Positions 1 to 64,000 of a DNA stretch of 64,000 nt are shown piece after piece. The stretch comes from a bacterium. Lineage in GTDB: Bacteria; JACRDZ01; JAQUKH01. Position 1 is the stretch's first letter. Each line of letters starts with the position of its first letter. The position numbers and the translations under genes were made by a program. Location of the stretch: contig JAQUKH010000010.1 in the NCBI GenBank assembly GCA_028719205.1, positions 1 to 64,000 on the forward strand, read 5' to 3'. The notes beneath the pieces were generated by a model. That model searched no databases, had not been told where the DNA came from, and saw only the letters and a list, made by a program, of their open reading frames with translations.

Positions 1-459
1 TACATAGCGAGGCTCAATTCCGACGGAAGCGCTGATACGACATTTGACGCGAATGCTAATAACTATGTCTATTCCCTCGCAGTCCAGTCTGATGGCAAGA
101 TACTGGCAGGGGGAGGTTTCACAACCATTGGAGGCAAGGCGAGAAACCGCATAGCGAGGCTCAATTCCGACGGAAGCGCTGATACGACATTCGACGCGGG
201 CGCTGTTGATATCGAGGTCAGTTCCCTTGCAGTCCAGTCTGACGGCAAGATACTGGCAGGGGGAGGTTTTACAACCATTGGAGGCCAGGCGAGAAACTAC
301 ATAGCGAGGCTCAATTCCGACGGGATCGCTGATACGACATTCAACGCGGGCGCTAATAACTATGTCAATTCCCTTGCAGTCCAGTCTGACGGCAAGATAC
401 TGGCCGGGGGATATTTCACAACCATTGGAGGCCAGGCGAGAAACTACATAGCGAGGCTT
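1..459 (+). repeat. Tandem repeats of 147/150/147 bp inside the delta-60 gene
   Basis: Units span 1-147, 148-297 and 298-444, with a partial fourth unit from 445. Nucleotide identity is very high, with long exact stretches around the codons for RLNSDG and SDGKILAGG. This points to recent unit expansion or gene conversion. The array runs off the left edge, so its full copy number is unknown. Confidence 0.9.
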
Positions 460-1512
460 ACAAACACAGGCGCCGCGTTTCAGGATATTTCGGCCTCTGT
501 TGACGGAAGTACGATTACATGGATGAGAAGCGGTGTGGGGCCTGAGATAAATCGGGTAACGTTTGAGATATCCACGGGCCTGAGTTTATGGGCCCCGCTT
601 GGAGTTGGGAACCGCATAACAGGCGGATGGCAAATTACCGGCCTTAGCATACCGAAGAATGTAAACCGGTACATACGGGCGAGGGGGTACGTAATAGGAG
701 GCTATTGTAGTGGTTCCACGTCAATTATTGAGTCCGTAAAAAACATTTATATAATAAATACTGCGCCGGCAGCGGATAGTCAATCAGTAACCACCGCGGA
801 AGATACGGCAAAAGATATAATTTTAACCGGCAGTGACGCTGATGGAGATCCATTAACCTATACAATAGTAACCGGCCCAACACACGGCGCATTATCCGGC
901 ACAGCGCCGAATGTAATATATACACCAAACGCAAATTACCATGGTGCGGATAGTTTTACGTTTAAGGTAAACGATGGGACGATAGACAGCAACATAGCCA
1001 CAATAAGTATTACTGTTACCGAGGTAAATAATGCGCCGACAGCTAATAATCAATCTGTAACTACAAATGAAGATACAGCGAAGAGTATTGCTTTAACAGG
1101 TAGTGATATAGACGGAGACCTAATAACCTATATAATAGTAAGCAATCCTACACATGGTGTATTATCCGGTACAGCTCCAAATGTGACATATACACCAAAC
1201 GCCGATTACTTTGGGACCGATAGTTTCACATTCAAAACAAATGATGGTATAGTTGATAGCAACATAGCCACCGTAAGCATTACTATTAACGTTGTAGATG
1301 TCACAACTCCTGTTCTTAAGGGAAATATTGATACCACCTCTCCCGGTTCCGCCAATCTCGTTGACGGCCATGATTTGTATGTGTTTTCGAAGGCCTTCGG
1401 GTCAAGCCCCGCGAGTCCTAATTGGAATTCAGCGGCTGACTTAAATAACAGCGGGACAGTTGATGGTGAGGACCTTACGATACTGGGAGCTAATTTCGGG
1501 AAAAGCCAGTAA
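1..1512 (+). CDS. Secreted repeat protein, 5' end missing: delta-60 repeats, two cadherin-like domains, dockerin-like tail
   Basis: The frame is open from base 1, so the N-terminus lies outside the window; 503 codons remain. Three near-identical units of 49, 50 and 49 residues (each with LAVQSDGKILAGG) and the start of a fourth match the delta-60 repeat family, predicted beta-propeller-like surface modules. A linker of about 100 residues follows. Two 90-residue cadherin-like/Big_9 units (EDTA...GSDADGD...FTFKVNDG) come next. The C-terminus has two calcium-loop-like stretches (DGHDLYVFSKAF and DLNNSGTVDGEDLTIL) with the look of a dockerin type I pair. A secreted or surface adhesin-like protein is inferred. 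The dockerin-like tail is notable because a cohesin domain is encoded 12 kb downstream. The ligand is unknown. Confidence 0.8.
   Translation, partial: YIARLNSDGSADTTFDANANNYVYSLAVQSDGKILAGGGFTTIGGKARNRIARLNSDGSADTTFDAGAVDIEVSSLAVQSDGKILAGGGFTTIGGQARNYIARLNSDGIADTTFNAGANNYVNSLAVQSDGKILAGGYFTTIGGQARNYIARLTNTGAAFQDISASVDGSTITWMRSGVGPEINRVTFEISTGLSLWAPLGVGNRITGGWQITGLSIPKNVNRYIRARGYVIGGYCSGSTSIIESVKNIYIINTAPAADSQSVTTAEDTAKDIILTGSDADGDPLTYTIVTGPTHGALSGTAPNVIYTPNANYHGADSFTFKVNDGTIDSNIATISITVTEVNNAPTANNQSVTTNEDTAKSIALTGSDIDGDLITYIIVSNPTHGVLSGTAPNVTYTPNADYFGTDSFTFKTNDGIVDSNIATVSITINVVDVTTPVLKGNIDTTSPGSANLVDGHDLYVFSKAFGSSPASPNWNSAADLNNSGTVDGEDLTILGANFGKSQ
757..1296 (+). repeat. Two tandem 270-bp cadherin-like units
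   Basis: 757-1026 and 1027-1296 encode two 90-residue modules with matching EDTAK, GSD.DGD, PTHG.LSGTAPNV.YTPNA and DSFTFK positions. DNA identity is clearly lower than in the delta-60 array, so this duplication is older. Confidence 0.85.
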
Positions 1513-1553
1513 AAGTTAATTTTTAATAAAATATTTAAATGTAGCCAACTAGG

Positions 1554-1640
1554 AATATTTCTGCGGATTTGGATGGTAATAATATTGTTGATGGTAACGA
1601 TCTTGCTTTATTGGCCGTAAATTTAGGAAAGAAAAATTAA
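1554..1640 (+). pseudogene. Remnant of a second dockerin-like C-terminus
   Basis: Twenty-eight codons ending in TAA read NISADLDGNNIVDGNDL then ALLAVNLGKKN, closely resembling the tail of the preceding gene (LNNSGTVDGEDLTILGANFGK). The frame differs from that gene and is closed upstream by TAG at 1542-1544. There is no start codon or ribosome binding site. It looks like the end of a lost paralogue or a relic of tandem duplication. Confidence 0.7.
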
Positions 1641-1655
1641 TATATATGTAAAAAT

Positions 1656-1684
1656 TTGCATTAAAAACAAATTTGGTATAAAAT
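1656..1684 (+). promoter_or_regulatory. Possible promoter of the toxin-antitoxin pair
   Basis: TTGCAT at 1656-1661 and TAAAAT at 1679-1684 are 17 bp apart, about 55 bp before the antitoxin start. The region is very AT-rich, so chance matches are likely. Confidence 0.35.
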
Positions 1685-1739
1685 ACAATTATAAAATTAC
1701 TGCGTTTGCGGTTAGCGAAAATTAAATTTGGAGGTATTT

Positions 1740-1955
1740 ATGAACAAAACAAATGCTATGGTGGAAGTATTTGTTACTGCTTTCAGGTCTTTACCACAAA
1801 AAGAAAGAAAAAACATTGCTCAAAAATTATTGGCTGATTTAGATGCTGAATCTTTTACAATAAACGATTGGGAAAAGATTGAAAAAATAGCAGAACAAAG
1901 AGGTGAATTTTATACAACCGGCAAACAAGCAAAACAACATCTCAACAAATTATGA
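1740..1955 (+). CDS. Small antitoxin-like protein
   Basis: This 71-residue protein is the first gene of a two-gene unit. ATG 1740 follows GGAGG (1730-1734) with a 5-base gap, better than the in-frame TTG at 1728. The sequence is helical and charged (LPQKERKNIAQKLLADLD...DWEKIEKIAEQRGEFYTTGKQ) and resembles the short addiction-module antitoxins paired with RelE/ParE toxins. There is no clear DNA-binding domain. The family call rests on length, composition and partner. It should bind and neutralise the downstream toxin. Confidence 0.6.
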   Translation: MNKTNAMVEVFVTAFRSLPQKERKNIAQKLLADLDAESFTINDWEKIEKIAEQRGEFYTTGKQAKQHLNKL

Positions 1956-2227
1956 GATTTGAATTCAAACCATCTTTTGACCGTTCAATAAAACGCCTTG
2001 GCCCAATTCGCAAAGAAAAAATTAAAAAAGCTGTTTCTGCTACAATTAACTTTTTTGAATTACATATCAAATCCGAAGGATTAGGATTAAAACATCTAAA
2101 AGGACAATATTGGGAAATCAGGGCAACGATAAAAGACCGTATAATTTTTCGATTTTCAAATGACTTAGTAGAATTTATTATTGCCGGAACACATGACGAG
2201 ATAAAAATATTTCTGAAAAATATATGA
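1952..2227 (+). CDS. RelE/ParE-superfamily toxin
   Basis: The protein has 91 residues. It starts in an ATGA overlap with the antitoxin, indicating translational coupling. The pattern FKPSFDRSIKRL...KI...L...LKGQYWEIRATIKDRIIFRF...HDEIKIF is typical of the RelE/ParE fold: a basic first helix, then beta strands with conserved Arg and a C-terminal HD. Members either cleave mRNA on the ribosome or poison gyrase; which applies here cannot be told. Length is normal and the gene looks intact. A consensus promoter for ylxM starts 40 bp after its stop. Confidence 0.75.
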   Translation: MRFEFKPSFDRSIKRLGPIRKEKIKKAVSATINFFELHIKSEGLGLKHLKGQYWEIRATIKDRIIFRFSNDLVEFIIAGTHDEIKIFLKNI

Positions 2228-2267
2228 ATGAGGGCCAAATTTCCCTTAAGTCATAAGAATTATTTTG

Positions 2268-2295
2268 TTGACAAGTATTATTTTTGTTGTATAAT
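2268..2295 (+). promoter_or_regulatory. Strong sigma-70 promoter of the ylxM-ffh operon
   Basis: A perfect -35 TTGACA (2268-2273) and a perfect -10 TATAAT (2290-2295) are separated by 16 bp. Transcription should begin near 2302, inside the palindrome that follows. Confidence 0.85.
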
Positions 2296-2298
2296 TTG

Positions 2299-2320
2299 TG
2301 TAAAGTAAAATTACTTTACA
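2299..2320 (+). promoter_or_regulatory. Perfect palindrome overlapping the transcription start of ylxM
   Basis: Ten-base arms (TGTAAAGTAA and its complement) flank a 2-base centre. The site lies between the -10 box and the ylxM start codon and covers the expected +1, an ideal operator position. YlxM is itself a helix-turn-helix protein, so autoregulation is possible, but the ligand is unknown. It could also act as a short 5' hairpin in the mRNA. Confidence 0.6.
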
Positions 2321-2323
2321 ATT

Positions 2324-2593
2324 ATGAAAGCAATTGATGATCAGGTCCGCAACAGTTTACTGCTTGATTTCTACGGGAATCTTTTAACAGAAAAACAGAA
2401 AAAGACAGCCGACTTTTATTTTAACTGCGATCTGAACCTTTCTGAGATCGCTAAAAAAACAAAAGTAACCCGTCAGGCGGTTTATATCAGCCTGAAGAAT
2501 ATTGTAAAAGACCTGGAAAAGTACGAGTCGAGTTTAAAACTTTATCATAATAAGTTCAGTAAAGTTAACGCTAAGAGGAAGAAAAATGTTTGA
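2324..2593 (+). CDS. ylxM: YlxM family helix-turn-helix protein (UPF0122)
   Basis: This 89-residue protein has a sigma-factor-region-4-like HTH at about residues 20-65 (LLTEKQKKTADFYFNCDLNLSEIAKKTKVTRQAVY). YlxM proteins are encoded next to ffh or ftsY and are thought to act with the signal recognition particle; the exact role is not settled. It overlaps ffh by 8 bp, so the two are coupled. No Shine-Dalgarno sequence precedes ATG 2324, and the leader would be only about 20 nt. The HTH and the upstream palindrome raise the possibility of self-repression. Confidence 0.85.
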   Translation: MKAIDDQVRNSLLLDFYGNLLTEKQKKTADFYFNCDLNLSEIAKKTKVTRQAVYISLKNIVKDLEKYESSLKLYHNKFSKVNAKRKKNV

Positions 2594-3920
2594 AAATTTG
2601 TCAAATCGCCTGCAGGATGTCACAAGAAAACTGTTAGGCCAGAATAAACTGAGCGAGAAGAACATCGAAGATGTGTTAAGAGAGATCAGGGTGGCGTTCC
2701 TTGAGGCTGATGTTGATTATAAAGTAACCAAAGATTTCGTGGACGCTATAAAAGTAAAGGCTTTGGGACAGGAAGTTTTAGTAAGCGTTACTCCGGCCCA
2801 GTTAGTAATGAAGTATGTAGCCGATGAAATAACCCATTTGCTGGGTGATAACATATCAAGAATAAAATTTTCAGATAACGCGCCGACTATCATTATGATG
2901 GCGGGTTTGCAGGGAACAGGAAAAACTACAACCACGGCAAAATTGGCCCTGCATTTAACTAAAGAAGGGCACCGGCCTCTTATGGTCGGTTTGGATATAT
3001 ACCGCCCGGCCGCGCAGGAACAGCTCAAAGTTTTAGGTGCGTCCTGTAATATTCCGGTTTACCTGGAGGACAGTAAAAATTGCCTTAATATCGCGAAAAA
3101 CAGTTTGAAGTATGCCCGTGAGAATAACTGTGATTGTGTTCTTCTTGATACCGCGGGCCGTCTGCATATTGACGAAGAGATGATGAATGAGCTTAAGGAA
3201 TTAAAAAGCGGGATATCTCCTCATGAAATACTTCTGGTGGTTGATTCTATGACCGGCCAGCAGGCGGTTGCTGTCGCGAAAGAGTTTAATTCGTTATTGG
3301 GGATCGACGGCGTGATCCTTACCAAGCTGGATGGCGACGCGAGGGGAGGCGCCGCGCTTTCACTCCGTACGGTAGTCCAGCGCCCGATCAAGTTCGTAGG
3401 CGTCGGTGAAAAGCTTGAGGACCTGGATTCTTTTTATCCTGACCGTATGGCAAGCCGTATTATCGGAATGGGAGATATTTTTACGCTGGCTGAAAAGGTG
3501 GAAAAGATATATTCCGAGGATGAGGCAAAAAAACTTGAGAGTAAAATAAGAAAAAATGAATTTACACTGGAGGATATGAAGGACCAGTTCAAAAATATGA
3601 AGAAGTTAGGGGCGATGGAACAGGTGGTTAAATTGATCCCCGGCCTTGGCAGTAAGATCAATATCGGTGAGGCGGAAAAAAACAATATGAAGTCGATGGA
3701 AGCGATCCTAAGTTCAATGACTAAAATGGAAAGATTGACCCCCCGGCTTTTGAACGGGTCGCGCCGTATGAGGATCGCTAACGGCAGCGGAACGACAGTT
3801 CAGCAGGTTAATCAGCTTATGAACCGTTTTGACCAGATGAAAAAGATGATGAAACAGTTTGGCGGCGCGAATAAATTTGATATGAATAAATTAAAGGCTA
3901 TGGGCGGAAAATTTAAATAA
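2586..3920 (+). CDS. ffh: Signal recognition particle GTPase Ffh (SRP54)
   Basis: This 444-residue cytosolic protein binds 4.5S RNA and signal sequences and docks nascent membrane proteins at FtsY. It has an N domain (about 1-90) and a G domain with P-loop GLQGTGKT at 107-114, DTAGR at 188-192 and TKLD at 246-249. The M domain carries the RNA-binding SRRMRIANGSG at 392-402 and a Met-rich C-terminus. Length is typical. ATG 2586 is preceded by GAGGAAG (2575-2581). The gene sits inside the conserved ylxM-ffh-rpsP-rimM-trmD-rplS order. Confidence 0.98.
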   Translation: MFENLSNRLQDVTRKLLGQNKLSEKNIEDVLREIRVAFLEADVDYKVTKDFVDAIKVKALGQEVLVSVTPAQLVMKYVADEITHLLGDNISRIKFSDNAPTIIMMAGLQGTGKTTTTAKLALHLTKEGHRPLMVGLDIYRPAAQEQLKVLGASCNIPVYLEDSKNCLNIAKNSLKYARENNCDCVLLDTAGRLHIDEEMMNELKELKSGISPHEILLVVDSMTGQQAVAVAKEFNSLLGIDGVILTKLDGDARGGAALSLRTVVQRPIKFVGVGEKLEDLDSFYPDRMASRIIGMGDIFTLAEKVEKIYSEDEAKKLESKIRKNEFTLEDMKDQFKNMKKLGAMEQVVKLIPGLGSKINIGEAEKNNMKSMEAILSSMTKMERLTPRLLNGSRRMRIANGSGTTVQQVNQLMNRFDQMKKMMKQFGGANKFDMNKLKAMGGKFK

Positions 3921-3921
3921 A

Positions 3922-3996
3922 AAATATCCGATTTTATCGGAGCATCGGGATATTTAGAGAAAAATTTTACGAAGTGAAAATTTTTAAGGAGGTGAT
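3922..3996 (+). promoter_or_regulatory. ffh-rpsP spacer: two hairpins and a full-length Shine-Dalgarno sequence
   Basis: A first inverted repeat (AATATCCGAT against ATCGGGATATT, about 3923-3954, one bulge) contains the shorter TCCGATTTTATCGGA. A second (AAAATTTTAC against GTGAAAATTTT, about 3961-3985, one bulge) ends just before AAGGAGGTGAT (3986-3996). That site is complementary to 11 bases of the 16S rRNA 3' end. No U-tract follows either hairpin, so they look like mRNA structure near the start of rpsP rather than a terminator. Confidence 0.6.
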
Positions 3997-4001
3997 ATAA
4001 C

Positions 4002-4241
4002 TTGGCAGTAAAGATCAGACTTAGACGAATGGGTACCAGAAACAGGCCGTTTTTTCGTGTTGTTGCGGCGGAATCTACTATGCCGTTAGGCGGCAAATTC
4101 ATAGAAGAACTTGGCCACTATAATCCATTAACTAATCCGGCGGAAATTAAGTTGAATGTGGAACGGATAAATTATTGGATCAGTGTCGGGGCTAAACCTT
4201 CGGATACAATAAAAAACTTGTTATTAAAAGGCAAAAAGTAA
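4002..4241 (+). CDS. rpsP: Small ribosomal subunit protein bS16
   Basis: This 79-residue protein opens with the family pattern VKIRLRRMGTRNRPFFRVVAAES and continues with IEELGHYNP and ERINYWISVGAKPSDT. It binds 16S rRNA early in 30S assembly. It starts with TTG at 4002, 5 bases after an unusually complete Shine-Dalgarno sequence; no ATG is available there. The KH-domain gene (khpA) often found between rpsP and rimM is absent: rimM begins 5 bases after the stop. Confidence 0.97.
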   Translation: MAVKIRLRRMGTRNRPFFRVVAAESTMPLGGKFIEELGHYNPLTNPAEIKLNVERINYWISVGAKPSDTIKNLLLKGKK

Positions 4242-4246
4242 AACCA

Positions 4247-4759
4247 ATGTCTGAAATAAATAATTATGTTTATATTGGCCGCATTGTTTCGCCTCACGGG
4301 ATTCATGGAGAGGTGAAGGTTAAGGTTATGACCGACAACCCTGAAAGATTTAGCAAGGGATTTATTATCTTTCTGATAAAGGATGATAAAATCTCTTCAA
4401 GCCGTATTGTCAGTGTAAAGCCTCAGGGGAATTTTGCTATTGTGAAACTGAATACTATTAATGATATAACTGAGGCTGAGAAATTCAGGGAATATTTTTT
4501 AGGCATAAAAAAAGATAAGCTTAAAAAACTTGAAGAAGGTAAATATTATCATTTTGAGATCATCGGTTTAGCTGTTTATTCTGTAGAAGGGGATTTTATT
4601 GGTAATGTGGTGGAGATCTTTAATACCGGCGGCAGTGATGTTTATACAGTGAAAGATCGGGATAAAGAAGTTTTTATTCCGGCGCTTAAAGATGTAGTTG
4701 AAAAGATAGATCTTTTAAATAAGCGCATGATCGTTCGTCACCAGCCGGGGCTTTTCTAA
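4247..4759 (+). CDS. rimM: 16S rRNA processing protein RimM
   Basis: The 170-residue protein has an N-terminal RimM barrel (YIGRIVSPHGIHGEVKV at about 8-24) and a C-terminal PRC-like domain (YYHFEIIGLAVYS...IGNVVEIFNTGGSDVYTV...FIPALKDVV). RimM binds bS19 and aids maturation of the 30S head. Length is normal. Spacing of 5 bp to rpsP and 10 bp to trmD keeps it in the ribosome-maturation operon. The Shine-Dalgarno sequence is weak, suggesting coupling to rpsP translation. Confidence 0.95.
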   Translation: MSEINNYVYIGRIVSPHGIHGEVKVKVMTDNPERFSKGFIIFLIKDDKISSSRIVSVKPQGNFAIVKLNTINDITEAEKFREYFLGIKKDKLKKLEEGKYYHFEIIGLAVYSVEGDFIGNVVEIFNTGGSDVYTVKDRDKEVFIPALKDVVEKIDLLNKRMIVRHQPGLF

Positions 4760-4769
4760 GGTAATTATT

Positions 4770-5468
4770 ATGATCACTTTTGAAGTGTTGACGATTTTCC
4801 CTGATATGTTTGAAGGTGTCCTTGGGGACAGCATAATTAAACGGGCGCAGGAAAAGGGCCTGATTAAGATCATCCTTCATAATATAAGGGATTATTCAAA
4901 AGATAAACACAAAACAGTTGATGATTATTCTTATGGCGGCGGGCCCGGGATGGTAATGAAGGTTGAGCCTATTTATGATTGCCTAAGAGCAATCAAGTAT
5001 ACAAGAAAAGATACCTGGGTGGCGCTATTAGGCCCCAGAGGTAAGAAACTGGATATAAAATCAATTAATGGTTTGAGTAAGAAAAAAAGATTGATTTTAA
5101 TATGCGGCCATTATGAGGGAATTGATGAAAGGGTAAGGGAATTTGTTGATGGAGAGATCTCTATCGGAGATTTTATCCTTACCGGCGGGGAATTACCCGC
5201 GATGGTTGTAATAGACGCGGTCTCGCGGTTTATTCCGGGAGTATTAGGAAGCGAGGATTCAGTTAAAAATGAGTCTTTTAGCGATGGGCTGTTGGAGTTT
5301 CCGCAATATACCCGGCCGCGGGAGTTTAGAAAAATGAAGGTTCCTGATGTTCTTTTATCAGGAAATCATAAGGAAATTGAATCCTGGCGGAAGAAGCAAA
5401 GCGTTAAGGAAACTTATAAAAAAAGAAGAGATCTTTTCGCGAAGCTGCCAGTTCCTGATGATAAATAA
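4770..5468 (+). CDS. trmD: tRNA (guanine-37-N1)-methyltransferase TrmD
   Basis: The 232-residue protein uses S-adenosylmethionine to methylate G37 of tRNAs reading CNN codons, preventing +1 frameshifts. SPOUT knot motifs are visible: LTIFPDMF at the N-terminus, DDYSYGGGPGMV, LLGPRGKKLD, ILICGHYEGIDERV and EISIGDFILTGGE, then a C-terminal helical domain with FPQYTRP. ATG 4770 lies 10 bp after rimM with a poor ribosome binding site, again suggesting coupled translation. Confidence 0.97.
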   Translation: MITFEVLTIFPDMFEGVLGDSIIKRAQEKGLIKIILHNIRDYSKDKHKTVDDYSYGGGPGMVMKVEPIYDCLRAIKYTRKDTWVALLGPRGKKLDIKSINGLSKKKRLILICGHYEGIDERVREFVDGEISIGDFILTGGELPAMVVIDAVSRFIPGVLGSEDSVKNESFSDGLLEFPQYTRPREFRKMKVPDVLLSGNHKEIESWRKKQSVKETYKKRRDLFAKLPVPDDK

Positions 5469-5513
5469 AAAATTAAATAAGAGTACGATAAATAAAAATG
5501 GAGGAGATCAGTC

Positions 5514-6050
5514 ATGGATTTTAGGAAAATAATTGCAGGTAAACAGGTTAAAAGGGATTTTCCCGAATTTAGACAGGGAGATACGATAAAGGTTTATTTA
5601 AAAATTGTCGAGGGAGATAAAGAGAGAGTTCAGGCTTTTGAGGGTTTAGTAATTGCCCGTGATAACAGCGGGATACAGGCAGCTTTTACTGTCCGCAGAG
5701 TTTCATACGGTGTAGGCGTTGAAAGAAAATTCTTTATTTGCTCACCTTCTCTGGAAAAAATTGAATTAGTAAAAAAGGGAATGGTTAAAAGAGCCAAACT
5801 TTATTTTTTAAGAGGGAAATCCAGGAAAGAAGGAAGAATTAAAGAAAAACTGGAAGAAGAATTAATGGCCAAGGCAGTTATCCCTGAGATAAAGGCTGAA
5901 GTAATTCCGAGCGATAAAATAAGCGCGGATGTACCGGCAGAGGCAAAAACAGAAGTTAATAAAAAAGTAAAAAAAGATTCAAAAAAAGAGACAAAGAGAA
6001 TAGCAAAAAAAGAAAAGGCAGCAACAGAGAAAAAGGCAAAAAAGGCGTAG
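5514..6050 (+). CDS. rplS: Large ribosomal subunit protein bL19 with a long basic C-terminal extension
   Basis: Residues 1 to about 115 are a standard bL19 (FRQGDTIKVYLKIVEGDKERVQAFEGLVIAR...FTVRRVSYGVGVERKF...RAKLYFLRGKSRKE), which bridges the subunits near the 30S interface. The family normally ends there. This copy continues for about 60 residues rich in Lys, Ala and Glu, ending in alternating lysine-rich and alanine stretches. The tail is probably disordered and RNA- or ribosome-binding; no function is known to me. GGAGGAGAT lies just upstream of ATG 5514. Confidence 0.95.
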   Translation: MDFRKIIAGKQVKRDFPEFRQGDTIKVYLKIVEGDKERVQAFEGLVIARDNSGIQAAFTVRRVSYGVGVERKFFICSPSLEKIELVKKGMVKRAKLYFLRGKSRKEGRIKEKLEEELMAKAVIPEIKAEVIPSDKISADVPAEAKTEVNKKVKKDSKKETKRIAKKEKAATEKKAKKA

Positions 6051-6051
6051 A

Positions 6052-6104
6052 GGGGCTCCGGGTTCCGGGTAAAGATCCCGGATCCTTGACCCTTGAGCCG
6101 ATAA
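6052..6104 (+). repeat. Degenerate intergenic inverted repeat between rplS and rnhB
   Basis: GGGCTCCGGGTTCCGGG on the left and ATCCCGGATCC plus GACCCTTGAGCC on the right form an imperfect stem. The sequence is much more GC-rich than the neighbouring genes. It resembles the small palindromic repeats elsewhere in the window, but is too decayed to assign to one of them. Confidence 0.5.
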
Positions 6105-6117
6105 CGGGGGGTTGTTT

Positions 6118-6747
6118 GTGAAAAATAATCTCTTTTATGAAAAGTCTGTTTGGGTGCAAGGCAGTAATTTTATTGCAGGTATCGATGAGGTCGGGCGCGG
6201 GCCGTTGGCAGGCCCTGTTGTCGCGTGCGCTGTTATATTACCAAAGGAATTTTATTTGGAAGAGATTGATGATTCCAAAAAATTGTCTTCTCAAAAAAGG
6301 GAAGAATTGTACAATATTATAAAAAAAGAAGCCGTAAGCATTGGTTTGGGGCTGATCCGGGAAGATGTGATAGACCGGATCAATATCAGGCAGGCAACTT
6401 TTTTGGCAATGAAAAAAGCTATAACCCGCCTTAAAATACCACCTGATTATCTTTTAGTTGATGGAGAAAAAATACCGCAAATTGATATTCCTCAGATCCC
6501 CATATTTAAAGGGGACTCTCTCTCTTTTACTATATCATCCGCTTCAATAGTAGCTAAGGTAACCCGGGACAGGCTGATGGATAAATATCATAAATTCTGG
6601 CCGGAATATAATTTTTGCAGCCACAAGGGCTATGGGACAGAGGAACATCTTTTGTGCTTGGAAAAATATGGGGTTTGTCCGATACATAGGAGAAGTTTTA
6701 AACCGGTTACGAAGGCTCTAAGCGTAAGAGGATTATATGGAAGCTAG
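6118..6747 (+). CDS. rnhB: Ribonuclease HII
   Basis: The 209-residue enzyme cuts RNA in RNA-DNA hybrids and removes single ribonucleotides from DNA. IAGIDEVGRGPLAGPVVACAV carries the first catalytic Asp and Glu; later acidic residues lie in DYLLVDGEK and in the DRLMDK region; SSASIVAKVTRD is the family block. GTG 6118 sits 6 bases after a run of six G; TTG 6112 in the same frame is an alternative. It overlaps yraN by 11 bp, a common rplS-rnhB-yraN arrangement. Confidence 0.96.
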   Translation: MKNNLFYEKSVWVQGSNFIAGIDEVGRGPLAGPVVACAVILPKEFYLEEIDDSKKLSSQKREELYNIIKKEAVSIGLGLIREDVIDRINIRQATFLAMKKAITRLKIPPDYLLVDGEKIPQIDIPQIPIFKGDSLSFTISSASIVAKVTRDRLMDKYHKFWPEYNFCSHKGYGTEEHLLCLEKYGVCPIHRRSFKPVTKALSVRGLYGS

Positions 6748-7102
6748 ACAAAAAGGCGATTATGGCGAAGAAGAGGCATGTAATTTATTAGTCCGTGAGG
6801 GATATAAAATTCTTGAAAGAAATTTTCATTTTAAACATCAGGAAATTGATATAATAGCGTTAGATAAGGGAACACTGGTATTTATTGAAGTTCGCGGCAG
6901 GAAAGAAGGCTTGTGTTCACCTGAAGAATCTATAGGGTGGTGGAAAAAGAAAAATATAATACGGGTCGCGCAATTTTATTTAAAGAAAATGAATCTTAAT
7001 GATTTTACATGCAGGTTTGATGTTGTATCGATTTTATATAAAAATGATACAGTTGATATTAAAAAAATTGAGTTGATCAGAGATGCATTTCAGGTTGATT
7101 AA
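6737..7102 (+). CDS. yraN: YraN family endonuclease-like protein (UPF0102)
   Basis: The 121-residue protein has a small restriction-endonuclease-like fold. The motif EIDIIALDKGTLVFIEVRGRKE contains the D-x(n)-ExK-like core, with EVR where most members have EVK. G.YGEEEA near the N-terminus is typical. The cellular role is not established; the family has been linked to DNA uptake or repair. It overlaps rnhB and sits immediately before the pilus/secretion genes. Confidence 0.92.
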   Translation: MEARQKGDYGEEEACNLLVREGYKILERNFHFKHQEIDIIALDKGTLVFIEVRGRKEGLCSPEESIGWWKKKNIIRVAQFYLKKMNLNDFTCRFDVVSILYKNDTVDIKKIELIRDAFQVD

Positions 7103-7117
7103 GGAAAGGAGTTAAAT

Positions 7118-7585
7118 ATGGCGCAAACTCAGGAGGGTACTAAAGCTCAAGCTGTTCTTCCGAGAATCAGTAAAGCACAGGTAACAGGCCCGGAACGATA
7201 CCGGCTTTTTCAGACAATCACGGTAATCTTTACTGTTTTTGGCTCTACTGCGGGAACAGTTTATTTATCTGAACTAAAAGCGGGAATTATTGGAGGTTTA
7301 ACAGGTTTATTTATCAGTTTTATTTTAATAAAGTTGTTGATGGGGGATAATAAAAATATTTTCAGAAGAAATTTTGCTGAAAGGACGCTGGACTCGGCGA
7401 TAAGTATGCTTGGCGCGGGTATTTTTTCCGGAGTAATGGGCGGGTTGTTTGGATATTATCTGGAAGGAGATTTTAATCTCGCGTTATCTATAGCTTTAAC
7501 TTGTGTTATAGCGGGTGTTGTAAGCACCAGTCTGGCAGGATTGGCAGTAATGTTCTGGGAAGTAATAACAAAGAAAAAGGTATAA
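7118..7585 (+). CDS. Membrane protein of unknown function with four transmembrane segments
   Basis: I do not recognise a family. The 155 residues begin with a polar tail of about 28 residues, followed by four hydrophobic stretches at about 30-50, 53-77, 92-116 and 122-147. The second to fourth are Gly/Ala-rich (AGIIGGLTGLF, GAGIFSGVMGGLFGYYL), suggesting tight helix packing. ATG 7118 has a good AAGGAG ribosome binding site. It lies 4 bp before the pilus ATPase gene, so it may belong to the same envelope machine, but no direct evidence exists. Confidence 0.7.
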   Translation: MAQTQEGTKAQAVLPRISKAQVTGPERYRLFQTITVIFTVFGSTAGTVYLSELKAGIIGGLTGLFISFILIKLLMGDNKNIFRRNFAERTLDSAISMLGAGIFSGVMGGLFGYYLEGDFNLALSIALTCVIAGVVSTSLAGLAVMFWEVITKKKV

Positions 7586-7589
7586 TATT

Positions 7590-9479
7590 ATGGAAAATAA
7601 AGATTCTCGCTGGATCAAACATTTATTGGATATTAAAGCGATTTCAAATGAAGGTCTTGATATGGCTTTAAAAGAGCAGGAAAAAACAGGCAAGAAATTA
7701 GATGAAATATTAGTTTTGAATAATCTCATTGATAAGAAAAAACTGGCAAAATCTATTTTCGGGATATATTCAGGAAGGAAGATTGAAGAAATATTAGTTG
7801 AGGACGGAATAATTTCTTCGAAACAGTTGAATGAAGCTTTAATAAAACAAAAAAATAGTAAAAAGCGTTTAACGGAAATTTTATTGGAAGAAAATTTAGT
7901 CAATGATGAACAGTTGGCAAAGGTATTAGCTAAACAACAAGGGTTAGAATACACCTCTTTAGAAAATTTTGCGGTTGATAAAGGACTAGCCAGAGAAATT
8001 ACATTGGATAAAATGCGTGATTATTCATTCGTTCCATATAAAAAGGAAGACAAAGTTTTAACTATTGCGGTTTCTGACCCGACTAATCTCATATTGTTCG
8101 ATGAATTAAAAATACTGCTGGGTATGCAGTTAACGTTCATGGTAAGTACAGAAAGGGCAATTAAAAAGGTTTTAGAGAATTTTGGCAGTAAATCCAATGT
8201 GTTACAGGAGATGGCTGAAAATCTGGGAATGCAGATCATAAAAGAAGACGGCGAAGAAGAAAAAGATAATCGGGAAAAAATAGAAAATATTCCTGAGGAT
8301 CTTGAAGATAAAAATAATCCGGTAATCATGATGGTTGATTCCATTATTAACAATGCCATAAAAAAAAGAGCAAGCGATATTCATATTGAATCGAAGGAAG
8401 AAAATGTAGGCGTTAAATATAGGATTGACGGAGTACTTTATCCGGCGATGGAAAAAGTGGCTAAAAAATTTCATGATGTAATTGTTTCCAGAATAAAGAT
8501 AATGGCTGAGTTGAATATCGCGGAAAAGCGCGTACCCCAGGATGGACGTTTTAAAATCAGATTTGAAGGGCGAAATATTGATTTCCGGGTTTCAGTTATA
8601 CCAAGTAATTTTGGAGAAAATGTCGTTATACGTATATTAGATAAAATAGCTTTAAACCTGGATTTGACAAGTTTAGGATTTGATCCGGAGGAATTGGAAA
8701 GATTTAAAAAAGAAATAATAAAGCCTTATGGGATGATCCTGGTTACCGGGCCTACGGGGAGCGGGAAGACTACGACTCTTTACGCGGCAATATCCGCGAT
8801 ATATTCCCCGGAGGAAAAGATAATTACTATTGAAGATCCTATTGAATACCAGTTATCAGGAATAACACAAGTTCCTGTCAATGAAAAAAAAGGGCTTACC
8901 TTCGCGAGAGGCCTGCGTTCTATTCTCAGGCATGATCCGGATAAAATAATGGTTGGAGAGATCCGGGATTCTGAAACCGCCCAGATCGCGGTGCAATCAG
9001 CATTAACCGGGCATTTGGTATTCAGTACGATACACGCGAATAATGTAGTTGATGTTATTACCCGTTTGATCAACATGGGGATTGAACCGTATAATTTTGT
9101 TTCCGCCCTGAATTGTATGATCGCTCAGCGATTGGTTAGGAGTATTTGCGTCCATTGCAAGGTTCCTGTTAAAATATCAGGAAAGGAACTGGTGGATTCC
9201 GGGATTGATCCGGCCAAGGCGGCCGATAAAAATTTTTGTAAAGGGAAAGGCTGTGAATATTGTAATTATACAGGGTATTTTGGAAGAAAGGCTATTTTTG
9301 AATTGATACATCTTTCTGATACTGTCAAGGAAATGATCCTGGAAAAGAAGCCGTTTTCAGAGATAAAACTCAAAGCAAAAGAAGAAGGTATGATATTTTT
9401 GCGGGAAGCCGGATTGAAGAAAGTTTTTGCAGGGGAAACTACGCTTAAAGAGGTTAACAGGGTTACGTTTGTGGAGTAG
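7590..9479 (+). CDS. pilB: Type IV pilus/type II secretion assembly ATPase (PilB/GspE family)
   Basis: This 629-residue hexameric ATPase powers pilin or pseudopilin assembly from the cytoplasm. The N-terminal 150 residues hold three MshEN/GspE-N-like stretches (KKLDEILVLNNLI, RKIEEILVEDGII, KRLTEILLEENLV). Walker A GPTGSGKT is at 387-394, followed by an Asp box (IEDPIEY), Walker B (IMVGEIRDSETA) and a His box (STIHANN). A zinc-type tetracysteine module (CVHC at about 520, CEYC about 30 residues later) marks the extension-ATPase class. No retraction ATPase PilT or platform protein PilC/GspF is in the window. Confidence 0.95.
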   Translation: MENKDSRWIKHLLDIKAISNEGLDMALKEQEKTGKKLDEILVLNNLIDKKKLAKSIFGIYSGRKIEEILVEDGIISSKQLNEALIKQKNSKKRLTEILLEENLVNDEQLAKVLAKQQGLEYTSLENFAVDKGLAREITLDKMRDYSFVPYKKEDKVLTIAVSDPTNLILFDELKILLGMQLTFMVSTERAIKKVLENFGSKSNVLQEMAENLGMQIIKEDGEEEKDNREKIENIPEDLEDKNNPVIMMVDSIINNAIKKRASDIHIESKEENVGVKYRIDGVLYPAMEKVAKKFHDVIVSRIKIMAELNIAEKRVPQDGRFKIRFEGRNIDFRVSVIPSNFGENVVIRILDKIALNLDLTSLGFDPEELERFKKEIIKPYGMILVTGPTGSGKTTTLYAAISAIYSPEEKIITIEDPIEYQLSGITQVPVNEKKGLTFARGLRSILRHDPDKIMVGEIRDSETAQIAVQSALTGHLVFSTIHANNVVDVITRLINMGIEPYNFVSALNCMIAQRLVRSICVHCKVPVKISGKELVDSGIDPAKAADKNFCKGKGCEYCNYTGYFGRKAIFELIHLSDTVKEMILEKKPFSEIKLKAKEEGMIFLREAGLKKVFAGETTLKEVNRVTFVE

Positions 9480-9495
9480 AGGATAGGAGAAATAT

Positions 9496-10569
9496 ATGTT
9501 TTACTTGACCTCAAAAGATGTCTCAGCCGGGCTTGATATCGGCAGTCATAGCATTAAATTAATTAAGTTAAAGCGGGGAAAAAAGGTAAAAATTTTAAAC
9601 GCTGAGAAGGTCCTGCTGCCTCAGGATCTAATCCGGGGAAGTTTTATTAATGAAAACATCCGGGATCAAAAAGTTTTTACCGGAAAGATAAAAGAATTAT
9701 TTTCCATCGCCGGGTTAAGTGATAAAGAAGTGGCAGTAGGTATCCCTGATACTTCCGCGCGAAGTATTTTTTTGGAACTGGAAAATGTGCCTGAGAATAA
9801 AGAAGACGCGAAAGAACTTATAAAATGGAAACTGAAAAAAGATATAGATTCAAATTTAGACAAAAATTTCGCGATTGATTATCATATTTTAAAAAAAGAT
9901 ACAAAGGATAAAAAAGATCTTTACAGGCTTTTCGTAGTATTGAGTAATAAAAAAATTTTGGCGGAGTATGAAGATTCATTAAGGAATATCGGATTAAAAC
10001 CTGTCTCATTGACTTTGAGTTCTTTTGGATTGATCAATTTTATTAATTTTATTGAAAAAAGAAGCGATAACTCCCTCATAATCAACCTGGGGCATCAGGT
10101 AACGACTTTATTTATTATAAAGGACCAAAAACTTGCTTTTATGCGTTCAATTGATATCGGGGGAAGAGATTTTACTTCAGAGGTCAAAGAGCATTTTTCG
10201 TTAAACTGGGAAGACGCGGAAAAGAAAAAACGGGAGAATATCTTTTTCCCTGAAAGTATTGAGATCCCTGAATTAATGAATATGAGCGTATTGGATAATT
10301 TCAGTTCAATTAAATTAACTCAGGGTAATCTTATAAGAGAGATATCTTTATCTTTGCGCCATTATGAAGATAAAACAGGAGAGTCCGCGATCAAAAAAAT
10401 TTTATTATCCGGCGGGACCGCGGATTTCAGGAATATCAATATATTTATCAAAAATATTTTTAATTTGGATACTTTTAAGATCGATCAATTAGAAAAAATA
10501 GATCTGCTGCAAAATATCGGAGCGGAGAATTTATCAACTTATGCTTCAGTAATTGGATTGTTGTTATGA
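9496..10569 (+). CDS. pilM: Pilus assembly protein PilM
   Basis: This 357-residue, actin-like cytoplasmic protein links the assembly ATPase to the inner-membrane PilN/PilO complex. AGLDIGSHSIKLIKL is the first nucleotide-binding loop, GIPDTSARSIFLELE the PilM signature region, SLIINLGHQVTTLFII and RSIDIGGRDFT the second phosphate loop, and KILLSGGTADFRN the adenosine loop. It overlaps pilN by 4 bp. The gene order pilB-M-N-O-secretin is that of a type IV pilus or a pilus-like secretion system. Confidence 0.93.
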   Translation: MFYLTSKDVSAGLDIGSHSIKLIKLKRGKKVKILNAEKVLLPQDLIRGSFINENIRDQKVFTGKIKELFSIAGLSDKEVAVGIPDTSARSIFLELENVPENKEDAKELIKWKLKKDIDSNLDKNFAIDYHILKKDTKDKKDLYRLFVVLSNKKILAEYEDSLRNIGLKPVSLTLSSFGLINFINFIEKRSDNSLIINLGHQVTTLFIIKDQKLAFMRSIDIGGRDFTSEVKEHFSLNWEDAEKKKRENIFFPESIEIPELMNMSVLDNFSSIKLTQGNLIREISLSLRHYEDKTGESAIKKILLSGGTADFRNINIFIKNIFNLDTFKIDQLEKIDLLQNIGAENLSTYASVIGLLL

Positions 10570-11117
10570 AAATAGAAATAAATTTATCCCAGCATAAATA
10601 TGAAAAAAGATCAGTTATTATTCTCTTTTACTCTGTAATTATTGCTTTAATATTAAGTGCTGTATTTTATAACTATAAATTAATATATTATTATAATGAT
10701 CAGCTTGCCGGTTTAAATGAAAAAAACGCCGATTTGAATAAAAAATTAGAAACAGGAAGGCAAATAGTTAATGAAAAAGGGTTGTCAGAAAAGGATTCAA
10801 GCGCTTTATTGAAAAAGATAGATTATGTTAATCTGGTGATAGAAAAGCAGGCTTTTTCATGGACAGGGCTTATTTATCATCTTGAAGAGCATACTCCTGA
10901 TGAGATTAGTATTACTGAAATAACGCCGTCTTTTGCTGAAAATAACATTAAGATCATCGGTTTGGCTAAAACAGTCGATGATATAGTAAAGTTTGTTAAT
11001 AATCTTCAATTATCGAGTTATTTTAAGGAAGTGTTTTTATTAGAGCATAGTGAAGTGGAAATCGAAAAAAATCAATTGATAAAATTTGTTATTACTTCCA
11101 AATATATAAAGGAATGA
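10566..11117 (+). CDS. pilN: Pilus assembly protein PilN
   Basis: The 183-residue bitopic protein starts with the PilM-binding segment KIEINLSQHKYEKR, a form of the conserved INLLP motif. A transmembrane helix (about 17-38) and a coiled coil (about 42-75) follow, then a periplasmic ferredoxin-like domain with the usual VDDIVKFVNNLQLSSYFKEV pattern. It should pair with PilO to form the alignment complex. Four-base overlaps with both neighbours indicate strong coupling. Confidence 0.9.
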   Translation: MKIEINLSQHKYEKRSVIILFYSVIIALILSAVFYNYKLIYYYNDQLAGLNEKNADLNKKLETGRQIVNEKGLSEKDSSALLKKIDYVNLVIEKQAFSWTGLIYHLEEHTPDEISITEITPSFAENNIKIIGLAKTVDDIVKFVNNLQLSSYFKEVFLLEHSEVEIEKNQLIKFVITSKYIKE

Positions 11118-11653
11118 GCAGCTATATGAAACAGCCGTTGAAAATTTTATTAATAAGCTTTGTTGTTATTGTATTTGCTAATATAACGGTATTCTGGTTT
11201 GTGATCCGGCCGGAAAAAATAGCGATAAAGCAAAAGGAGGCAGATTATTTCGTGTTAAGAGAAAATCTGCTTGAGGTCAGGCAAAGGATAAAAAATGAAA
11301 AATATATTAAGGAAAGTATCAGTAATATTAAAAGCGACCTTGATAAATTTGATTTAATATTGCCCCGTCATGAAGAAATTACACGGCTAATTCAGGAATT
11401 GCCCAATATAGCTGAAAAAACCGGAGTAAAAGTGAGCGGTGTGAAATATCAACCGTTTGTAAAGGATGAAGGTTATAACCGTCTTTCTTTTTCCCTGCCT
11501 GTGGAGGGGAAATATTCCAATATCAGAAAATTTATCTATGAATTAGAGACGATGAGAAAAATAATATGGATCGAACGCTTAGCTATCCGGACATCATATT
11601 CCGTGCGTGAAGAGCTGACAATACAATTGACAATGTCTACTTATTTTTTATAA
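11114..11653 (+). CDS. pilO: Pilus assembly protein PilO
   Basis: The 179-residue protein has one transmembrane helix (about 9-30), a coiled coil (about 35-75) and a periplasmic ferredoxin-like domain with LPRHEEITRLIQELPNIAEKTGVKVSGVKY followed by FSLPVEGKYSNIRKFIYELE, the PilO/GspM-like pattern. It is the expected partner of PilN and contact for the secretin. The next gene begins 36 bp downstream with its own ribosome binding site. Confidence 0.88.
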   Translation: MSSYMKQPLKILLISFVVIVFANITVFWFVIRPEKIAIKQKEADYFVLRENLLEVRQRIKNEKYIKESISNIKSDLDKFDLILPRHEEITRLIQELPNIAEKTGVKVSGVKYQPFVKDEGYNRLSFSLPVEGKYSNIRKFIYELETMRKIIWIERLAIRTSYSVREELTIQLTMSTYFL

Positions 11654-11689
11654 CGGTGGAGTTTTTACAATTAATTTGAGGAGGATTAG

Positions 11690-13651
11690 ATGAAAAAGGT
11701 AATAATCCTGTTTTTACTTTTGTTTTTTTACTGTTTTCAAATCGGGGAATATGGTGAAACCAGTAATGTAAAAGAGAATGAGGTTCCGGCGGAAGTTCCT
11801 AAATCCGATAAGAGCGAACCTGCGGATAAAAGTACATCATTAAAAAAACAGGATCCGGCGATACAGCCTATAACTCTTAAGTTTAAAAACGCGTATTTAA
11901 AAGATATTTTTGAGATCTTATCCAAGATGACCGGTGTGAATATATTTTTTGATGAGACAGTTCAGAACAAAAAAATAAATGTTTATATCGATTCACTGCC
12001 TTTTGAACAGGCATTGGATATTTTATTGAAGACAAATGACCTGACAAAAATAACTGTGGATAAAAATTCCATGGTGGTAGTACCAAAAAAGGGAGACAGG
12101 ATAAAAAATTATCAGGATATGGTCATTAAAACCTTTTATTTAACAAATGCCGAGGCAAAAGATATCATTAATTTGCTTAGGACCATGATCCAGACAAAAC
12201 AGATAATCATAAATGAGAGGCTTAATGCTATTGTCCTTCGTGATACAAAAGAGAATATTGATATGGCGCAGCAGATCATTGAGGCCAATGATAAACTCGG
12301 CACGCAGGTTGATATTGAACTGGAACTTTTGGAGATAAACCGTAACAGGCTTGAAAATCTTGGAATGCAGCTTGGCGGAGGCGAGGGCGATAAAAAAGCG
12401 CTTTTATCAGGTTTGAGCGAGATTAAGTTTGAAGGCAGTGTGAAAAATAAATTGAATCTTTCGCTGCCGAGTGTCTGGTATAACCTGGTTAATGATAAGA
12501 GTTTCGCGAAGATATTGGCTAATCCGAGGATCAGGGTGACCAATAAACAAAAGGCGAAGATCATGATTGCGGATCGTATCCCTGTTGAGATTTCCTCGTC
12601 TACCAAGGACAGCTTAGGCAATGAAACAATTAATACTCAGGTCCAATATAAAGACGTTGGAATTAAACTTGATGTTGAGCCTAATATCCATTTTGATAAC
12701 CAGGTGGAGGTAAAGCTAAGCCTGGAGGTTAGTTCAATTGTAGAATATAACTCAAAGGGATATCCATTGATCCGGACAAGAAATGTTGAAAGTTCTATCA
12801 GATTGAAAGATGGTGAATCTAAGATTTTAGGCGGATTAATAAGTGATGAGGAGAGAAAAGGCGCATCCAAAGTTCCGATGCTGAATAAGATCCCGTTTCT
12901 TGGGACATTATTTACTTCCAGCCGCGATCAAAAAATTGAGACAGAAATTGTTATGAGGGTAACCCCTTATATAGTTGATAAAACCGTTTTAGCTCAGGAT
13001 ACAGCATCAGCTTCCCCTGGGATAACAGTTTCTTCCTCTGCTGCAGGAAAGACAGATTTGATACAGGAAGTTCCTCCTTTACCTAAAGAGGAACCGGTAA
13101 AGAATGAACCGGTGGAAGCGGCTTTTACAAAAATGCAAAGGCTGGTTGAAGAAAAATCAGTAAGCGATGAAGAAAAGAAAGAAAAACCAAAGGATGACCT
13201 GTCGAATCAGCCGGACGCGGCGTCGAATATGATCTATATTAATCCTCAGTTTAAAGATGTTATTGTGAATGAGGAGTTTTCCTTAGAGGTGTCTGTAAAT
13301 AATATTTCAGATCTTTTTGCCGTGCCTTTTTATCTTATTTATGATCCTAAACTTCTGCAATTTATATCGGCGAAAGAAGGGCCTTTTTTAGGACAGGATG
13401 GAAATTCAACTACCTTTCTATTTTCTAATGATATTAACCGCGGCAGGGTAATAGTCGGCCTTACCCGTCTGGGACAGGTAAAGGGAGTGAATGGTTCGGG
13501 AACGATCATGATCATAAATTTTAAGGCGCTTGCTGCTGGCAATGCTTCTATTGGTTTTGATAATGCCTCGGCAAAGCGGGTTACTTCTGAAAATCCGATG
13601 CCGCAGTCGTTTCCAGTGACTTTCAGGGGCGCGCAGGTAAATGTAAAATAA
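11690..13651 (+). CDS. pilQ: Outer-membrane secretin (PilQ/GspD family) with a C-terminal cohesin domain
   Basis: This 653-residue protein has an N-terminal signal sequence (about 1-22), a charged linker, N0/N1-type domains (about 60-200: ITLKFKNAYLKDIFEILSKMTGVN; TFYLTNAEAKDIINLLRTMI) and the secretin core (about 205-435: ELELLEINRNRLENLGMQL; IRLKDGESKILGGLI; KIPFLGTLFTS). A Pro/Glu/Lys linker follows. The last 140 residues form a cohesin-type beta sandwich (NEEFSLEVSVNNISDLFAVPFYLIYDPKLLQF...GSGTIMIINFKALAAG). The cohesin half is repeated in the next gene. GAGGAGG precedes ATG 11690. Gene name by context; GspD is an equally fair label. Confidence 0.92.
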   Translation: MKKVIILFLLLFFYCFQIGEYGETSNVKENEVPAEVPKSDKSEPADKSTSLKKQDPAIQPITLKFKNAYLKDIFEILSKMTGVNIFFDETVQNKKINVYIDSLPFEQALDILLKTNDLTKITVDKNSMVVVPKKGDRIKNYQDMVIKTFYLTNAEAKDIINLLRTMIQTKQIIINERLNAIVLRDTKENIDMAQQIIEANDKLGTQVDIELELLEINRNRLENLGMQLGGGEGDKKALLSGLSEIKFEGSVKNKLNLSLPSVWYNLVNDKSFAKILANPRIRVTNKQKAKIMIADRIPVEISSSTKDSLGNETINTQVQYKDVGIKLDVEPNIHFDNQVEVKLSLEVSSIVEYNSKGYPLIRTRNVESSIRLKDGESKILGGLISDEERKGASKVPMLNKIPFLGTLFTSSRDQKIETEIVMRVTPYIVDKTVLAQDTASASPGITVSSSAAGKTDLIQEVPPLPKEEPVKNEPVEAAFTKMQRLVEEKSVSDEEKKEKPKDDLSNQPDAASNMIYINPQFKDVIVNEEFSLEVSVNNISDLFAVPFYLIYDPKLLQFISAKEGPFLGQDGNSTTFLFSNDINRGRVIVGLTRLGQVKGVNGSGTIMIINFKALAAGNASIGFDNASAKRVTSENPMPQSFPVTFRGAQVNVK

Positions 13652-13676
13652 AGAGCATGGAGCAAATGGAGTTAAA

Positions 13677-14234
13677 ATGAAATATCCGGGAAAAATAAAA
13701 AAAACTACAAGTTTTATTAAGTTAATGGTTACTTTGGCTGCTATTGGTATTTTAATCCATTATACAGCTGATAAAAATGTCTTAGCGCAAGATACAGCGT
13801 CAGCGGTGTCGAATATGATCTGTATTAATCCTCAGGCCAAAGAAGTTAAAATAAATAACGAGTTTTCCTTAGAGGTGTCTGTAAATAATATTTCGGACCT
13901 TTTTGCCGTGCCTTTTTATCTTACATATGATCCTAAAATCCTGCAATTTGTATCGGCGAAAGAAGGGCCTTTTTTAGGACAGGATGGAAATTCAACTACC
14001 TTTTTATTTTCTAATGATATTAACCGCGGCAGGGTAATAGTCGGCCTTACCCGTTTAGGGAAGGTAAAGGGAGTGAGTGGTTCGGGATCGATCATGGTTA
14101 TAAATTTTAAAGCGGTCGGGATCGGCAATACTTCTATTGGTTTTGATAAAGCTTCGGCAAAGAAAGTTACTGAAGATACAGAACCACAGTCATTTCCTGT
14201 AACTTTCAGGGGCGCGCAGGTGAATGTAAAATAA
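13677..14234 (+). CDS. Hybrid protein: pilin-like N-terminus joined to a cohesin domain
   Basis: The protein has 185 residues. The first 32 (SFIKLMVTLAAIGIL) copy the prepilin N-terminus of the next gene, but the G/F cleavage site is gone and Glu+5 is Lys. Residues about 33-42 (DKNVLAQDTASA) copy the secretin's DKTVLAQDTASA, and the rest is a near-identical copy of its cohesin domain. DNA after the two cohesin stops also matches (ATAAAGARCATGGAGCAAA). The gene therefore arose by tandem duplication, the join falling inside the pilin start. GGAG at 13668-13671 gives a usable start, so a membrane-anchored or secreted cohesin is possible. Confidence 0.85.
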   Translation: MKYPGKIKKTTSFIKLMVTLAAIGILIHYTADKNVLAQDTASAVSNMICINPQAKEVKINNEFSLEVSVNNISDLFAVPFYLTYDPKILQFVSAKEGPFLGQDGNSTTFLFSNDINRGRVIVGLTRLGKVKGVSGSGSIMVINFKAVGIGNTSIGFDKASAKKVTEDTEPQSFPVTFRGAQVNVK

Positions 14235-14239
14235 AGAAC

Positions 14240-14740
14240 ATGGAGCAAAGAAAAATACAAATTACAACTCAGCACGGTTTCAGTTTTATTGAATTAATGG
14301 TTACTTTGGCCATTATCGGTATTCTGGCTTCCGTTGTTTTGCCTTTAACAAAGATCACAGTAAAGAGAAATAAGGAAATAGAACTGCGAAGGTCTCTGCG
14401 GGAAATAAGAAAATCGATCGATAATTATAAAATAAAATTTGATGAATTAAAAACTGAATTTTACAGTACAAAAAGAGATATAAAAAAAGAAGAACTCTAT
14501 AAAAAATTCAAGGTGGAAGAAGTTGACCGTATGGGTTATCCTCTTACTTTGCAGGAATTGTTAGAACTTAAATTTTTACGCCGGATACCGGAAGATCCTT
14601 TTACCGGTTCGCAGAAATGGGCAACTCGTTCTTATAGCGATGCGTATGACAGTAAAAATACAGACGGTAACAATATTTATGATGTATATTCAACAAGTGA
14701 AGAAGAGGCGTTAGATGGGACAAAATACAGCAACTGGTAG
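14240..14740 (+). CDS. Type II secretion/pilus pseudopilin, GspG-like
   Basis: The 166-residue protein has a class III signal: 13-residue leader ending in Gly, cut before FSFIELMVTLAIIGILASVVLPL with Glu at +5, then the long N-terminal helix. The globular part carries the GspG pattern (GYPLTLQELLELKFLRRIPEDPFTG...WATRSYSD...NIYDVYSTSEEEALDGTKYSNW), including the PxDPF turn. It should be a major pseudopilin of the system encoded upstream. No good ribosome binding site precedes ATG 14240. It overlaps the next pilin by 26 bp. Confidence 0.9.
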   Translation: MEQRKIQITTQHGFSFIELMVTLAIIGILASVVLPLTKITVKRNKEIELRRSLREIRKSIDNYKIKFDELKTEFYSTKRDIKKEELYKKFKVEEVDRMGYPLTLQELLELKFLRRIPEDPFTGSQKWATRSYSDAYDSKNTDGNNIYDVYSTSEEEALDGTKYSNW

Positions 14741-15116
14741 AAAAATTAAGTTACAAGCCGGTTTTACATTGATAGAGCTTGTTATTTCACTTTCAATATT
14801 AGGTATCATTTTATCTTTTGCTGAACCGATTTATAAAAATTCCATTATAAAAGCGAAAGAAGCCGCCTTAAAGAAGGATATTTTTATCATAAGAGATAGT
14901 ATTGACCAGTATTATGCAGACAATAGCAGTTATCCTGCAAGTTTGGAGGAGCTTGTCGAGAAAAAATATATAAGGTCGATTCCTGAAGATCCTTTTACTA
15001 AAAGTAAGGATACCTGGGTAATAATATCTTCTGTTCCTGAAGAGGTGGATGTTTTTGATATACACAGCGGAAGTGATCTTTTGGCTCTGGACGGGACGGC
15101 ATATAATGAATGGTAA
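14715..15116 (+). CDS. Second GspG-like pseudopilin
   Basis: The 133-residue protein has leader MGQNTATGRKIKLQAG cut before FTLIELVISLSILGIIL, with Glu+5 present. The C-terminal part (DNSSYPASLEELVEKKYIRSIPEDPFTKSKDTW...FDIHSGSDLLALDGTAYNEW) parallels the preceding pilin at lower identity, so these are tandem paralogues. A 26-bp overlap upstream and an 11-bp overlap downstream show tight co-translation. Substrate and pilus type cannot be inferred. Confidence 0.9.
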   Translation: MGQNTATGRKIKLQAGFTLIELVISLSILGIILSFAEPIYKNSIIKAKEAALKKDIFIIRDSIDQYYADNSSYPASLEELVEKKYIRSIPEDPFTKSKDTWVIISSVPEEVDVFDIHSGSDLLALDGTAYNEW

Positions 15117-15483
15117 AAACGAGTCCGGTTTTACGTATATCTGGCTTATGATATTTATCGCGGTTATGTGTGTGAACATCGCGATAGTAGCCCCTGTCTG
15201 GAGAACAACTGTAAAGAGGGATAAGGAAGAGGAGCTGCGTTACCGTCTTGAAAGCATCAGAAGCGGAATAAAAACGTATAAGAGTAAATATAATAAATTT
15301 CCCGATAATATCAGTGAATTAGTAGCCCTGAAATGCCTTCGCAGGCTGTTTCCTGACCCAATGACCGCTAAATTAGATTGGACGTTAAATGGAAATTTAG
15401 GATTTTCCGATATACACAGCAATTCAAAAGAAGAATCAATGAAATCTACGAAAGAGTTGAAAGATTATTATTCAGCATGGTAA
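15106..15483 (+). CDS. Third pseudopilin, lacking the usual Glu+5
   Basis: The 125-residue protein has a short leader (MNGKNESG) cut before FTYIWLMIFIAVMCVNIAIV. Position +5 is Trp instead of Glu. Loss of Glu+5 is known in tip pseudopilins (GspK) and in a GFTY-type family, so this copy may cap or initiate the filament. The body still resembles its neighbours (YKSKYNKFPDNISELVALKCLRRLFPDPMT; SNSKEESMKSTKELKDYYSAW). ATG 15106 is chosen because it gives a normal 8-residue leader; upstream in-frame codons lie inside the previous gene. Confidence 0.82.
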   Translation: MNGKNESGFTYIWLMIFIAVMCVNIAIVAPVWRTTVKRDKEEELRYRLESIRSGIKTYKSKYNKFPDNISELVALKCLRRLFPDPMTAKLDWTLNGNLGFSDIHSNSKEESMKSTKELKDYYSAW

Positions 15484-15494
15484 TGGAGCAATTG

Positions 15495-16082
15495 ATGGAC
15501 AAAAATGAAGAAGATATAATTTTAGTAAGAAAATGTCTTAATGGAAATAATGATGCCTTCGAGGAGCTGGTTAATAAATATAAACTTCAAATATATAATT
15601 TGGCATACAGGCTTTTAGGAAATAGGGAAGAAGCCAAAGATGTTGCCCAGGAGGCTTTTTTCAGGGCTTACCGGTCATTAAACAAATATAAAATAACATA
15701 TAGTTTTTTTACCTGGATTTATACTATTTCTATTAATGTTTGCCGTAATCACCTCAAAGATAATAAAAAAATGCAAATGGTTTCATTCGAATCCCATTCC
15801 AGCATGGAGGAAGACGATTTTGAACTGCCGATAGCCTCAGAACAACTGACCCCTGAAGAGATATTGCATAAAAAGAGAAATGACGTTATAGTCCAGCGGA
15901 TCATCAGTAAGCTGCCCAAGAAATACAGGACAGTAGTTGTTTTAAAATATATTCATGATTTACAGTATAATGAGATCGCAAATATAGTTAATTTACCGTT
16001 AGGGACGGTAAAGATCCAGATACATCGCGCGCGTAAGGTGTTAAAGGAACTTTGGGATAAGGAAACAAAAAATAATTTTTGA
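15495..16082 (+). CDS. ECF-type RNA polymerase sigma factor (RpoE family)
   Basis: The 195-residue protein has a region 2 (EELVNKYKLQIYNLAYRLLGNREEAKDVAQEAFFRAYRSL; FFTWIYTISINVCRN) and region 4 (LPKKYRTVVVLKYIHDLQYNEIANIVNLPLGTVKIQIHRARKVL) typical of group 4 sigma factors. GGAG at 15485-15488 supports ATG 15495; ATG 15483, overlapping the pilin stop, is an alternative. It follows directly on the pseudopilin genes and precedes its probable anti-sigma factor, so it may regulate this locus. Confidence 0.93.
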   Translation: MDKNEEDIILVRKCLNGNNDAFEELVNKYKLQIYNLAYRLLGNREEAKDVAQEAFFRAYRSLNKYKITYSFFTWIYTISINVCRNHLKDNKKMQMVSFESHSSMEEDDFELPIASEQLTPEEILHKKRNDVIVQRIISKLPKKYRTVVVLKYIHDLQYNEIANIVNLPLGTVKIQIHRARKVLKELWDKETKNNF

Positions 16083-16128
16083 AACTCATAAAAAAACCTG
16101 TGGTATATCATATCAGGAGAGGATGAAA

Positions 16129-16761
16129 ATGAAGTGCAATGACGCAAAAGAGCTAATTGATTATTATATTGACGGGCTGCTTTCCGGAAGCGAAAAGAAA
16201 GAGCTGGTTTCTCATTTGGAATGCTGCGTTTGCTGTAAAAAGGAGTATAATGATTTAAAGGAAATGAACGATAATTTGAGATCGGTTTCTATCGTTTCTG
16301 TCCCTGATGATTTTACGAATCGGGTTATGGATCGCGTTAATAAGTATAGCAGGAACAGTATGCTTGACTGGTTTGATTTTATTTTTACTCCAAGAGTGGT
16401 AAAATGGAACGTTGCAGCAGTTTTTTCTTTGCTTCTTTTAGTTGGGATCAGCGTTTATTTATTTCCAAAAAACAGGTTTATTGATAGTGAGGTAGTAAAT
16501 GTTAAATTTCAGTTGGAATTACCTGCGGGCCATGTAGGGATAAATACAATTTCTTTGGCAGGAGATTTTAACGGATGGGATACAAAAGCTATGGTCCTTA
16601 ATCCGTCTGATAATAATAAATGGACTCTTGATGTTCCTTTGAAAAAAGGACGTTATCAGTATATGTTCGTTATTGATGGCCGTGAATGGATGCCGGATCC
16701 TGTTGCAGGAAAACTTGTAGATGACGGGTTCGGCGGTAAAAATTCTTTACTTGAGTTGTAA
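16129..16761 (+). CDS. Anti-sigma factor: zinc-finger domain, one membrane helix, glycogen-binding-like (CBM48/AMPK) domain
   Basis: The 210-residue protein begins with a zf-HC2-type domain (ELIDYYIDGLLSG...HLECCVCC, HxxxCxxC at about 29-36), which binds the sigma factor. A single transmembrane helix (about 89-108) follows. The C-terminal 85 residues form an AMPK/CBM48-like E-set domain (ISLAGDFNGWDTKAMVL...WTLDVPLKKGRYQYMFVIDGREWMPDP), which would face the periplasm. That is a plausible glucan sensor module. ATG 16129 is 9 bases from AGGAG; ATG 16123 is an alternative. Confidence 0.88.
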   Translation: MKCNDAKELIDYYIDGLLSGSEKKELVSHLECCVCCKKEYNDLKEMNDNLRSVSIVSVPDDFTNRVMDRVNKYSRNSMLDWFDFIFTPRVVKWNVAAVFSLLLLVGISVYLFPKNRFIDSEVVNVKFQLELPAGHVGINTISLAGDFNGWDTKAMVLNPSDNNKWTLDVPLKKGRYQYMFVIDGREWMPDPVAGKLVDDGFGGKNSLLEL

Positions 16762-16808
16762 ACTTGACTCGTAGGGGATAAATTTGAGTAAAGGCAGAGG
16801 TGAGTAAT

Positions 16809-17519
16809 ATGAAATTAAATAAAATTGTGAAATCAATTATCTTATGTGTGACTTTAATGGGTATTTGTGAATTGAAAGCATTTGCCTTTTCAAGTCATCA
16901 GGAAGAGGTTAATCTGGATAATATGATCACAGAAATAAAAAATTATCAATATCGTGAAACGAAATATCAAGTCGAATTATTAGATATTTTGGACCAGGCA
17001 AAAAAAGAAATGATCCCGGTTACCCCATTGCTTAATAAAATTAAAGAGGGTTTAGCCAAAGATATCGGATTGAGAGATATTATTGATGTTGTAAACAAGA
17101 ATAAGGACAGCTTGAAATTGGCGCAGTCATTATTAGGTGAGTTTGAAAACAGAGGATTAAAAAAAGGTAAAGATGCAAATTGGAAAGAATTCGCGGTATT
17201 GTCGTTATCTGAATATCTTATGCGTGATTTATCCGAGGAAACAGCAAGAAAATTAGCAGATCAGGTTGTCAGTCAAAGGGCGGATGGCCCGCGGTTTTTG
17301 ATATTGTGCGGTATGTTTGTCGATTTAAAAGAAAAAGAATTAAAAGAAGATATTATCTGGAGCATGGTTAACGTGGTATTAGAGCAAAACTTGAGGGATT
17401 CTGACACAAAGGACCTGATTAATAATATTAATAAAAAAATAGATTCAGGCGGAAATATTGAGGCCTTTATAAAGCAGTTGGAAAAAGATAAGCCGGCGCG
17501 TGCTCTGGGTAGAAAATAA
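16809..17519 (+). CDS. Exported protein of unknown function
   Basis: I do not recognise a family. The 236-residue protein starts with a Sec-type signal (KLNKIVKSIILCVTLMGICELKAFA, about 1-25), followed by an almost all-helical, charged body rich in Lys, Glu and Leu, with no Cys cluster or obvious repeat. ATG 16809 is 5 bases after GAGGTGA; GTG 16800 is an alternative. It is the last gene before a strong terminator, so it probably shares the transcript of the sigma/anti-sigma pair and may be a periplasmic accessory. Confidence 0.65.
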   Translation: MKLNKIVKSIILCVTLMGICELKAFAFSSHQEEVNLDNMITEIKNYQYRETKYQVELLDILDQAKKEMIPVTPLLNKIKEGLAKDIGLRDIIDVVNKNKDSLKLAQSLLGEFENRGLKKGKDANWKEFAVLSLSEYLMRDLSEETARKLADQVVSQRADGPRFLILCGMFVDLKEKELKEDIIWSMVNVVLEQNLRDSDTKDLINNINKKIDSGGNIEAFIKQLEKDKPARALGRK

Positions 17520-17547
17520 TATAAAATTTTGTAATTTGATGTGACTT

Positions 17548-17588
17548 TAAAAACCTTCGTTAGTTTTAAACTGGCGAAGGTTTTTTTT
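17548..17588 (+). terminator. Rho-independent terminator of the secretion/sigma operon
   Basis: AAAACCTTCG pairs with CGAAGGTTTT, and an inner AGTTT/AAACT stem extends it through G-T pairs. Eight T follow from 17581. It is the clearest terminator in the first 18 kb. Confidence 0.85.
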
Positions 17589-17591
17589 ATA

Positions 17592-17600
17592 TGCTAAAAT
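17592..17600 (+). promoter_or_regulatory. Extended -10 element just before a glycosyltransferase start
   Basis: TGCTAAAAT ends 10 bases before ATG 17611. The start codon has no Shine-Dalgarno sequence, so the transcript would be nearly leaderless. Confidence 0.5.
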
Positions 17601-17610
17601 ACTCTTTATC

Positions 17611-18759
17611 ATGAAATCCAGAATTTTATTTTCTTATGTTTCAATAGGTTCCGGCCATCAGCAGGCTACAAAAGCAATTGAAAAGCACTTAAAAACACTG
17701 GACAAGGAAATAGTTACATTATGCGTGAATTCTTTCAGCTTTTCGGGATTTATTGTAACAAATATTGTATCATTCATTTATCTTTATACAATAAAATTAA
17801 CACCTGAATTTTGGGGATATTTATACGATAATATATGGATAAAGAAAAAGATAGATATATTCCATTCAATGATAAATTGGGGTAATTCAATAAGATTTTA
17901 TTTTCTTATTAAAAAATTCAAACCATCGGTTATTGTCTGTACGCAGGCTATCCCGTGCGGGATTGTCGCGAGCTTGAAAAAAAGGGGGAAAATAGATATC
18001 CCACTGGTTGCCGTTATGACGGATTTTGTAGCCCATATCTACTGGATCTATAAAGAGGTAGATATATATTTTGTGGCGACAGAAGATATGAAAGTGAAAC
18101 TTATTGAACATGGGATTAATGAAAGCAGGATAATAATTTCCGGTATTCCGATAGATCATGATTTTAATAATCTTAATAATAAACAGGAAGTATTAAAGAA
18201 AGAAAAATTATCCGATAAAATAAAAATAATACTTTTGATGGGCGGAAGCAGAGGGATAGGAAAGCTGGAGGAAATTGTATCTGAACTCCATAAAATAGAT
18301 GTTCCGTATCAAATAATTGCAGTAGCCGGAAATAACAAAAAATTAAGAAAAAGGCTGGATTTGATAAAAGTTAATAGCGGCAATCATTTAAAAGTTTACG
18401 GATACGTTGAACATTTGAACGAAATTATGGATATAAGCGATTTGATCATCACTAAACCGGGCGGATTAACCAGCTCGGAAGCTTTAGTGAAAGGATTACC
18501 GATGGTCATTGTTAATCCAATTCCGGGGCAGGAGGAATCAAACAGCCGATTTCTTGTTAAAAACGGAGCGGCTGTCAGAGTTGATGATATTAATGAATTA
18601 GGCGGTACAGTTAAAATGTTATTTAATGATCCGGAAAAGCTTCAAAAAATGAAACAAGCCGCGTTGAAGCTCGCGAAACCGATGGCTACAAGAGATATCG
18701 GTAATATAATTTTTGAATTAGGAGGAAAATATGAAAATAGAAGCATACATTCAAAATAA
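17611..18759 (+). CDS. MGDG synthase/UgtP-like glycosyltransferase
   Basis: This 382-residue GT28-superfamily protein is related to MurG. The N-terminus RILFSYVSIGSGHQQATKAI is the acceptor-side motif of diacylglycerol glucosyl/galactosyltransferases. The C-terminal donor domain shows ILLMGGSRGIGKLEEIV, YVEHLNEIMDISDLIITKPGGLTSSEAL and NPIPGQEESNSRFLVKNGAAV. It likely makes glycolipid on the inner membrane; sugar and lipid cannot be set by sequence. It overlaps proA by 29 bp. There is no ribosome binding site before ATG 17611, just a -10 box. Confidence 0.85.
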   Translation: MKSRILFSYVSIGSGHQQATKAIEKHLKTLDKEIVTLCVNSFSFSGFIVTNIVSFIYLYTIKLTPEFWGYLYDNIWIKKKIDIFHSMINWGNSIRFYFLIKKFKPSVIVCTQAIPCGIVASLKKRGKIDIPLVAVMTDFVAHIYWIYKEVDIYFVATEDMKVKLIEHGINESRIIISGIPIDHDFNNLNNKQEVLKKEKLSDKIKIILLMGGSRGIGKLEEIVSELHKIDVPYQIIAVAGNNKKLRKRLDLIKVNSGNHLKVYGYVEHLNEIMDISDLIITKPGGLTSSEALVKGLPMVIVNPIPGQEESNSRFLVKNGAAVRVDDINELGGTVKMLFNDPEKLQKMKQAALKLAKPMATRDIGNIIFELGGKYENRSIHSK

Positions 18760-19987
18760 AGCTGAATTGTGCCGTGAGGCAGGCATGAAATTGGCTTCTA
18801 TGCAGAGCCGTGTTAAAAACCAAGCGCTGGAGTTAATGAGTAAAAAACTTAAAGAAAAATCCGGCCTTATTTTAGCTGAAAATAAAAAAGATGTGGCTGC
18901 CGCGAAAAAAAGCGGATTGTCGAATGCGATGATCGACAGGCTGATTTTAAATGAAAAACGCATTGATGAAATGTGCAAGGGGCTTAAAGAGGTAATAAGT
19001 TTGACTGACCCTGTGGGCGAGGTGATAAAAATGTGGAAACGGCCTAACGGTTTAACCATCGGCAGGATGAGAGTGCCGATAGGAGCTATCGGCATCATTT
19101 ATGAATCCCGTCCGAATGTTACAGTGGAAGCGGCATCACTTTGCATTAAATCGGGAAACAGCGTACTTCTCCGGGGAGGTTCGGAAGCCATCCGTTCAAA
19201 TATCGCGCTCGCCAATATTTTGATCGAGGCGGTTAAGGAATCCGGCCTGCCTGAGACATGTATACAGATAATTGATATAACGGACAGGGAAGCCGTGATG
19301 AAAATGCTAAAGCAGGATAAGTATCTGGATGTGATAATCCCGCGCGGAGGGGAAGAACTTATAAAAACCGTTGTCGAAAATTCAACTATCCCTGTGATCA
19401 AACACGATAAAGGCGTCTGTCATGTTTTCGTCGATGAGTCAGCGGATTTTGATATGGCTGATAAGATAATATTTAACGCGAAGGTCCAAAGGCCGGGAGT
19501 TTGCAACGCGTTGGAAACTTTGCTTGTCCATGAAAAGATAGCAAAGAGATTTTTACCGGTAACTGCTAAATCTCTGTCTGGAGCCAAAGTTGTTCTAAAA
19601 GGTTGTTCAGAAACAAGAAAAATATTGAAAGGAATTGAAGAGGCGAAAGAGATTGATTGGACAACCGAATACCTTGACCTGATCTTGTCCATCCGAGTGG
19701 TTAAAGATTTGGATGAGGCGATCGATCATATAAATTTTTACGGCTCGCACCACTCAGACGCGATCGTTACATCTTCTTACGAAAATAGCCAGCGGTTCCT
19801 TCGGGAAGTGGATTCAGCCGCGGTCTATATTAACGCTTCAACGCGCTTTACCGACGGCGGCCAGTTCGGTTTAGGCGCCGAAATAGGTATCAGCACCAAT
19901 AAGCTTCACGCCCGTGGGCCGATGGGATTAGAAGAACTTACGACAAATAAGTTTATTATATATGGTAATGGGCAGGTAAGAGAATGA
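18731..19987 (+). CDS. proA: Gamma-glutamyl phosphate reductase
   Basis: This 418-residue NADPH-dependent enzyme reduces gamma-glutamyl phosphate to glutamate semialdehyde, the second step of proline synthesis. The aldehyde-dehydrogenase fold is clear: IGIIYESRPNVTVEAASLCIKSGN, LRGGSEAIRSN, IPRGGEELI, catalytic Cys in VQRPGVCNALETLL, FGLGAEIGISTNKLHARGPMGLEELTT. AGGAGG lies 5 bases before ATG 18731. The proB kinase is not in the window. It overlaps nadD by 4 bp. Confidence 0.97.
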   Translation: MKIEAYIQNKAELCREAGMKLASMQSRVKNQALELMSKKLKEKSGLILAENKKDVAAAKKSGLSNAMIDRLILNEKRIDEMCKGLKEVISLTDPVGEVIKMWKRPNGLTIGRMRVPIGAIGIIYESRPNVTVEAASLCIKSGNSVLLRGGSEAIRSNIALANILIEAVKESGLPETCIQIIDITDREAVMKMLKQDKYLDVIIPRGGEELIKTVVENSTIPVIKHDKGVCHVFVDESADFDMADKIIFNAKVQRPGVCNALETLLVHEKIAKRFLPVTAKSLSGAKVVLKGCSETRKILKGIEEAKEIDWTTEYLDLILSIRVVKDLDEAIDHINFYGSHHSDAIVTSSYENSQRFLREVDSAAVYINASTRFTDGGQFGLGAEIGISTNKLHARGPMGLEELTTNKFIIYGNGQVRE

Positions 19988-20658
19988 TAATCCAAAAGTC
20001 AAAAGTTAAAAGTCAAAAGTTGAAACCAAACGCCGGCAATATCCGTCGGATTGGTATTTTCGGTGGGACATTTAATCCTATACATAACGGGCACCTTTTG
20101 ATCGCGGAAGAGGCCAGGGTAAGCCTGAAATTAGATAAAGTCATTTTTATCCCGTCCGCTAATCCGCCGCATAAGGAAGTATCGGATTTAGTTTCAGGCC
20201 GTCACAGGTTAAAAATGGCCGGAGCGGCAATTAAAAATAACCCTTTTTTTTCGGTATCGGATATTGAATTAAAACGGGGAGGCAGGTCATATTCAATTGA
20301 AACGATCAAAACTCTTAAAGAAATTTATAGAAAAGGAACGAAGTTCTTTTTTATCATGGGTGCGGATTCCATTCTGGAATTCATGACATGGAAAAATTGG
20401 GAGGATCTGCTGAAACTGTGTAATTTTGCGGTATATCCTCGCCCGGGATATAAAATTAACCTGGATGTGTTAAAAAGTAGAATGAAGAAGAAGCTTTTAG
20501 CTAAATCTCTGGTGAAAAATATTATTTTTTTCCAAACGAGGGTATTTGATGTCTCTTCGACTGAAGTAAGGGAAAAAATAAAAAAAGGAGAATCAGTAAA
20601 ATATTTAGTTCCGGAAGGTGTAATAGGATATATTAATAAAAGCAAACTTTATAAATGA
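19984..20658 (+). CDS. nadD: Nicotinate-nucleotide adenylyltransferase
   Basis: The 224-residue enzyme joins nicotinate mononucleotide and ATP in NAD synthesis. RIGIFGGTFNPIHNGHLLIAEEA is the nucleotidyltransferase (HIGH-like) motif; SVSDIELKRGGRSYSIETI and FDVSSTEVREKIKKGES complete the family pattern. The domain begins near residue 21. The first 20 residues (MIIQKSKVKSQKLKPNAGNI) come from a short tandem repeat, so the N-terminus is unusual. The ATGA overlap with proA favours this start. proA-nadD linkage is common. Confidence 0.95.
   Translation: MIIQKSKVKSQKLKPNAGNIRRIGIFGGTFNPIHNGHLLIAEEARVSLKLDKVIFIPSANPPHKEVSDLVSGRHRLKMAGAAIKNNPFFSVSDIELKRGGRSYSIETIKTLKEIYRKGTKFFFIMGADSILEFMTWKNWEDLLKLCNFAVYPRPGYKINLDVLKSRMKKKLLAKSLVKNIIFFQTRVFDVSSTEVREKIKKGESVKYLVPEGVIGYINKSKLYK
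19991..20024 (+). repeat. Short tandem repeat inside the nadD start
   Basis: CAAAAGTCAAAAGTT is followed by AAAAGTCAAAAGTTGAAA, two 16-base copies of AAAAGTCAAAAGTTNA. It is in frame and adds the lysine-rich residues at the NadD N-terminus. Similar AAAGTC-type arrays are usual in intergenic DNA. Confidence 0.75.
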
Positions 20659-20711
20659 AAGGTCAGGGAATTTCGGCCTTTCATCCTGAGAAACGAAGTG
20701 ACGAAGGATCT
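20657..20711 (+). repeat. Intergenic palindromic repeat between nadD and the phosphohexomutase
   Basis: GAAAGG/CCTTTC arms (20657-20682) are followed by CATCCTGAG...GAAGGATCT (20682-20711) with ATCCT/AGGAT ends. The second part matches a CATCCTGAGCGAAG-style repeat that I know from many environmental bacterial genomes. It may also act as a transcript-end hairpin; no T-tract is present. Confidence 0.6.
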
Positions 20712-20745
20712 ATAATATAAAACAAAAATAATTGAAAGGAATCTT

Positions 20746-22077
20746 ATGGAAAGCATTTTTAAAGCGTATGATATAAGAGGAATTTATCCGTCCGAACTTA
20801 ACGAAGAAAACGCGTACAAAATAGGGCAGGCATTTGTTCAATTTTTAGGAAAGAGGGAAATCGTTGTCGGCTATGATATGAGATTATCCGCCCATGTTTT
20901 ATTTGACGCATTGTCAAAAGGTATAGTTGACGCGGGTGGGACTGTAATAGACATCGGAATGGTTCTTACGCCTATGGTAAGTTTTGCTGTCGGGCGGTAT
21001 GGTTTTGGCGGGGGGATCATGATTACCGCTTCTCATAATCCTAAACAGTATAACGGTTTTAAACTTTGCAGGGAAAAAGCGATCCCCATAAATTATGATA
21101 CCGGAATCCAGGAACTGGAAAAAATGGCTGGGATACCCGGAAAAGCGGCAAAAGGAGTTGTTAAAGGAAAAATAATCAAAAAAAATATAATGGATGATTA
21201 TATTGATTTTCTAACAGGTTTTGCGAAAGACATTAAACCGTTTAAAATAGCCATTGATGCCGGAAACGGGATGGGGGGCGTTACGATGCCTCTTATTTTT
21301 AAAAAAATTCCCGGCAAAATATTTCCTTTATTTTTTGAACCGGATGGTTCTTTTCCGAATCATGAGCCTAATCCTCTTAAGCCTGAGAATAAAATAGACC
21401 TGCAAAATGAAATTATTAAAAGAGGCGCGGATCTTGGGGTCGCGTACGACGGTGATGCGGATCGCGCGGCATTTGTTGATAATAAAGGTGAATTGATCGG
21501 AAACGACCTGATAACGGCGCTTTTAGCGGGAGAGGTATTAAAGAAAAATCCGGGTGCGGGGATAATTTATGATATTCGTTCAAGTTGGGCGGTAAAAGAA
21601 GAGATCGAAAAATACGGCGGCCGTCCGATCGTATCCCGGGTCGGGCATGCGTTTATGAAACAAAAATTAAGAGACGAAAACGGGGTTTTTGGCGGGGAAT
21701 TAAGCGGGCATTATTATTTTAAAGATGCCTATTTTACGGACAACGCGGAACTGGCTATGATCTTTCTTTTGAATTTGATGAGCGCGAATCCCGGTAAAAC
21801 ATTGAATGATCTTTTAAAGCCGGTTCGCCGTTATTTTCAGAGCGGAGAGATAAATTCAGAGGTAAAAGATAAAGACGCAAAGATCGCTGAATTAAAAAAG
21901 ATTTATTCCAAAGGAAAAATTTCAGAGATTGACGGTGTCAGTGTTGAATATCCTGCATGGTGGTTTAATGTGCGGAAATCCAATACCGAACCGATCTTGC
22001 GGTTGAATGTTGAGGCAAAGACCGAAGCTGAAATGATAAAATACCGCGATGAACTGCTTTTATTAATCAGAAAATAG
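20746..22077 (+). CDS. manB: Phosphomannomutase/phosphoglucomutase
   Basis: This 443-residue alpha-D-phosphohexomutase interconverts sugar 1- and 6-phosphates for polysaccharide and LPS precursors. FKAYDIRGIYP at the N-terminus, the phospho-serine loop ITASHNPKQYNGFK, metal-binding YDGDADRA, sugar-binding GGELSGHYYF and phosphate-binding RKSNTEPILRLNVEA are all present. AAAGGA stands upstream of ATG 20746. It could serve either the LPS or the glycolipid pathway in this window. Confidence 0.95.
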   Translation: MESIFKAYDIRGIYPSELNEENAYKIGQAFVQFLGKREIVVGYDMRLSAHVLFDALSKGIVDAGGTVIDIGMVLTPMVSFAVGRYGFGGGIMITASHNPKQYNGFKLCREKAIPINYDTGIQELEKMAGIPGKAAKGVVKGKIIKKNIMDDYIDFLTGFAKDIKPFKIAIDAGNGMGGVTMPLIFKKIPGKIFPLFFEPDGSFPNHEPNPLKPENKIDLQNEIIKRGADLGVAYDGDADRAAFVDNKGELIGNDLITALLAGEVLKKNPGAGIIYDIRSSWAVKEEIEKYGGRPIVSRVGHAFMKQKLRDENGVFGGELSGHYYFKDAYFTDNAELAMIFLLNLMSANPGKTLNDLLKPVRRYFQSGEINSEVKDKDAKIAELKKIYSKGKISEIDGVSVEYPAWWFNVRKSNTEPILRLNVEAKTEAEMIKYRDELLLLIRK

Positions 22078-22089
22078 AAAAACAAAAAA

Positions 22090-22839
22090 ATGCTTGTTAT
22101 CAAAAACCTGGAAAAAGACTTTGGCGGAATCAAAGCTATTCATAACTGCAGCCTTGAGGTTAAAAAAGGGACTATTACCGGTTTGATCGGCCCCAATGGC
22201 GCGGGGAAAACCACGCTGTTTAACCTCATTTCGGGTATTTACGCCCCAGATAAGGGTGAGATATGGTTTAATGGAGAAAGAATAGACGGATTAAAACCTC
22301 ACCGGATCTTCAGAAAACGTTTAATGAGAACCTTCCAGATATCCCGCGAACTTCAAAAAATGACAGTTTTGGAAAATCTTATGCTTATTCCTTATAACCA
22401 GGATGGAGAAGGATTATCTGGTGTATGGTTTTTACCCGGGAAAGTAAAAAAACAGGAAAAAAATAATAAGAAAAGGGCCATGGAGGTTTTAGAATTTATA
22501 GAATTGATTCATTTAAAGGATGAATACGCGGAGAATCTTTCAACAGGACAGAAAAAACTTCTGGAAATTGCCCGGACGATGATGGCGGATCCCGAGATGA
22601 TCCTTTTGGATGAACCCGGGGCGGGTGTAAATCGTACATTAATGAATAAATTAGTAGAGGATATAAAAAAAATAAACGCGAATGGAACAACCTTTTTATT
22701 GATAGAGCATGATATGGATCTGGTTATGAATCTATGTGACCCTATTATCGTAATGAATGAAGGCTCGAAATTAACCGAAGGTACGGCAAAAATGATCAAA
22801 AGTGACCCGCGCGTGTTAGACGCGTATCTGGGAGTGTAA
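22090..22839 (+). CDS. livG: Branched-chain amino acid type ABC transporter ATPase (LivG)
   Basis: The 249-residue protein has Walker A GPNGAGKT, an insertion typical of LivG after the Q-loop (RTFQISRELQKMTVLENL), signature LSTGQKKLLEIART and Walker B MILLDEPGAGV. Together with LivF it drives uptake of branched-chain amino acids or related amides and urea. ATG 22090 is 12 bp after the phosphohexomutase stop and lacks a clear ribosome binding site. Confidence 0.95.
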   Translation: MLVIKNLEKDFGGIKAIHNCSLEVKKGTITGLIGPNGAGKTTLFNLISGIYAPDKGEIWFNGERIDGLKPHRIFRKRLMRTFQISRELQKMTVLENLMLIPYNQDGEGLSGVWFLPGKVKKQEKNNKKRAMEVLEFIELIHLKDEYAENLSTGQKKLLEIARTMMADPEMILLDEPGAGVNRTLMNKLVEDIKKINANGTTFLLIEHDMDLVMNLCDPIIVMNEGSKLTEGTAKMIKSDPRVLDAYLGV

Positions 22840-22843
22840 ATTT

Positions 22844-23554
22844 ATGGAGTCTATTTTAAAAATTGAGAATATTGCCGCGGGATATGGACGCGTTGAGATA
22901 GTAAAAGGAATTTCCTTACACGTGTCAAAAGACGAGATCGTTTCGATCATCGGGCCTAACGGTACGGGAAAATCAACATTTTTAAAGGCTATTTTCGGGC
23001 TGGTTAAGGTATTTACCGGAAATATATTTTTTGATAATGAAGATATTACAGGCCTGAAGCCGCATCAGATCGTGAAAAGAAGTATGTGTTATGTTCCGCA
23101 GGATAATAACATATTTCCCTCATTAACCATAAAAGAAAATCTTGATATGGGTGCTTTTGTGAGGCACGATGATTACAGCAAAAATATCGAAGAAGTTTAT
23201 GGGATTTTCCCTCTGCTTAGCGGTTTTAAAAATAAAAAGGCCGGAGAATTGTCAGGGGGACAGCAAAAAATGCTCGCCATAGGTATGTCCCTGATGCTTA
23301 AGCCAAAGCTTCTGCTCCTTGATGAACCCTCAGCCGGATTAGCGCCGAATATGGTTGATGAGATGATGAAAAAGATCGAATTGATCAACCGGGAAGAAAA
23401 GGCCGCGATTTTGATGGTGGAACAGAACGCGAAACGCGCGTTAAAAATCTCGAACCGGGGGTATGTTCTTTCAATGGGGAAAAATATGTATGAGGGTACT
23501 GGCGAAGAGCTGTTAAATAACAAAGATATTGGTAAATTATATTTGGGAGAATAA
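22844..23554 (+). CDS. livF: Branched-chain amino acid type ABC transporter ATPase (LivF)
   Basis: The 236-residue partner ATPase has Walker A GPNGTGKS, Q-loop VPQDNNIFPSLTIKENL, signature LSGGQQKMLAIGMSLM and Walker B LLLLDEPSAGL, with a LivF-type C-terminus (VLSMGKNMYEGTGEELL). The gene lies 4 bp after livG and 2 bp before livH, so the four genes form one transcription unit. Confidence 0.95.
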   Translation: MESILKIENIAAGYGRVEIVKGISLHVSKDEIVSIIGPNGTGKSTFLKAIFGLVKVFTGNIFFDNEDITGLKPHQIVKRSMCYVPQDNNIFPSLTIKENLDMGAFVRHDDYSKNIEEVYGIFPLLSGFKNKKAGELSGGQQKMLAIGMSLMLKPKLLLLDEPSAGLAPNMVDEMMKKIELINREEKAAILMVEQNAKRALKISNRGYVLSMGKNMYEGTGEELLNNKDIGKLYLGE

Positions 23555-23556
23555 TT

Positions 23557-24417
23557 ATGCCTCAATTAATCATTAACGGGATCATCATGGGGAGTATTAT
23601 AGTTCTTGGGTCGATCGGATTGACACTGACCTATGGGATCCTGAACTTTGCCAATTTCGCGCACGGCGATATTATGGCTGCGGGCGCGTATTTATGCCTT
23701 TTTTTTCTGGGATTAAATGTTCCGTTTGTTGTTGCGGTCATTCTTTCAATGTGTATTACAGCGGGATTGGGAATATTAATTGATTGGTGTATTTATAGAA
23801 AACTAAGGGAGAAAACTTCAGTGGTCCTGTTAATTGCCTCGATCGGCGCGGCGCTTTTTTTAAGGAATGTTGTCCAACTGATCTTTGGCCCGCAGTTAGT
23901 CTATTATAGTTCAGAAATACAAATGGCAAAAAAACTGCCTTTTGGTATTAGAATAAAACCCGATGAAATATTTATTATTGCCGCGTCATTCCTATTGATA
24001 ATCGCGGTTCATTTATTTCTTAAAAGATCCAGGATCGGAAAAGCGATGCGCGCGTTGTCAGATAATATGCAATTAGCGGGGGTGATCGGAATTGAGACAG
24101 AAAAGATAATTTTTTGGACCTGGGGATTGGGATGCGCCCTGGCAGCGGCCGGCGGTATTTTTCTGGGACTCGAGGTTCAGTTAAGGCCGATGATGGGCTG
24201 GGATGTGCTTCTGCCGATTTTCGCGGCAGTAATTCTGGGAGGGATCGGAAGCCCTTATGGCGCGATGGCCGGAGGGATGATCATCGGTATATCTCAGGAG
24301 GTATCGACGGCATTTATTAATCCCGCGTATAAAAGTGTTGTTTCTTTCATGATATTGATACTGGTGCTTTTGATAAAGCCATCAGGTATCTTCGGGAAAA
24401 AAGAAAGGCTGGCATGA
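23557..24417 (+). CDS. livH: Branched-chain amino acid type ABC permease (LivH)
   Basis: The 286-residue inner-membrane permease starts with the family block GSIIVLGSIGLTLTYGILNFANFAHGD and has about eight hydrophobic segments. ATPase-coupling residues lie around GKAMRALSDNMQLAGVIGI. GGIGSPYGAMAGGMIIGI is the usual C-terminal motif. It overlaps livM by 4 bp (ATGA). Confidence 0.95.
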   Translation: MPQLIINGIIMGSIIVLGSIGLTLTYGILNFANFAHGDIMAAGAYLCLFFLGLNVPFVVAVILSMCITAGLGILIDWCIYRKLREKTSVVLLIASIGAALFLRNVVQLIFGPQLVYYSSEIQMAKKLPFGIRIKPDEIFIIAASFLLIIAVHLFLKRSRIGKAMRALSDNMQLAGVIGIETEKIIFWTWGLGCALAAAGGIFLGLEVQLRPMMGWDVLLPIFAAVILGGIGSPYGAMAGGMIIGISQEVSTAFINPAYKSVVSFMILILVLLIKPSGIFGKKERLA

Positions 24418-25367
24418 GCGGAATTTTAAGTTATCTTATTACACTTGGAATCATGGCGGGTATTTTTGCCATTTTGACGTTAGGCCTTAATTTGCAATGG
24501 GGTTTCACGGGACTTTTCAATGTCGGTATCGCGGGTTTTTTTGCGATCGGAGCTTATGCAACGGCATTTTTGACTAAAGGGCCGTCACCTGAGCATTTGG
24601 GCGGCCTGGGAATGCCGATATTTTTTGGACTTTTAATTTCAGCCGTTGTTTCCGGACTTATCGCGTTTTTGATCGGTCTGCCCACGTTAAAATTAAAAGA
24701 AGATTATCTCGCGATAGCTACGCTTGGCATCGCGGAATCGATCCGGCTGATCTTTACCAATGAGGCATGGCTTGGCAACGGAAATAGAGGGATCAAGGAT
24801 ATCCCAAAACCATGGGCAGAATTATCCGCGGCACCATATTATAATCTTTTGTTTTTATTAATTATTTTTATCATTATTGTTTTTATTTATTTTTTTATTG
24901 AAAAAAGTATTCATTCGCCGTGGGGCAGGGTTCTTAAGGCAATCCGTGAAGATGAATTGGTAACCGCGTCTGTCGGGAAAAATGTATTCCGTTATAAATT
25001 GGAGTCACTGGTGATCGGATCAATGTTCATGGGATTGGCGGGGGGATTATACAGCCATTACATCTCTTTTATAAGCCCGGATGTTTTCCATCCGATGCAG
25101 TTTACATTTCTTGTCTGGGTCATGCTTATCCTTGGCGGTAGCGGGAATAATCTGGGCGCTATAGCAGGGGCCTTTTTAGTATGGGCGATCTGGTCCGGGT
25201 CTGAATTCCTGACGGATCTTCTGGCGCGAATTTCCACTGATCCGAAGGTTTCCGGAATGATAACAAACATCCAGAGCCCTCTCCGGATAATTCTTATCAG
25301 TGTTATTCTGGAACTCGTGCTGCTTTATCGTCCTGATGGGATATTTGGAGAAAAGAAGATATTGTAG
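24414..25367 (+). CDS. livM: Branched-chain amino acid type ABC permease (LivM)
   Basis: This 317-residue multi-spanning protein contains ILTLGLNLQWGFTGLFNVGIAGFFAIGAYA, the coupling-helix sequence SPWGRVLKAIREDELVTASVGKN and the C-terminal GGSGNNLGAIAGAF, all typical of LivM. It is the last plus-strand gene of the transporter; a palindrome right after its stop separates it from the convergent binding-protein gene. Confidence 0.95.
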   Translation: MSGILSYLITLGIMAGIFAILTLGLNLQWGFTGLFNVGIAGFFAIGAYATAFLTKGPSPEHLGGLGMPIFFGLLISAVVSGLIAFLIGLPTLKLKEDYLAIATLGIAESIRLIFTNEAWLGNGNRGIKDIPKPWAELSAAPYYNLLFLLIIFIIIVFIYFFIEKSIHSPWGRVLKAIREDELVTASVGKNVFRYKLESLVIGSMFMGLAGGLYSHYISFISPDVFHPMQFTFLVWVMLILGGSGNNLGAIAGAFLVWAIWSGSEFLTDLLARISTDPKVSGMITNIQSPLRIILISVILELVLLYRPDGIFGEKKIL

Positions 25368-25391
25368 GGGTTCAAAATTTTGAACCCTTAC
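25364..25391. terminator. Perfect palindrome between convergent livM and livK: repeat-family member and likely two-way terminator
   Basis: GGGTTCAAAA and TTTTGAACCC (25368-25387) form a perfect 20-base palindrome flanked by GTAG on the left and TTAC on the right. The flanks match the GTAGGGG...CCCCTAC family seen again at 35380-35448. The left strand is followed by CCGTTTTTATT, so it may stop both transcripts. Confidence 0.65.
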
Positions 25392-25396
25392 CGTTT

Positions 25397-26608
25397 TTAT
25401 TCTACCACTTCGACTCTTACATCGACAATCTTATCATTATCGATTTTCCAGACCCCGTAAGAACCGCCGGTGATATCGCCGTTTTTATCAAAATTGACGG
25501 ACCCTGATACGCCCTCATAATTGATATCTTTGCCTTCAGCGATTAATTTAAGCGCCTTTTTCAGGTCCAGGAAATCAACTTTTTCGCCGGGAGGATTCGC
25601 GACAAAACGCAAATTGTCGCGGATGGTTGTTCCGTCCGTATTTCCGCCTTTCGCTATCGCGAGGGCAGTCAGGATCACGGCGTCAAAGCAGGTATCGATA
25701 TATGGTTTGGGAGGCATTTCGCCGAATCTTTTTTGATATGCCTCTTTAAATTTTTTACTTAAATTGCTTTCTACCGGCGCAGGCGCGGTTCCGTAAGTTC
25801 CATTCAGATATTTGCCACCGATATTTTTTATTATCTCGTCCGCCTTCATTCCATCCGTGAGCAGAAATTTATTGGCAAGCCCGAATTCGATCGCCTCGCG
25901 CAATATCCTTACTCCGTTTTCAGGATAGGCAATGACAAGTAAGGCATCCGGTTCGTCTTTAACGGCCTTTTGCACCTCAGAGCGGTAGCTTGGCTGGTTG
26001 GAATTAAAGGCTACGGATTCCAAGATCTTCCCGCCGATCATTTCAAACGCGCCTTTCATGGTTTCCGCGAGGCCTTCGCCGTACGAATTATTCACATAAA
26101 TAATGGATATTTTTTTAAAGCCTTGTTCCTTTGCCACGGAGGCTAGAACCTCACATTGGAGCGCGTCTGATGGAACGGTCCGGAATAAAAAGTCATTATC
26201 TTTAATGTTTGTAATTTCCGGGGAGGTTGAGGCGGGTGAAATAACAGGTATTTTTTTATTTACTGCCACTGAGGTCGCGACCGGGATAGTTTCGCCGCTT
26301 GAAAGTGCGCCTACAATGGTTACTACCTGATCAATATCAATTAATTTTTGCGCCGCGTCCACAGCCATAGTCGGCTCGGTTTGTGAGTCTCGGTGGACCA
26401 GTTCAATTTTTCTTTTCAGGATACCGCCATTTTCATTGATCATTTCAGCGGCAAGTATAGCGCCATTTTGGATCGCCTTTCCATAAGCGCCTAAATCCCC
26501 TGTTTGAGCCAATAGCACGCCGATCTTGATAGGTTTCTCTTCCGCCATGGACAAAAAAACAGGAGTTAACGATAAAATAATGATCATAAAAATAATTTTT
26601 TTAAGCAT
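25397..26608 (-). CDS. livK: Branched-chain amino acid type ABC transporter substrate-binding protein
   Basis: The 403-residue periplasmic binding protein (peripla_BP_6/LivJ family) has a signal peptide (LKKIIFMIIILSLTPVFLSMAEE), first-lobe IKIGVLLAQTGDLGAYGKAIQNGAILAAEMIN, and ligand region VTIVGALSSGETIPVATSVAVNKKIPVISPASTSP. The end is TGGSYGVWKI. ATG 26608 is chosen because AAGGAGG is 6 bases upstream; ATG 26614 would touch it. The gene is on the opposite strand to livGFHM, so it can be regulated separately. Ligand unknown. Confidence 0.95.
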   Translation of the reverse strand: MLKKIIFMIIILSLTPVFLSMAEEKPIKIGVLLAQTGDLGAYGKAIQNGAILAAEMINENGGILKRKIELVHRDSQTEPTMAVDAAQKLIDIDQVVTIVGALSSGETIPVATSVAVNKKIPVISPASTSPEITNIKDNDFLFRTVPSDALQCEVLASVAKEQGFKKISIIYVNNSYGEGLAETMKGAFEMIGGKILESVAFNSNQPSYRSEVQKAVKDEPDALLVIAYPENGVRILREAIEFGLANKFLLTDGMKADEIIKNIGGKYLNGTYGTAPAPVESNLSKKFKEAYQKRFGEMPPKPYIDTCFDAVILTALAIAKGGNTDGTTIRDNLRFVANPPGEKVDFLDLKKALKLIAEGKDINYEGVSGSVNFDKNGDITGGSYGVWKIDNDKIVDVRVEVVE

Positions 26609-26670
26609 CGGCATCCTCCTTGATTTTTTTTAAATATTAGCATAACGCCGGAATAATTTCAAGGTTTTTA

Positions 26671-26718
26671 TACCACCCCTAATCCCCTCCTTGCCAAGGA
26701 GGGGACTAAGGGGTGGTA
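26671..26718. repeat. Long near-perfect palindrome of the TACCACCCCT family
   Basis: TACCACCCCTAATCCCCTCC on the left pairs almost perfectly with GGAGGGGACTAAGGGGTGGTA on the right, about 23 bp per arm. It lies in the divergent promoter region between livK and the SprA-like gene. A decayed copy is at 48777-48823. Confidence 0.85.
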
Positions 26719-26746
26719 ATTTGCGGGATTTAATCCTGATTGGTTA

Positions 26747-26755
26747 TGTTATAAT
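26747..26755 (+). promoter_or_regulatory. Extended -10 element of the SprA-like gene
   Basis: TGTTATAAT ends 12 bases before ATG 26768. No matching -35 box is seen, as is usual for extended -10 promoters. The message would be nearly leaderless. Confidence 0.6.
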
Positions 26756-26767
26756 TATAAATTCTGT

Positions 26768-29700
26768 ATGGTATTAAAAAGGGGTATTTTGAAAAGGATT
26801 ATAATAATTTTTTTTACTTTTTACTTTTGTTTCGCGGGATTTTCCCTGGCAGATGAGGCGCTCGGCCCATTGACAAACGTGCAGGGCGAAGGTTTAATCC
26901 CTTCCATTAGCTCGGAAGACCAGCAATCACTTATGGATATTTCCGGCCGTAAACTTATCCGTTTTACCTTGGATGAACAAAAATTCTCCTCGCCTTATCA
27001 GCCGAATAAATATGGTTTTAAAATAGACCAGGAACTGCAGGTGAGGATCTATGGCGTGGCGCGCAGGAAATTGTTTTTTGATATTGATTATGATGACACC
27101 CGTGAGGATAAAAATAAAAACAGGATCTCGGCGATCTATGTGGGAGATGATGATGAAATCGTTCAGCGGGCGGCTTTTGGTTATATCCCTTTAAATATTT
27201 CTGAAACAGAATTTATAGCCTATAATAAAACCACGTTTGGGCTTTATTTAGAAACCCAGTTTGACGCCGATAAAACTTTCAAAGGTAAAAAAGATTATAC
27301 CGAAATTAATTATCCTGACCATATTCCCCCTCCTGTTTATCCAAATCTGAAAATTAAGGCGCTTGCGACATTCAGCGAGACTCAGAGCGAGCGGAAAGAA
27401 TTTTCAGGAACATTTGCTGAAACGAAAAAAGATATTAAAGACGCGGAATATATAAAAAATCGTTATTATCGTGTTTATGAAAATATAAATGAACTCCCGA
27501 TAAAAGATGTTAAAATTTATCTTGATGACCGGAATTCGGCCAATAATTTTAATACAGATCATTTTATAGCTTCAGGGACGGACGGCAGTAATTATGAAGG
27601 AGAATTTGATGAACTTAAAAGCGGCAATGATTATACATTTGATGAAAAGACAGGCAAGATCAGTTTTTTTATTCAAATACAGGAAAATTATGTAATAGCG
27701 GTAAATTACAATGATGCAAGCGGGAAAAGGTATGAACATAAAATTATCCGGGATCAAAATGATTCAGAGTACTTTTGGCGGTACAGGGTGCGGAATATTT
27801 ATTTTTTAGGCAGTAAAAATATTGATCCGAGATTCTTTTCCTTAAAAATAATAGATCTATTCGGCAGGGAAAAAGACCCGAATACATCAAGAGAATATAT
27901 TGATATTCTGGGGCTGGATAATGATCCAAAAGATGGAAGGATAGATCCAAAAAACATAGATTACGATTACGGCATTTTGATTTTTCCCGGGGACTTGCCT
28001 TTCCAGGTTTTGAATCCGTCTATTTATACAAAAACTCCGGTTCCGGAATTTATCCTCAATGTAAATTACAGGGCTTATACAAAAGAATATTTTTTAAGGC
28101 CCGGGATAGTTACCGGCAGTGAAAAGATCTATCTCAAACAAAAGCTATTAGCAAGAGGTGTGGACTATAATATTGATTATAATATCGGCCTGCTTACATT
28201 CTTAATAAAAATAGAAGAGGACGCGAAGATAATCGCGGATTATGAATATTTTCCGTTTGGAACCGGTTCCCAAAGCACTATAATGGGCGTGCGCGCGGAA
28301 TACGAGCCGACACAGAACCTCGCTGTCGGGGCCACATATATTGCGGAAAACGGACTTGAGATGAAAACCGGTTTCCCGCAGGCCAAAGAATCTCCGAACA
28401 AAGATATAATTTTAGGCGTGGATGCTAATATAAAGTTTAATATTGAAGATATGCATGTGAACATTCTTGGCGAAATTGCCAAGTCGTCGTTTGATCCTAA
28501 TACCAATAACAGGCTGTCAATAAATAATATGGAGGAAGATAAAGTATCGGATGAAATATCAACCAATACTGAAAATTGGTCTGTTGTCTCGAGTAATCCC
28601 GCGGGTGAAATATCCAGGAGTGATTTTCTGGAAATAAATGAAATAAATATCAGCCACGATGAAGAAGAAAGCGGAAGATCGTTGTATTTAAAAAATCAAG
28701 GATCAAACTGGGCAGGGACAATGTACAGTTTTTCAAAAAAGGCATTGGATTTCAGTAAGCGGGAATATATTGAAATCTGGATAAAAAGCGACACAAAAAG
28801 CGGCATTTTAAATATTGATATGGGACAGATAAATGAGGATATGAACGGAAACGGAGTTTTAGATACGGAAGATAAAGACGGAGACGGGAAATTGGGTAAA
28901 GATGAAGATACGGGTTTTGATTATTATGGTGAATTGGCGGGAAAGGGTAATAAGAAGCTTGATACGGAAGATCTGGATGGGGATGGTTTTCTGGAAACCA
29001 ATGATAATTATTTTAATTTTCAATTGGATCTGACAAATTTTCCCAATAATATTGATCCGCAATGGCTCGGCCGGTCTGAAAATGGATTTACTTTATTAAG
29101 TATTCCCTTAAGTTCCGCATCAAAGACAGGCGCGGCTGATTGGGAGCTGGTTAAGTACCTGCGTTTGTGGCTTAAAGGAGGGGGGGATGTAACAATAAAT
29201 ACATTACAAGTTGTCGGCCGCAGTTGGGATGTGGGTAAGGTAAAACTGGCTAACGGAACAATAGAAGAAAACGAAAGATTCGCTGTAAGGTTGAACAATG
29301 AGGGCGGGGCGGGAATAATATTGGACAATTCCGAGTTATTAAATAATAACTATGTGAATTACAGCCTGATGATGGCGTATTCTCTGCGTTCAAAAGAAGA
29401 AGGGTCTACCCAATGGGATTTTTCAGAACTTATGGATTTTTCATCATACAGGGCTTTGCATTTCTGGCTGAAACAGGATGCCGGGCAAGCCGCGGATGAT
29501 GAAGTGTTTTTTATACGGCTTGGGGTTGATGAAGATAATTATTATGAATTTACAACCCCTGTAAAGGATATTCCAAATAGTTGGGATTATGACGGGGTTG
29601 ATATCGGCCTGGATGACGCTGATGGCGATAAAATTCCGGATGGATTAAAAAGGACAGGGAACCTTGTTTCTCTTTATAAAATAAAATTTATCCGTGTTGG

Positions 29701-31444
29701 TGTCAGAAACCCCGGATCCGATGTCCCTGGTAAAAGAAAAATTTATCTGGATGAGATAATGCTGAAAGACCGGATAAAAAAGAGCGGCGAGGCAAGAAAA
29801 GTTTCATTAAAAACGGAGCTTGAGGATAAAATGGATCTGTTCTTTGATTTCAGGCAATGGGATCAGGATTTTAAAACCATCGGGCGTGATATGGAAACAC
29901 AAAAAAGGGATATGCTGCGCGCTATAAGTAATATAACATTTCTGGAATTCCTGCCAATTACTTTAAATCTGGAAAAAGAAAATAAGGCCCCGAAGGAGGA
30001 TAAATACGGTGTTTTATCTCTGGAAGAGCTTAATGAGACAAAAAGTTCAAAAGGCGGAGTGAACGCGGCCCTGAAATTGCCGAAAAACCCGAGATTTCTG
30101 ACGTTTAACTACGAAGACAACAATACAAAGGAAATAAGCCTCCAGCGAAAAACGAACCAGGATATTTATACCTATGGTTTTGAATATAATATTCCTCAAT
30201 ATACTCTCATAGACCGGTTGAAATTTAATCTTGGATTAAAACGTTTTAGAGAGGCACAGGATTATGAAATGGAAGGATTTTCCAGATTCCATAATTCCGA
30301 TAACCGCTCATTAGGGATCGGTTATTCTCCCGTTAAATATCTTGATATGGATTATTCATGGCGCAAGATCAAAGAAATAACCGAAGAAAGCGGCTGGTAT
30401 CCTTTAAACCGTGACCAATGGGGAGGGGTAAATATTGAACCATTTAAAAATTTAAACGGGTTGCACAGCAGAATAAAAAGTTCAGTCGATTATAAGGAAA
30501 GATTTTTGACAGGTTCGGAAGCCGGTTCAAAAAACGCGAATATCGCGGGAGAGGCGGAATGGCAATTAGACGCGAGGCCGAGCAATTGGTGGCGGAATAT
30601 AAATCCTTTATCATTCAGCCAGACTGTCAGGGCGAGAAAATCCGCGATATTTGATAATATTAATAATGGGACCGGATTTTCGACACTAGTGAAAAAACTC
30701 AGGGATGGAATAATTACCGGGCAGGACCTGTCGGCAAAAGAAATTACCATGGAAAATTATTACGCGCTCGGCTCCAGATATAATTTGAGCACGCCTCTGG
30801 TTGTCAATGCCAGATACAGCCTGGGCCGGGAAAAACAGACGATCTTCGAAAGTATTTTTAATACGCGCACGAGGATTTCATCGGCGGGAATGAATTATGA
30901 CCTGAAATCGGATCTGTATTTCTGGGATAGGATCACTGAATACGCGAATTTGAGTATGGATTACAGCCATAAAAAGATCCTGAAAGATGACATTTCTGAA
31001 AAGACCGTTTCTAATCCTTCGTTTTCATTTTTGGCCGGATGGACTAAGCGTTTTTCAACTAATTATTATTTCTCTTACAGGGAGGAAAAGGAGAATGTTT
31101 ACAGTGAGTTAAGGGTTAAAGAACTAAAGGCGTATGAGCCCAATCTGGAATTAATATATAAATTTGACCTGCCCCGCGCGCTTCGTTTTGCCAAAAGGCA
31201 GATCGATTTCACGAACCGCGCCAGGTGGCGTACGGGCCTAAAAATGGAAATAATAAACACAAAAGATTATGTTGAATACGATTCGAGCAGAAAATATAAT
31301 TATAATACAAAGTTTGATTATGACTTGACTGAATTTGTAACGTTCAATATTTCTTTTGATTATGAAATATTCAAGAATAAATCCCAGCTTGAAAAAGATT
31401 ACAGTCTCCTCAAGGTATCCAGCGAATGCGTGATCACGTTCTGA
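26768..31444 (+). CDS. Giant SprA-like outer-membrane beta-barrel protein
   Basis: This 1,558-residue protein has a signal peptide (IIIIFFTFYFCFAGFSLADE) and no other hydrophobic helix. Residues about 60-170 (ISGRKLIRFTLDEQKF; LFFDIDYDDTRE; YVGDDDEIVQRAAFGYIPLNI; TTFGLYLETQF) and about 210-250 (FSGTFAETKKDIKDAEYIKNRYY) match the N-terminal blocks of SprA/SOV, the type IX secretion translocon and gliding protein. Calcium-loop-like DTEDKDGDGKLGKDED occurs near 700. The C-terminal 500 residues are barrel-like amphipathic strands ending in Phe. It is shorter than Bacteroidetes SprA (over 2,300). TTG 26789 after AAAGGGG is an alternative start. Confidence 0.78.
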   Translation: MVLKRGILKRIIIIFFTFYFCFAGFSLADEALGPLTNVQGEGLIPSISSEDQQSLMDISGRKLIRFTLDEQKFSSPYQPNKYGFKIDQELQVRIYGVARRKLFFDIDYDDTREDKNKNRISAIYVGDDDEIVQRAAFGYIPLNISETEFIAYNKTTFGLYLETQFDADKTFKGKKDYTEINYPDHIPPPVYPNLKIKALATFSETQSERKEFSGTFAETKKDIKDAEYIKNRYYRVYENINELPIKDVKIYLDDRNSANNFNTDHFIASGTDGSNYEGEFDELKSGNDYTFDEKTGKISFFIQIQENYVIAVNYNDASGKRYEHKIIRDQNDSEYFWRYRVRNIYFLGSKNIDPRFFSLKIIDLFGREKDPNTSREYIDILGLDNDPKDGRIDPKNIDYDYGILIFPGDLPFQVLNPSIYTKTPVPEFILNVNYRAYTKEYFLRPGIVTGSEKIYLKQKLLARGVDYNIDYNIGLLTFLIKIEEDAKIIADYEYFPFGTGSQSTIMGVRAEYEPTQNLAVGATYIAENGLEMKTGFPQAKESPNKDIILGVDANIKFNIEDMHVNILGEIAKSSFDPNTNNRLSINNMEEDKVSDEISTNTENWSVVSSNPAGEISRSDFLEINEINISHDEEESGRSLYLKNQGSNWAGTMYSFSKKALDFSKREYIEIWIKSDTKSGILNIDMGQINEDMNGNGVLDTEDKDGDGKLGKDEDTGFDYYGELAGKGNKKLDTEDLDGDGFLETNDNYFNFQLDLTNFPNNIDPQWLGRSENGFTLLSIPLSSASKTGAADWELVKYLRLWLKGGGDVTINTLQVVGRSWDVGKVKLANGTIEENERFAVRLNNEGGAGIILDNSELLNNNYVNYSLMMAYSLRSKEEGSTQWDFSELMDFSSYRALHFWLKQDAGQAADDEVFFIRLGVDEDNYYEFTTPVKDIPNSWDYDGVDIGLDDADGDKIPDGLKRTGNLVSLYKIKFIRVGVRNPGSDVPGKRKIYLDEIMLKDRIKKSGEARKVSLKTELEDKMDLFFDFRQWDQDFKTIGRDMETQKRDMLRAISNITFLEFLPITLNLEKENKAPKEDKYGVLSLEELNETKSSKGGVNAALKLPKNPRFLTFNYEDNNTKEISLQRKTNQDIYTYGFEYNIPQYTLIDRLKFNLGLKRFREAQDYEMEGFSRFHNSDNRSLGIGYSPVKYLDMDYSWRKIKEITEESGWYPLNRDQWGGVNIEPFKNLNGLHSRIKSSVDYKERFLTGSEAGSKNANIAGEAEWQLDARPSNWWRNINPLSFSQTVRARKSAIFDNINNGTGFSTLVKKLRDGIITGQDLSAKEITMENYYALGSRYNLSTPLVVNARYSLGREKQTIFESIFNTRTRISSAGMNYDLKSDLYFWDRITEYANLSMDYSHKKILKDDISEKTVSNPSFSFLAGWTKRFSTNYYFSYREEKENVYSELRVKELKAYEPNLELIYKFDLPRALRFAKRQIDFTNRARWRTGLKMEIINTKDYVEYDSSRKYNYNTKFDYDLTEFVTFNISFDYEIFKNKSQLEKDYSLLKVSSECVITF

Positions 31445-31462
31445 ATTATATCTAATAAAAAC

Positions 31463-31492
31463 TTGACAGTATAAAAGGTTTAGAGAGATAAT
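31463..31492 (+). promoter_or_regulatory. Promoter upstream of the metallo-beta-lactamase gene
   Basis: TTGACA (31463-31468) and GATAAT (31487-31492) are 18 bp apart. The -10 ends 11 bases before ATG 31504 and no Shine-Dalgarno sequence is present, which suggests an almost leaderless transcript. Confidence 0.6.
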
Positions 31493-31503
31493 AAAGTTAA
31501 TTT

Positions 31504-32256
31504 ATGAATAAATTAAAAATAACCTTTCTAGGTACGAACGGTTGGTATGACACGAAAACAGGGAATACGGTTTGTATTTTGATCGAATGCCCTGAATATT
31601 ATATTGTTCTGGACGCGGGAAACGGGTTGGGAAAATTGGACAGGCATATCAACCAGACTAAACCCGTTTATATTTTTTTAAGCCATTTTCATTTAGACCA
31701 TATTATAGGATTACATACACTGCCTAAATTCAGGTTTAAAAAGAAATTAAGCATAATCGGGCAAAAGGGGACAAGGGATATTTTGAAAATTTTCTTGAAT
31801 TGGCCGTTTACTCTTCCAAGAAAAAATCTGAAATTTAAAAGCGAAATAATCGAAGTGCCGGAAGGATTAAAGAAACTTCCGTTCAAAGCTGAAGTATTAC
31901 CGATGCTTCATGCTTCACCGACATTGGGAATAAGGCTGGAAATTGAAGGTAAGATAATCACGTATTGCCCTGATACCGGTTACTGCAAAAATGCGGTTGA
32001 ATTAGCGAGAAACGCGGATCTGGTTATAACAGAGTGCGCGTATACTGTGGATTTTAACGTAAAAAACTGGCCGCATCTGAATCCGGAAACAGCAGCAAAT
32101 ATCGCGAAAGAATCCGGGGCAAAAAAACTTGCTCTTGTACATTTCGATGCGGAGAAGTATCCGGACTTTAAATCAAGAAAAATAGCCGGATCAATAGCCA
32201 AAAAAATATTCTCTAGAACTATCGCGAGCCGTGATAATATGGAAATAGAAATTTAA
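31504..32256 (+). CDS. Metallo-beta-lactamase fold hydrolase (RNase Z-like)
   Basis: The 250-residue protein has LKITFLGTNGWYDTKTGNTVCIL at the N-terminus and the metal motif SHFHLDHIIGL (HxHxDH) near 60-70. Further ligands are probably H in LPMLHASPTLGIRLE, D in ITYCPDTGYC and H in LALVHFDAEKYP. This arrangement is close to RNase Z and related phosphodiesterases, but without their exosite arm. Substrate is not predictable. Confidence 0.85.
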   Translation: MNKLKITFLGTNGWYDTKTGNTVCILIECPEYYIVLDAGNGLGKLDRHINQTKPVYIFLSHFHLDHIIGLHTLPKFRFKKKLSIIGQKGTRDILKIFLNWPFTLPRKNLKFKSEIIEVPEGLKKLPFKAEVLPMLHASPTLGIRLEIEGKIITYCPDTGYCKNAVELARNADLVITECAYTVDFNVKNWPHLNPETAANIAKESGAKKLALVHFDAEKYPDFKSRKIAGSIAKKIFSRTIASRDNMEIEI

Positions 32257-32270
32257 TAAGGAGGCGAAAA

Positions 32271-33263
32271 ATGAAAGAAGCCTTATTTTATGAAAAACTG
32301 GATAATGAAAAAGTTAAGTGCCTGCTTTGTCCGAAACACTGCGTAATTGCTCCCGGTAAATCAGGATTCTGCAGGTCCAGGGAAAATACCGGCGGAATAC
32401 TTTACGCGGTTAATTACGGTCAAACCGCGTCACATCCCTGCCTTGACCCGATAGAAAAAAAACCACTGTACCATTTTTATCCGGGGTCTTTGATACTTTC
32501 TCTTGGGGCTAACAGTTGTAATCTTGCCTGCGAAAATTGCCAGAACTGGACCATCTCCCAGATCGATGTAAAAACGATTCCGGTTTCTCCAAAAGAATTG
32601 GTTGCCCTGGCGAAGGAAAATAATTCACTTGGTTTAGCCTATACATACACCGAACCTTTTACATGGTATGAATTTATTCTGGAGACCGCGCAGTTGATAA
32701 AGGAGGCGGGGCTTAAAAATGTTATCGTGACCAATGGATATGTGGAAGAGGAACCGTTAAAAAAACTTCTTCCTTTTATTGATGCTTTAAATATTGATAT
32801 TAAATCAATGGATGAAAATTTTTATAAAAATATATGCCATGCTAAACTTGGGCCGGTTTTAAAGGCAACTGAATTAGCTAATAAAACCTCTCATGTAGAG
32901 TTAACCAATCTCGTGATCCCTACGTTAAACGACAAAAAAGAGGATTTTGAAAAACTGGTAAATTGGATCTCTGAAAAATTAGGGCCTGATACCCCACTCC
33001 ATTTCTCAAGGTATTTTCCGAATTATAAAATGAAGATTCCTCCAACGGATATTTCAAGTTTGGAATTAGCGAGAAAAATAGCCAGGGAGAAACTGAATTA
33101 TGTCTATATAGGGAATATCGCGGATGTTTCGGCTAATACTACTTATTGCCCGAATTGTAATAATGAACTTATCCGGAGGATAGGGTATACAATTAGAAAA
33201 ATCGGATTAAAAGAAGGGAAATGCGTAAAATGCGAAAACAAAATTGCCGGAATTGGATTATAA
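32271..33263 (+). CDS. AmmeMemoRadiSam-type radical SAM protein
   Basis: This 330-residue protein resembles pyruvate-formate-lyase activases. The N-terminal zinc-like CLLCPKHCVIAPGKSGFCRSREN precedes the radical SAM cluster CNLACENC (Cys 83, 87, 90), then SLGLAYTYTEP, TNGYVEEEPL and the SRYFPNYKM block. The C-terminus adds a zinc ribbon (CPNCNNEL...CVKCENKIAGIGL). Family members usually occur with AMMECR1- and MEMO-domain proteins; neither is visible here. Possible roles are RNA or protein modification, unproven. GGAGG lies before ATG 32271. Confidence 0.9.
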   Translation: MKEALFYEKLDNEKVKCLLCPKHCVIAPGKSGFCRSRENTGGILYAVNYGQTASHPCLDPIEKKPLYHFYPGSLILSLGANSCNLACENCQNWTISQIDVKTIPVSPKELVALAKENNSLGLAYTYTEPFTWYEFILETAQLIKEAGLKNVIVTNGYVEEEPLKKLLPFIDALNIDIKSMDENFYKNICHAKLGPVLKATELANKTSHVELTNLVIPTLNDKKEDFEKLVNWISEKLGPDTPLHFSRYFPNYKMKIPPTDISSLELARKIAREKLNYVYIGNIADVSANTTYCPNCNNELIRRIGYTIRKIGLKEGKCVKCENKIAGIGL

Positions 33264-34225
33264 CATTCATTATTTTTTTTGTGTTATTGAATGTTTCATG
33301 TGGTAAATACAAAAAAACCGAAGAAACTAAGTTTATAATGGGCACTATAGTTAATGTTAAGATCTATCAGACAGATGAAGGTAAAGCCAAAACGGTGATA
33401 AAAAAAGCGTTTGATGAAATGGAGCGGGTGGACCGGGTTTTCAGTAATTTCAAAGAAGATAGTTTTATCTCAAAGATAAACAGGAACAGCGGAACATGGG
33501 TTGAGGTACCGGAAGAGGTTGTCGAATTGATAGAGCGATCTTTGAAATATTCCGCCTTAACTGACGGCGCGTTTGATATTTCTATCGCTCCGATAGTAGA
33601 TCTCTGGGGATTCGGTCCGGCTAAGAAACATTATATTCCGACAGAAAAAGAAATTTCCGATACGCTTCCATTAGTTAATTATAAAAATATAGAGATCGAT
33701 AAAGAGAAGAACAGGATCAAAATAAAAACCGGAATGCGGTTAGAGCCCGGAGGCATAGCCAAGATTTACGCGTTAGAACGAGCGGTGAAGGTTATTAAAG
33801 AATCCGGTATAAAAACCGCGCTTGTCAATGCGGGCGGGGATATTTACGCCCTGGGAGAAAAACAAAAAGGTGAGCCTTTTAAAATCGGTATCCAGCATCC
33901 GAGGAACGATGAAGAGATATTAGTAAATCTTAAAGTTTCGGATGCCGCGATTATTACCTCAGGGGATTATGAAAATTATTTTATTGAAAATGATAAAAGG
34001 TATCATCATATCTTTGATCCAAAAACAGGGCATTCAGGCAACCTGTGCCAGAGTGTCACGATAGTTTCTAAAGATATGTCTATTCCCTCAACCGGGATTT
34101 TTGTCCTTGGGCCTGAAAAGGGAATAAAATTGGTAGAATCTATTCCGGGAGCAGAATGTTTGATAGTAGATAGTTCCGGGAAAATTTTCAAATCAAAGGG
34201 ATTTGATAAATATATAGCAAAATAA
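33221..34225 (+). CDS. apbE: FAD:protein FMN transferase, lipoprotein (ApbE)
   Basis: The 334-residue protein has a lipoprotein signal (IITFIIFFVLLNVSCGK, Cys at about 27). The ApbE core shows FIMGTIVNVKIY, DGAFDISIAPIVDLWGFG, EPGGIAKIYALERA, ALVNAGGDIYALG and HHIFDPKTGHSG. It attaches FMN to Thr in proteins such as Rnf or Nqr subunits on the outer face of the membrane, which may tie it to the RnfB-like fusion at 54794. It overlaps the radical SAM gene by 43 bp; ATG 33230 is an alternative start. Its stop abuts the tgt stop. Confidence 0.93.
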   Translation: MRKMRKQNCRNWIITFIIFFVLLNVSCGKYKKTEETKFIMGTIVNVKIYQTDEGKAKTVIKKAFDEMERVDRVFSNFKEDSFISKINRNSGTWVEVPEEVVELIERSLKYSALTDGAFDISIAPIVDLWGFGPAKKHYIPTEKEISDTLPLVNYKNIEIDKEKNRIKIKTGMRLEPGGIAKIYALERAVKVIKESGIKTALVNAGGDIYALGEKQKGEPFKIGIQHPRNDEEILVNLKVSDAAIITSGDYENYFIENDKRYHHIFDPKTGHSGNLCQSVTIVSKDMSIPSTGIFVLGPEKGIKLVESIPGAECLIVDSSGKIFKSKGFDKYIAK

Positions 34226-35347
34226 TCACTCGTTATTTGTTTTAATCCTTAAAAGAAAATCTTTTTTCCAGTTTTCAAAATTATCTTTCAGTATCGCTTC
34301 TCTCGCGTCCCTCATGAATTCCAGATAAAAATAAACATTATGCAGGCTTACCAGAGATAACCCCGTGATTTCGCTCATCTTGAACATATGCCGGAGATAC
34401 GCGCGGGAATGCGTGAGGCAGGTATAACATTTACATTCTTCATCGATAGGTTTGAAATCATTCTGATATTGGGAATTTTTTAAAATTACTTTACCGTTCC
34501 GTGTGAACGCGGTGCCGTTCCGGGCATTTCTTGTCGGCATTACGCAGTCAAACATATCGATTCCCAGTGATATTCCTTCAACAAGGTCTTCAGGCGTGCC
34601 GACACCCATCAGATACCGTGGTTTATTTTCAGGTAATAACGGAGCGGTATGTTCTATTATTTCATACATCGCGTCTTTAGGTTCTCCCACGCTTAACCCG
34701 CCGAGGGCATATCCTTCAAAATCAATTTCAAGAAGCTGCTGAGCGGATTCTTTTCTAAGTTCAGGGAATACACCTCCCTGAATAATACCGAATAAAGATT
34801 GTTTTCCGGCAGAGTTAGCCAGAAAATATTCCTTACATCTTTTTGCCCAGGCCGTTGTGATCTCAAGCGAATTTTGCACATGGTCAGGCGTAGAAGGATA
34901 AGGCGGGCAGTCATCGAAATTCATTATAATGTCAGCGCCTAATACGATCTGGATCTCCATAGCTTTTTCAGGGGAAATAAAATGACTGCTTCCGTCAAAA
35001 TGAGAATTGAAATGGACTCCGTCTTTCGTGATTTTCTTAAGGACATTCAGGCTGAAAACCTGGTATCCTCCACTGTCTGTCAAAATAGGCTTTTCCCAGT
35101 TCATGAATTTATGAGTGCCTCCGGCTGTTTTGATTATTTCAAGCCCGGGCCTCAGGTAAAGATGGTAGGCGTTATTTAGAATGATCTGCGAACCTATCTC
35201 AACAAGATCCCTGTTCGTTAAGGTTTTTACCGTGGCGTGGGTTCCCACAGGCATAAAAACAGGTGTTTGTATCTCGCCGTGAGCGGTTTTCATCAACCCC
35301 GCGCGCGCCATAGTTTTTTTATCTTTTTTTATAAGTTTAAATTCCAT
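34226..35347 (-). CDS. tgt: tRNA-guanine transglycosylase
   Basis: The 373-residue enzyme exchanges G34 of GUN-anticodon tRNAs for a 7-deazaguanine. TPVFMPVGT and LTDSGGYQVFSL (substrate Asp), FDDCPPYP, LGGLSVGEP, YLMGVGTPEDLVEGI, FDCVMPTRNARNG (nucleophile Asp) and the zinc site CKCYTC...H are all present. ATG 35347 (MEFKLI) is preferred to an upstream in-frame TTG at 35362. Other queuosine genes are absent. It converges on apbE with no base between the stops. Confidence 0.97.
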   Translation of the reverse strand: MEFKLIKKDKKTMARAGLMKTAHGEIQTPVFMPVGTHATVKTLTNRDLVEIGSQIILNNAYHLYLRPGLEIIKTAGGTHKFMNWEKPILTDSGGYQVFSLNVLKKITKDGVHFNSHFDGSSHFISPEKAMEIQIVLGADIIMNFDDCPPYPSTPDHVQNSLEITTAWAKRCKEYFLANSAGKQSLFGIIQGGVFPELRKESAQQLLEIDFEGYALGGLSVGEPKDAMYEIIEHTAPLLPENKPRYLMGVGTPEDLVEGISLGIDMFDCVMPTRNARNGTAFTRNGKVILKNSQYQNDFKPIDEECKCYTCLTHSRAYLRHMFKMSEITGLSLVSLHNVYFYLEFMRDAREAILKDNFENWKKDFLLRIKTNNE

Positions 35348-35379
35348 AAAATATAATCCCAAATTTTTACAATTTTATT

Positions 35380-35448
35380 GTAGGGGCTCCGATTTTATCG
35401 GAGCCCGCTTTCTTAATGTTTTTTGGGTTCGATAAATCGAACCCCTAC
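35380..35448. repeat. Composite palindromic repeat, GTAGGGG...CCCCTAC family
   Basis: Outer 7-base inverted ends GTAGGGG and CCCCTAC enclose two perfect palindromes: GGGCTCCGAT-TTT-ATCGGAGCCC (35384-35406) and GGGTTCGAT-AA-ATCGAACCC (35425-35444). It lies between the divergent tgt and rnhA genes. The core TCCGATTTTATCGGAGC is exactly repeated at 3927-3943, after ffh. Confidence 0.85.
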
Positions 35449-35466
35449 GGAAAGCTAATTTTGTTT

Positions 35467-35495
35467 TTGACAAATGAGTGAATGTAGATTATACT
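35467..35495 (+). promoter_or_regulatory. Strong promoter of rnhA-rnpB
   Basis: Perfect -35 TTGACA (35467-35472), 17-bp spacer and -10 TATACT (35490-35495). It is one of the best promoters in the window, as expected for an abundant RNA. Confidence 0.85.
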
Positions 35496-35522
35496 ATATA
35501 TATATATTAAAGGAAATATAAA

Positions 35523-36020
35523 ATGGAAACAGAAAAATTAGAAGCAGTGATAAATATCGATGGAGCCTGTTCTGGAAATCCCGGCCCTGCAGGATTGGGT
35601 GTTTTGATTTGTCATCCAAGCGGCGAAGTCTATGAAGAGATCAGTGAATATATAGGTGAGGCAACGAATAATATTGCCGAATACCGGGCTTTTATCAAGG
35701 CTTTGGAACGCGCGCGGGTTTTAGGCTTAAAAAGGGTCGCGGTTTATTCTGATTCAGAACTTCTGGTAAAACAGGTTTTAGGCGAATATAAGATAAATAA
35801 TAAAGAGATCTTAAGATTAGTGACAGAGGCGAGCGAGATCTGTAAATCATTTCAGAAATTATATTTAAAATATATTCCGCGGGAACAAAACAGCAGGGCG
35901 GATAAATTGGCGCGTTTGGCTGTAAAGAATCGTTCTATTAAAATTTCGCCAAAGACAAAAAAAGTTAACATTAAATCGCAAGCTGGACAGGCAATCGCTC
36001 CAAATATCTTTAACGGATAA
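35523..36020 (+). CDS. rnhA: Ribonuclease HI; its 3' end overlaps rnpB
   Basis: The 165-residue RNase HI has catalytic Asp in NIDGACSGNPGPAGLG, Glu in NNIAEYRAFIKAL, Asp in VYSDSELLVKQV and the last Asp in PREQNSRADKLAR. The domain ends near residue 143. The last 14 codons (SQAGQAIAPNIFNG) coincide with P1-P3 of RNase P RNA, so this tail is dictated by an RNA gene. AAAGGA precedes ATG 35523. Transcription runs straight into rnpB. Confidence 0.95.
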   Translation: METEKLEAVINIDGACSGNPGPAGLGVLICHPSGEVYEEISEYIGEATNNIAEYRAFIKALERARVLGLKRVAVYSDSELLVKQVLGEYKINNKEILRLVTEASEICKSFQKLYLKYIPREQNSRADKLARLAVKNRSIKISPKTKKVNIKSQAGQAIAPNIFNG

Positions 36021-36455
36021 TTTGGAGAGGAAAGTCCGAACACCCTGGGAGCTTAGGCTCCTTGAGGACAGGATGGCTGCTAACGACGGCTCCCCGTGAG
36101 GGGCAGGAAAGTGCCACAGAAAATATACCGCCCTGATGCAAATCGGGGAAAGGGTGAAATGGCGTCCCGATGTAAATCGGGATTTATTTTAAGGTAGAAA
36201 TATCTTAATGTAAAAGGTAAGAGCTCACCGCTCCGGTGGTAACACAGGAGGCAGGGCAAACCCCATCCGGTGCAAGATCAAATAGGTTTCGATCCCCGAT
36301 GCTACGTCGGGGTGGGAATGGTCCGTTCCCATTTTCCTTCGGGAATATTGAAACGGGTAAGATTGCTTGAGACTGATGGAAACATCAGTCCCAGAGGAAT
36401 GGTTGCCATCCCGGCGCAAGCCGGGAAACAGAATTCGGCTTACGTACAGCTTGTT
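35978..36455 (+). ncRNA. rnpB: RNase P RNA, bacterial type A
   Basis: Conserved elements appear in order: P1 CAAGCTG (35979-35985) pairing with CAGCTTG (36447-36453), a P3 hairpin CTCCAAATATC/GATAATTTGGAG, GAGGAAAGTCC (36027-36037), ACAGAAAATATACCGCC (36116-36132), AGGGTGAAATGG, GGTAAGAGCTCACCG, GTGCAAGATCAAATAGG, GGGTAAGATTGCTTGAG and CAGAATTCGGCTTACG. At about 478 nt it is longer than usual because of extra hairpins, mainly at 36163-36215 and 36293-36350. The ends are set from P1 pairing and may be off by a few bases. Confidence 0.96.
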
Positions 36456-36669
36456 ATTTTTGGAAGGGCGGTCCGCCTGAGGCGGATCGCCCTTTTTTTA
36501 CAAAAAATGCTTGCATGTTTAAAAAATCAAAACCTTCATTAGGGTCTATATCCCCCGTATAGCGCGGTGCTCCATGGAAAGCTAACGCGTAGCTTCCCAC
36601 GATCACATATTCAACTTTGTTTGAGTTGAACAACTCTAACAATTCTTTGAAGTCTTTTTGTACTTCCAC
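36454..36669 (-). pseudogene. Truncated MNT-type nucleotidyltransferase
   Basis: Starting at GTG 36669 after AAGGAGG, the first 42 residues (DFKELLELFNSNKVEYVIVGSYALAFHG then APRYTGDID) are the classic start of a small nucleotidyltransferase. The family usually continues for about 100 more residues. Here the sequence departs right after GDID near 36544, and the remaining codons read through spacer and the rnpB terminator. The gene is therefore a 3'-deleted remnant. It overlaps its partner gene by 59 bp. Confidence 0.75.
36466..36499 (+). terminator. Rho-independent terminator of rnpB
   Basis: GGGCGGTCCGCC and GGCGGATCGCCC form a GC-rich stem with a TGAG loop, followed by seven T (36493-36499). 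It lies 12 bases after the RNA. On the minus strand it is read as the end of a broken nucleotidyltransferase gene. Confidence 0.9.
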
Positions 36670-36799
36670 TAAACTGCCTCCTTAGGATTTCAACAGTTTC
36701 AACACGTTCCTGCGGAGATTTTGTTGCCCAGTGTTCCATGTCCGCGTTTTTGATAAAGTCATCGTTAATGCTGCCTTTTTTTATTATTTTTTTTATCAT
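36611..36799 (-). CDS. Small partner protein of the nucleotidyltransferase, possibly relic
   Basis: This 62-residue protein (MIKKIIKKGSINDDFIKNADMEHWATKSPQERVETVEILRRQF...RLQRIVRVVQ) resembles the small conserved protein encoded directly upstream of GDID-type nucleotidyltransferases, which I recall from many genomes without a known function. The frame is intact, but since the partner is truncated the pair is probably dead. No clear ribosome binding site is seen before ATG 36799. Confidence 0.6.
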   Translation of the reverse strand: MIKKIIKKGSINDDFIKNADMEHWATKSPQERVETVEILRRQFSGSTKRLQRIVRVVQLKQS

Positions 36800-36949
36800 A
36801 ACACATTCCTGATTTTATCCGTATAAATCATTTGTGATCCAAGGTTAAAACTATGAAGTTAATTTTAATATATTTAATTCAAATTGTCGATAAAAATAAC
36901 ATTAAAAATAGCATTGATAAAAATAATATGAAAATATTTTATTTTTTGC

Positions 36950-36977
36950 TTGACATCTAAATTATAAGGTGTAAAAT
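36950..36977 (+). promoter_or_regulatory. Promoter of the dcw cluster
   Basis: TTGACA (36950-36955), 16-bp spacer, TAAAAT (36972-36977), about 80 bp before mraZ. The -10 box overlaps the first GTGTAAAA repeat. Confidence 0.75.
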
Positions 36978-37014
36978 TTTGTACATAAGTGTAAAAGAGT
37001 GTAAAAGTGTGAAA
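36969..37014 (+). promoter_or_regulatory. Likely MraZ-binding boxes: four GTGTAAAA direct repeats
   Basis: GTGTAAAA occurs at 36969, 36989 and 36999, and GTGTGAAA at 37007, with steps of 20, 10 and 8 bp. MraZ is known to bind short direct repeats in its own promoter (TGGGN in E. coli, AAAGTG-type in mollicutes). AAGTGT and AAAAGTGTG within this array resemble the latter. Confidence 0.65.
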
Positions 37015-37057
37015 TCCAATTTCGCATGAATGGTAATCCAAAAAGGGACAGCTTAAC

Positions 37058-37489
37058 ATGTATACAGGAGAATATCATTATACTTTAGATGAAAAGGGAA
37101 GGTTGAGTATCCCCGCTAAAATGCGGCAGAATAAAAAAGCCGTCTTCATGGTTACGCGCGGCCTTGAAAAATGCCTGTTTGTATTCAATCAAAAAGAATG
37201 GAAAATCTGGGAAAAGAAAATTTTTTCGCTTCCTACCACTAAAAAAGAAGCACGTTCATTTTCGCGTTTTCTTTTATCAGGAGCCACGGAATGCGAAACA
37301 AATGAACTGGGCCGTATAAATATTCCTTTAACTTTACGCCAATACGCGGGCATTAATAAGGATGCTGTTATTATAGGAGTCGGTAACCGTATAGAGATCT
37401 GGAGTAAGGATAACTGGGCAAGTTTCTTATTGGTGGAAGAAAAGAATTTCGCGGAGGCGGCTGAAAATCTGGTTGATCTGGGTATTTAA
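37058..37489 (+). CDS. mraZ: Transcriptional regulator MraZ
   Basis: The 143-residue protein carries two SpoVT/AbrB-like swapped-hairpin domains: GEYHYTLDEKGRLSIPAKMR (about 3-22) and ATECETNELGRINIPLTLRQYAGI (about 76-99). It forms a ring that binds repeats in its own promoter and controls the dcw cluster. It is the first gene of the cluster, downstream of repeated GTGTAAAA boxes. AAAGGGA lies some 10 bases before ATG 37058. Confidence 0.96.
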   Translation: MYTGEYHYTLDEKGRLSIPAKMRQNKKAVFMVTRGLEKCLFVFNQKEWKIWEKKIFSLPTTKKEARSFSRFLLSGATECETNELGRINIPLTLRQYAGINKDAVIIGVGNRIEIWSKDNWASFLLVEEKNFAEAAENLVDLGI

Positions 37490-37515
37490 GGCTCTGTGTT
37501 GAACAAGGAGTTTTT

Positions 37516-37695
37516 GTGATCATTAAAAATACTAGAAAAGAGGATAATGTTCAAAAACCGTTCATTATATCCTGCGGCCGGCATCCTGTTAATGATTATA
37601 ATTTACAAATATCAGGGATGAATTTCCCGAGGGATTTGCATAATATTATAATAAAAGTTTCCGGACGTTTAAAAGGAAAAACATGCTGTGATTAG
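37516..37695 (+). CDS. Unrecognised 59-codon small protein between mraZ and rsmH
   Basis: GTG 37516 follows AAGGAG (37505-37510) with a 5-base gap. The frame runs 59 codons to TAG 37693-37695 and overlaps the rsmH start by 8 bp, the same arrangement as true couplings nearby. The product (IIKNTRKEDN...FIISCGRHPVNDYNLQISGMNF...VSGRLKGKTCCD) is basic, with one Cys near the middle and CC near the end, and has no membrane helix. I do not recognise it. It may be a real small protein or a leader that couples rsmH translation to mraZ. Confidence 0.55.
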   Translation: MIIKNTRKEDNVQKPFIISCGRHPVNDYNLQISGMNFPRDLHNIIIKVSGRLKGKTCCD

Positions 37696-38575
37696 TTATG
37701 CTCACGCTCCAGTGATGTTGGAAGAGGTATTAAAGCACCTGGGTTGTTTTGACGAAAATGTTTATGTGGATGGGACATTGGGAGGAGGCGGGCATGCAAA
37801 GGCAATTTTGGAAAAAATTCTCCCTCGTGGGAGACTGGTTGGGATCGATTGCGATAAAGATGGTATTTTGGCATCTGAAGGAAGTCTTAAAAATTTTCGA
37901 GAGAACTTGATAATTGTTAAAAATAATTTTCGGAATATCAGAAAAATATGGGAAGAGCTTCAGCTTCCTTTGGTTAACGGTATATTATTAGACTTGGGTG
38001 TCTCCTCATATCAGTTAAAAGAGGGGGAGAGGGGATTTTCTTTTAATCAGGATTATCCGCTGGATATGCGGCTGGACCGGGATCAGGGTATAACGGCGGA
38101 ATATCTCGTTAATCATTTATCTTATGATGAGCTTGCGAAAATAATTTTTGAATACGGTGAGGAGCGTTTTTCAAGAAGAATAGCAAAGGCAATAATTTTT
38201 GAACGTTCAAAACGTCCGATAAAAACCACCGGAGAGCTTGCCGAAATTGTAAAAACGGCGGTAGCGGGGAGGGGCAGGATACATCCCGCGACGCGGACGT
38301 TCCAGGCTTTAAGGATCGCGGTGAACGATGAGTTGAAAGCGCTGGAAGAAGGGCTTTCTGGTGCGCTGGAAATCCTTGCGGTAAAGGGAAGGATTGTAGT
38401 TTTAAGTTATCATTCTTTAGAGGACAGGATAGTAAAAAATGTGTTCAGGAATAAGGCAAAAGAGGGCGGGTTCGTTCTTATAACAAAAAAACCTATGGTC
38501 CCTTCTTTTAAGGAGACCAGGGAGAATCCAAGCAGCCGAAGCGCGAAAATGAGGGTGATTGAGAGAATAGCTTAA
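37688..38575 (+). CDS. rsmH: 16S rRNA (cytosine-1402-N4)-methyltransferase RsmH
   Basis: The 295-residue enzyme methylates C1402 in the decoding site. HAPVMLEEVLKHL, VDGTLGGGGHAKAIL (SAM loop), GILLDLGVSSYQL, FSFNQDYPLDMRLD, HPATRTFQALRIAVNDEL and VLSYHSLEDRIVK are all present. It begins with GTG 37688, inside the end of the small upstream frame. The next gene is separated by a repeat element. Confidence 0.97.
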   Translation: MISYAHAPVMLEEVLKHLGCFDENVYVDGTLGGGGHAKAILEKILPRGRLVGIDCDKDGILASEGSLKNFRENLIIVKNNFRNIRKIWEELQLPLVNGILLDLGVSSYQLKEGERGFSFNQDYPLDMRLDRDQGITAEYLVNHLSYDELAKIIFEYGEERFSRRIAKAIIFERSKRPIKTTGELAEIVKTAVAGRGRIHPATRTFQALRIAVNDELKALEEGLSGALEILAVKGRIVVLSYHSLEDRIVKNVFRNKAKEGGFVLITKKPMVPSFKETRENPSSRSAKMRVIERIA

Positions 38576-38584
38576 GAAAAAAAT

Positions 38585-38669
38585 GTCACAAGTTTATAAG
38601 TCACAACGTCACAAGTAAAGAAAAACATATTTGCTGGTGACTTGGTGACTTTGCAACTGGTGGCTTTTA
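38585..38669 (+). repeat. GTCACAAGT-type inverted repeat cluster, rsmH-ftsL gap
   Basis: GTCACAAGT, GTCACAACGTCACAAGT on the left and TGGTGACTTGGTGACTTT plus ACTGGTGGCTT on the right form a degenerate stem-loop. Related copies occupy 43611-43689 and 47308-47388. The right arm ends a few bases before the ftsL ribosome binding site. Confidence 0.85.
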
Positions 38670-38680
38670 TTAGGAGTAAT

Positions 38681-39010
38681 ATGTTCCAGGAAGGTTTTTT
38701 TTCAGGCTCTCCGGTTTTTGAGATAGCCGACAAAATAAAAAATCGCGAAGAAATAAAGACGATGATACTTACGTCTATTTTTGTTTTAGGGATCATTTCA
38801 ATTTTTCTTTTTTATATATATCAAAGGATGGAAGTGAGAGAAAAGGTTTATTCGATAAACCAGATGCAGGAAGAGCAAAAGAAATTGATAGAAGAGAACA
38901 GGTCTCTGCAGTTGGAGGTTGCGAGCCTGCGTTCGCTGGAACGTATTGAACGTATTGCGCGGGATCAGTTAGGATTAGATGTTCCCAAGGATGTACGAAA
39001 CCTGAAATAG
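38681..39010 (+). CDS. ftsL: Cell division protein FtsL
   Basis: This 109-residue protein has one transmembrane helix (about 28-48, MILTSIFVLGIISIFLFYIY), a leucine-zipper-like coiled coil (about 55-90, EEQKKLIEENRSLQLEVASL) and the terminal FtsL/DivIC motif LERIERIARDQLGLDVPKD. ATG 38681 has TAGGAG 5 bases upstream; the longer frame from TTG 38642 reads through the repeat and is unlikely. It would form the FtsQ-FtsL-(FtsB) complex; no ftsB is seen here. Confidence 0.88.
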   Translation: MFQEGFFSGSPVFEIADKIKNREEIKTMILTSIFVLGIISIFLFYIYQRMEVREKVYSINQMQEEQKKLIEENRSLQLEVASLRSLERIERIARDQLGLDVPKDVRNLK

Positions 39011-39031
39011 GGGGTCTCAGGAGGGAGATTT

Positions 39032-41029
39032 GTGCTAAGCAAAAAAATTAAATTTCGTATGGCCACTTTTTTCTGTTTAATGGGAGTGGCTATTTTTTTT
39101 ATTATCCTGCGTTTATTTCAAGTCCAGGTAATCCAGTACAGCAATTTGTCGCAAAAAGCTTCACGCCAGCACCAGAGAGTTGTTAATCTTCAGCCTAAAA
39201 GGGGTGCCATATATGACCGTAGAATGAGGGAACTGGCAGTAAGTGTTTCCATGTATTCTATTTATGCCGAACCGAGAAACATAAAAAATCCAATGGAGGC
39301 CGCGGAAATCCTGTCGGAAATACTGGAAATTGACAGTAAAAAGGTCATGGAGACCTTAACAAGCGATAAGGGCTTTGTATGGCTGGCACGCCGGGTTGAA
39401 CTCGAAAAATCTAAAAAAATAAAAGGGCTTGATATTAAAGGTATCGGTATTATAGAAGAGAATAAAAGATTTTATCCCAAAAAGGAACTATGCGCCCAGA
39501 CAATTGGTTTTGTAGGGTTGGATAGCGACGGATTGGAAAATAAAGGCCTGGAAGGCATAGAATTTTATTATGATAAATATATAAAAGGAAATCCCGGATG
39601 GATCATTACAGAGAAGGATGCCAGGGGCCGCAATATTACAGGCAATGCCGGATCTATTATCCCTTCAAGTGAAGGGAACAGCATTGTTTTGACTATTGAT
39701 GAAGTAATACAGCATATTACTGAAAGAGAACTGGAAAAAGGTATAGAAAAATATAATCCTAATTGGGGTATGGCGATCGTTATGGATCCAAAGACTTTTG
39801 AGATTCTGGCTTTGGCAAACTGGCCGTCTTATAATCCCAATAATTTTTCTGAATATCCTTCTTCTTTCAGGCGTAACCGGGCTGTTACGGATCTGTTTGA
39901 ACCCGGATCAACTTTCAAGGTCGCGGTTGCTTCGGGATTAATAGAAGATGGTATTGTCGCGCCAATGGATGAAATAGATTGCGAGCACGGGGTTTATTTT
40001 GTTTTCAACCACGCGGTTCATGACTCTCATGTTTATGATACGCTAACCTTTAAAAGGGCCATAGCGGTATCGAGTAATATAGCTATTATTAAATCAGTGC
40101 AAAATTGGAGCCCCAAAAAATTATATCAATATTTATGTTCTTTTGGATATGGTGAAAAGACCGGAATAGACCTGCCCGGAGAGGTCCCCGGCGGCATACC
40201 TTCGCCTGACAGATGGTCTAAGCTTTCTGTAGGGGCAATTCCTATAGGACAGGAAGTGTCGGTCACAGGCCTTCAATTGATCCAGCCAGTAGCTACGATC
40301 GCGAATAAAGGGATCCTTATGAAACCCTACATTGTTAAGTCTATTATTGATAAGAATGGCGTTGTGAAGGAGTTCAAGCCCAAGCCGATAAGGCGTGTAA
40401 TTTCAGAAGAAACCGCGGAGAAAATGACGGATATTTTAGAGGGAGTTGTCCAAAATGGGACCGGAAAAAGGACTTATATGACCAGTTACAGAGTTGCCGG
40501 AAAAACAGGGACCGCCAAGAAATTTGATTTTGAGCTGAAAAAATACAGCAGCGATAAACTACTTATTTCTTTTGTGGGATTCGCGCCGGTAAAAGATCCT
40601 AAGCTTTGTGTTTTGGTGGTATCAGATGAACCTAAATCGGACAGTACGGCGATTTGGGGAGAAACGATATGCGTTCCTATCGCGAGGGAAATATTCAGAG
40701 AGTCTCTCAGATATTTAAATATTCCGCAGGAGACAAAAGATATAGTCCTGAAAGATCAGGAACTTGATCCTGATTTTATGGATGAAAAGCTTGCCAATGT
40801 CAGCAAGATCCTGGAGGAAAATAAGGAAAAAATGAATTCCGCTTCTCAGGATACGGTAATGCCGAAATTATTGGGGCTGACTATGAAAGAGGCAATGAAT
40901 GTTATGTCTGCCTACCAGATCAAAATAAAATTTCAGGGAAGCGGGATAGTAGTTAAGCAGGAACCACAGCCCGGAAGTTTGATAAAGAAATTTCAGGAAG
41001 GGACTCTGTATTTCGGGGATAAAACGTAA
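39032..41029 (+). CDS. ftsI: Septal transpeptidase FtsI/SpoVD with a C-terminal PASTA domain
   Basis: The 665-residue class B penicillin-binding protein has a membrane anchor (about 10-30), a dimerisation domain with QPKRGAIYDRR, and a transpeptidase with S293TFK, S347SN and K491TGT. After about 600 it has one PASTA domain (MPKLLGLTMKEAMNVMS...VKQEPQPGSLIKK), common in Firmicutes SpoVD but not in enterobacterial FtsI. GAGGGAG stands before GTG 39032. murE, normally next, is missing; murF follows 17 bp later. Confidence 0.95.
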   Translation: MLSKKIKFRMATFFCLMGVAIFFIILRLFQVQVIQYSNLSQKASRQHQRVVNLQPKRGAIYDRRMRELAVSVSMYSIYAEPRNIKNPMEAAEILSEILEIDSKKVMETLTSDKGFVWLARRVELEKSKKIKGLDIKGIGIIEENKRFYPKKELCAQTIGFVGLDSDGLENKGLEGIEFYYDKYIKGNPGWIITEKDARGRNITGNAGSIIPSSEGNSIVLTIDEVIQHITERELEKGIEKYNPNWGMAIVMDPKTFEILALANWPSYNPNNFSEYPSSFRRNRAVTDLFEPGSTFKVAVASGLIEDGIVAPMDEIDCEHGVYFVFNHAVHDSHVYDTLTFKRAIAVSSNIAIIKSVQNWSPKKLYQYLCSFGYGEKTGIDLPGEVPGGIPSPDRWSKLSVGAIPIGQEVSVTGLQLIQPVATIANKGILMKPYIVKSIIDKNGVVKEFKPKPIRRVISEETAEKMTDILEGVVQNGTGKRTYMTSYRVAGKTGTAKKFDFELKKYSSDKLLISFVGFAPVKDPKLCVLVVSDEPKSDSTAIWGETICVPIAREIFRESLRYLNIPQETKDIVLKDQELDPDFMDEKLANVSKILEENKEKMNSASQDTVMPKLLGLTMKEAMNVMSAYQIKIKFQGSGIVVKQEPQPGSLIKKFQEGTLYFGDKT

Positions 41030-41046
41030 AAAAGGATCAATTGACA

Positions 41047-42432
41047 ATGATTTTATTAACAACAGGTGAAATCCAAAAGGCGGTTAACGGAAAAGTTTCC
41101 AGCGGCTTTGATCCAAAAGAAAAAAATTCGGGGATCTCGACTGACTCGCGGACAATAAAAAAAGGTGAAGCCTTTTTTGCCATTAAGGGAGAAAAATTTG
41201 ACGGGGCGGAATTTGTGGATGATGCTCTAAAAAATGGTGCGTCCGTGGTTGTTATTTCCGGGAATAAAAAAAAAGGCAAAAATATTATTAATGTCAGTAA
41301 TGCCAATAAAGCCTTGATGGCCCTGGCGTTATATTACCGTAAAAAAATTAATCCAAAAGTTTGCGGTATTACCGGAAGCAATGGCAAAACCACGACAAAA
41401 GATGTACTGGCAATGTTATTAAAAGATATTTATAACGTTACAGAAAATAAAGGCAGTTTTAATAATGAGATCGGATTACCGCTTACGATTTTGAATATGG
41501 CAAATAAAACTGAGATCCTGGTACTGGAAATGGGTATGTCCGGAAAAGGTGAACTCGATCTATTGAAAAAGATCGCCCTGCCTGATGTCGGGATTATTAC
41601 GAATGTAGGACCCGCGCACCTTGAGTATTTTTCTTCGCTTAAGGAGATCGCGTCCGCTAAGGCGGAATTGATAGAAAATTTAGCTGAAGATAAAACCGCG
41701 GTTTTAAACGCCGATGATAAATTTTATGATTTTTTTAAGTCAAGAACCAAAGCAAAGATCATTTCTTTCGGAATAACGAATAAAAGCGATTTTATGGCTG
41801 AAAATATCAATTTGATCCCTTTTAAAGGAAGCAAATTTGTTTTAAACGCTTCGGGGAAAAAAATAAAAATAAAAACTTCTTTACCCGGGATTCATAATGT
41901 GTATAATATTCTGGCTGCGACAGCGGCGGCGAGTATATTTGAAAATAATTTAAACCTTTTAGCTGAAAAACTTGAAAAGGCACAACCTCCTAAAATGCGC
42001 CTGGAAGGAGTAAAGTTAAAAGGTATTGAGATCGTGAATGACGCGTATAACGCGAACCCTAATTCGGTTATGGCGGGATTAAAAGAATTGGGGAATTATG
42101 GAACCGGGGGCCGCAGGATATTTGTGTTTGGCGGTATGCTGGAGCTTGGAAATGATTCCGGGGTTTATCATAAGAAAATAGGCGAGGAGATTGTCAGGCA
42201 GAAAATTGATTATCTTGTTGTAAAAGAATCGGATGGAACTATAATAACTTCTAATGCCGCGTTAAAACGCGGTATGGATATAAATAAAATATTTTCCGCG
42301 AGAACAAACGAAGAGATAGCCGATATTTTATTATCATTTATTAAAAAACAGGATATTGTTCTTTTTAAAGGGTCTCGCGCGGTGAAGTTGGAAGAGGCAG
42401 TGGAATTATTAAAGTCAAAAATTAAGAAATAA
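41047..42432 (+). CDS. murF: UDP-MurNAc-tripeptide:D-Ala-D-Ala ligase
   Basis: The 461-residue cytoplasmic ligase adds D-Ala-D-Ala to the stem peptide. The N-terminal uridine domain has STDSRTIKKGEAFFAIKGEKFDG; ATP loop CGITGSNGKTTTKD; LEMGMSGKGELDLL; TNVGPAHLEYF; and the C-terminal FVFGGMLELGNDSGVYHKKIGE. ATG 41047 is 10 bases after AAAGGA; TTG 41041 in the same frame is an alternative start. Confidence 0.96.
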   Translation: MILLTTGEIQKAVNGKVSSGFDPKEKNSGISTDSRTIKKGEAFFAIKGEKFDGAEFVDDALKNGASVVVISGNKKKGKNIINVSNANKALMALALYYRKKINPKVCGITGSNGKTTTKDVLAMLLKDIYNVTENKGSFNNEIGLPLTILNMANKTEILVLEMGMSGKGELDLLKKIALPDVGIITNVGPAHLEYFSSLKEIASAKAELIENLAEDKTAVLNADDKFYDFFKSRTKAKIISFGITNKSDFMAENINLIPFKGSKFVLNASGKKIKIKTSLPGIHNVYNILAATAAASIFENNLNLLAEKLEKAQPPKMRLEGVKLKGIEIVNDAYNANPNSVMAGLKELGNYGTGGRRIFVFGGMLELGNDSGVYHKKIGEEIVRQKIDYLVVKESDGTIITSNAALKRGMDINKIFSARTNEEIADILLSFIKKQDIVLFKGSRAVKLEEAVELLKSKIKK

Positions 42433-42457
42433 CGCCCCTTGGGGGAGTTTTAAAATT

Positions 42458-43609
42458 ATGTTTTACTATTTATACCTTCTATTATATAAAAATGGCAGTA
42501 TTTTTTCCGGGCTTAGGATTTTCAGATATATCACAGTCCGGTCGGTTTTTGCCGCCATTACGGCATTTTTAATAAGCATAATTTTCGGGCCGTGGATTAT
42601 TCGCCGCCTGAAAGCGATGAAGGCAAATCAGCCGATCAGGCAGGAAGGCCCGGAGACTCATTATAAAAAGTCAGGTACGCCTACCATGGGTGGTATTTTA
42701 ATAATCTTTTCAGTTGTTCTATCGTGTCTTTTTTGGAGCAATCTAAATAACAGTATGGTCTGGATAGTCCTTTTTGTCACCGTTTGGCTCGGGTTGATAG
42801 GCTTTATCGATGATTATATTAAACTGACACAGAAAAATTCAGAAGGGCTTTCAGTTTCATTTAAATTGATCAGCCAGGTTACTTTAGGACTGCTCTTAGG
42901 ATTTTATTTATACAAATATCCGTTGGATATCGGGGCGCTCTGGAATTATAAAATCAATGACTCGAATTATATGAAATATTTGAGCACAAAATACATGACG
43001 CAGCTCGCTGTGCCGTTCTTTAAAAATGTTTTGTGGAAGCTTTCATGGTTTTATATTATATTCGCGGCGTTTGTAATAGTAGGAAGTTCTAACGCGGTTA
43101 ATTTGACGGATGGATTGGACGGCCTTGCTATCGGCGCGATAGTATTCGCGTCTATATCATTTCTGGGGATGAGTTATGTTACAGGTAACTGGACGTTCAG
43201 CCAGTATTTAAATGTTTTTTATGTCGAAGGGGCAGGTGAGCTGACTATAATATGCGCGGCTATTATAGGATCAGGACTGGGATTTTTATGGTACAACACT
43301 TATCCCGCTCAGGTTTTTATGGGTGATACAGGATCCCTTGCGTTAGGGGGCGCGCTCGGGACAATAGCGATCCTTACTAAAAAAGAATTAACCCTGGTGA
43401 TTGTCGGAGGAGTTTTTGTAATTGAAGCTGTTTCGGTTATAATTCAAGTGTCAGTTTTCAGGCTTACAGGTAAGAGGGTTTTCCGCGTGTCGCCGATCCA
43501 TCATCATTATGAGATGAAGGGGTGGCCTGAGCCTAAGGTGGTCGTTCGTTTTTGGATCATATGTATTGTGTTTACGCTGTTGAGTTTGGCGACATTGAAG
43601 ATAAGATAA
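42458..43609 (+). CDS. mraY: Phospho-MurNAc-pentapeptide transferase MraY
   Basis: The 383-residue protein has about ten membrane helices and makes lipid I. The family motifs are complete: GTPTMGG, catalytic Asp pair in FIDDYIKLTQKNSEGLS, NAVNLTDGLDGLA, VFMGDTGSLALGG and SPIHHHYEMKGWPEPKVV. GGGGGAG stands some 14 bases before ATG 42458. A repeat cluster follows the stop. Confidence 0.97.
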   Translation: MFYYLYLLLYKNGSIFSGLRIFRYITVRSVFAAITAFLISIIFGPWIIRRLKAMKANQPIRQEGPETHYKKSGTPTMGGILIIFSVVLSCLFWSNLNNSMVWIVLFVTVWLGLIGFIDDYIKLTQKNSEGLSVSFKLISQVTLGLLLGFYLYKYPLDIGALWNYKINDSNYMKYLSTKYMTQLAVPFFKNVLWKLSWFYIIFAAFVIVGSSNAVNLTDGLDGLAIGAIVFASISFLGMSYVTGNWTFSQYLNVFYVEGAGELTIICAAIIGSGLGFLWYNTYPAQVFMGDTGSLALGGALGTIAILTKKELTLVIVGGVFVIEAVSVIIQVSVFRLTGKRVFRVSPIHHHYEMKGWPEPKVVVRFWIICIVFTLLSLATLKIR

Positions 43610-43610
43610 T

Positions 43611-43689
43611 AAAAGTCACCAGTGCACCAGTCACCACGTCACAAGTATTAATTTTTACTGGTGACTTGTGACTTTTAAACTTGTGACTT
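43611..43689 (+). repeat. GTCACAAGT-type inverted repeat cluster, mraY-murD gap
   Basis: AAGTCACCAGT, GCACCAGTCACCACGTCACAA on the left and ACTGGTGACTTGTGACTTTT plus CTTGTGACTTA on the right, with a TATTAATTTTT centre. The arms pair with each other and match the other two clusters in unit sequence. Confidence 0.85.
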
Positions 43690-43729
43690 ATGATAATGCT
43701 ATCCGCTGTATGATAATACCAGGAGATAT

Positions 43730-45076
43730 ATGGATCTGAGAGACAAGAAAGTTACAGTTTTGGGTTCGGCAAGAACCGGATTGGATTCCGCGCTATTTTT
43801 GAAAAAAAACGGGGCGTTTGTATTTCTTAGTGAGAAAAAGCCTGAAGAATTATGGGCTAAAACAAAAAAAAAATTAGAAAGCGAAGGAATTATAACTGAG
43901 TCCGGCGGGCATACTGACAAAGTTCTGGAAGGGACAGATTTTGTTGTGGTAAGTCCCGGCATTCCGTTGAATATCCCGATCCTTATAAAAGCGGGGGAGC
44001 GGAATATTCCTGTTATCAGTGAGATAGAGCTTGCGTATTCTTTTTGTCCGTGCCCTGTTATTGCTATCGGGGGGACTAATGGCAAAACGACTACCACTAC
44101 GCTTTTGGGAGAAGTATTCAAAAAAAATAAAACACCTGTAGTTGTCGCCGGTAATATCGGGACAACTTTTATAAGCCAGATAAATAATTTAACGCCGGAG
44201 CATTTAGCGGTCCTGGAGATAAGCAGTTTTCAGCTTGAGGGAATCAAAAAATTTCACCCGGAAATAAGTATAACTCTGAATATAACTCCGGATCATCTTG
44301 ACAGGTATTCATCGATGGAAGATTATACCGCCGCGAAACAGCGTATTTTTCTAAATCAGGAAGAGAATGATTATGCGGTTCTGAATTATGATGATGAGAT
44401 AATCAGGTCCTGGGCAAAAAAAACAAAAGCAAAGGTTTTATTTTTCAGCACAAAGAAAGAATTGCCGGCTGGAACTTATCTTGAAGGGGATAATATTATA
44501 TTTTCCTTTAAAGGCAGTAAAGAAAATATTTGTTCCCGCGGTGATATTAAACTTCTTGGCGAGCATAATATCAGTAATGTATTGGCAGTTATTACTGCCT
44601 GTAAAATAAAAAATGTGGCAAACAGCATTATTATAAAAACAATCAAGTCATTCCGCGGATTAGCTCACCGGATCGAATTTGTGCGTGAGCTCGGGGGCGT
44701 AAAATTTTATAATGATTCTAAGGGTACTACCGTGGATTCGGTTATTAAGGCAATTGAGAGTTTTAATGAGCCTGTAATTCTTATCGCGGGCGGTCAGGAT
44801 AAAAATCTGGATTTTACGATCCTCAGGGATCTGATTCAAAAAAAAGTGAAACTTATTATTTTGATCGGTGAGGCAAAAAAGAAAATAGGAAAGGCTCTGG
44901 ATAAAACTGTAAAAATATATGAAAATGATACACTTGAGGAAGCAGTGAAGAACGCGAAAAAAATGGCTGAATCAGGGGATGTTGTTTTACTTTCTCCCGG
45001 ATGCACGAGTTTTGATATGTTCAGGGATTATGAGGACCGGGGAAATAAATTTAAAAAGGCAGTCAGGGATCTATAG
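43730..45076 (+). CDS. murD: UDP-MurNAc-L-Ala:D-Glu ligase
   Basis: The 448-residue ligase shows an N-terminal Rossmann motif (VTVLGSARTGLDSALFLKK), ATP loop IGGTNGKTTTTTLLGEV, LEISSFQLEGI, LNITPDHLDRY, and C-terminal FRGLAHRIEFV, FYNDSKGTTVDSVIKAI, ILIAGGQDKNLDF and LLSPGCTSFDMF. AGGAG lies shortly before ATG 43730. ftsW begins one base after its stop. Confidence 0.97.
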   Translation: MDLRDKKVTVLGSARTGLDSALFLKKNGAFVFLSEKKPEELWAKTKKKLESEGIITESGGHTDKVLEGTDFVVVSPGIPLNIPILIKAGERNIPVISEIELAYSFCPCPVIAIGGTNGKTTTTTLLGEVFKKNKTPVVVAGNIGTTFISQINNLTPEHLAVLEISSFQLEGIKKFHPEISITLNITPDHLDRYSSMEDYTAAKQRIFLNQEENDYAVLNYDDEIIRSWAKKTKAKVLFFSTKKELPAGTYLEGDNIIFSFKGSKENICSRGDIKLLGEHNISNVLAVITACKIKNVANSIIIKTIKSFRGLAHRIEFVRELGGVKFYNDSKGTTVDSVIKAIESFNEPVILIAGGQDKNLDFTILRDLIQKKVKLIILIGEAKKKIGKALDKTVKIYENDTLEEAVKNAKKMAESGDVVLLSPGCTSFDMFRDYEDRGNKFKKAVRDL

Positions 45077-45077
45077 T

Positions 45078-46169
45078 ATGTCAGGAAAAAACGCGTCGGA
45101 TTATAAACTTTTTTTTATTGTTCTTGTTTTAATAGGTATAGGGATCATAATGATCTACAGCTCAAGCGCGATGATAGCCTATGAAAACTTCGGGGATAGT
45201 TATTATTATCTGAAAAAACAACTTGTATGGTTCATAATAGGAATAATTTTTGTTTTAATTACGGTGAATATAGATTATCATTTTTGGGATAAGATCAGCA
45301 AGCCGCTTCTGATATTCGGCTTGATCCTTTTGGGAGTTGTTCTGATCCCGCGTGCGAGCAAAGAAATCGGGATCGCGAGACGGTGGATCGAAATAGGCGG
45401 ATTCAGGTTCCAGCCTACAGAGCTTATTAAACTTATTATCGTGATCTATATGGCAAGTTCTTTATCGAGAAAGCAGCGTGAAATAGAAGTTTCATTTTCC
45501 GCGTGGTTCCAGGACCTGATAATATTGGGCCTTGTCTGCGGGCTGGTTGTGTTACAGCCGGATTTTGGAACGGCCGTGATTTTGGGCGGCACGGTATTTA
45601 TAATGTTCTTTGTATCGGGAGTAAAACTTGTCCATCTTTTCAGTATTGTACTCTCTTGCGTGCCTTTGCTTTATTTCCTTATATTCAGCAGTGCTTACCG
45701 CATGAAAAGATTTTTGGCATTTTTTAATCCATGGCAGGATCCACAGGCATCAGGATTTCAGATCATCCAGTCCTTTCTGGCATTCGGTTCCGGCGGGACT
45801 TTTGGGCTTGGATTAGGGGAGAGCAAACAAAAATTATTTTATCTGCCAGAAGCGCATACGGATTTTATTTTTTCTATTGTCGGCGAGGAACTTGGTTTTG
45901 TCGGGGCACTGGCAGTTATTATTATTTTTATCGGATTTTTGCTGCGCGCGGGAAGGATCGTATTTAAAGCAAAAGACAGTTTCGGATGTTTCCTGAGTTT
46001 AGGAATATTAACTGTGATAGGACTGGAATTTCTGGTTAATATCTCGGTAGTATTAGGAATGCTGCCGACTAAAGGAACGCCGCTTCCTTTTATAAGTTAC
46101 GGCGGGTCATCTTTAATATTTACCATGGCGTCAGTAGGAATTTTATTAAACATTTCAAAAGAAAGCTAA
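45078..46169 (+). CDS. ftsW: Lipid II polymerase FtsW (SEDS family)
   Basis: The 363-residue, ten-helix protein polymerises glycan strands with FtsI at the septum. IGIIMIYSSSAMIAYENFGDSYYYLKKQ, IARRWIEIGGFRFQPTELIKL, LVVLQPDFGTAVIL, the catalytic Asp region LPEAHTDFIFSIVGEELGF and PTKGTPLPFISYGGSSLI are all family motifs. ATG 45078 is one base after the murD stop with CAGGGA upstream; in-frame codons further upstream lie within murD. Confidence 0.95.
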   Translation: MSGKNASDYKLFFIVLVLIGIGIIMIYSSSAMIAYENFGDSYYYLKKQLVWFIIGIIFVLITVNIDYHFWDKISKPLLIFGLILLGVVLIPRASKEIGIARRWIEIGGFRFQPTELIKLIIVIYMASSLSRKQREIEVSFSAWFQDLIILGLVCGLVVLQPDFGTAVILGGTVFIMFFVSGVKLVHLFSIVLSCVPLLYFLIFSSAYRMKRFLAFFNPWQDPQASGFQIIQSFLAFGSGGTFGLGLGESKQKLFYLPEAHTDFIFSIVGEELGFVGALAVIIIFIGFLLRAGRIVFKAKDSFGCFLSLGILTVIGLEFLVNISVVLGMLPTKGTPLPFISYGGSSLIFTMASVGILLNISKES

Positions 46170-46175
46170 AATTTT

Positions 46176-47264
46176 ATGTCAAAAAAAATACTCATTGCTG
46201 CCGGTGGAACAGGCGGGCATATTTATCCGGCAATTGTTCTGGGTCATGAATTGCAGAGTGAATTTAATATGGATATTTTATTTGCCGGTACTAAAAAAGG
46301 TATCGGGAAAGATATTTTTACAAAAGAAAAATTTAACTTTGAATTATTTGACGTTGAAGGATTAAGCCGTAAATTAAATTTATCGCTTTTTATAAGTTTC
46401 TGGAAATATTTTAAAAATTTTGTTAAGGCGTTATTTTTATTAAGAAGATTTAAACCTGATGTTGTAGTCGGAATGGGGGGTTACATTACGCCTCCTATTG
46501 TTCTGGCCGCGGTATTATGCAATATCCCGACGGTAATACATGAACAAAATGTTATACCCGGATTGGCTAACAGGTTCCTGAATAAGCTGGTTGATCAAAC
46601 CACAGTCGCTTTTCCGGAGGCGCTGCATTATTTTAAAAACGCGGTTGTTACCGGAAATCCGGTCAGGTTGGGCATAGAACTTGCTAAGAAAGAGACGGGT
46701 ATCCATGGCCTGAATCTGGATCCCGGGAAGATCACACTTTTTATTTTCGGGGGGAGCCAGGGAAGCCATAATCTTAATGAGGTTTTTAAAGATACTTTGT
46801 TATTATTGGAAAAAAAAGGCATAGACCTGCAGTTTATTATAATGACAGGTGAAAACGATTGGGAAAAGATGGATGAGTTTTGCAGAAATCTTCGTTTCAA
46901 ATCGATCGTCCGCCCATTTTTTTATAATATCGAAGACGCCTATGGCGCGTCGGATCTTATAATCGCGCGTTCCGGGGCATTAAGTATTTCAGAAATTTGC
47001 GCGTGCGGGAGGCCTGCAATATTTATTCCTTATCCTTATGCCGCGGGAAACCATCAATATTTTAACGCAAAAAGAGTTGAAACTAAGGGCGGGGGAATAA
47101 TCATAACGGAAAAAGAATTAAGTCCTGAAAAACTGGCAAAAGCCGTTTTTGACCTGTTGGAAAATAAAGCAAGATTAATTATGATGGGTGAAAGGAATAG
47201 AGGTTTGTATCAAAAAGGCGCGGCAAAAATACTGGCGTTAAATGTATTATCATTAATTAAGTAG
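46176..47264 (+). CDS. murG: Lipid II synthase MurG
   Basis: The 362-residue GT28 enzyme transfers GlcNAc to lipid I on the inner face of the membrane. ILIAAGGTGGHIYPAIVLG is the acceptor loop; GMGGYITPPIVLAA, IHEQNVIPGLANRFL, LFIFGGSQGSHNLNEV, IARSGALSISEICACGRPAIFIPYPYAAGNHQ and NA make up the donor site. ATG 46176 is 6 bp after ftsW. A repeat cluster separates it from murC. Confidence 0.97.
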   Translation: MSKKILIAAGGTGGHIYPAIVLGHELQSEFNMDILFAGTKKGIGKDIFTKEKFNFELFDVEGLSRKLNLSLFISFWKYFKNFVKALFLLRRFKPDVVVGMGGYITPPIVLAAVLCNIPTVIHEQNVIPGLANRFLNKLVDQTTVAFPEALHYFKNAVVTGNPVRLGIELAKKETGIHGLNLDPGKITLFIFGGSQGSHNLNEVFKDTLLLLEKKGIDLQFIIMTGENDWEKMDEFCRNLRFKSIVRPFFYNIEDAYGASDLIIARSGALSISEICACGRPAIFIPYPYAAGNHQYFNAKRVETKGGGIIITEKELSPEKLAKAVFDLLENKARLIMMGERNRGLYQKGAAKILALNVLSLIK

Positions 47265-47307
47265 CGGTGTTTGAAATTTAACAGATATAATATTATACAA
47301 AGGTTTT

Positions 47308-47388
47308 AAAGTCACATAGTCACAAGTCACAGGCAAAAAATTATATTTCTATCTTGTGACTTAACGACTTGTGTACTTGTGACTTTTG
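47308..47388 (+). repeat. GTCACAAGT-type inverted repeat cluster, murG-murC gap
   Basis: AAAGTCACATAGTCACAAGT and CACAGG on the left; CTTGTGACTTAACGACTTGT and GTACTTGTGACTTTT on the right; AT-rich centre. It is the third member of the family and again stops just short of a ribosome binding site (AGGAG at 47391). Confidence 0.85.
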
Positions 47389-47399
47389 CTAGGAGACAT

Positions 47400-48776
47400 A
47401 TGCTTCCAAGAGACCGTAAAATACATTTCGTCGGGATCGGCGGTTCAGGGATGAGCGGGATTGCCGAAGTTTTGCTTAACTTAGGCTATCAGGTTACAGG
47501 TTCAGATATTAAAGAAAGTCCGGTAATAAAACATTTAGAAGAATTAGGCGGTAAAATATATTACTCGCATCACGCGGATAATATTAATAATGCTGATGTT
47601 GTTGTTATGTCCACAGCGATCCTGAATGATAATCCTGAGATATTAGCGGCACGGGAAAAAAAAGTGCCGGTTATTCCCCGCGCGGAGATGCTGTCTGAGC
47701 TTATGCGGATGAAATCAGGGATCGCGATAGCCGGTTCTCACGGGAAGACCACAACAACGTCTCTCGTGGCGTCTATTCTTGCCAGGGCGGGTATGGATCC
47801 GACTATTGTGAATGGCGGGATCTTAAACAGCCTGGGGACAAATGCCAAACTCGGGCAGGGAGAATTCCTTGTAGCGGAGGCGGATGAAAGCGACGGGTCA
47901 TTCCTTTTACTTTCGCCGGTCATTGCTATAGTAACGAACATTGATCTGGAACATCTCGATTATTTCAGAGATCTGGATCATATCAAGGAAACTTATCTTC
48001 AATTTATCAATAAAGTGCCTTTTTATGGAAGTAGTATAATTTGTCTTGATAATCCAAATATCCAAAGCATTATACCAGGAATAAAAAAGAAATTTATTAC
48101 ATACGGCTTGAAAACCCAGGCTGATATGGTAGCTAAAAATATTCAGATAAAACCGATGGAAATGCAGTTTGATGTGGTTTATCGCGGCAGGGATCTTGGC
48201 CGGTTCAATTTGCGTGCCGCGGGTATACATAATGTTTATAACGCGCTGGCCGCGATAACCTGCGCTTTGGAATTAGGAATAAGTGAAGAGAAGATTCACG
48301 AGACATTACAGGAATTTAAGGGTGTTAAAAGGCGCTTTCAGATTAAGGCTGAGGTCAATGATATTATGGTGATCGATGATTACGGCCATCATCCTACAGA
48401 AATAGAAGCAACCTTGAACGCGGCGCGAGTGGGATGGAACAGAAGAATTGTCCTTGCTTTTCAGCCGCACCGTTTTACTAGAACCAAGGCGCTGATCGAA
48501 CAATTTGGAAGATGTTTTTATCAGGCGGACGAATTAATTATAGGGCCTATTTATCCGGCGGGTGAAAAACCGATTCCCGGTATAACCGGTGAATCGATAG
48601 TGGAATCGGCAAAAAAATATGGCCAGAAAAATGTCAGGTATATTCCTGATAAAATAAAGATGCTGGAACACATTTTATCGATCGTTAAACCCGGGGATAT
48701 GGTTTTTACAATGGGCGCGGGGGATATTTGGCAGGTTGGGGAAAACCTTATTGAAAAATTAAAAGCGAATAAATAA
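47400..48776 (+). CDS. murC: UDP-MurNAc:L-alanine ligase
   Basis: The 458-residue ligase starts the stem peptide. HFVGIGGSGMSGIAEVL, GSDIKES, IAGSHGKTTTTSLVASIL, VAEADESDGSFL, TNIDLEHLDYF, FKGVKRRFQIK, DDYGHHPTEIEATL and FQPHRFTRTKAL identify it. ATG 47400 follows AGGAG by 4 bases; GTG 47379 in the same frame lies inside the repeat and is unlikely. murB, commonly next, is missing. Confidence 0.97.
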   Translation: MLPRDRKIHFVGIGGSGMSGIAEVLLNLGYQVTGSDIKESPVIKHLEELGGKIYYSHHADNINNADVVVMSTAILNDNPEILAAREKKVPVIPRAEMLSELMRMKSGIAIAGSHGKTTTTSLVASILARAGMDPTIVNGGILNSLGTNAKLGQGEFLVAEADESDGSFLLLSPVIAIVTNIDLEHLDYFRDLDHIKETYLQFINKVPFYGSSIICLDNPNIQSIIPGIKKKFITYGLKTQADMVAKNIQIKPMEMQFDVVYRGRDLGRFNLRAAGIHNVYNALAAITCALELGISEEKIHETLQEFKGVKRRFQIKAEVNDIMVIDDYGHHPTEIEATLNAARVGWNRRIVLAFQPHRFTRTKALIEQFGRCFYQADELIIGPIYPAGEKPIPGITGESIVESAKKYGQKNVRYIPDKIKMLEHILSIVKPGDMVFTMGAGDIWQVGENLIEKLKANK

Positions 48777-48823
48777 CCACCCCTGTTTTCCCTTCCTTCG
48801 CAAGGAGGGGATTAAGGGGAGGT
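48777..48823. repeat. Decayed palindrome of the TACCACCCCT family
   Basis: CCACCCCTGTTTTCCCTTCC pairs imperfectly with AAGGAGGGGATTAAGGGGAGG around a TTCGC loop. It is related to the near-perfect copy at 26671-26718 and fills the murC-ddl gap. Confidence 0.75.
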
Positions 48824-48847
48824 AATTTTTTACCGAAAGAACAAATA

Positions 48848-49777
48848 ATGAGAAAAAAAGATATTAAAGACTTGCGAATCGGCGTGCTTGCCGGCGGGGT
48901 GTCCTCGGAAAGAGAAATTTCTTTGATCAGCGGCAGGGCGGTAAAAAAAACGCTTGATGAACTAGGCCTTAAAAATGTATTTATTGATGTTGATAAAAAT
49001 ATTGCTTCCAGGTTAAAACAGGCAAAAATCGATCTTGCTTTTCTGGCTTTGCACGGCCCCGGCGGCGAAGACGGAACTATTCAGGGGCTGCTTGAAATAA
49101 TGGAAATCCCTTACACGGGCTCAGGGGTCCTGGCCTCAGCCGCGGGAATGGACAAAATATTTACCAAGCAAATCCTTGTCGCTAATAAAATCAAAACACC
49201 GGGATTTACAATTTTAAATGCCGGGGTACGGAATTTTGCGCCCTTACCGAAACTGCCGTTTGTTGTTAAACCGTCCCGTCAGGGATCAGCAGTCGGGGTT
49301 AGTATTGTTTTTAAAAAATCAGAGATCGAAAAAGCGCTTGATTCCGCTTTTTCTTTTGATGAAAATATTTTAATTGAGGAATATGTTACCGGTAAAGAAA
49401 TAACAGTCGGTATTCTGGGAGACGATGCGTTACCGGTTGTGGAGATAGTTCCAAAAAATAAATTCTACGATTTTGAGGCCAAGTATAAAAAAGGGATGTC
49501 GGAACATATCATCCCAGCGAGGCTTCCAGCCGATATTTATAAAAAGGCGCAGAAGATCGCGTTGAACACCCACAGAATATTAGGTTGCCGGGATGTTTCA
49601 AGGCTGGATATGATATATAATCCGAAAAAAGGTTTATTTGTGCTTGAAATTAATACTATCCCCGGGATGACAAGCGTGAGCTTGCTTCCTGACGCGGCAA
49701 GATCGGCGGGGATCGATTTTAAAGAAATGATACACCGGATAGTTGTTATGGCGGGAAAAAGGGCTGGATTAATATGA
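48848..49777 (+). CDS. ddl: D-alanine:D-alanine ligase
   Basis: The 309-residue ATP-grasp enzyme has GVLAGGVSSEREISLISG, LALHGPGGEDGTIQGLLEIMEIPYTGSGVLASA, PFVVKPSRQGSAVGVSIV, LIEEYVTGKEITVGIL and LEINTIPGMTSVSLLPDAA. It supplies the dipeptide used by MurF. The start lacks a strong ribosome binding site. It overlaps ftsQ by 4 bp. Confidence 0.96.
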   Translation: MRKKDIKDLRIGVLAGGVSSEREISLISGRAVKKTLDELGLKNVFIDVDKNIASRLKQAKIDLAFLALHGPGGEDGTIQGLLEIMEIPYTGSGVLASAAGMDKIFTKQILVANKIKTPGFTILNAGVRNFAPLPKLPFVVKPSRQGSAVGVSIVFKKSEIEKALDSAFSFDENILIEEYVTGKEITVGILGDDALPVVEIVPKNKFYDFEAKYKKGMSEHIIPARLPADIYKKAQKIALNTHRILGCRDVSRLDMIYNPKKGLFVLEINTIPGMTSVSLLPDAARSAGIDFKEMIHRIVVMAGKRAGLI

Positions 49778-50604
49778 GATATAGTAAAAATGTTTATTTA
49801 ACAAAACGGCGCCACTCTGACGCGAAGAGGCAGGAATCAAGATCGGATTTTTTAAATTCATTGGGTAAAATAATGACGATTTTGGTTGGAACAGCTGTGG
49901 TTGTTTCCTTGTTCTGGATAACGCGCAATTTTGTTTTAGTCTCGCCATATTTTAATATAAAAAATATTACTGTTACAGGTAATAAGGCTGTTCCAAAAGA
50001 GGACATAATAAAATTAACCGGCATAGAACCCGGGCGGAATATTTTTAAATTAAATTTAGTCAAGGTCCAATACCAGATCAAAGAAAATCCTTTGTTTGAT
50101 AAAGTGTGTGTTAAAAGGTGCCTTCCCGATAAAGTCGAGATCCAGGTGGAAGAAAGGAAATCGGCGGCGTTTTTGAATATAAAAGGGGATTTTTACCTGG
50201 TCTCGGAAAATGGAATAATTTTTAAAAAATTATCATCAGTTATTTATGAGAACCTTCCGATAATAACTAATGTAAATTTGAAAAGTATTGTCTTAGGCAG
50301 TGAAATTGATTCTTATGACCTTAAGATGGGGTTAAAGGTCATAAAGGATATTAAAAGTGTTCAACCTGAACTTTTAGCCTGCATCTCGGAAATAAACGCG
50401 GGAAATGCTGATGAGATCATCGTTTATACTAACAATGGAATAAAAATAAAGGTTGATAAAAATACTGATAAAAGCAAATGGCTTCGGTTGAATATGGTAA
50501 TAAGCGCCGCGAATTCAGAAAAAATTCCGGTTGGTTATGTGGACATGCGTTACAATAAACAGATTGTTTTAAAGCCGGCGGAAAAAACAAGTAAAAGAAC
50601 GTGA
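49774..50604 (+). CDS. ftsQ: Cell division protein FtsQ
   Basis: The 276-residue protein has a basic cytoplasmic tail, one transmembrane helix (about 33-54) and a periplasmic POTRA domain (FNIKNITVTGNKAVPKEDIIKLTGIEPGRNIFKLNLVKV), followed by the FtsQ domain (CLPDKVEIQVEERKSAAFLNI...LVSENGIIF...PIITNVNLKSI). It connects FtsL to the divisome. The ATGA overlap with ddl indicates coupling. Confidence 0.9.
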   Translation: MRYSKNVYLTKRRHSDAKRQESRSDFLNSLGKIMTILVGTAVVVSLFWITRNFVLVSPYFNIKNITVTGNKAVPKEDIIKLTGIEPGRNIFKLNLVKVQYQIKENPLFDKVCVKRCLPDKVEIQVEERKSAAFLNIKGDFYLVSENGIIFKKLSSVIYENLPIITNVNLKSIVLGSEIDSYDLKMGLKVIKDIKSVQPELLACISEINAGNADEIIVYTNNGIKIKVDKNTDKSKWLRLNMVISAANSEKIPVGYVDMRYNKQIVLKPAEKTSKRT

Positions 50605-50635
50605 AATAACGTTTTACTAATATAAGGGGGATTAC

Positions 50636-51871
50636 ATGGCAAAAGAAAAAATAATAGTAGGATTGGATATCGGTACAACAAAAATTGCTACTATTGTCGC
50701 GAAGATTGATGATAATAAAAAAGACCTGGAAATAATAGGTGTTGGGATATCAGAATCTTTTGGAATGAAAAAAGGCATGGTGACAAATCTAGAGGCGGTA
50801 ACTTCCGCTATAGAAAAGTCAGTAAGTGCCGCCGAAGAGATGGCAGGCGTAAGGATAAACAAAGTATATGCCGGGATCGCCGGTGCTCATATAAAAGGGA
50901 TAAACAGCAGGAGCGCGATAAGTGTGCAGCGTCCTGATAAAGAAATAACAAAGTATGACGTGAGCCGCGTTATGGAAGCCGCTCAGACGGTGTCTATCCC
51001 TGTTGACAGAGAGATCATTTATGTTCTGCCGCAGGATTTTATCGTGGATGAGCAGTGCGGAATATCTGAGCCGGTCGGTATTGCCGGGAATAAGCTCGAG
51101 GCGGAAGTGCATATATTTATAGGTGCAGTAACTTCCATTCAGAATCTGATAAGATGTGTTAATGAGGCCGGGATTGAAGTGGAAGAGATAGCCCCGGAAC
51201 CGCTGGTTTCAAGTTACGCGGTGTTGAACGAGGATGAAAAAAGGCTGGGTGTGATTCTCGCGGATATGGGAGGCGGCACAACGGATATCGCTATTTACGT
51301 GAATGGGATATTAAGGCATACCGCTGTTATTCCTGTAGGCGGAGATCAAATTACAAATGACCTGTCAGTAGGCTTACGTGTTCCTGTCAGCGAAGCTGAA
51401 CGGATAAAAAAGGAATATTGCAAGGCCATGTATTTCGAGGAAGACAAAACTGATCCGGTGGATATTCCATGTAACGGTAATCAGGGTGAGCGCATGTTCT
51501 CGCAAAAAGAACTTTCTTTTATAATTAAACCAAGGCTTGAGGAAATTTTCTGGCTTATACACAATGAGGTCAGAAGTTCCGGTTTTGAGGGTTTGACCGC
51601 TTCAGGATTGGTCCTGACCGGTGGGACATCCCAAATGAAAAATATCGACAAATTGGGAGAAAAAATATTTTCCCTGCCTGTCCGAAAAGGCGCGCCAAAT
51701 ACCAGCATAAAAGGTTTACATGATCTGATAAATAATCCGATATATTCCACAGGTGTAGGACTTATTCATTACGCGTGGAAGAAGCATTGTGAAGATAACA
51801 GCAAAAATGAATTAAATATATTTGAAAAAACTTTCAATAAATTAGGGTCTTTGATCAAAGCATTACCCTGA
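50636..51871 (+). CDS. ftsA: Cell division protein FtsA
   Basis: This 411-residue actin-like protein tethers FtsZ to the membrane. IIVGLDIGTTKIATIVAKI, GMKKGMVTNLEAVTSAIEKSV, AGAHIKGINS (1C domain), PEPLVSSYAVL, ILADMGGGTTDIAIYVNG and LVLTGGTSQMKNIDKL are present. The C-terminus ends in an amphipathic stretch (IFEKTFNKLGSLIKAL) suited to membrane binding. AAGGGGG lies before ATG 50636. Confidence 0.96.
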   Translation: MAKEKIIVGLDIGTTKIATIVAKIDDNKKDLEIIGVGISESFGMKKGMVTNLEAVTSAIEKSVSAAEEMAGVRINKVYAGIAGAHIKGINSRSAISVQRPDKEITKYDVSRVMEAAQTVSIPVDREIIYVLPQDFIVDEQCGISEPVGIAGNKLEAEVHIFIGAVTSIQNLIRCVNEAGIEVEEIAPEPLVSSYAVLNEDEKRLGVILADMGGGTTDIAIYVNGILRHTAVIPVGGDQITNDLSVGLRVPVSEAERIKKEYCKAMYFEEDKTDPVDIPCNGNQGERMFSQKELSFIIKPRLEEIFWLIHNEVRSSGFEGLTASGLVLTGGTSQMKNIDKLGEKIFSLPVRKGAPNTSIKGLHDLINNPIYSTGVGLIHYAWKKHCEDNSKNELNIFEKTFNKLGSLIKALP

Positions 51872-51894
51872 TTTAGTATCACAAGGAGGATAAA

Positions 51895-53025
51895 ATGGCA
51901 TTAGAATTCAGTAATGAATTTGAAAAATCCGCGTCTATTAAAGTAGTTGGAGTCGGCGGCGGCGGCGGTAACGCCGTAAACAGGATGATCGACGCTAAAA
52001 TGCAGGGGGTTGAATTTATAGCAGTTAATACTGACCTTCAGGATCTGCGCGCCTCTCAGGCAAATATTAAAATTCATATCGGTGAAAAAGTGACACGTGG
52101 ATTGGGAGCGGGATCCAGCCCGGAGCTTGGAGAAAAAGCGGCAATAGAGGATAAATCAAAAATAGCCGAGGCTTTAGAAGGCGCGGATATGGTTTTTATT
52201 ACCGCGGGTATGGGTGGCGGGACAGGTACCGGGGCGGCTCCGGTTATTGCCCAGATGGCTAAAGAAATGGGAATTTTGACGGTAGCCGTTGTTACAAAAC
52301 CGTTTATTTTTGAAGGAAGAAAGAGAGTAATGCACGCGGACGAAGGATTGAAAAAATTAACTCAACATGTAGATACCGTTATTACCATTCCTAACCAGAG
52401 GCTTTTATCGGTTGTCGGTAAAAATATTCCGATCATTGACGCTTTTAAGGTTGCTGACGACGTGTTACGGAGCGCGGTGCAGGGTATATCGGATCTTATA
52501 ACTGTTCCCGGCTTGATAAATCTGGATTTTTCAGATGTCAGGACGATCATGTCAGGCATGGGAGACGCGCTGATGGGTACAGGCTCGGCGTCAGGCGAGG
52601 GCCGCGCGATAAAAGCAGCCCAGCAGGCTATTACTAATCCTCTGCTTGAAGACACGACTATAAACGGCGCTAAAGGCATTTTAATTAACGTGACAGGCGG
52701 GCCGGAAATGACATTGCATGAAGTCAGTGAGGCCGCCAATCTAATATACGAAGCCGCGGATGAATCCGCGCATATTATTTTCGGAGCGGTGATAAATGAA
52801 GATTGCGGTGATGACGTGAGAGTCACAGTTATCGCGACCGGGTTTGAAAGGCCAAGCCGGAGCAAAGACCTGGATAAAAACGAATTCAGTTTTGACCGCA
52901 CAAAAAATCCGGCAAATAAAAATTTTGAAAAACGCGAAGGATTCAAATTAGAACAGTTTCTTTCAAATAATATGGAAGATAATTTAGATATCCCGGCATT
53001 TTTGAGAAATCAAAAATCCATGTAA
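51895..53025 (+). CDS. ftsZ: Cell division GTPase FtsZ
   Basis: The 376-residue tubulin homologue has [18 protein letters not shown], the tubulin signature [21 protein letters not shown]-like [22 protein letters not shown] and a short linker ending in the conserved peptide DIPAFLRNQ, which binds FtsA. AAGGAGG lies 6-7 bases before ATG 51895. It closes the dcw cluster; a terminator follows. Confidence 0.98.
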
Positions 53026-53055
53026 TAACAGAAAAACAAAATTCAAAATAAATTT

Positions 53056-53092
53056 AACCCTGGCTTCTATAATTCAGAAGCCGGGGTTTTTT
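53056..53092 (+). terminator. Rho-independent terminator of the dcw cluster
   Basis: AACCCTGGCTTCT pairs with AGAAGCCGGGGTT (one G-T pair) around a 7-base loop, followed by six T. Confidence 0.9.
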
Positions 53093-53125
53093 GTTGCATT
53101 TATTCCCCATAATGACCCAAATCTC

Positions 53126-53134
53126 TGATATAAT
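53126..53134 (+). promoter_or_regulatory. Extended -10 element before the radical SAM gene
   Basis: TGATATAAT ends 11 bases before ATG 53146. No Shine-Dalgarno sequence is present, so the transcript should be nearly leaderless. Confidence 0.6.
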
Positions 53135-53145
53135 TTTATAATCAT

Positions 53146-54744
53146 ATGATCAGCAACAAAGAATTACTAAAAAGCGAAAAAGGCCCTAAATACAACCCGT
53201 TTGGGAAAAATATCAGGACGGCTTTGGTATATCCTAATTTTTATTCGATCGGGATGTCCAACCTTGGGTTCCAGACCATATACCACCTTTTAAATTCCTA
53301 TACTAACACTTATTGCGAAAGAATATTTTTGTCTAATGAAGAAAAAATATATTCTTTTGAGAACAATCAATCTTTAAATAGTTTTAATTTTATATTTTTT
53401 TCGCTGTCTTTTGAAGGGGATTATCCTAATATTGTGAAGATATTGGATAAAGGGAATATTCCTGTTTTCGCGTGCGACCGGGATGAGACGCATCCGGTAA
53501 TAGCTGGCGGAGGTGTATGCGCTTTTTTGAATCCTGAGCCAGTCGCGGATTTTTTTGATTATTTTGTGATAGGCGAGGCGGAGGAAGTTTTAAGCAGGCT
53601 TATCGATATTTATGATAAAAATTATTCCGGCGGGTTTAAAACAAAGAAAGAACGTGAATCGTATTTAATTGAGATCTCAAAAATTGAAGGGGTTTATGTC
53701 CCGCAGTTTTATAACTTTGTTTATAACAATAAAAATGAGATAACATCGGTAGAAGTACAAAAAGGCGCGCCGTCCAAAATAAAAAGGCTTTATATCAAGG
53801 ACCTGGACAGCTTGCCGATCCTGCCGCAGATAACCAGCCCGCATCTGGAATTCGGTGATATGTTCCTTTTAGAGGTCGGGAGGGGATGTCCCTTTCAGTG
53901 TAATTTCTGCGGGGCGACTTCTGTTTATAAGCCGTACCGTTTTAGAAGTTTGGAGACAATAAAAAAGATCGTCAGAGGCCAGAAAGGGATAAAAACATTC
54001 GGTTTAATAAGCCCGGCTGTATCATGTTATCCAAAAATGGAGGAGCTCTTCGAGCTTTTCTATTCGGAAAAAGCCAAAACGTCCTTTTCTTCGTTGAGAA
54101 TAGATAAAATTGATGATAAATTGGCCCTTCTGCTGTCTGAAAATAATCAGAGCACTATAACCCTGGCCCCTGAATGCGGCTCACAGCGCATGAGAAATAT
54201 GGTTAATAAAAAAATAGAAGAAGAAGATATTCTTATGGCCATTGAAAACCTGGCTAAGCATAAAATAAAGAATATTAAACTGTATTTTATGATAGGGCTT
54301 CCTGAGGAAAAACCGGAGGATATTGAGGCCATTTATGCCTTGACACAAAAAATCAGGGATGTTACAATAACTGTTTATAAAAAGACGAAATATCTAACTA
54401 AAATAACGATCCATATTACTCCTTACGTTCCAAAGCCTCATACCCCGTGGCAGGATATAAGTATGAGCGATGAGGAGGATTTAAGATCAAAATTGCATTT
54501 TTTACATAAATCTGTTTCAGAACTTGGATCGATCAAACTGGAAGCGGAAGATGTGAAAAACGCGATTTTGCAGTCAGTATATTCCAGAGGGGACAGGAAA
54601 TTAGCCGAATTTATTATTGCGTTATCCCGTTCGGAAAATAAGAACTGGAAAATAGCAGGCAAAAAATCAGGTTTTGCCTGGCAAAGATATTTATCAACGG
54701 AGCACTATGGTAAAATTTTGCCATGGGAACTCATAAGTGAATAG
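53146..54744 (+). CDS. B12-binding-type radical SAM protein
   Basis: The 532-residue protein has an N-terminal cobalamin-binding-like Rossmann region (about 25-160: RTALVYPNFYSIGMSNLGFQTIYHLLN; FFSLSFEGDYPNIVKIL; AGGGVCAFLNPEPVADFFDYFVIGEAEE) and a radical SAM core with CPFQCNFC (Cys 248, 252, 255), TLAPECGSQRMRNMVNK and LYFMIGLPEEKPEDIEAI. It matches the TIGR03960-like class, whose substrates are unknown. The last codons and the spacer (54737-54758) contain the direct repeat GTGAATAG, so the C-terminal end may have been reshaped. Confidence 0.85.
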   Translation: MISNKELLKSEKGPKYNPFGKNIRTALVYPNFYSIGMSNLGFQTIYHLLNSYTNTYCERIFLSNEEKIYSFENNQSLNSFNFIFFSLSFEGDYPNIVKILDKGNIPVFACDRDETHPVIAGGGVCAFLNPEPVADFFDYFVIGEAEEVLSRLIDIYDKNYSGGFKTKKERESYLIEISKIEGVYVPQFYNFVYNNKNEITSVEVQKGAPSKIKRLYIKDLDSLPILPQITSPHLEFGDMFLLEVGRGCPFQCNFCGATSVYKPYRFRSLETIKKIVRGQKGIKTFGLISPAVSCYPKMEELFELFYSEKAKTSFSSLRIDKIDDKLALLLSENNQSTITLAPECGSQRMRNMVNKKIEEEDILMAIENLAKHKIKNIKLYFMIGLPEEKPEDIEAIYALTQKIRDVTITVYKKTKYLTKITIHITPYVPKPHTPWQDISMSDEEDLRSKLHFLHKSVSELGSIKLEAEDVKNAILQSVYSRGDRKLAEFIIALSRSENKNWKIAGKKSGFAWQRYLSTEHYGKILPWELISE

Positions 54745-54758
54745 TTGACAGTGAATAG
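54737..54758 (+). repeat. GTGAATAG direct repeat overlapping a stop codon
   Basis: GTGAATAG at 54737-54744 supplies the final Glu codon and TAG stop of the radical SAM gene, and recurs at 54751-54758. It may be a fragment of a GTGAATAGT-type intergenic array. Confidence 0.45.
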
Positions 54759-54793
54759 CCGATATTAAAATTTAAAGGTTTAAATACTAAACT

Positions 54794-56182
54794 ATGGCTC
54801 AGATATTCAAAAGACGAATTGAGAATAGAAATCAGCATATGATCTTTTTTACCAGTATGGTTATCCTTTTCATTACTGGTTATTTTAAGAGCGTTCCTAA
54901 ATCATGGCTGCATTATCTTGGAAATACTACTTTGTTCTGGTCGCAGTTCAGCGCGATTTTGCACAGGTTAGCCGCGATAGCCTTCATAGTTTCCTCCCTT
55001 TACCATTTGAAGTTTTTGTTTATGAGTTCAGATGGGCGGTCTAATTTTAAAAATCTTATTTTTACCAAACAGGATATAGTTGATTTTTTTATACATGTTT
55101 TTTCCTCGCTTGGCCTTACTAAGAAAAAACTTATCAGAAAACGTTATTATTATAATGAAAAATGTGACTACTGGATCATGTTCCAGGGAACAATAATTTT
55201 TATTATTACCGGGACGATCCTCTGGCTGGAGGAATATTTCGGGAAATTTGCCATAGATATTTCTTATATACTTCATAATAAGGAGGCACTATGGGGAGTT
55301 TATGCTATTGTAGTCTGGCACTTTTTCAATCTTCATCCGGAATTTTATCTTTACGCGCGCGAGGACGCGCAGCCCTGCGGGCGTGATGAATGTGTATTTT
55401 GCGGCATTTGTGACTTATTGACCCAGGATAAAGACAGCCTTAATGTATTCCTCAGCGGCGATCAAAAGGTAGACGGCCTGACAAAAACATATACCCTTAA
55501 TTTATGTATCGGCGATATGCTGACAAGGGCTAATAAGCTTAGGGAAAAGGGTATTACGTCCTGCAAGGAGGGTGTAGCAGTTTTAGCCGCTGATACAACG
55601 GTTTGTCAGTATGGCTGTATCGGCCTCGGTGATTGTGTGTTAGCCTGCAGGACGCATGCCAGGTATTTTGACGACAAAGGAAGAGGGATGGTAGACAATT
55701 CAAAATGTACCGGGTGCGAAGAGTGCATAAAGATTTGCCCGCGGAATCTTATTATCATGTATCCTAAGGAAAAACGTGTTCATATTCCTTGTAATTCGCT
55801 GGATAAAGGCACAAAGGTCAGAGAAGTATGCGCTGTCGGGTGTTTAGGCTGCGGGATATGCGTCAAGTTCTGTCCTGTTCAGGCTATTACACTCTCAAAT
55901 AATCTGGCAAAAATTGATTATTCAAAATGTATTGAATGCGGTATTTGCGCGGTTAAATGCCCTCACAAAACTATTGTGGATACCACGGGCCCGAGGGCAA
56001 AAGTTAATATTCTGACAAAAGATTGTACGGGGTGTTCCGAGTGCGTGAAAGTTTGTCCTGTTAAGGCCATCCAGCCGGATACCGCGAACGCGGGTAAATT
56101 TATAGTGCTGGAAGATAAATGTATCGGATGCAAGGTTTGTATCGATAAATGTCCCACCAAATGTATTAAAATTAAATCATAG
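54794..56182 (+). CDS. Fusion of a cytochrome b membrane domain with an RnfB-like polyferredoxin
   Basis: The 462-residue protein has two parts. Residues 1-185 form a four-helix cytochrome b unit like formate-dehydrogenase gamma, with likely haem ligands among H15, H57, H71, H176 and H181. Residues 195-462 carry about seven iron-sulfur cluster motifs: CGRDECVFCGIC at 195-206, an RnfB-style block C257...C271QYGCIGLGDCVLAC285, then four-Cys sets at 305-315, 346-360, 379-389, 411-421 and 443-453. It should pass electrons between ferredoxin and the quinone pool or a periplasmic partner. No other Rnf gene is adjacent. No ribosome binding site is clear. Confidence 0.85.
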   Translation: MAQIFKRRIENRNQHMIFFTSMVILFITGYFKSVPKSWLHYLGNTTLFWSQFSAILHRLAAIAFIVSSLYHLKFLFMSSDGRSNFKNLIFTKQDIVDFFIHVFSSLGLTKKKLIRKRYYYNEKCDYWIMFQGTIIFIITGTILWLEEYFGKFAIDISYILHNKEALWGVYAIVVWHFFNLHPEFYLYAREDAQPCGRDECVFCGICDLLTQDKDSLNVFLSGDQKVDGLTKTYTLNLCIGDMLTRANKLREKGITSCKEGVAVLAADTTVCQYGCIGLGDCVLACRTHARYFDDKGRGMVDNSKCTGCEECIKICPRNLIIMYPKEKRVHIPCNSLDKGTKVREVCAVGCLGCGICVKFCPVQAITLSNNLAKIDYSKCIECGICAVKCPHKTIVDTTGPRAKVNILTKDCTGCSECVKVCPVKAIQPDTANAGKFIVLEDKCIGCKVCIDKCPTKCIKIKS

Positions 56183-56215
56183 AGATGCCCGATTCGGACG
56201 TTTCTATAAATAAAA

Positions 56216-57778
56216 ATGTCCACTAAAAATCATCTTATCAAATCAACAACGATTATCAGCCTGAGCACGGTCTTGAGCCGGATTTTCGGGTTTATACGCG
56301 ATATGGTTATAGCTAAATTTCTCGGGACCGGGATGCTCGCGGATGTGTTCCTGGCAAGCTTCGGAATCCCCAACATGATGAGGCATTTAATGGGTGAGGG
56401 TGTTCTCAGCGCGGGATTAGTTCCGGTTTTTACTGAATCTATTGAAAAAAATACAAGAGAAGAAACTAACTTGTTAATGAGCAGTTTTTTATGGATAGTT
56501 TTGATATTTTCAATTTTGGTTACTGTAATATTTATTATTTTTACTCCCTTTCTGGTAAGAATGATCCTTCCTGGTTTTATTTCTTCTCCTGAAAAAATGG
56601 AATTAACTATTAAAATAACCCGATGGTTAATACCTTACCTGATATTTATCGGCGTTTCATCATGTATGATAGGAATGCTTCATTCGTACAAATATTTTTT
56701 TGTTCCCGCGATCTCCCCCGCCGTTTTTAATTTTGGGATTGTTATTTCATCCTTGTTTTTTGGGATTCTTTTCGATCAGCCGTTGAAAGGAATAGTAGCC
56801 GGTGTGCTTATAGGCGGTTTTATGCAGATCATGATCCAATGGCCGATGCTGGTTCATATTGGATTTAAAATGAAGTTTGTTTTCTGGCATCCCGCGATAA
56901 AGAGGATTTTAAAAATGATCGGGCCGGCTATTTTTGCCTTGGCGGTAACAGAGATAAATATTACGATCACAAGGATTTTTGCCTCATCAGGACAGTTGGC
57001 CGGGGAGGGGGCAATTTCCATTTTATATTACGCGAACAGGTTGATCCAGTTGCCGATGGGGATTTTTACGATAGCTATCTCGACAGCTATTTTACCTACA
57101 CTTTCCAGCCAGTTTATTGAAGGAGATATTGAGAAAGCAAAACTTACTATTTTATACGCGTTCCGGTTTTCTTTGTTTATAGTCATTCCTGCCACAGTGG
57201 GGCTTATTGTTTTGCGTGTCCCTATTATCCGTCTTTTGTTTGAAAGGGGCGCGTTCGGCCCGGGCGCGACCCATGATACCGCTATGGCGCTTTTATTCTA
57301 CAGCCTGGGTATATTAGGTTATGTCGGCGTAAAAATAATTATCCCGGTATTTTATTCATTAGAAGATACATTCACCCCCGCGAAAATCGCGTTACTTATA
57401 TTAGTTATCAGCGTCTTTCTGGATTTTATTTTGGTCCGGTTAATGAGATTTTCGGGCCTGGCGCTCAGCATTTCTGTTTCAAATTTTATCCAACTTGGTT
57501 TTTTGATTTTCTTTTTAAAAAATAAAATCGGCCCGCTGGGATTAAAAAAGATGGTTATGCCTTTTATAAAAGTTGTAATGATCTCTTTTTTTATGGGCGC
57601 GGCCTGTTATTTGTTAATTAATTTTATCGAGAAATTCATTGTTTTGAATTTAATAAATCAGATTTTTGAAGTAGGATTTTGTATTGCCGCGGGTATTATA
57701 ATATTTTTTGGTTTATGTTATATTTTTAAACTTAAAGAAATGGAGATCATTGGCGAAATAATTAGCAGAAAACGTTAA
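56216..57778 (+). CDS. murJ: Lipid II flippase MurJ
   Basis: This 520-residue MOP-superfamily protein with about 14 helices moves lipid II across the inner membrane. The N-terminus STVLSRIFGFIRDMVIAKFLGTGMLADVFLASFGIPNMMRHLMGEG, including the essential Arg residues in the lumen, and GLVPVFTE are diagnostic; ILYYANRLIQLPMGIFTIAISTAILPTLS and LFERGAFGP are also typical. It supplies substrate for the wall enzymes of the dcw cluster. No ribosome binding site is evident before ATG 56216. Confidence 0.96.
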   Translation: MSTKNHLIKSTTIISLSTVLSRIFGFIRDMVIAKFLGTGMLADVFLASFGIPNMMRHLMGEGVLSAGLVPVFTESIEKNTREETNLLMSSFLWIVLIFSILVTVIFIIFTPFLVRMILPGFISSPEKMELTIKITRWLIPYLIFIGVSSCMIGMLHSYKYFFVPAISPAVFNFGIVISSLFFGILFDQPLKGIVAGVLIGGFMQIMIQWPMLVHIGFKMKFVFWHPAIKRILKMIGPAIFALAVTEINITITRIFASSGQLAGEGAISILYYANRLIQLPMGIFTIAISTAILPTLSSQFIEGDIEKAKLTILYAFRFSLFIVIPATVGLIVLRVPIIRLLFERGAFGPGATHDTAMALLFYSLGILGYVGVKIIIPVFYSLEDTFTPAKIALLILVISVFLDFILVRLMRFSGLALSISVSNFIQLGFLIFFLKNKIGPLGLKKMVMPFIKVVMISFFMGAACYLLINFIEKFIVLNLINQIFEVGFCIAAGIIIFFGLCYIFKLKEMEIIGEIISRKR

Positions 57779-57782
57779 AAAA

Positions 57783-57791
57783 TGATATAAT
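57783..57791 (+). promoter_or_regulatory. Extended -10 element before kdsA
   Basis: TGATATAAT ends 9 bases before ATG 57801, identical to the element at 53126-53134. It could start a kdsA-lptCAB transcript with almost no leader. Confidence 0.6.
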
Positions 57792-57800
57792 TTAAAAGTT

Positions 57801-58637
57801 ATGAAAACCAAAGAGATCATTATAAATAAAGTAAAAATCGGCGGGGTAAATCCATTGGTTCTTATCGCGGGGCCTTGTGTTATCGAGTCAGAAAAGATTT
57901 TGTTCCTTTGCGCGGAAAAACTCTTGAAAATGACCGCAAAAATGAAAATACCTTTTATCTTTAAAGCATCCTATGATAAGGCAAACCGGTCATCAGTTGA
58001 TTCATATCGCGGCCCTGGTTTTAAAAATGGTTTGAAGCTTCTTGGCAGATTAAAAAAAGAATTTAAGTTTCCTGTTACTTCTGATGTCCACTGCAAAGAA
58101 GAAATTCAAGAAGCGTCAGAGGTTTTGGATATGCTCCAGATCCCGGCTTTGCTTTCCCGCCAGACAGATTTTATTGTAAACGCGGCAAAAACAGGGAAAG
58201 TAATAAATATAAAAAAAGGACAGTTTTTATCTCCCTGGGAGATGAAAAATGTTGTTTCTAAAATTGAGAGCGCTGGGAATGTAAATATAATATTAACTGA
58301 AAGGGGAACATCTTTTGGTTACAATAATCTTGTAGTGGATATGCGTTCCTTGCCTTGTTTGAGGCAATTGGGATATCCGGTAGTTTTTGATGCCACGCAT
58401 AGTGTCCAGCTTCCGGGAGGGTTAGGAAAATCTTCCTCAGGGCAGAGGGAATTTGTGCCGTTTTTAGCTAAATCCGCGATCGGTTGCGGCTGTGACGGAA
58501 TTTTTATGGAAGTTCATGTGAATCCTGAAAAAGCTCTATGCGATGGGCCTAATATGCTCCCGATAAAGGATTTGCCGCCTTTGTTGGAAGAATTGATGGC
58601 GATTGATGAGTTAAAAAGAAAAAAATTTTCAAGGTAG
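57801..58637 (+). CDS. kdsA: 3-deoxy-8-phosphooctulonate (Kdo-8-phosphate) synthase
   Basis: The 278-residue enzyme condenses phosphoenolpyruvate with arabinose 5-phosphate, the first Kdo step for LPS. LIAGPCVIESE, IFKASYDKANRSSVDSYRGPG, VTSDVHCKEEIQEASEVLDMLQIPALLSRQTDF, NIKKGQFLSPWEMKNV and VFDATHSVQLPGG are family blocks. Its location before lptC, lptA and lptB groups LPS synthesis with export. Confidence 0.97.
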   Translation: MKTKEIIINKVKIGGVNPLVLIAGPCVIESEKILFLCAEKLLKMTAKMKIPFIFKASYDKANRSSVDSYRGPGFKNGLKLLGRLKKEFKFPVTSDVHCKEEIQEASEVLDMLQIPALLSRQTDFIVNAAKTGKVINIKKGQFLSPWEMKNVVSKIESAGNVNIILTERGTSFGYNNLVVDMRSLPCLRQLGYPVVFDATHSVQLPGGLGKSSSGQREFVPFLAKSAIGCGCDGIFMEVHVNPEKALCDGPNMLPIKDLPPLLEELMAIDELKRKKFSR

Positions 58638-58644
58638 AAAATCA

Positions 58645-59178
58645 GTGAAAAAATTATTAACTTTTATAATTGCCGGAATCAGCGTTATATTTTTATCATG
58701 CGGAAAAGATGAAAAAATTTCTTTCGTAGAAAATAAAGTAAAGGGGCCGCAGTTAGTAATTGACAAATTTTCGATCACTGCCACGAACATGGGTAAAACG
58801 GAATGGATATTTCACGCGCGGAAGGCTGTAGTTTTTGAAGATAAAAATTTAATTGATGCTGATGAAATAAATATTGATTTTTTTATTGATAAAAAAGGGG
58901 AGGAGATATCTTCTCATTTAGTTGCCATAAAGGGAAACGTTAATACCAAGACTAATGATATGGAAGCAGTGGGAGCAGTTGTTTTAACTTCCGGAAGCGG
59001 CAATACATTATTTACAGAAAAAGTAAAGTGGCTTTCCGCAGCTCAAAAGTTTTTTACTGAGGAAGCGGTTAAAGTAGAAAAAAAAGACAGCATAATAACA
59101 GGTATCGGCATGGAGGCGGATCCGAATTTAGAAAATGTCAGGATCTTTAAGGATGTTAAAGTAGAGGCTAAAGAATGA
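58645..59178 (+). CDS. lptC: LPS export protein LptC, lipoprotein-like N-terminus
   Basis: The 177-residue protein starts at GTG 58645. Its N-terminus (KKLLTFIIAGISVIFLSCGKDE) ends in a lipobox with Cys at about 20, where E. coli LptC has a plain anchor helix. The beta-jellyroll region (ITATNMGKTEWIFHARKAVVFED...IDADEINIDFF...AVGAVVLTSGSGNTLFTEKVKW) fits the LptC family. It overlaps lptA by 4 bp. Confidence 0.88.
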   Translation: MKKLLTFIIAGISVIFLSCGKDEKISFVENKVKGPQLVIDKFSITATNMGKTEWIFHARKAVVFEDKNLIDADEINIDFFIDKKGEEISSHLVAIKGNVNTKTNDMEAVGAVVLTSGSGNTLFTEKVKWLSAAQKFFTEEAVKVEKKDSIITGIGMEADPNLENVRIFKDVKVEAKE

Positions 59179-59945
59179 CCATAGAAAAAAAGTTTTACAG
59201 TATTTATTGGGTAATATTATTTCTATTATTTTCATTTTCTGTAAGAGCGGAAGTGGTTGTTGATGATAATAAAAAAAAGGATAAAATAAACATAAAATCG
59301 GACAAGGTTGAGTATAATTTCAAAGAGGGAGAAGAAATCGCTGTTTTTACTGGTTCAGTTGAAATGAAAAAAGGAGACCTGACTGTTTATTCAGACAAAA
59401 TGCAGATGTATTCACAGGGCAAAAAGGTTATCGGGGATGATAATGTTAAGATCATTGTTGATAATGAAAAGGAAAACAGGGTTATGACTAGCGGGTATTA
59501 TGAATATCACCGCGATGATGAATATGGTATACTTAAAATAAATCCCAAAATGGTCATAATTAATAAAAAACAAAGTTCCGAGAAAAATAATGAAAATAAA
59601 GACAAAAAAAACGTGAAAGATTTTAAAAATTTAACTGTTACAAGCGATGTTATGGAAATGTTCTCTAAAGAAGGTTATTCTAAAGCAATAGGGAAGGTTG
59701 TAATGGAAGAAGGAGACCGTAAGGCTTATTGTGATGAGGCTATATACTACGAGAAAGAAGATAAAGTTGTAATGACCGGTTCTCCCAGGATAGAGCAAAA
59801 AGATAATGTGTTCAATGGAGAAAAAATGATATTTTTCCTGAATGATAATAGATTAATTATTGAAGGAAAAGTCGAAGGGACAATTTTAGAAGAGGATAAA
59901 AAAAATAAAGAAGAAAAGAAAGCGGGCGATAAAATTGAGCAGTAA
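59175..59945 (+). CDS. lptA: LPS transport protein LptA (OstA-like)
   Basis: The 256-residue periplasmic protein has a signal sequence (about 1-25). Two OstA-type beta stretches ([79 protein letters not shown]) are split by a charged insert, and the tail is rich in Lys/Glu. It bridges LptC to the outer-membrane LptD. It overlaps lptB by 11 bp. Confidence 0.9.
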
Positions 59946-60660
59946 ACTTAAGACAAGTAATCTGGCAAAATCATACGGGAAAAGAAAAGTAGTTAAAAAT
60001 GTAAGTGTGGAAATAAACGAAGGTGAAATAGTCGGGCTTCTTGGCCCAAATGGGGCAGGCAAGACTACTACATTTTACATGACGCTCGGGTTAATAAAAC
60101 CGGAAGCGGGAAATATCTTTTTAAATGATGAAGATATAACCAACCTGCCCACATATAAAAGAGCAAGAAAAGGTATTAATTATTTGCCTCAAGAACCGTC
60201 CGTTTTCAGAAATTTAACAGTAGAAGACAATATCCGGGCTATTTTGGAATTTAATGAAACAAGTAAAACAAAAATTGAAAATCGGCTGGATAATTTATTG
60301 AAGGAATTCAGCCTGGATCATCTTAGAAGTAATTATGGGTATGCTCTTTCCGGCGGGGAAAGAAGGAGGGTTGAGATAGCAAGGTCATTAGCCTGTAATC
60401 CATCTTTTGTCCTGTTGGATGAGCCTTTTTCCGGGATCGATCCGATTGCCGTTCTGGATATTCAGAAATTGATATATAAATTAAAAGAAAAAGGGATCGG
60501 GGTCCTGATCACGGATCATAATGTCAGGGAAACATTAGCTATAACGGACCGGGCATATATTATTGCCGCGGGAGAGATCCTGGTGTCCGGAACCGCTCAG
60601 GAACTGCTTTGCAGCGAGCAGGCCAGGAAAATTTATTTGGGCGAGAGTTTTAAGATGTAG
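59935..60660 (+). CDS. lptB: LPS export ABC transporter ATPase LptB
   Basis: The 241-residue ATPase has Walker [26 protein letters not shown] (LptB-type Q-loop region), signature [17 protein letters not shown] and Walker [17 protein letters not shown], followed by [11 protein letters not shown]. It starts with TTG 59935 inside the end of lptA. The permease genes lptF and lptG are not in the window. lptB-rpoN linkage is common in Proteobacteria. Confidence 0.96.
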
Positions 60661-60667
60661 GGAAAAT

Positions 60668-62065
60668 ATGAAAACAGGGCTTTACCAGACTATATCGCCA
60701 AAATTAGTATTAACGCCGAGATTGCAGCAGGCAATAAGTTTGCTGCAAATGTCGAATCTGGAATTGCTTTTTCATATCAGGCAGGAAATGATCCTCAATC
60801 CCTTTTTGGAAGAAGCAGCTGTTGAAGAAAATACTGAAGAAGAAAAAAAGACACAGAATGATGAAACTCTCATGGAAAATGAGAAAGAAGAAAGCGATGA
60901 AAATTTAAAGATAGAAGATTGGCAGGAATTAATTGAAAACAATGGTGTATCATATGAAGCAAAAGATAAGATAGATTTTTTCGAAAAACCAATTGAAAAT
61001 AAAACCAGTTTAATTCAGCATCTGATGTGGCAGCTGCAAATGAGCAGGTTAACACCGGATGAGCGTTTACTGGGTGAGATAATAATCAGTGAAATTGATG
61101 AAAAAGGATATTTAAGGATTTCTCTTGAAGAATTAGCGAAAGCAGCCGATGTTCCTATTAAAGATATGGAGAGAGTTTTAAAGGTTATCCAGACATTTGA
61201 ACCGGCTGGTGTGGGCGCGAGAGACCTTAAGGAATGTTTATTACTGCAGTTAGGAGACAGGTCGGAAAATGAGAAAACAGCTAAGATATTATTAGAAGAT
61301 TATCTGGAGGAAATCGAAAATAAGAATTACGGTAAAATAGCGGAAGATATAAATAAAAGTCTGGAAGAAGTGGAGAGAGCCGCTGATCTGATATCAAGTT
61401 TGAATCCTTATCCGGGAAGTGTTCTGGAAGAGATAAATAATTTTTATATTGTGCCTGATGTTATTGTGGACAAGGTGGAAAATGAATATGTAGTTACTGT
61501 TAATGACGATCGTTTGCCGAATTTAGGTTTAAATAAATATTATTTGAAGTTGCTGAAAAATAAAGAGAAACCATCTGATGTTTCGGAATTTCTGTCTAAA
61601 AAATTCCAGTCAGCTAATTGGCTGCTCAGCTGCATAGAGCAAAGACGGATGACTTTACTTCAAATTACGAAAGCGGTAGTAAAAAAACAGTATGAATTTT
61701 TTGAGAAAGGCTTAGAATACCTTTGTCCATTAAATCTAAAACAGATAGCGGATATAGTTGATATGCACGAATCTACCGTAAGCCGGACGGTGAGCAATAA
61801 ATATGTCCAGACACCGAGGGGCATATTTGAATTAAAATTTTTCTTTTTGAAAGGTTTTAACACGATAGATAATGGATCGGTTCCGACTTTAATGGTTAAG
61901 GAATCAGTCAGGGACATAATAAAAAATGAAGTTACACCTTTAAGCGATGAAGAAATAGCAATTATATTAAAACAAAGGGGGATCAATATAGCCCGCAGGA
62001 CCGTGAGCAAATACAGGGATGAGTTGAAGATCCCTACTTTAAATAAAAGAAAAGTCACGAAGTGA
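60668..62065 (+). CDS. rpoN: RNA polymerase sigma-54 factor
   Basis: The 465-residue protein has region I rich in Gln/Leu (LVLTPRLQQAISLLQMSNLEL), an acidic region II, the core-binding domain, the HTH (LKQIADIVDMHESTVSRTVSNKYVQTPRGIFELKFFF) and a C-terminal RpoN box-like ARRTVSKYRDELKIP. ATG 60668 is chosen because the frame upstream lies within lptB and the N-terminus starts as usual. It implies enhancer-dependent regulators elsewhere; no -24/-12 promoter was seen with confidence here. Confidence 0.97.
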   Translation: MKTGLYQTISPKLVLTPRLQQAISLLQMSNLELLFHIRQEMILNPFLEEAAVEENTEEEKKTQNDETLMENEKEESDENLKIEDWQELIENNGVSYEAKDKIDFFEKPIENKTSLIQHLMWQLQMSRLTPDERLLGEIIISEIDEKGYLRISLEELAKAADVPIKDMERVLKVIQTFEPAGVGARDLKECLLLQLGDRSENEKTAKILLEDYLEEIENKNYGKIAEDINKSLEEVERAADLISSLNPYPGSVLEEINNFYIVPDVIVDKVENEYVVTVNDDRLPNLGLNKYYLKLLKNKEKPSDVSEFLSKKFQSANWLLSCIEQRRMTLLQITKAVVKKQYEFFEKGLEYLCPLNLKQIADIVDMHESTVSRTVSNKYVQTPRGIFELKFFFLKGFNTIDNGSVPTLMVKESVRDIIKNEVTPLSDEEIAIILKQRGINIARRTVSKYRDELKIPTLNKRKVTK

Positions 62066-62089
62066 CCACTTCGTGGAAAGGAGACATTA

Positions 62090-62413
62090 ATGGAAATAAG
62101 AATTACAGGCAGGCACGTTCAGGTGACAAACGCGATGAAAGATTATGTCGAAAAAAAACTATCTCATTTAGAGACGTATTTTAATCATATTATTGAAGCT
62201 CATGTGATTATGGATATCGAAAAAAAGAACAGGCATAAAATAGAAGTTGTTTTGCATACAAATGTCGGGAAACTTTTCGGCGAGGAAGAAACAGAAGATA
62301 TGTACGCGTCTATCGACCTTGTGCTTGAAAAGCTGGAAGTGCAGTTGAAACGTCAAAAAGAAAAGGTACAGGAACATAAAATAAAGAAAGATATGAAACA
62401 AGCAGAAATGTAA
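62090..62413 (+). CDS. hpf: Ribosome hibernation promoting factor, short form
   Basis: This 107-residue protein (EIRITGRHVQVTNAMKDYVEKKLSHLETYF...VVLHTNVGKLFGEEETEDMYASIDLVLEKLEVQLKRQKEK) matches the HPF/RaiA beta-alpha fold that occupies the tRNA and mRNA channel of resting ribosomes. It lacks the C-terminal dimerisation domain of long HPF. GGAAAGGAGA precedes ATG 62090. It follows rpoN, as in many Gram-negatives. Confidence 0.95.
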   Translation: MEIRITGRHVQVTNAMKDYVEKKLSHLETYFNHIIEAHVIMDIEKKNRHKIEVVLHTNVGKLFGEEETEDMYASIDLVLEKLEVQLKRQKEKVQEHKIKKDMKQAEM

Positions 62414-62451
62414 AAACAAAAATATTAACATTTGGTATGGAGGGTTTTAAG

Positions 62452-62916
62452 ATGAAACTGATGGATTTTCTTGATAAAAGAGCAATTATTCCTGTTTTAG
62501 AGAAAAAAAACAAAGAAGAAGTTATTGAAGAGATGGTTGGGAAGTTAGTAGCTTTAGGTGAGATCAAAAACAGCGAAGAAACAGTTAAAATTTTATTGGA
62601 AAGGGAAAAACTGGGAAGTACCGGGATTGGTGAGGGAGTAGCTATTCCTCACGGCAAATCAAAAGATGTTAAGAAGATCACGGCTGTTTTCGCGAAATCC
62701 AAAGATGGAGTTGACTTCGAAGCGCTGGATGGTGAACCGGTGTATTTATTTTTTCTACTGGTTGCCCCTGAGAGTTCCACCAGTGAACATATTAAAGCAT
62801 TGGCAAGGATTTCCAGATTGCTGAAGGATTCTAATTTCAGAAAAAAATTAAAGATGAAGCAAACAGTTGAAGAAATTTTATTCGCGATCTCAGAAGAGGA
62901 TACAAGGCAGCCGTAA
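62452..62916 (+). CDS. ptsN: PTS IIA-like nitrogen-regulatory protein
   Basis: The 154-residue EIIA(Ntr)-type protein carries the phosphorylatable His in GIGEGVAIPHGKS and the typical LFFLLVAPESSTSEHIKALARISRLL. ATG 62452 sits 8 bases after GGAGG; ATG 62437, which would overlap that site, is less likely. With rpoN, hpf and rapZ it forms a conserved stress and nitrogen regulation cluster. No HPr or EI is in view. Confidence 0.93.
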   Translation: MKLMDFLDKRAIIPVLEKKNKEEVIEEMVGKLVALGEIKNSEETVKILLEREKLGSTGIGEGVAIPHGKSKDVKKITAVFAKSKDGVDFEALDGEPVYLFFLLVAPESSTSEHIKALARISRLLKDSNFRKKLKMKQTVEEILFAISEEDTRQP

Positions 62917-62979
62917 GCAAGTTATTCAGCCAAAGACGTTTGTCATAAGTAAAAAATCAAATAACAGAAAAGGGATTTG

Positions 62980-63861
62980 ATGCAGAAATTTAAATTTGTT
63001 ATTGTAACAGGATTATCCGGCGCAGGGAAAACTCAGGCGGTTCATATATTTGAGGATTTGGGTTTTTTCTGCATAGATAATCTGCTTCCGGTTTTAATTC
63101 CGGAATTTATACAGATATGCCAAAAGTCAAAAGATAAATTATTGAAAGTGGCTATTGTTGTTGATATCCGTGGAAGGAAATTTTTTGGCGGGCTGCAGGA
63201 TGTTCTTTATAAATTAGATGACACCGGTTTTAAATATGAAATACTTTTTATTGAGGCCTCTGATAGTGTTATTTTAAAAAGATTTAAAGAGACGAGAAGA
63301 GAACATCCGTTAGGCGGCCGCCGTACAATTGAAGAGAATATTGAACTTGAGAGGTCTTATTTAGAACGGGTCAGGGGAAAATCCAAAAAAGTCATTAACA
63401 CATCCAATCTAAGCCTTAAGGAATTCAGGGAAGAGATAATAAATGGGTTTTTGAGAGAAAAAAAATCTAATAAAATTAATTTTTATATAACTGCTTTTGG
63501 TTATAAATACGGTTTGCCGCAGGATGCGGATCTGGTTTTTGATGTTCGTTTTTTACCTAATCCGTTCTATGTTGCCAAACTTAAACATTATTCAGGTGAA
63601 AATCAAAGCGTGCGAAATTTTGTTTTAAAATCAAAGAAAACAAAAGATTTTCTGAAAAGTTTATTTATATTTATTGATAAAATGGTTTCATTCTATCTGA
63701 CAGAAGACAGAATGCATGTTGATATAGCTATTGGTTGTACCGGGGGGAAACACAGGTCAGTTGTCATAAGCACTGAACTAAAAAAATATCTTACCAGACA
63801 AAATCATAAAGTAAATATTGTCTGTCGTGATATGAATAAAGAATATAAAAGGATGTTTTAA
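62980..63861 (+). CDS. rapZ: RNase adapter protein RapZ (YvcJ family)
   Basis: The 293-residue P-loop protein has Walker A GLSGAGKT, FEDLGFFCIDNLLPVLIP, RREHPLGGRRTIEENIELER and C-terminal DVRFLPNPFYV and IGCTGGKHRSVVIS. In E. coli it directs RNase E to GlmZ; in Firmicutes it is paired with YvcK. ATG 62980 after AAGGGA is preferred to TTG 62977. Its stop touches the next start. Confidence 0.96.
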   Translation: MQKFKFVIVTGLSGAGKTQAVHIFEDLGFFCIDNLLPVLIPEFIQICQKSKDKLLKVAIVVDIRGRKFFGGLQDVLYKLDDTGFKYEILFIEASDSVILKRFKETRREHPLGGRRTIEENIELERSYLERVRGKSKKVINTSNLSLKEFREEIINGFLREKKSNKINFYITAFGYKYGLPQDADLVFDVRFLPNPFYVAKLKHYSGENQSVRNFVLKSKKTKDFLKSLFIFIDKMVSFYLTEDRMHVDIAIGCTGGKHRSVVISTELKKYLTRQNHKVNIVCRDMNKEYKRMF

Positions 63862-64000
63862 GTGAAGAGGCTAAAGTGGCTTTATCCGGGAATGGGTATA
63901 AAACGCTGGTTTTCTCTCCTGGCTATCGGAATATTTTTTATCGGAGTAAGCATGTCCAATCCATTCCGCAGGATGACAGTTTTTTTGTTTCCGGAGGACT
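63862..64000 (+). CDS. yvcK: Start of a YvcK-like (gluconeogenesis factor) gene, cut by the window edge
   Basis: GTG 63862 begins immediately after the rapZ stop; 46 codons are visible. WLYPGMGIKRWFSLLAIGIFFIG gives a basic stretch followed by a membrane helix, the N-terminal extension seen in some YvcK/CofD-like proteins. The catalytic-fold part lies outside the window, so the call relies on this segment and on the usual rapZ-yvcK order. Confidence 0.65.
   Translation, partial: MKRLKWLYPGMGIKRWFSLLAIGIFFIGVSMSNPFRRMTVFLFPED

Follow-up and report, generated by a model that had tools for sequence, protein, structure and literature searches.

The gene at positions 54794-56182 (+ strand) of the 64,000-nucleotide stretch of bacterial DNA analysed here (hereafter the window; contig JAQUKH010000010.1, assembly GCA_028719205.1) raises the question of what a cell would do with a cytochrome b-like membrane domain and an RnfB-like polyferredoxin in a single polypeptide. 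The original prediction described a four-helix, His-rich membrane domain joined to an RnfB-style polyferredoxin of about seven clusters, and proposed that the protein could carry electrons between ferredoxin and quinone through haem b, in either direction. Here, we ask whether the gene is genuine, to which known systems its halves are related, and which electron route its properties favor.

A genuine fusion gene

The open reading frame begins with an ATG and encodes 462 amino acids. Our analysis confirmed that its product joins a cytochrome b with four helices, of the FdnI/CbcL type, to an RnfB-type polyferredoxin. Residues 232-396 match RnfB profiles (9e-43), and the best matches of the fusion in the PDB are RnfB of A. 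woodii and RnfB of C. tetanomorphum. For the membrane half, the Pfam profile Ni_hydr_CYTB gave 22.7-25.5 bits with the window protein alone, which is under the curated cut-off of 30.1; the same profile matched 18 of the 18 aligned relatives of this domain (best E 1.2e-18). A single-sequence structure prediction of the fusion was of too low confidence to be used (pLDDT 36.6).

Homologous fusions were found on separate contigs of two further genomes, with 86% and 37% identity, respectively. This occurrence on independent contigs of three genomes rules out a chimeric assembly. Between the window genome (G000) and its congener (G001), pS is 0.66 and pN 0.08, with similar values in both domains and in the linker; purifying selection on the gene is strong. 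The reading frame, this selection and the conservation of the cysteines described below all support that 54794-56182 is one gene, for a putative dihaem cytochrome b with an RnfB-type polyferredoxin. As had been anticipated, no named family with this build was found in Pfam, NCBIfam, the PDB or the literature searched, nor had the architecture been assigned there to a subunit of a known complex. The same literature yielded no RnfB-cytochrome b fusion and no ferredoxin:quinone oxidoreductase of this type.

The membrane half resembles FdnI

The cytochrome b domain comprises residues 1-190 (54794..55363, +). Hydropathy places TM1 at residues 16-34, TM2 at 59-77 and TM3 at 127-145, while TM4 (residues ~161-181) was placed by aligning the domain with FdnI and related cytochromes b. 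Lys and Arg residues number four in the N-terminal tail, ten in the TM2-TM3 loop and one in each outer loop. By the positive-inside rule, both termini of the domain and, thus, the polyferredoxin should be cytoplasmic, so that the junction between the two halves of the protein is predicted to lie on that side of the membrane.

In a search of the PDB with a profile of the cytochrome b family, the best solved relative was FdnI, the gamma subunit of formate dehydrogenase-N (1kqf_C; 1.2e-10). A lack of conservation of the haem-ligand histidines had been named beforehand as one of two refuting observations, the other being a prior assignment of the architecture; in fact, His15, His57, His71 and His161 are invariant in all 38 aligned relatives. 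The haem ligands of FdnI are His18, His57, His155 and His169. His15 in TM1 (54836..54838, +) aligns with FdnI His18 and His57 with FdnI His57, while His71, an additional invariant histidine on TM2, has no counterpart in FdnI (His57 to His71, 54962..55006, +). In the TM4 segment (55274..55336, +), His161 aligns with FdnI His155 and His176, which is conserved in 37 of 38 sequences, lies at most one residue from FdnI His169; His181 is present in 25 of 38. From these alignments, the periplasmic haem should be ligated by His57 and His161, and the cytoplasmic haem by His15 and His176. The one exception at position 176 is an Asn in G002, the genome with the 37% identical fusion, and His71 or His181 may substitute there. 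With its four TM helices and conserved candidate haem-ligand histidines, the membrane half belongs by its sequence to the cytochromes b of the FdnI type. This family is dihaem and quinone-reactive, and the domain would accordingly hold two haem b and may react with quinone. FdnI itself differs from the fusion in that it is a separate subunit and receives its electrons from the periplasmic side.

The polyferredoxin half and the genome's own Rnf complex

Leaving aside Cys124 and Cys457, the fusion contains 32 Cys residues, all of which are conserved in the three fusions. These would suffice for eight [4Fe-4S] clusters rather than the approximately seven originally estimated. Of the 32, 28 are in the RnfB core (residues 231-460; 55484..56173, +), which aligns end to end with residues 99-327 of A. 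woodii RnfB (E 3.7e-39), i.e. with the part that holds clusters B1-B7 (numbering as in PMC11889175). The remaining four form a CX4CX2CX2C motif (Cys195, Cys200, Cys203 and Cys206; 55376..55411, +), a candidate [4Fe-4S] site near the predicted cytoplasmic haem. In the A. woodii Rnf complex, ferredoxin docks near B1-B2, and B8, carried by a mobile domain that is anchored through the TM helix of RnfB, hands the electron to RnfAE (PMC11889175); a similar picture has been described in PMC9588780. Both A. woodii RnfB (PDB 9eri) and the fusion could thus hold eight clusters in total. However, RnfB has one TM helix and the mobile FdI/B8 domain, whereas the fusion has the four-helix haem b domain and the CX4CX2CX2C motif, and a Pfam search of the fusion gave no match to FdI (PF04060). 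In other words, comparison of the sequences suggests that the TM helix and FdI/B8 of RnfB have been replaced by the cytochrome b and the CX4CX2CX2C motif.

RnfB functions with RnfACDEG, whereas the fusion lacks adjacent partners: as the original prediction stated, no rnf genes adjoin it, and none was found in the rest of the window. A search of the genome for rnf genes showed that it encodes the whole RnfCDGEAB set in an operon of its own, apart from the fusion. Contig C52 carries RnfC-D-G-E-A and contig C50 carries RnfB; the two contigs overlap by 246 bases with 98.8% identity. The RnfB of this operon has six clusters and the FdI domain. The fusion is, therefore, an addition to the genome's RnfB. 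The operon also accounts for the ApbE that had been pointed out in connection with the fusion: ApbE is indeed encoded in the window (33221-34225; PF02424, 285 bits) and fits the separate Rnf rather than the fusion. In G001, a second operon of the Rnf/Nqr type (contig C93, locus L159, 3099-11271) has an RnfC-D-G-E-A-like core. In place of RnfB or NqrF, the genes after this core encode a [2Fe-2S]-NuoE fusion, NuoF and a NuoG-like N-terminus, an arrangement in which an NADH input module of the complex-I type is attached to an Rnf/Nqr core.

Could the fusion be an alternative RnfB that docks on RnfC or RnfAE of the genome's Rnf complex? The homology of its core to RnfB and its TIGR01944 score of 77.2 bits, above the NCBI cut-off of 68.7, speak for this idea, and because of that score automatic pipelines would name the gene RnfB. 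By contrast, the fusion lacks the TM helix of RnfB and the FdI domain that delivers electrons to RnfAE, an ordinary RnfB is already present in the rnf operon, and in the polyferredoxin tree the fusions fall outside the phylum's own RnfB (support 80/85; the G002 sequence is long-branched). We consider such docking very improbable. Judged by its sequence, the protein is not an RnfB: it has the polyferredoxin core and lacks two defining features, the TM helix with FdI and the linkage to RnfACDEG. The same tree, with its modest support (80/85), does not favor the idea that the fusion polyferredoxin arose recently as a duplicate of RnfB within the phylum, and we are unsure of its exact position given the long branches.

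The gene is located at the end of the dcw cluster

In three genomes from two families, the fusion is downstream of ftsZ (51895..53025, + in the window), where the dcw cluster ends. In the window, a gene for a TIGR03960-type B12-binding radical SAM protein (53146..54744, +) separates the two; in G001, the interval contains this gene and two short ORFs, and in G002 it is only 14 bp. The three occurrences of this electron-transfer gene after ftsZ span 51895-56182 of the window, 6037-8528 of locus L142 and 6413-11946 of locus L141. The position of the fusion in the dcw cluster supplies no operon partner that points to its substrate. The radical SAM gene was considered as a functional partner and rejected because it is located elsewhere in G002 and in G003, the fourth genome of the phylum.

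The dcw position could mean that the fusion serves quinone-linked redox maintenance or sensing in envelope biogenesis or cell division, as its conservation in two families and the 14 bp spacing in G002 would suggest. However, the dcw cluster of G003 is intact and without the fusion, arguing that the fusion is not essential to division, and a frozen accident may explain its place there. No wall-synthesis step is known to require such a protein, and we regard a role of this kind as improbable.

The radical SAM gene also bears on the direction of electron flow. Redox wires are reversible, and menaquinol or a periplasmic donor might reduce the polyferredoxin and so supply low-potential electrons to cytoplasmic enzymes; a radical SAM protein, which needs a low-potential reductant, is encoded immediately upstream in G000 and G001. 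As mentioned, this gene is unlinked to the fusion in G002 and G003. Moreover, the potential of menaquinone is about -74 mV. With ferredoxin at about -450 mV (PMC9588780), menaquinol would be ~375 mV too positive as a donor, and with the Fe-S clusters on the inner side the proton-motive force should be unable to drive this step, whichever side quinol is oxidized on. The reverse direction included in the original prediction is, therefore, unlikely on energetic grounds, and we give it little weight.

Distribution and relatives of the fusion

The fusion is present in three of four genomes of the phylum (G000, G001 and G002). In G003, which is 78% complete, it was not found, and the intact dcw cluster is without it at the corresponding site. 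We looked for this architecture in 386 genomes drawn from across the bacterial domain, a small fraction of known diversity, and saw no further fusion; all other matches were RnfB or cytochrome b alone. Surveys of two further small phyla were likewise negative, as was a second sample of relatives (largely the same genomes), and a search for related loci in a collection of genome contigs gave unrelated ferredoxins and no fusion.

In the cytochrome b tree, the fusions form one clade (support 100/100). The cytochromes b most closely related to them are linked to multihaem cytochromes c, by fusion or as neighbouring genes. Cytochromes b of this kind go by the name of CbcL or Cbc-type, and the same set of histidines is conserved in the aligned relatives of this kind. 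The naming also follows PMC9012536. Known Cbc-type forms carry periplasmic multihaem c, whereas the fusion has a cytoplasmic polyferredoxin and a cytochrome b in a clade of its own. Several unrelated genomes (loci L161, L164, L165 and L167) contain repeated blocks of an 11-haem c, a 4-TM cytochrome b, an 8-haem c and a 4-TM cytochrome b. We also observed proteins whose NHL propellers are joined to paired-CXXCH multihaem domains or lie next to them (locus L009, 1419-3083, and locus L010), one of them with 1387 amino acids and many CXXCH motifs.

The main rival to a quinone-linked function follows from these relatives. The cytoplasmic wire and the two haems could form a transmembrane outlet through which ferredoxin electrons would pass to periplasmic multihaem cytochromes without quinone. 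The links of the nearest cytochromes b to periplasmic haems make an outward route conceivable, and the genome is rich in multihaem proteins (e.g. on contigs C21, C50 and C52). However, unlike Cbc multihaem complexes, the fusion and its neighbours are without CxxCH motifs, and cytochrome c genes are absent next to it in all three genomes. We consider this outlet unlikely, while ranking it first among the alternatives.

Discussion

Based on these data, we suggest that the fusion is a single-polypeptide ferredoxin:menaquinone oxidoreductase, to which we assign a probability of roughly one in two. The conserved Cys and His residues, the alignment of the RnfB core, the FdnI-type cytochrome b, the predicted junction of both halves on the cytoplasmic side, the separate Rnf and a futalosine menaquinone cluster on contig C3 (MqnE, MqnC, a decarboxylase, a prenyltransferase and PF02621) argue for it; the Asn in place of His176 in G002, the linkage of the closest cytochrome b kin to periplasmic haems and a dcw setting in which no operon partner points to a substrate argue against it. 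Thus, of the originally proposed one-gene link between ferredoxin, haem b and quinone, the forward reaction is plausible given the menaquinone pathway.

In this model, reduced ferredoxin would dock on the cytoplasmic RnfB-like domain, from where electrons would pass through seven [4Fe-4S] clusters equivalent to B1-B7 of A. woodii and then through the eighth, at Cys195/200/203/206 just under the membrane, to the cytoplasmic-side haem b. The next carrier would be the haem b on the periplasmic side (His57/His161), from which menaquinone would be reduced. The haem b module would take the place of the mobile domain of RnfB, which in Rnf feeds the Na+-pumping RnfAE core; as a consequence, electrons would skip Rnf and enter the quinone pool without ion pumping. 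We infer that the fusion probably conserves no energy, the drop from ferredoxin to menaquinone being lost as heat, and if quinone were reduced on the outer side, some proton-motive force would also be dissipated. A comparable dissipation has been described for HdrDE running outward in ANME archaea (PMC9012536). Alongside the energy-conserving Rnf, the fusion might then be a valve that relieves the cell of surplus reduced ferredoxin while it is able to respire.

The pairing of a cytochrome b with cytoplasmic Fe-S proteins is in itself known from HdrDE, QmoC and Rnf. HdrDE and QmoC couple a cytoplasmic Fe-S module to a dihaem cytochrome b and to a carrier that is soluble in the membrane, and in QmoC the cytochrome b is fused to an HdrC-like Fe-S domain. 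Their cytochromes b belong to a different, NarI-like family and their Fe-S proteins are of the HdrD/HdrC type, whereas those of the fusion are of the RnfB type, its best and longest matches being to RnfB rather than Hdr profiles. By this comparison, the fusion is neither QmoC nor HdrDE and would act like a minimal ferredoxin:quinone oxidoreductase in their style. In ANME archaea, a b-type cytochrome likewise links Rnf to a membrane carrier; however, it is encoded by a separate gene in the rnf cluster and is unfused to RnfB (PMC9012536). Where electrons are known to pass from ferredoxin to quinone-like carriers, they do so through large complexes, i.e. methanogen Rnf with a cytochrome, FpoF-less Fpo and Hdr (PMC9012536). 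What appears to be new here is the RnfB-type fusion in one gene.

We tentatively propose that these proteins represent an as yet unnamed family of one-gene ferredoxin:menaquinone oxidoreductases in which the membrane-delivery part of RnfB has been exchanged for a dihaem cytochrome b. The family would be limited to a single small candidate phylum, and its gene would be retained where the cell-division cluster ends. For annotation, the family is a warning in view of the RnfB name that such genes would receive. If the proposal is true, the fusion would be a clear instance of the swapping of bioenergetic modules, and a minimal system in which to study how electrons of very low potential are fed into haem b and quinone.
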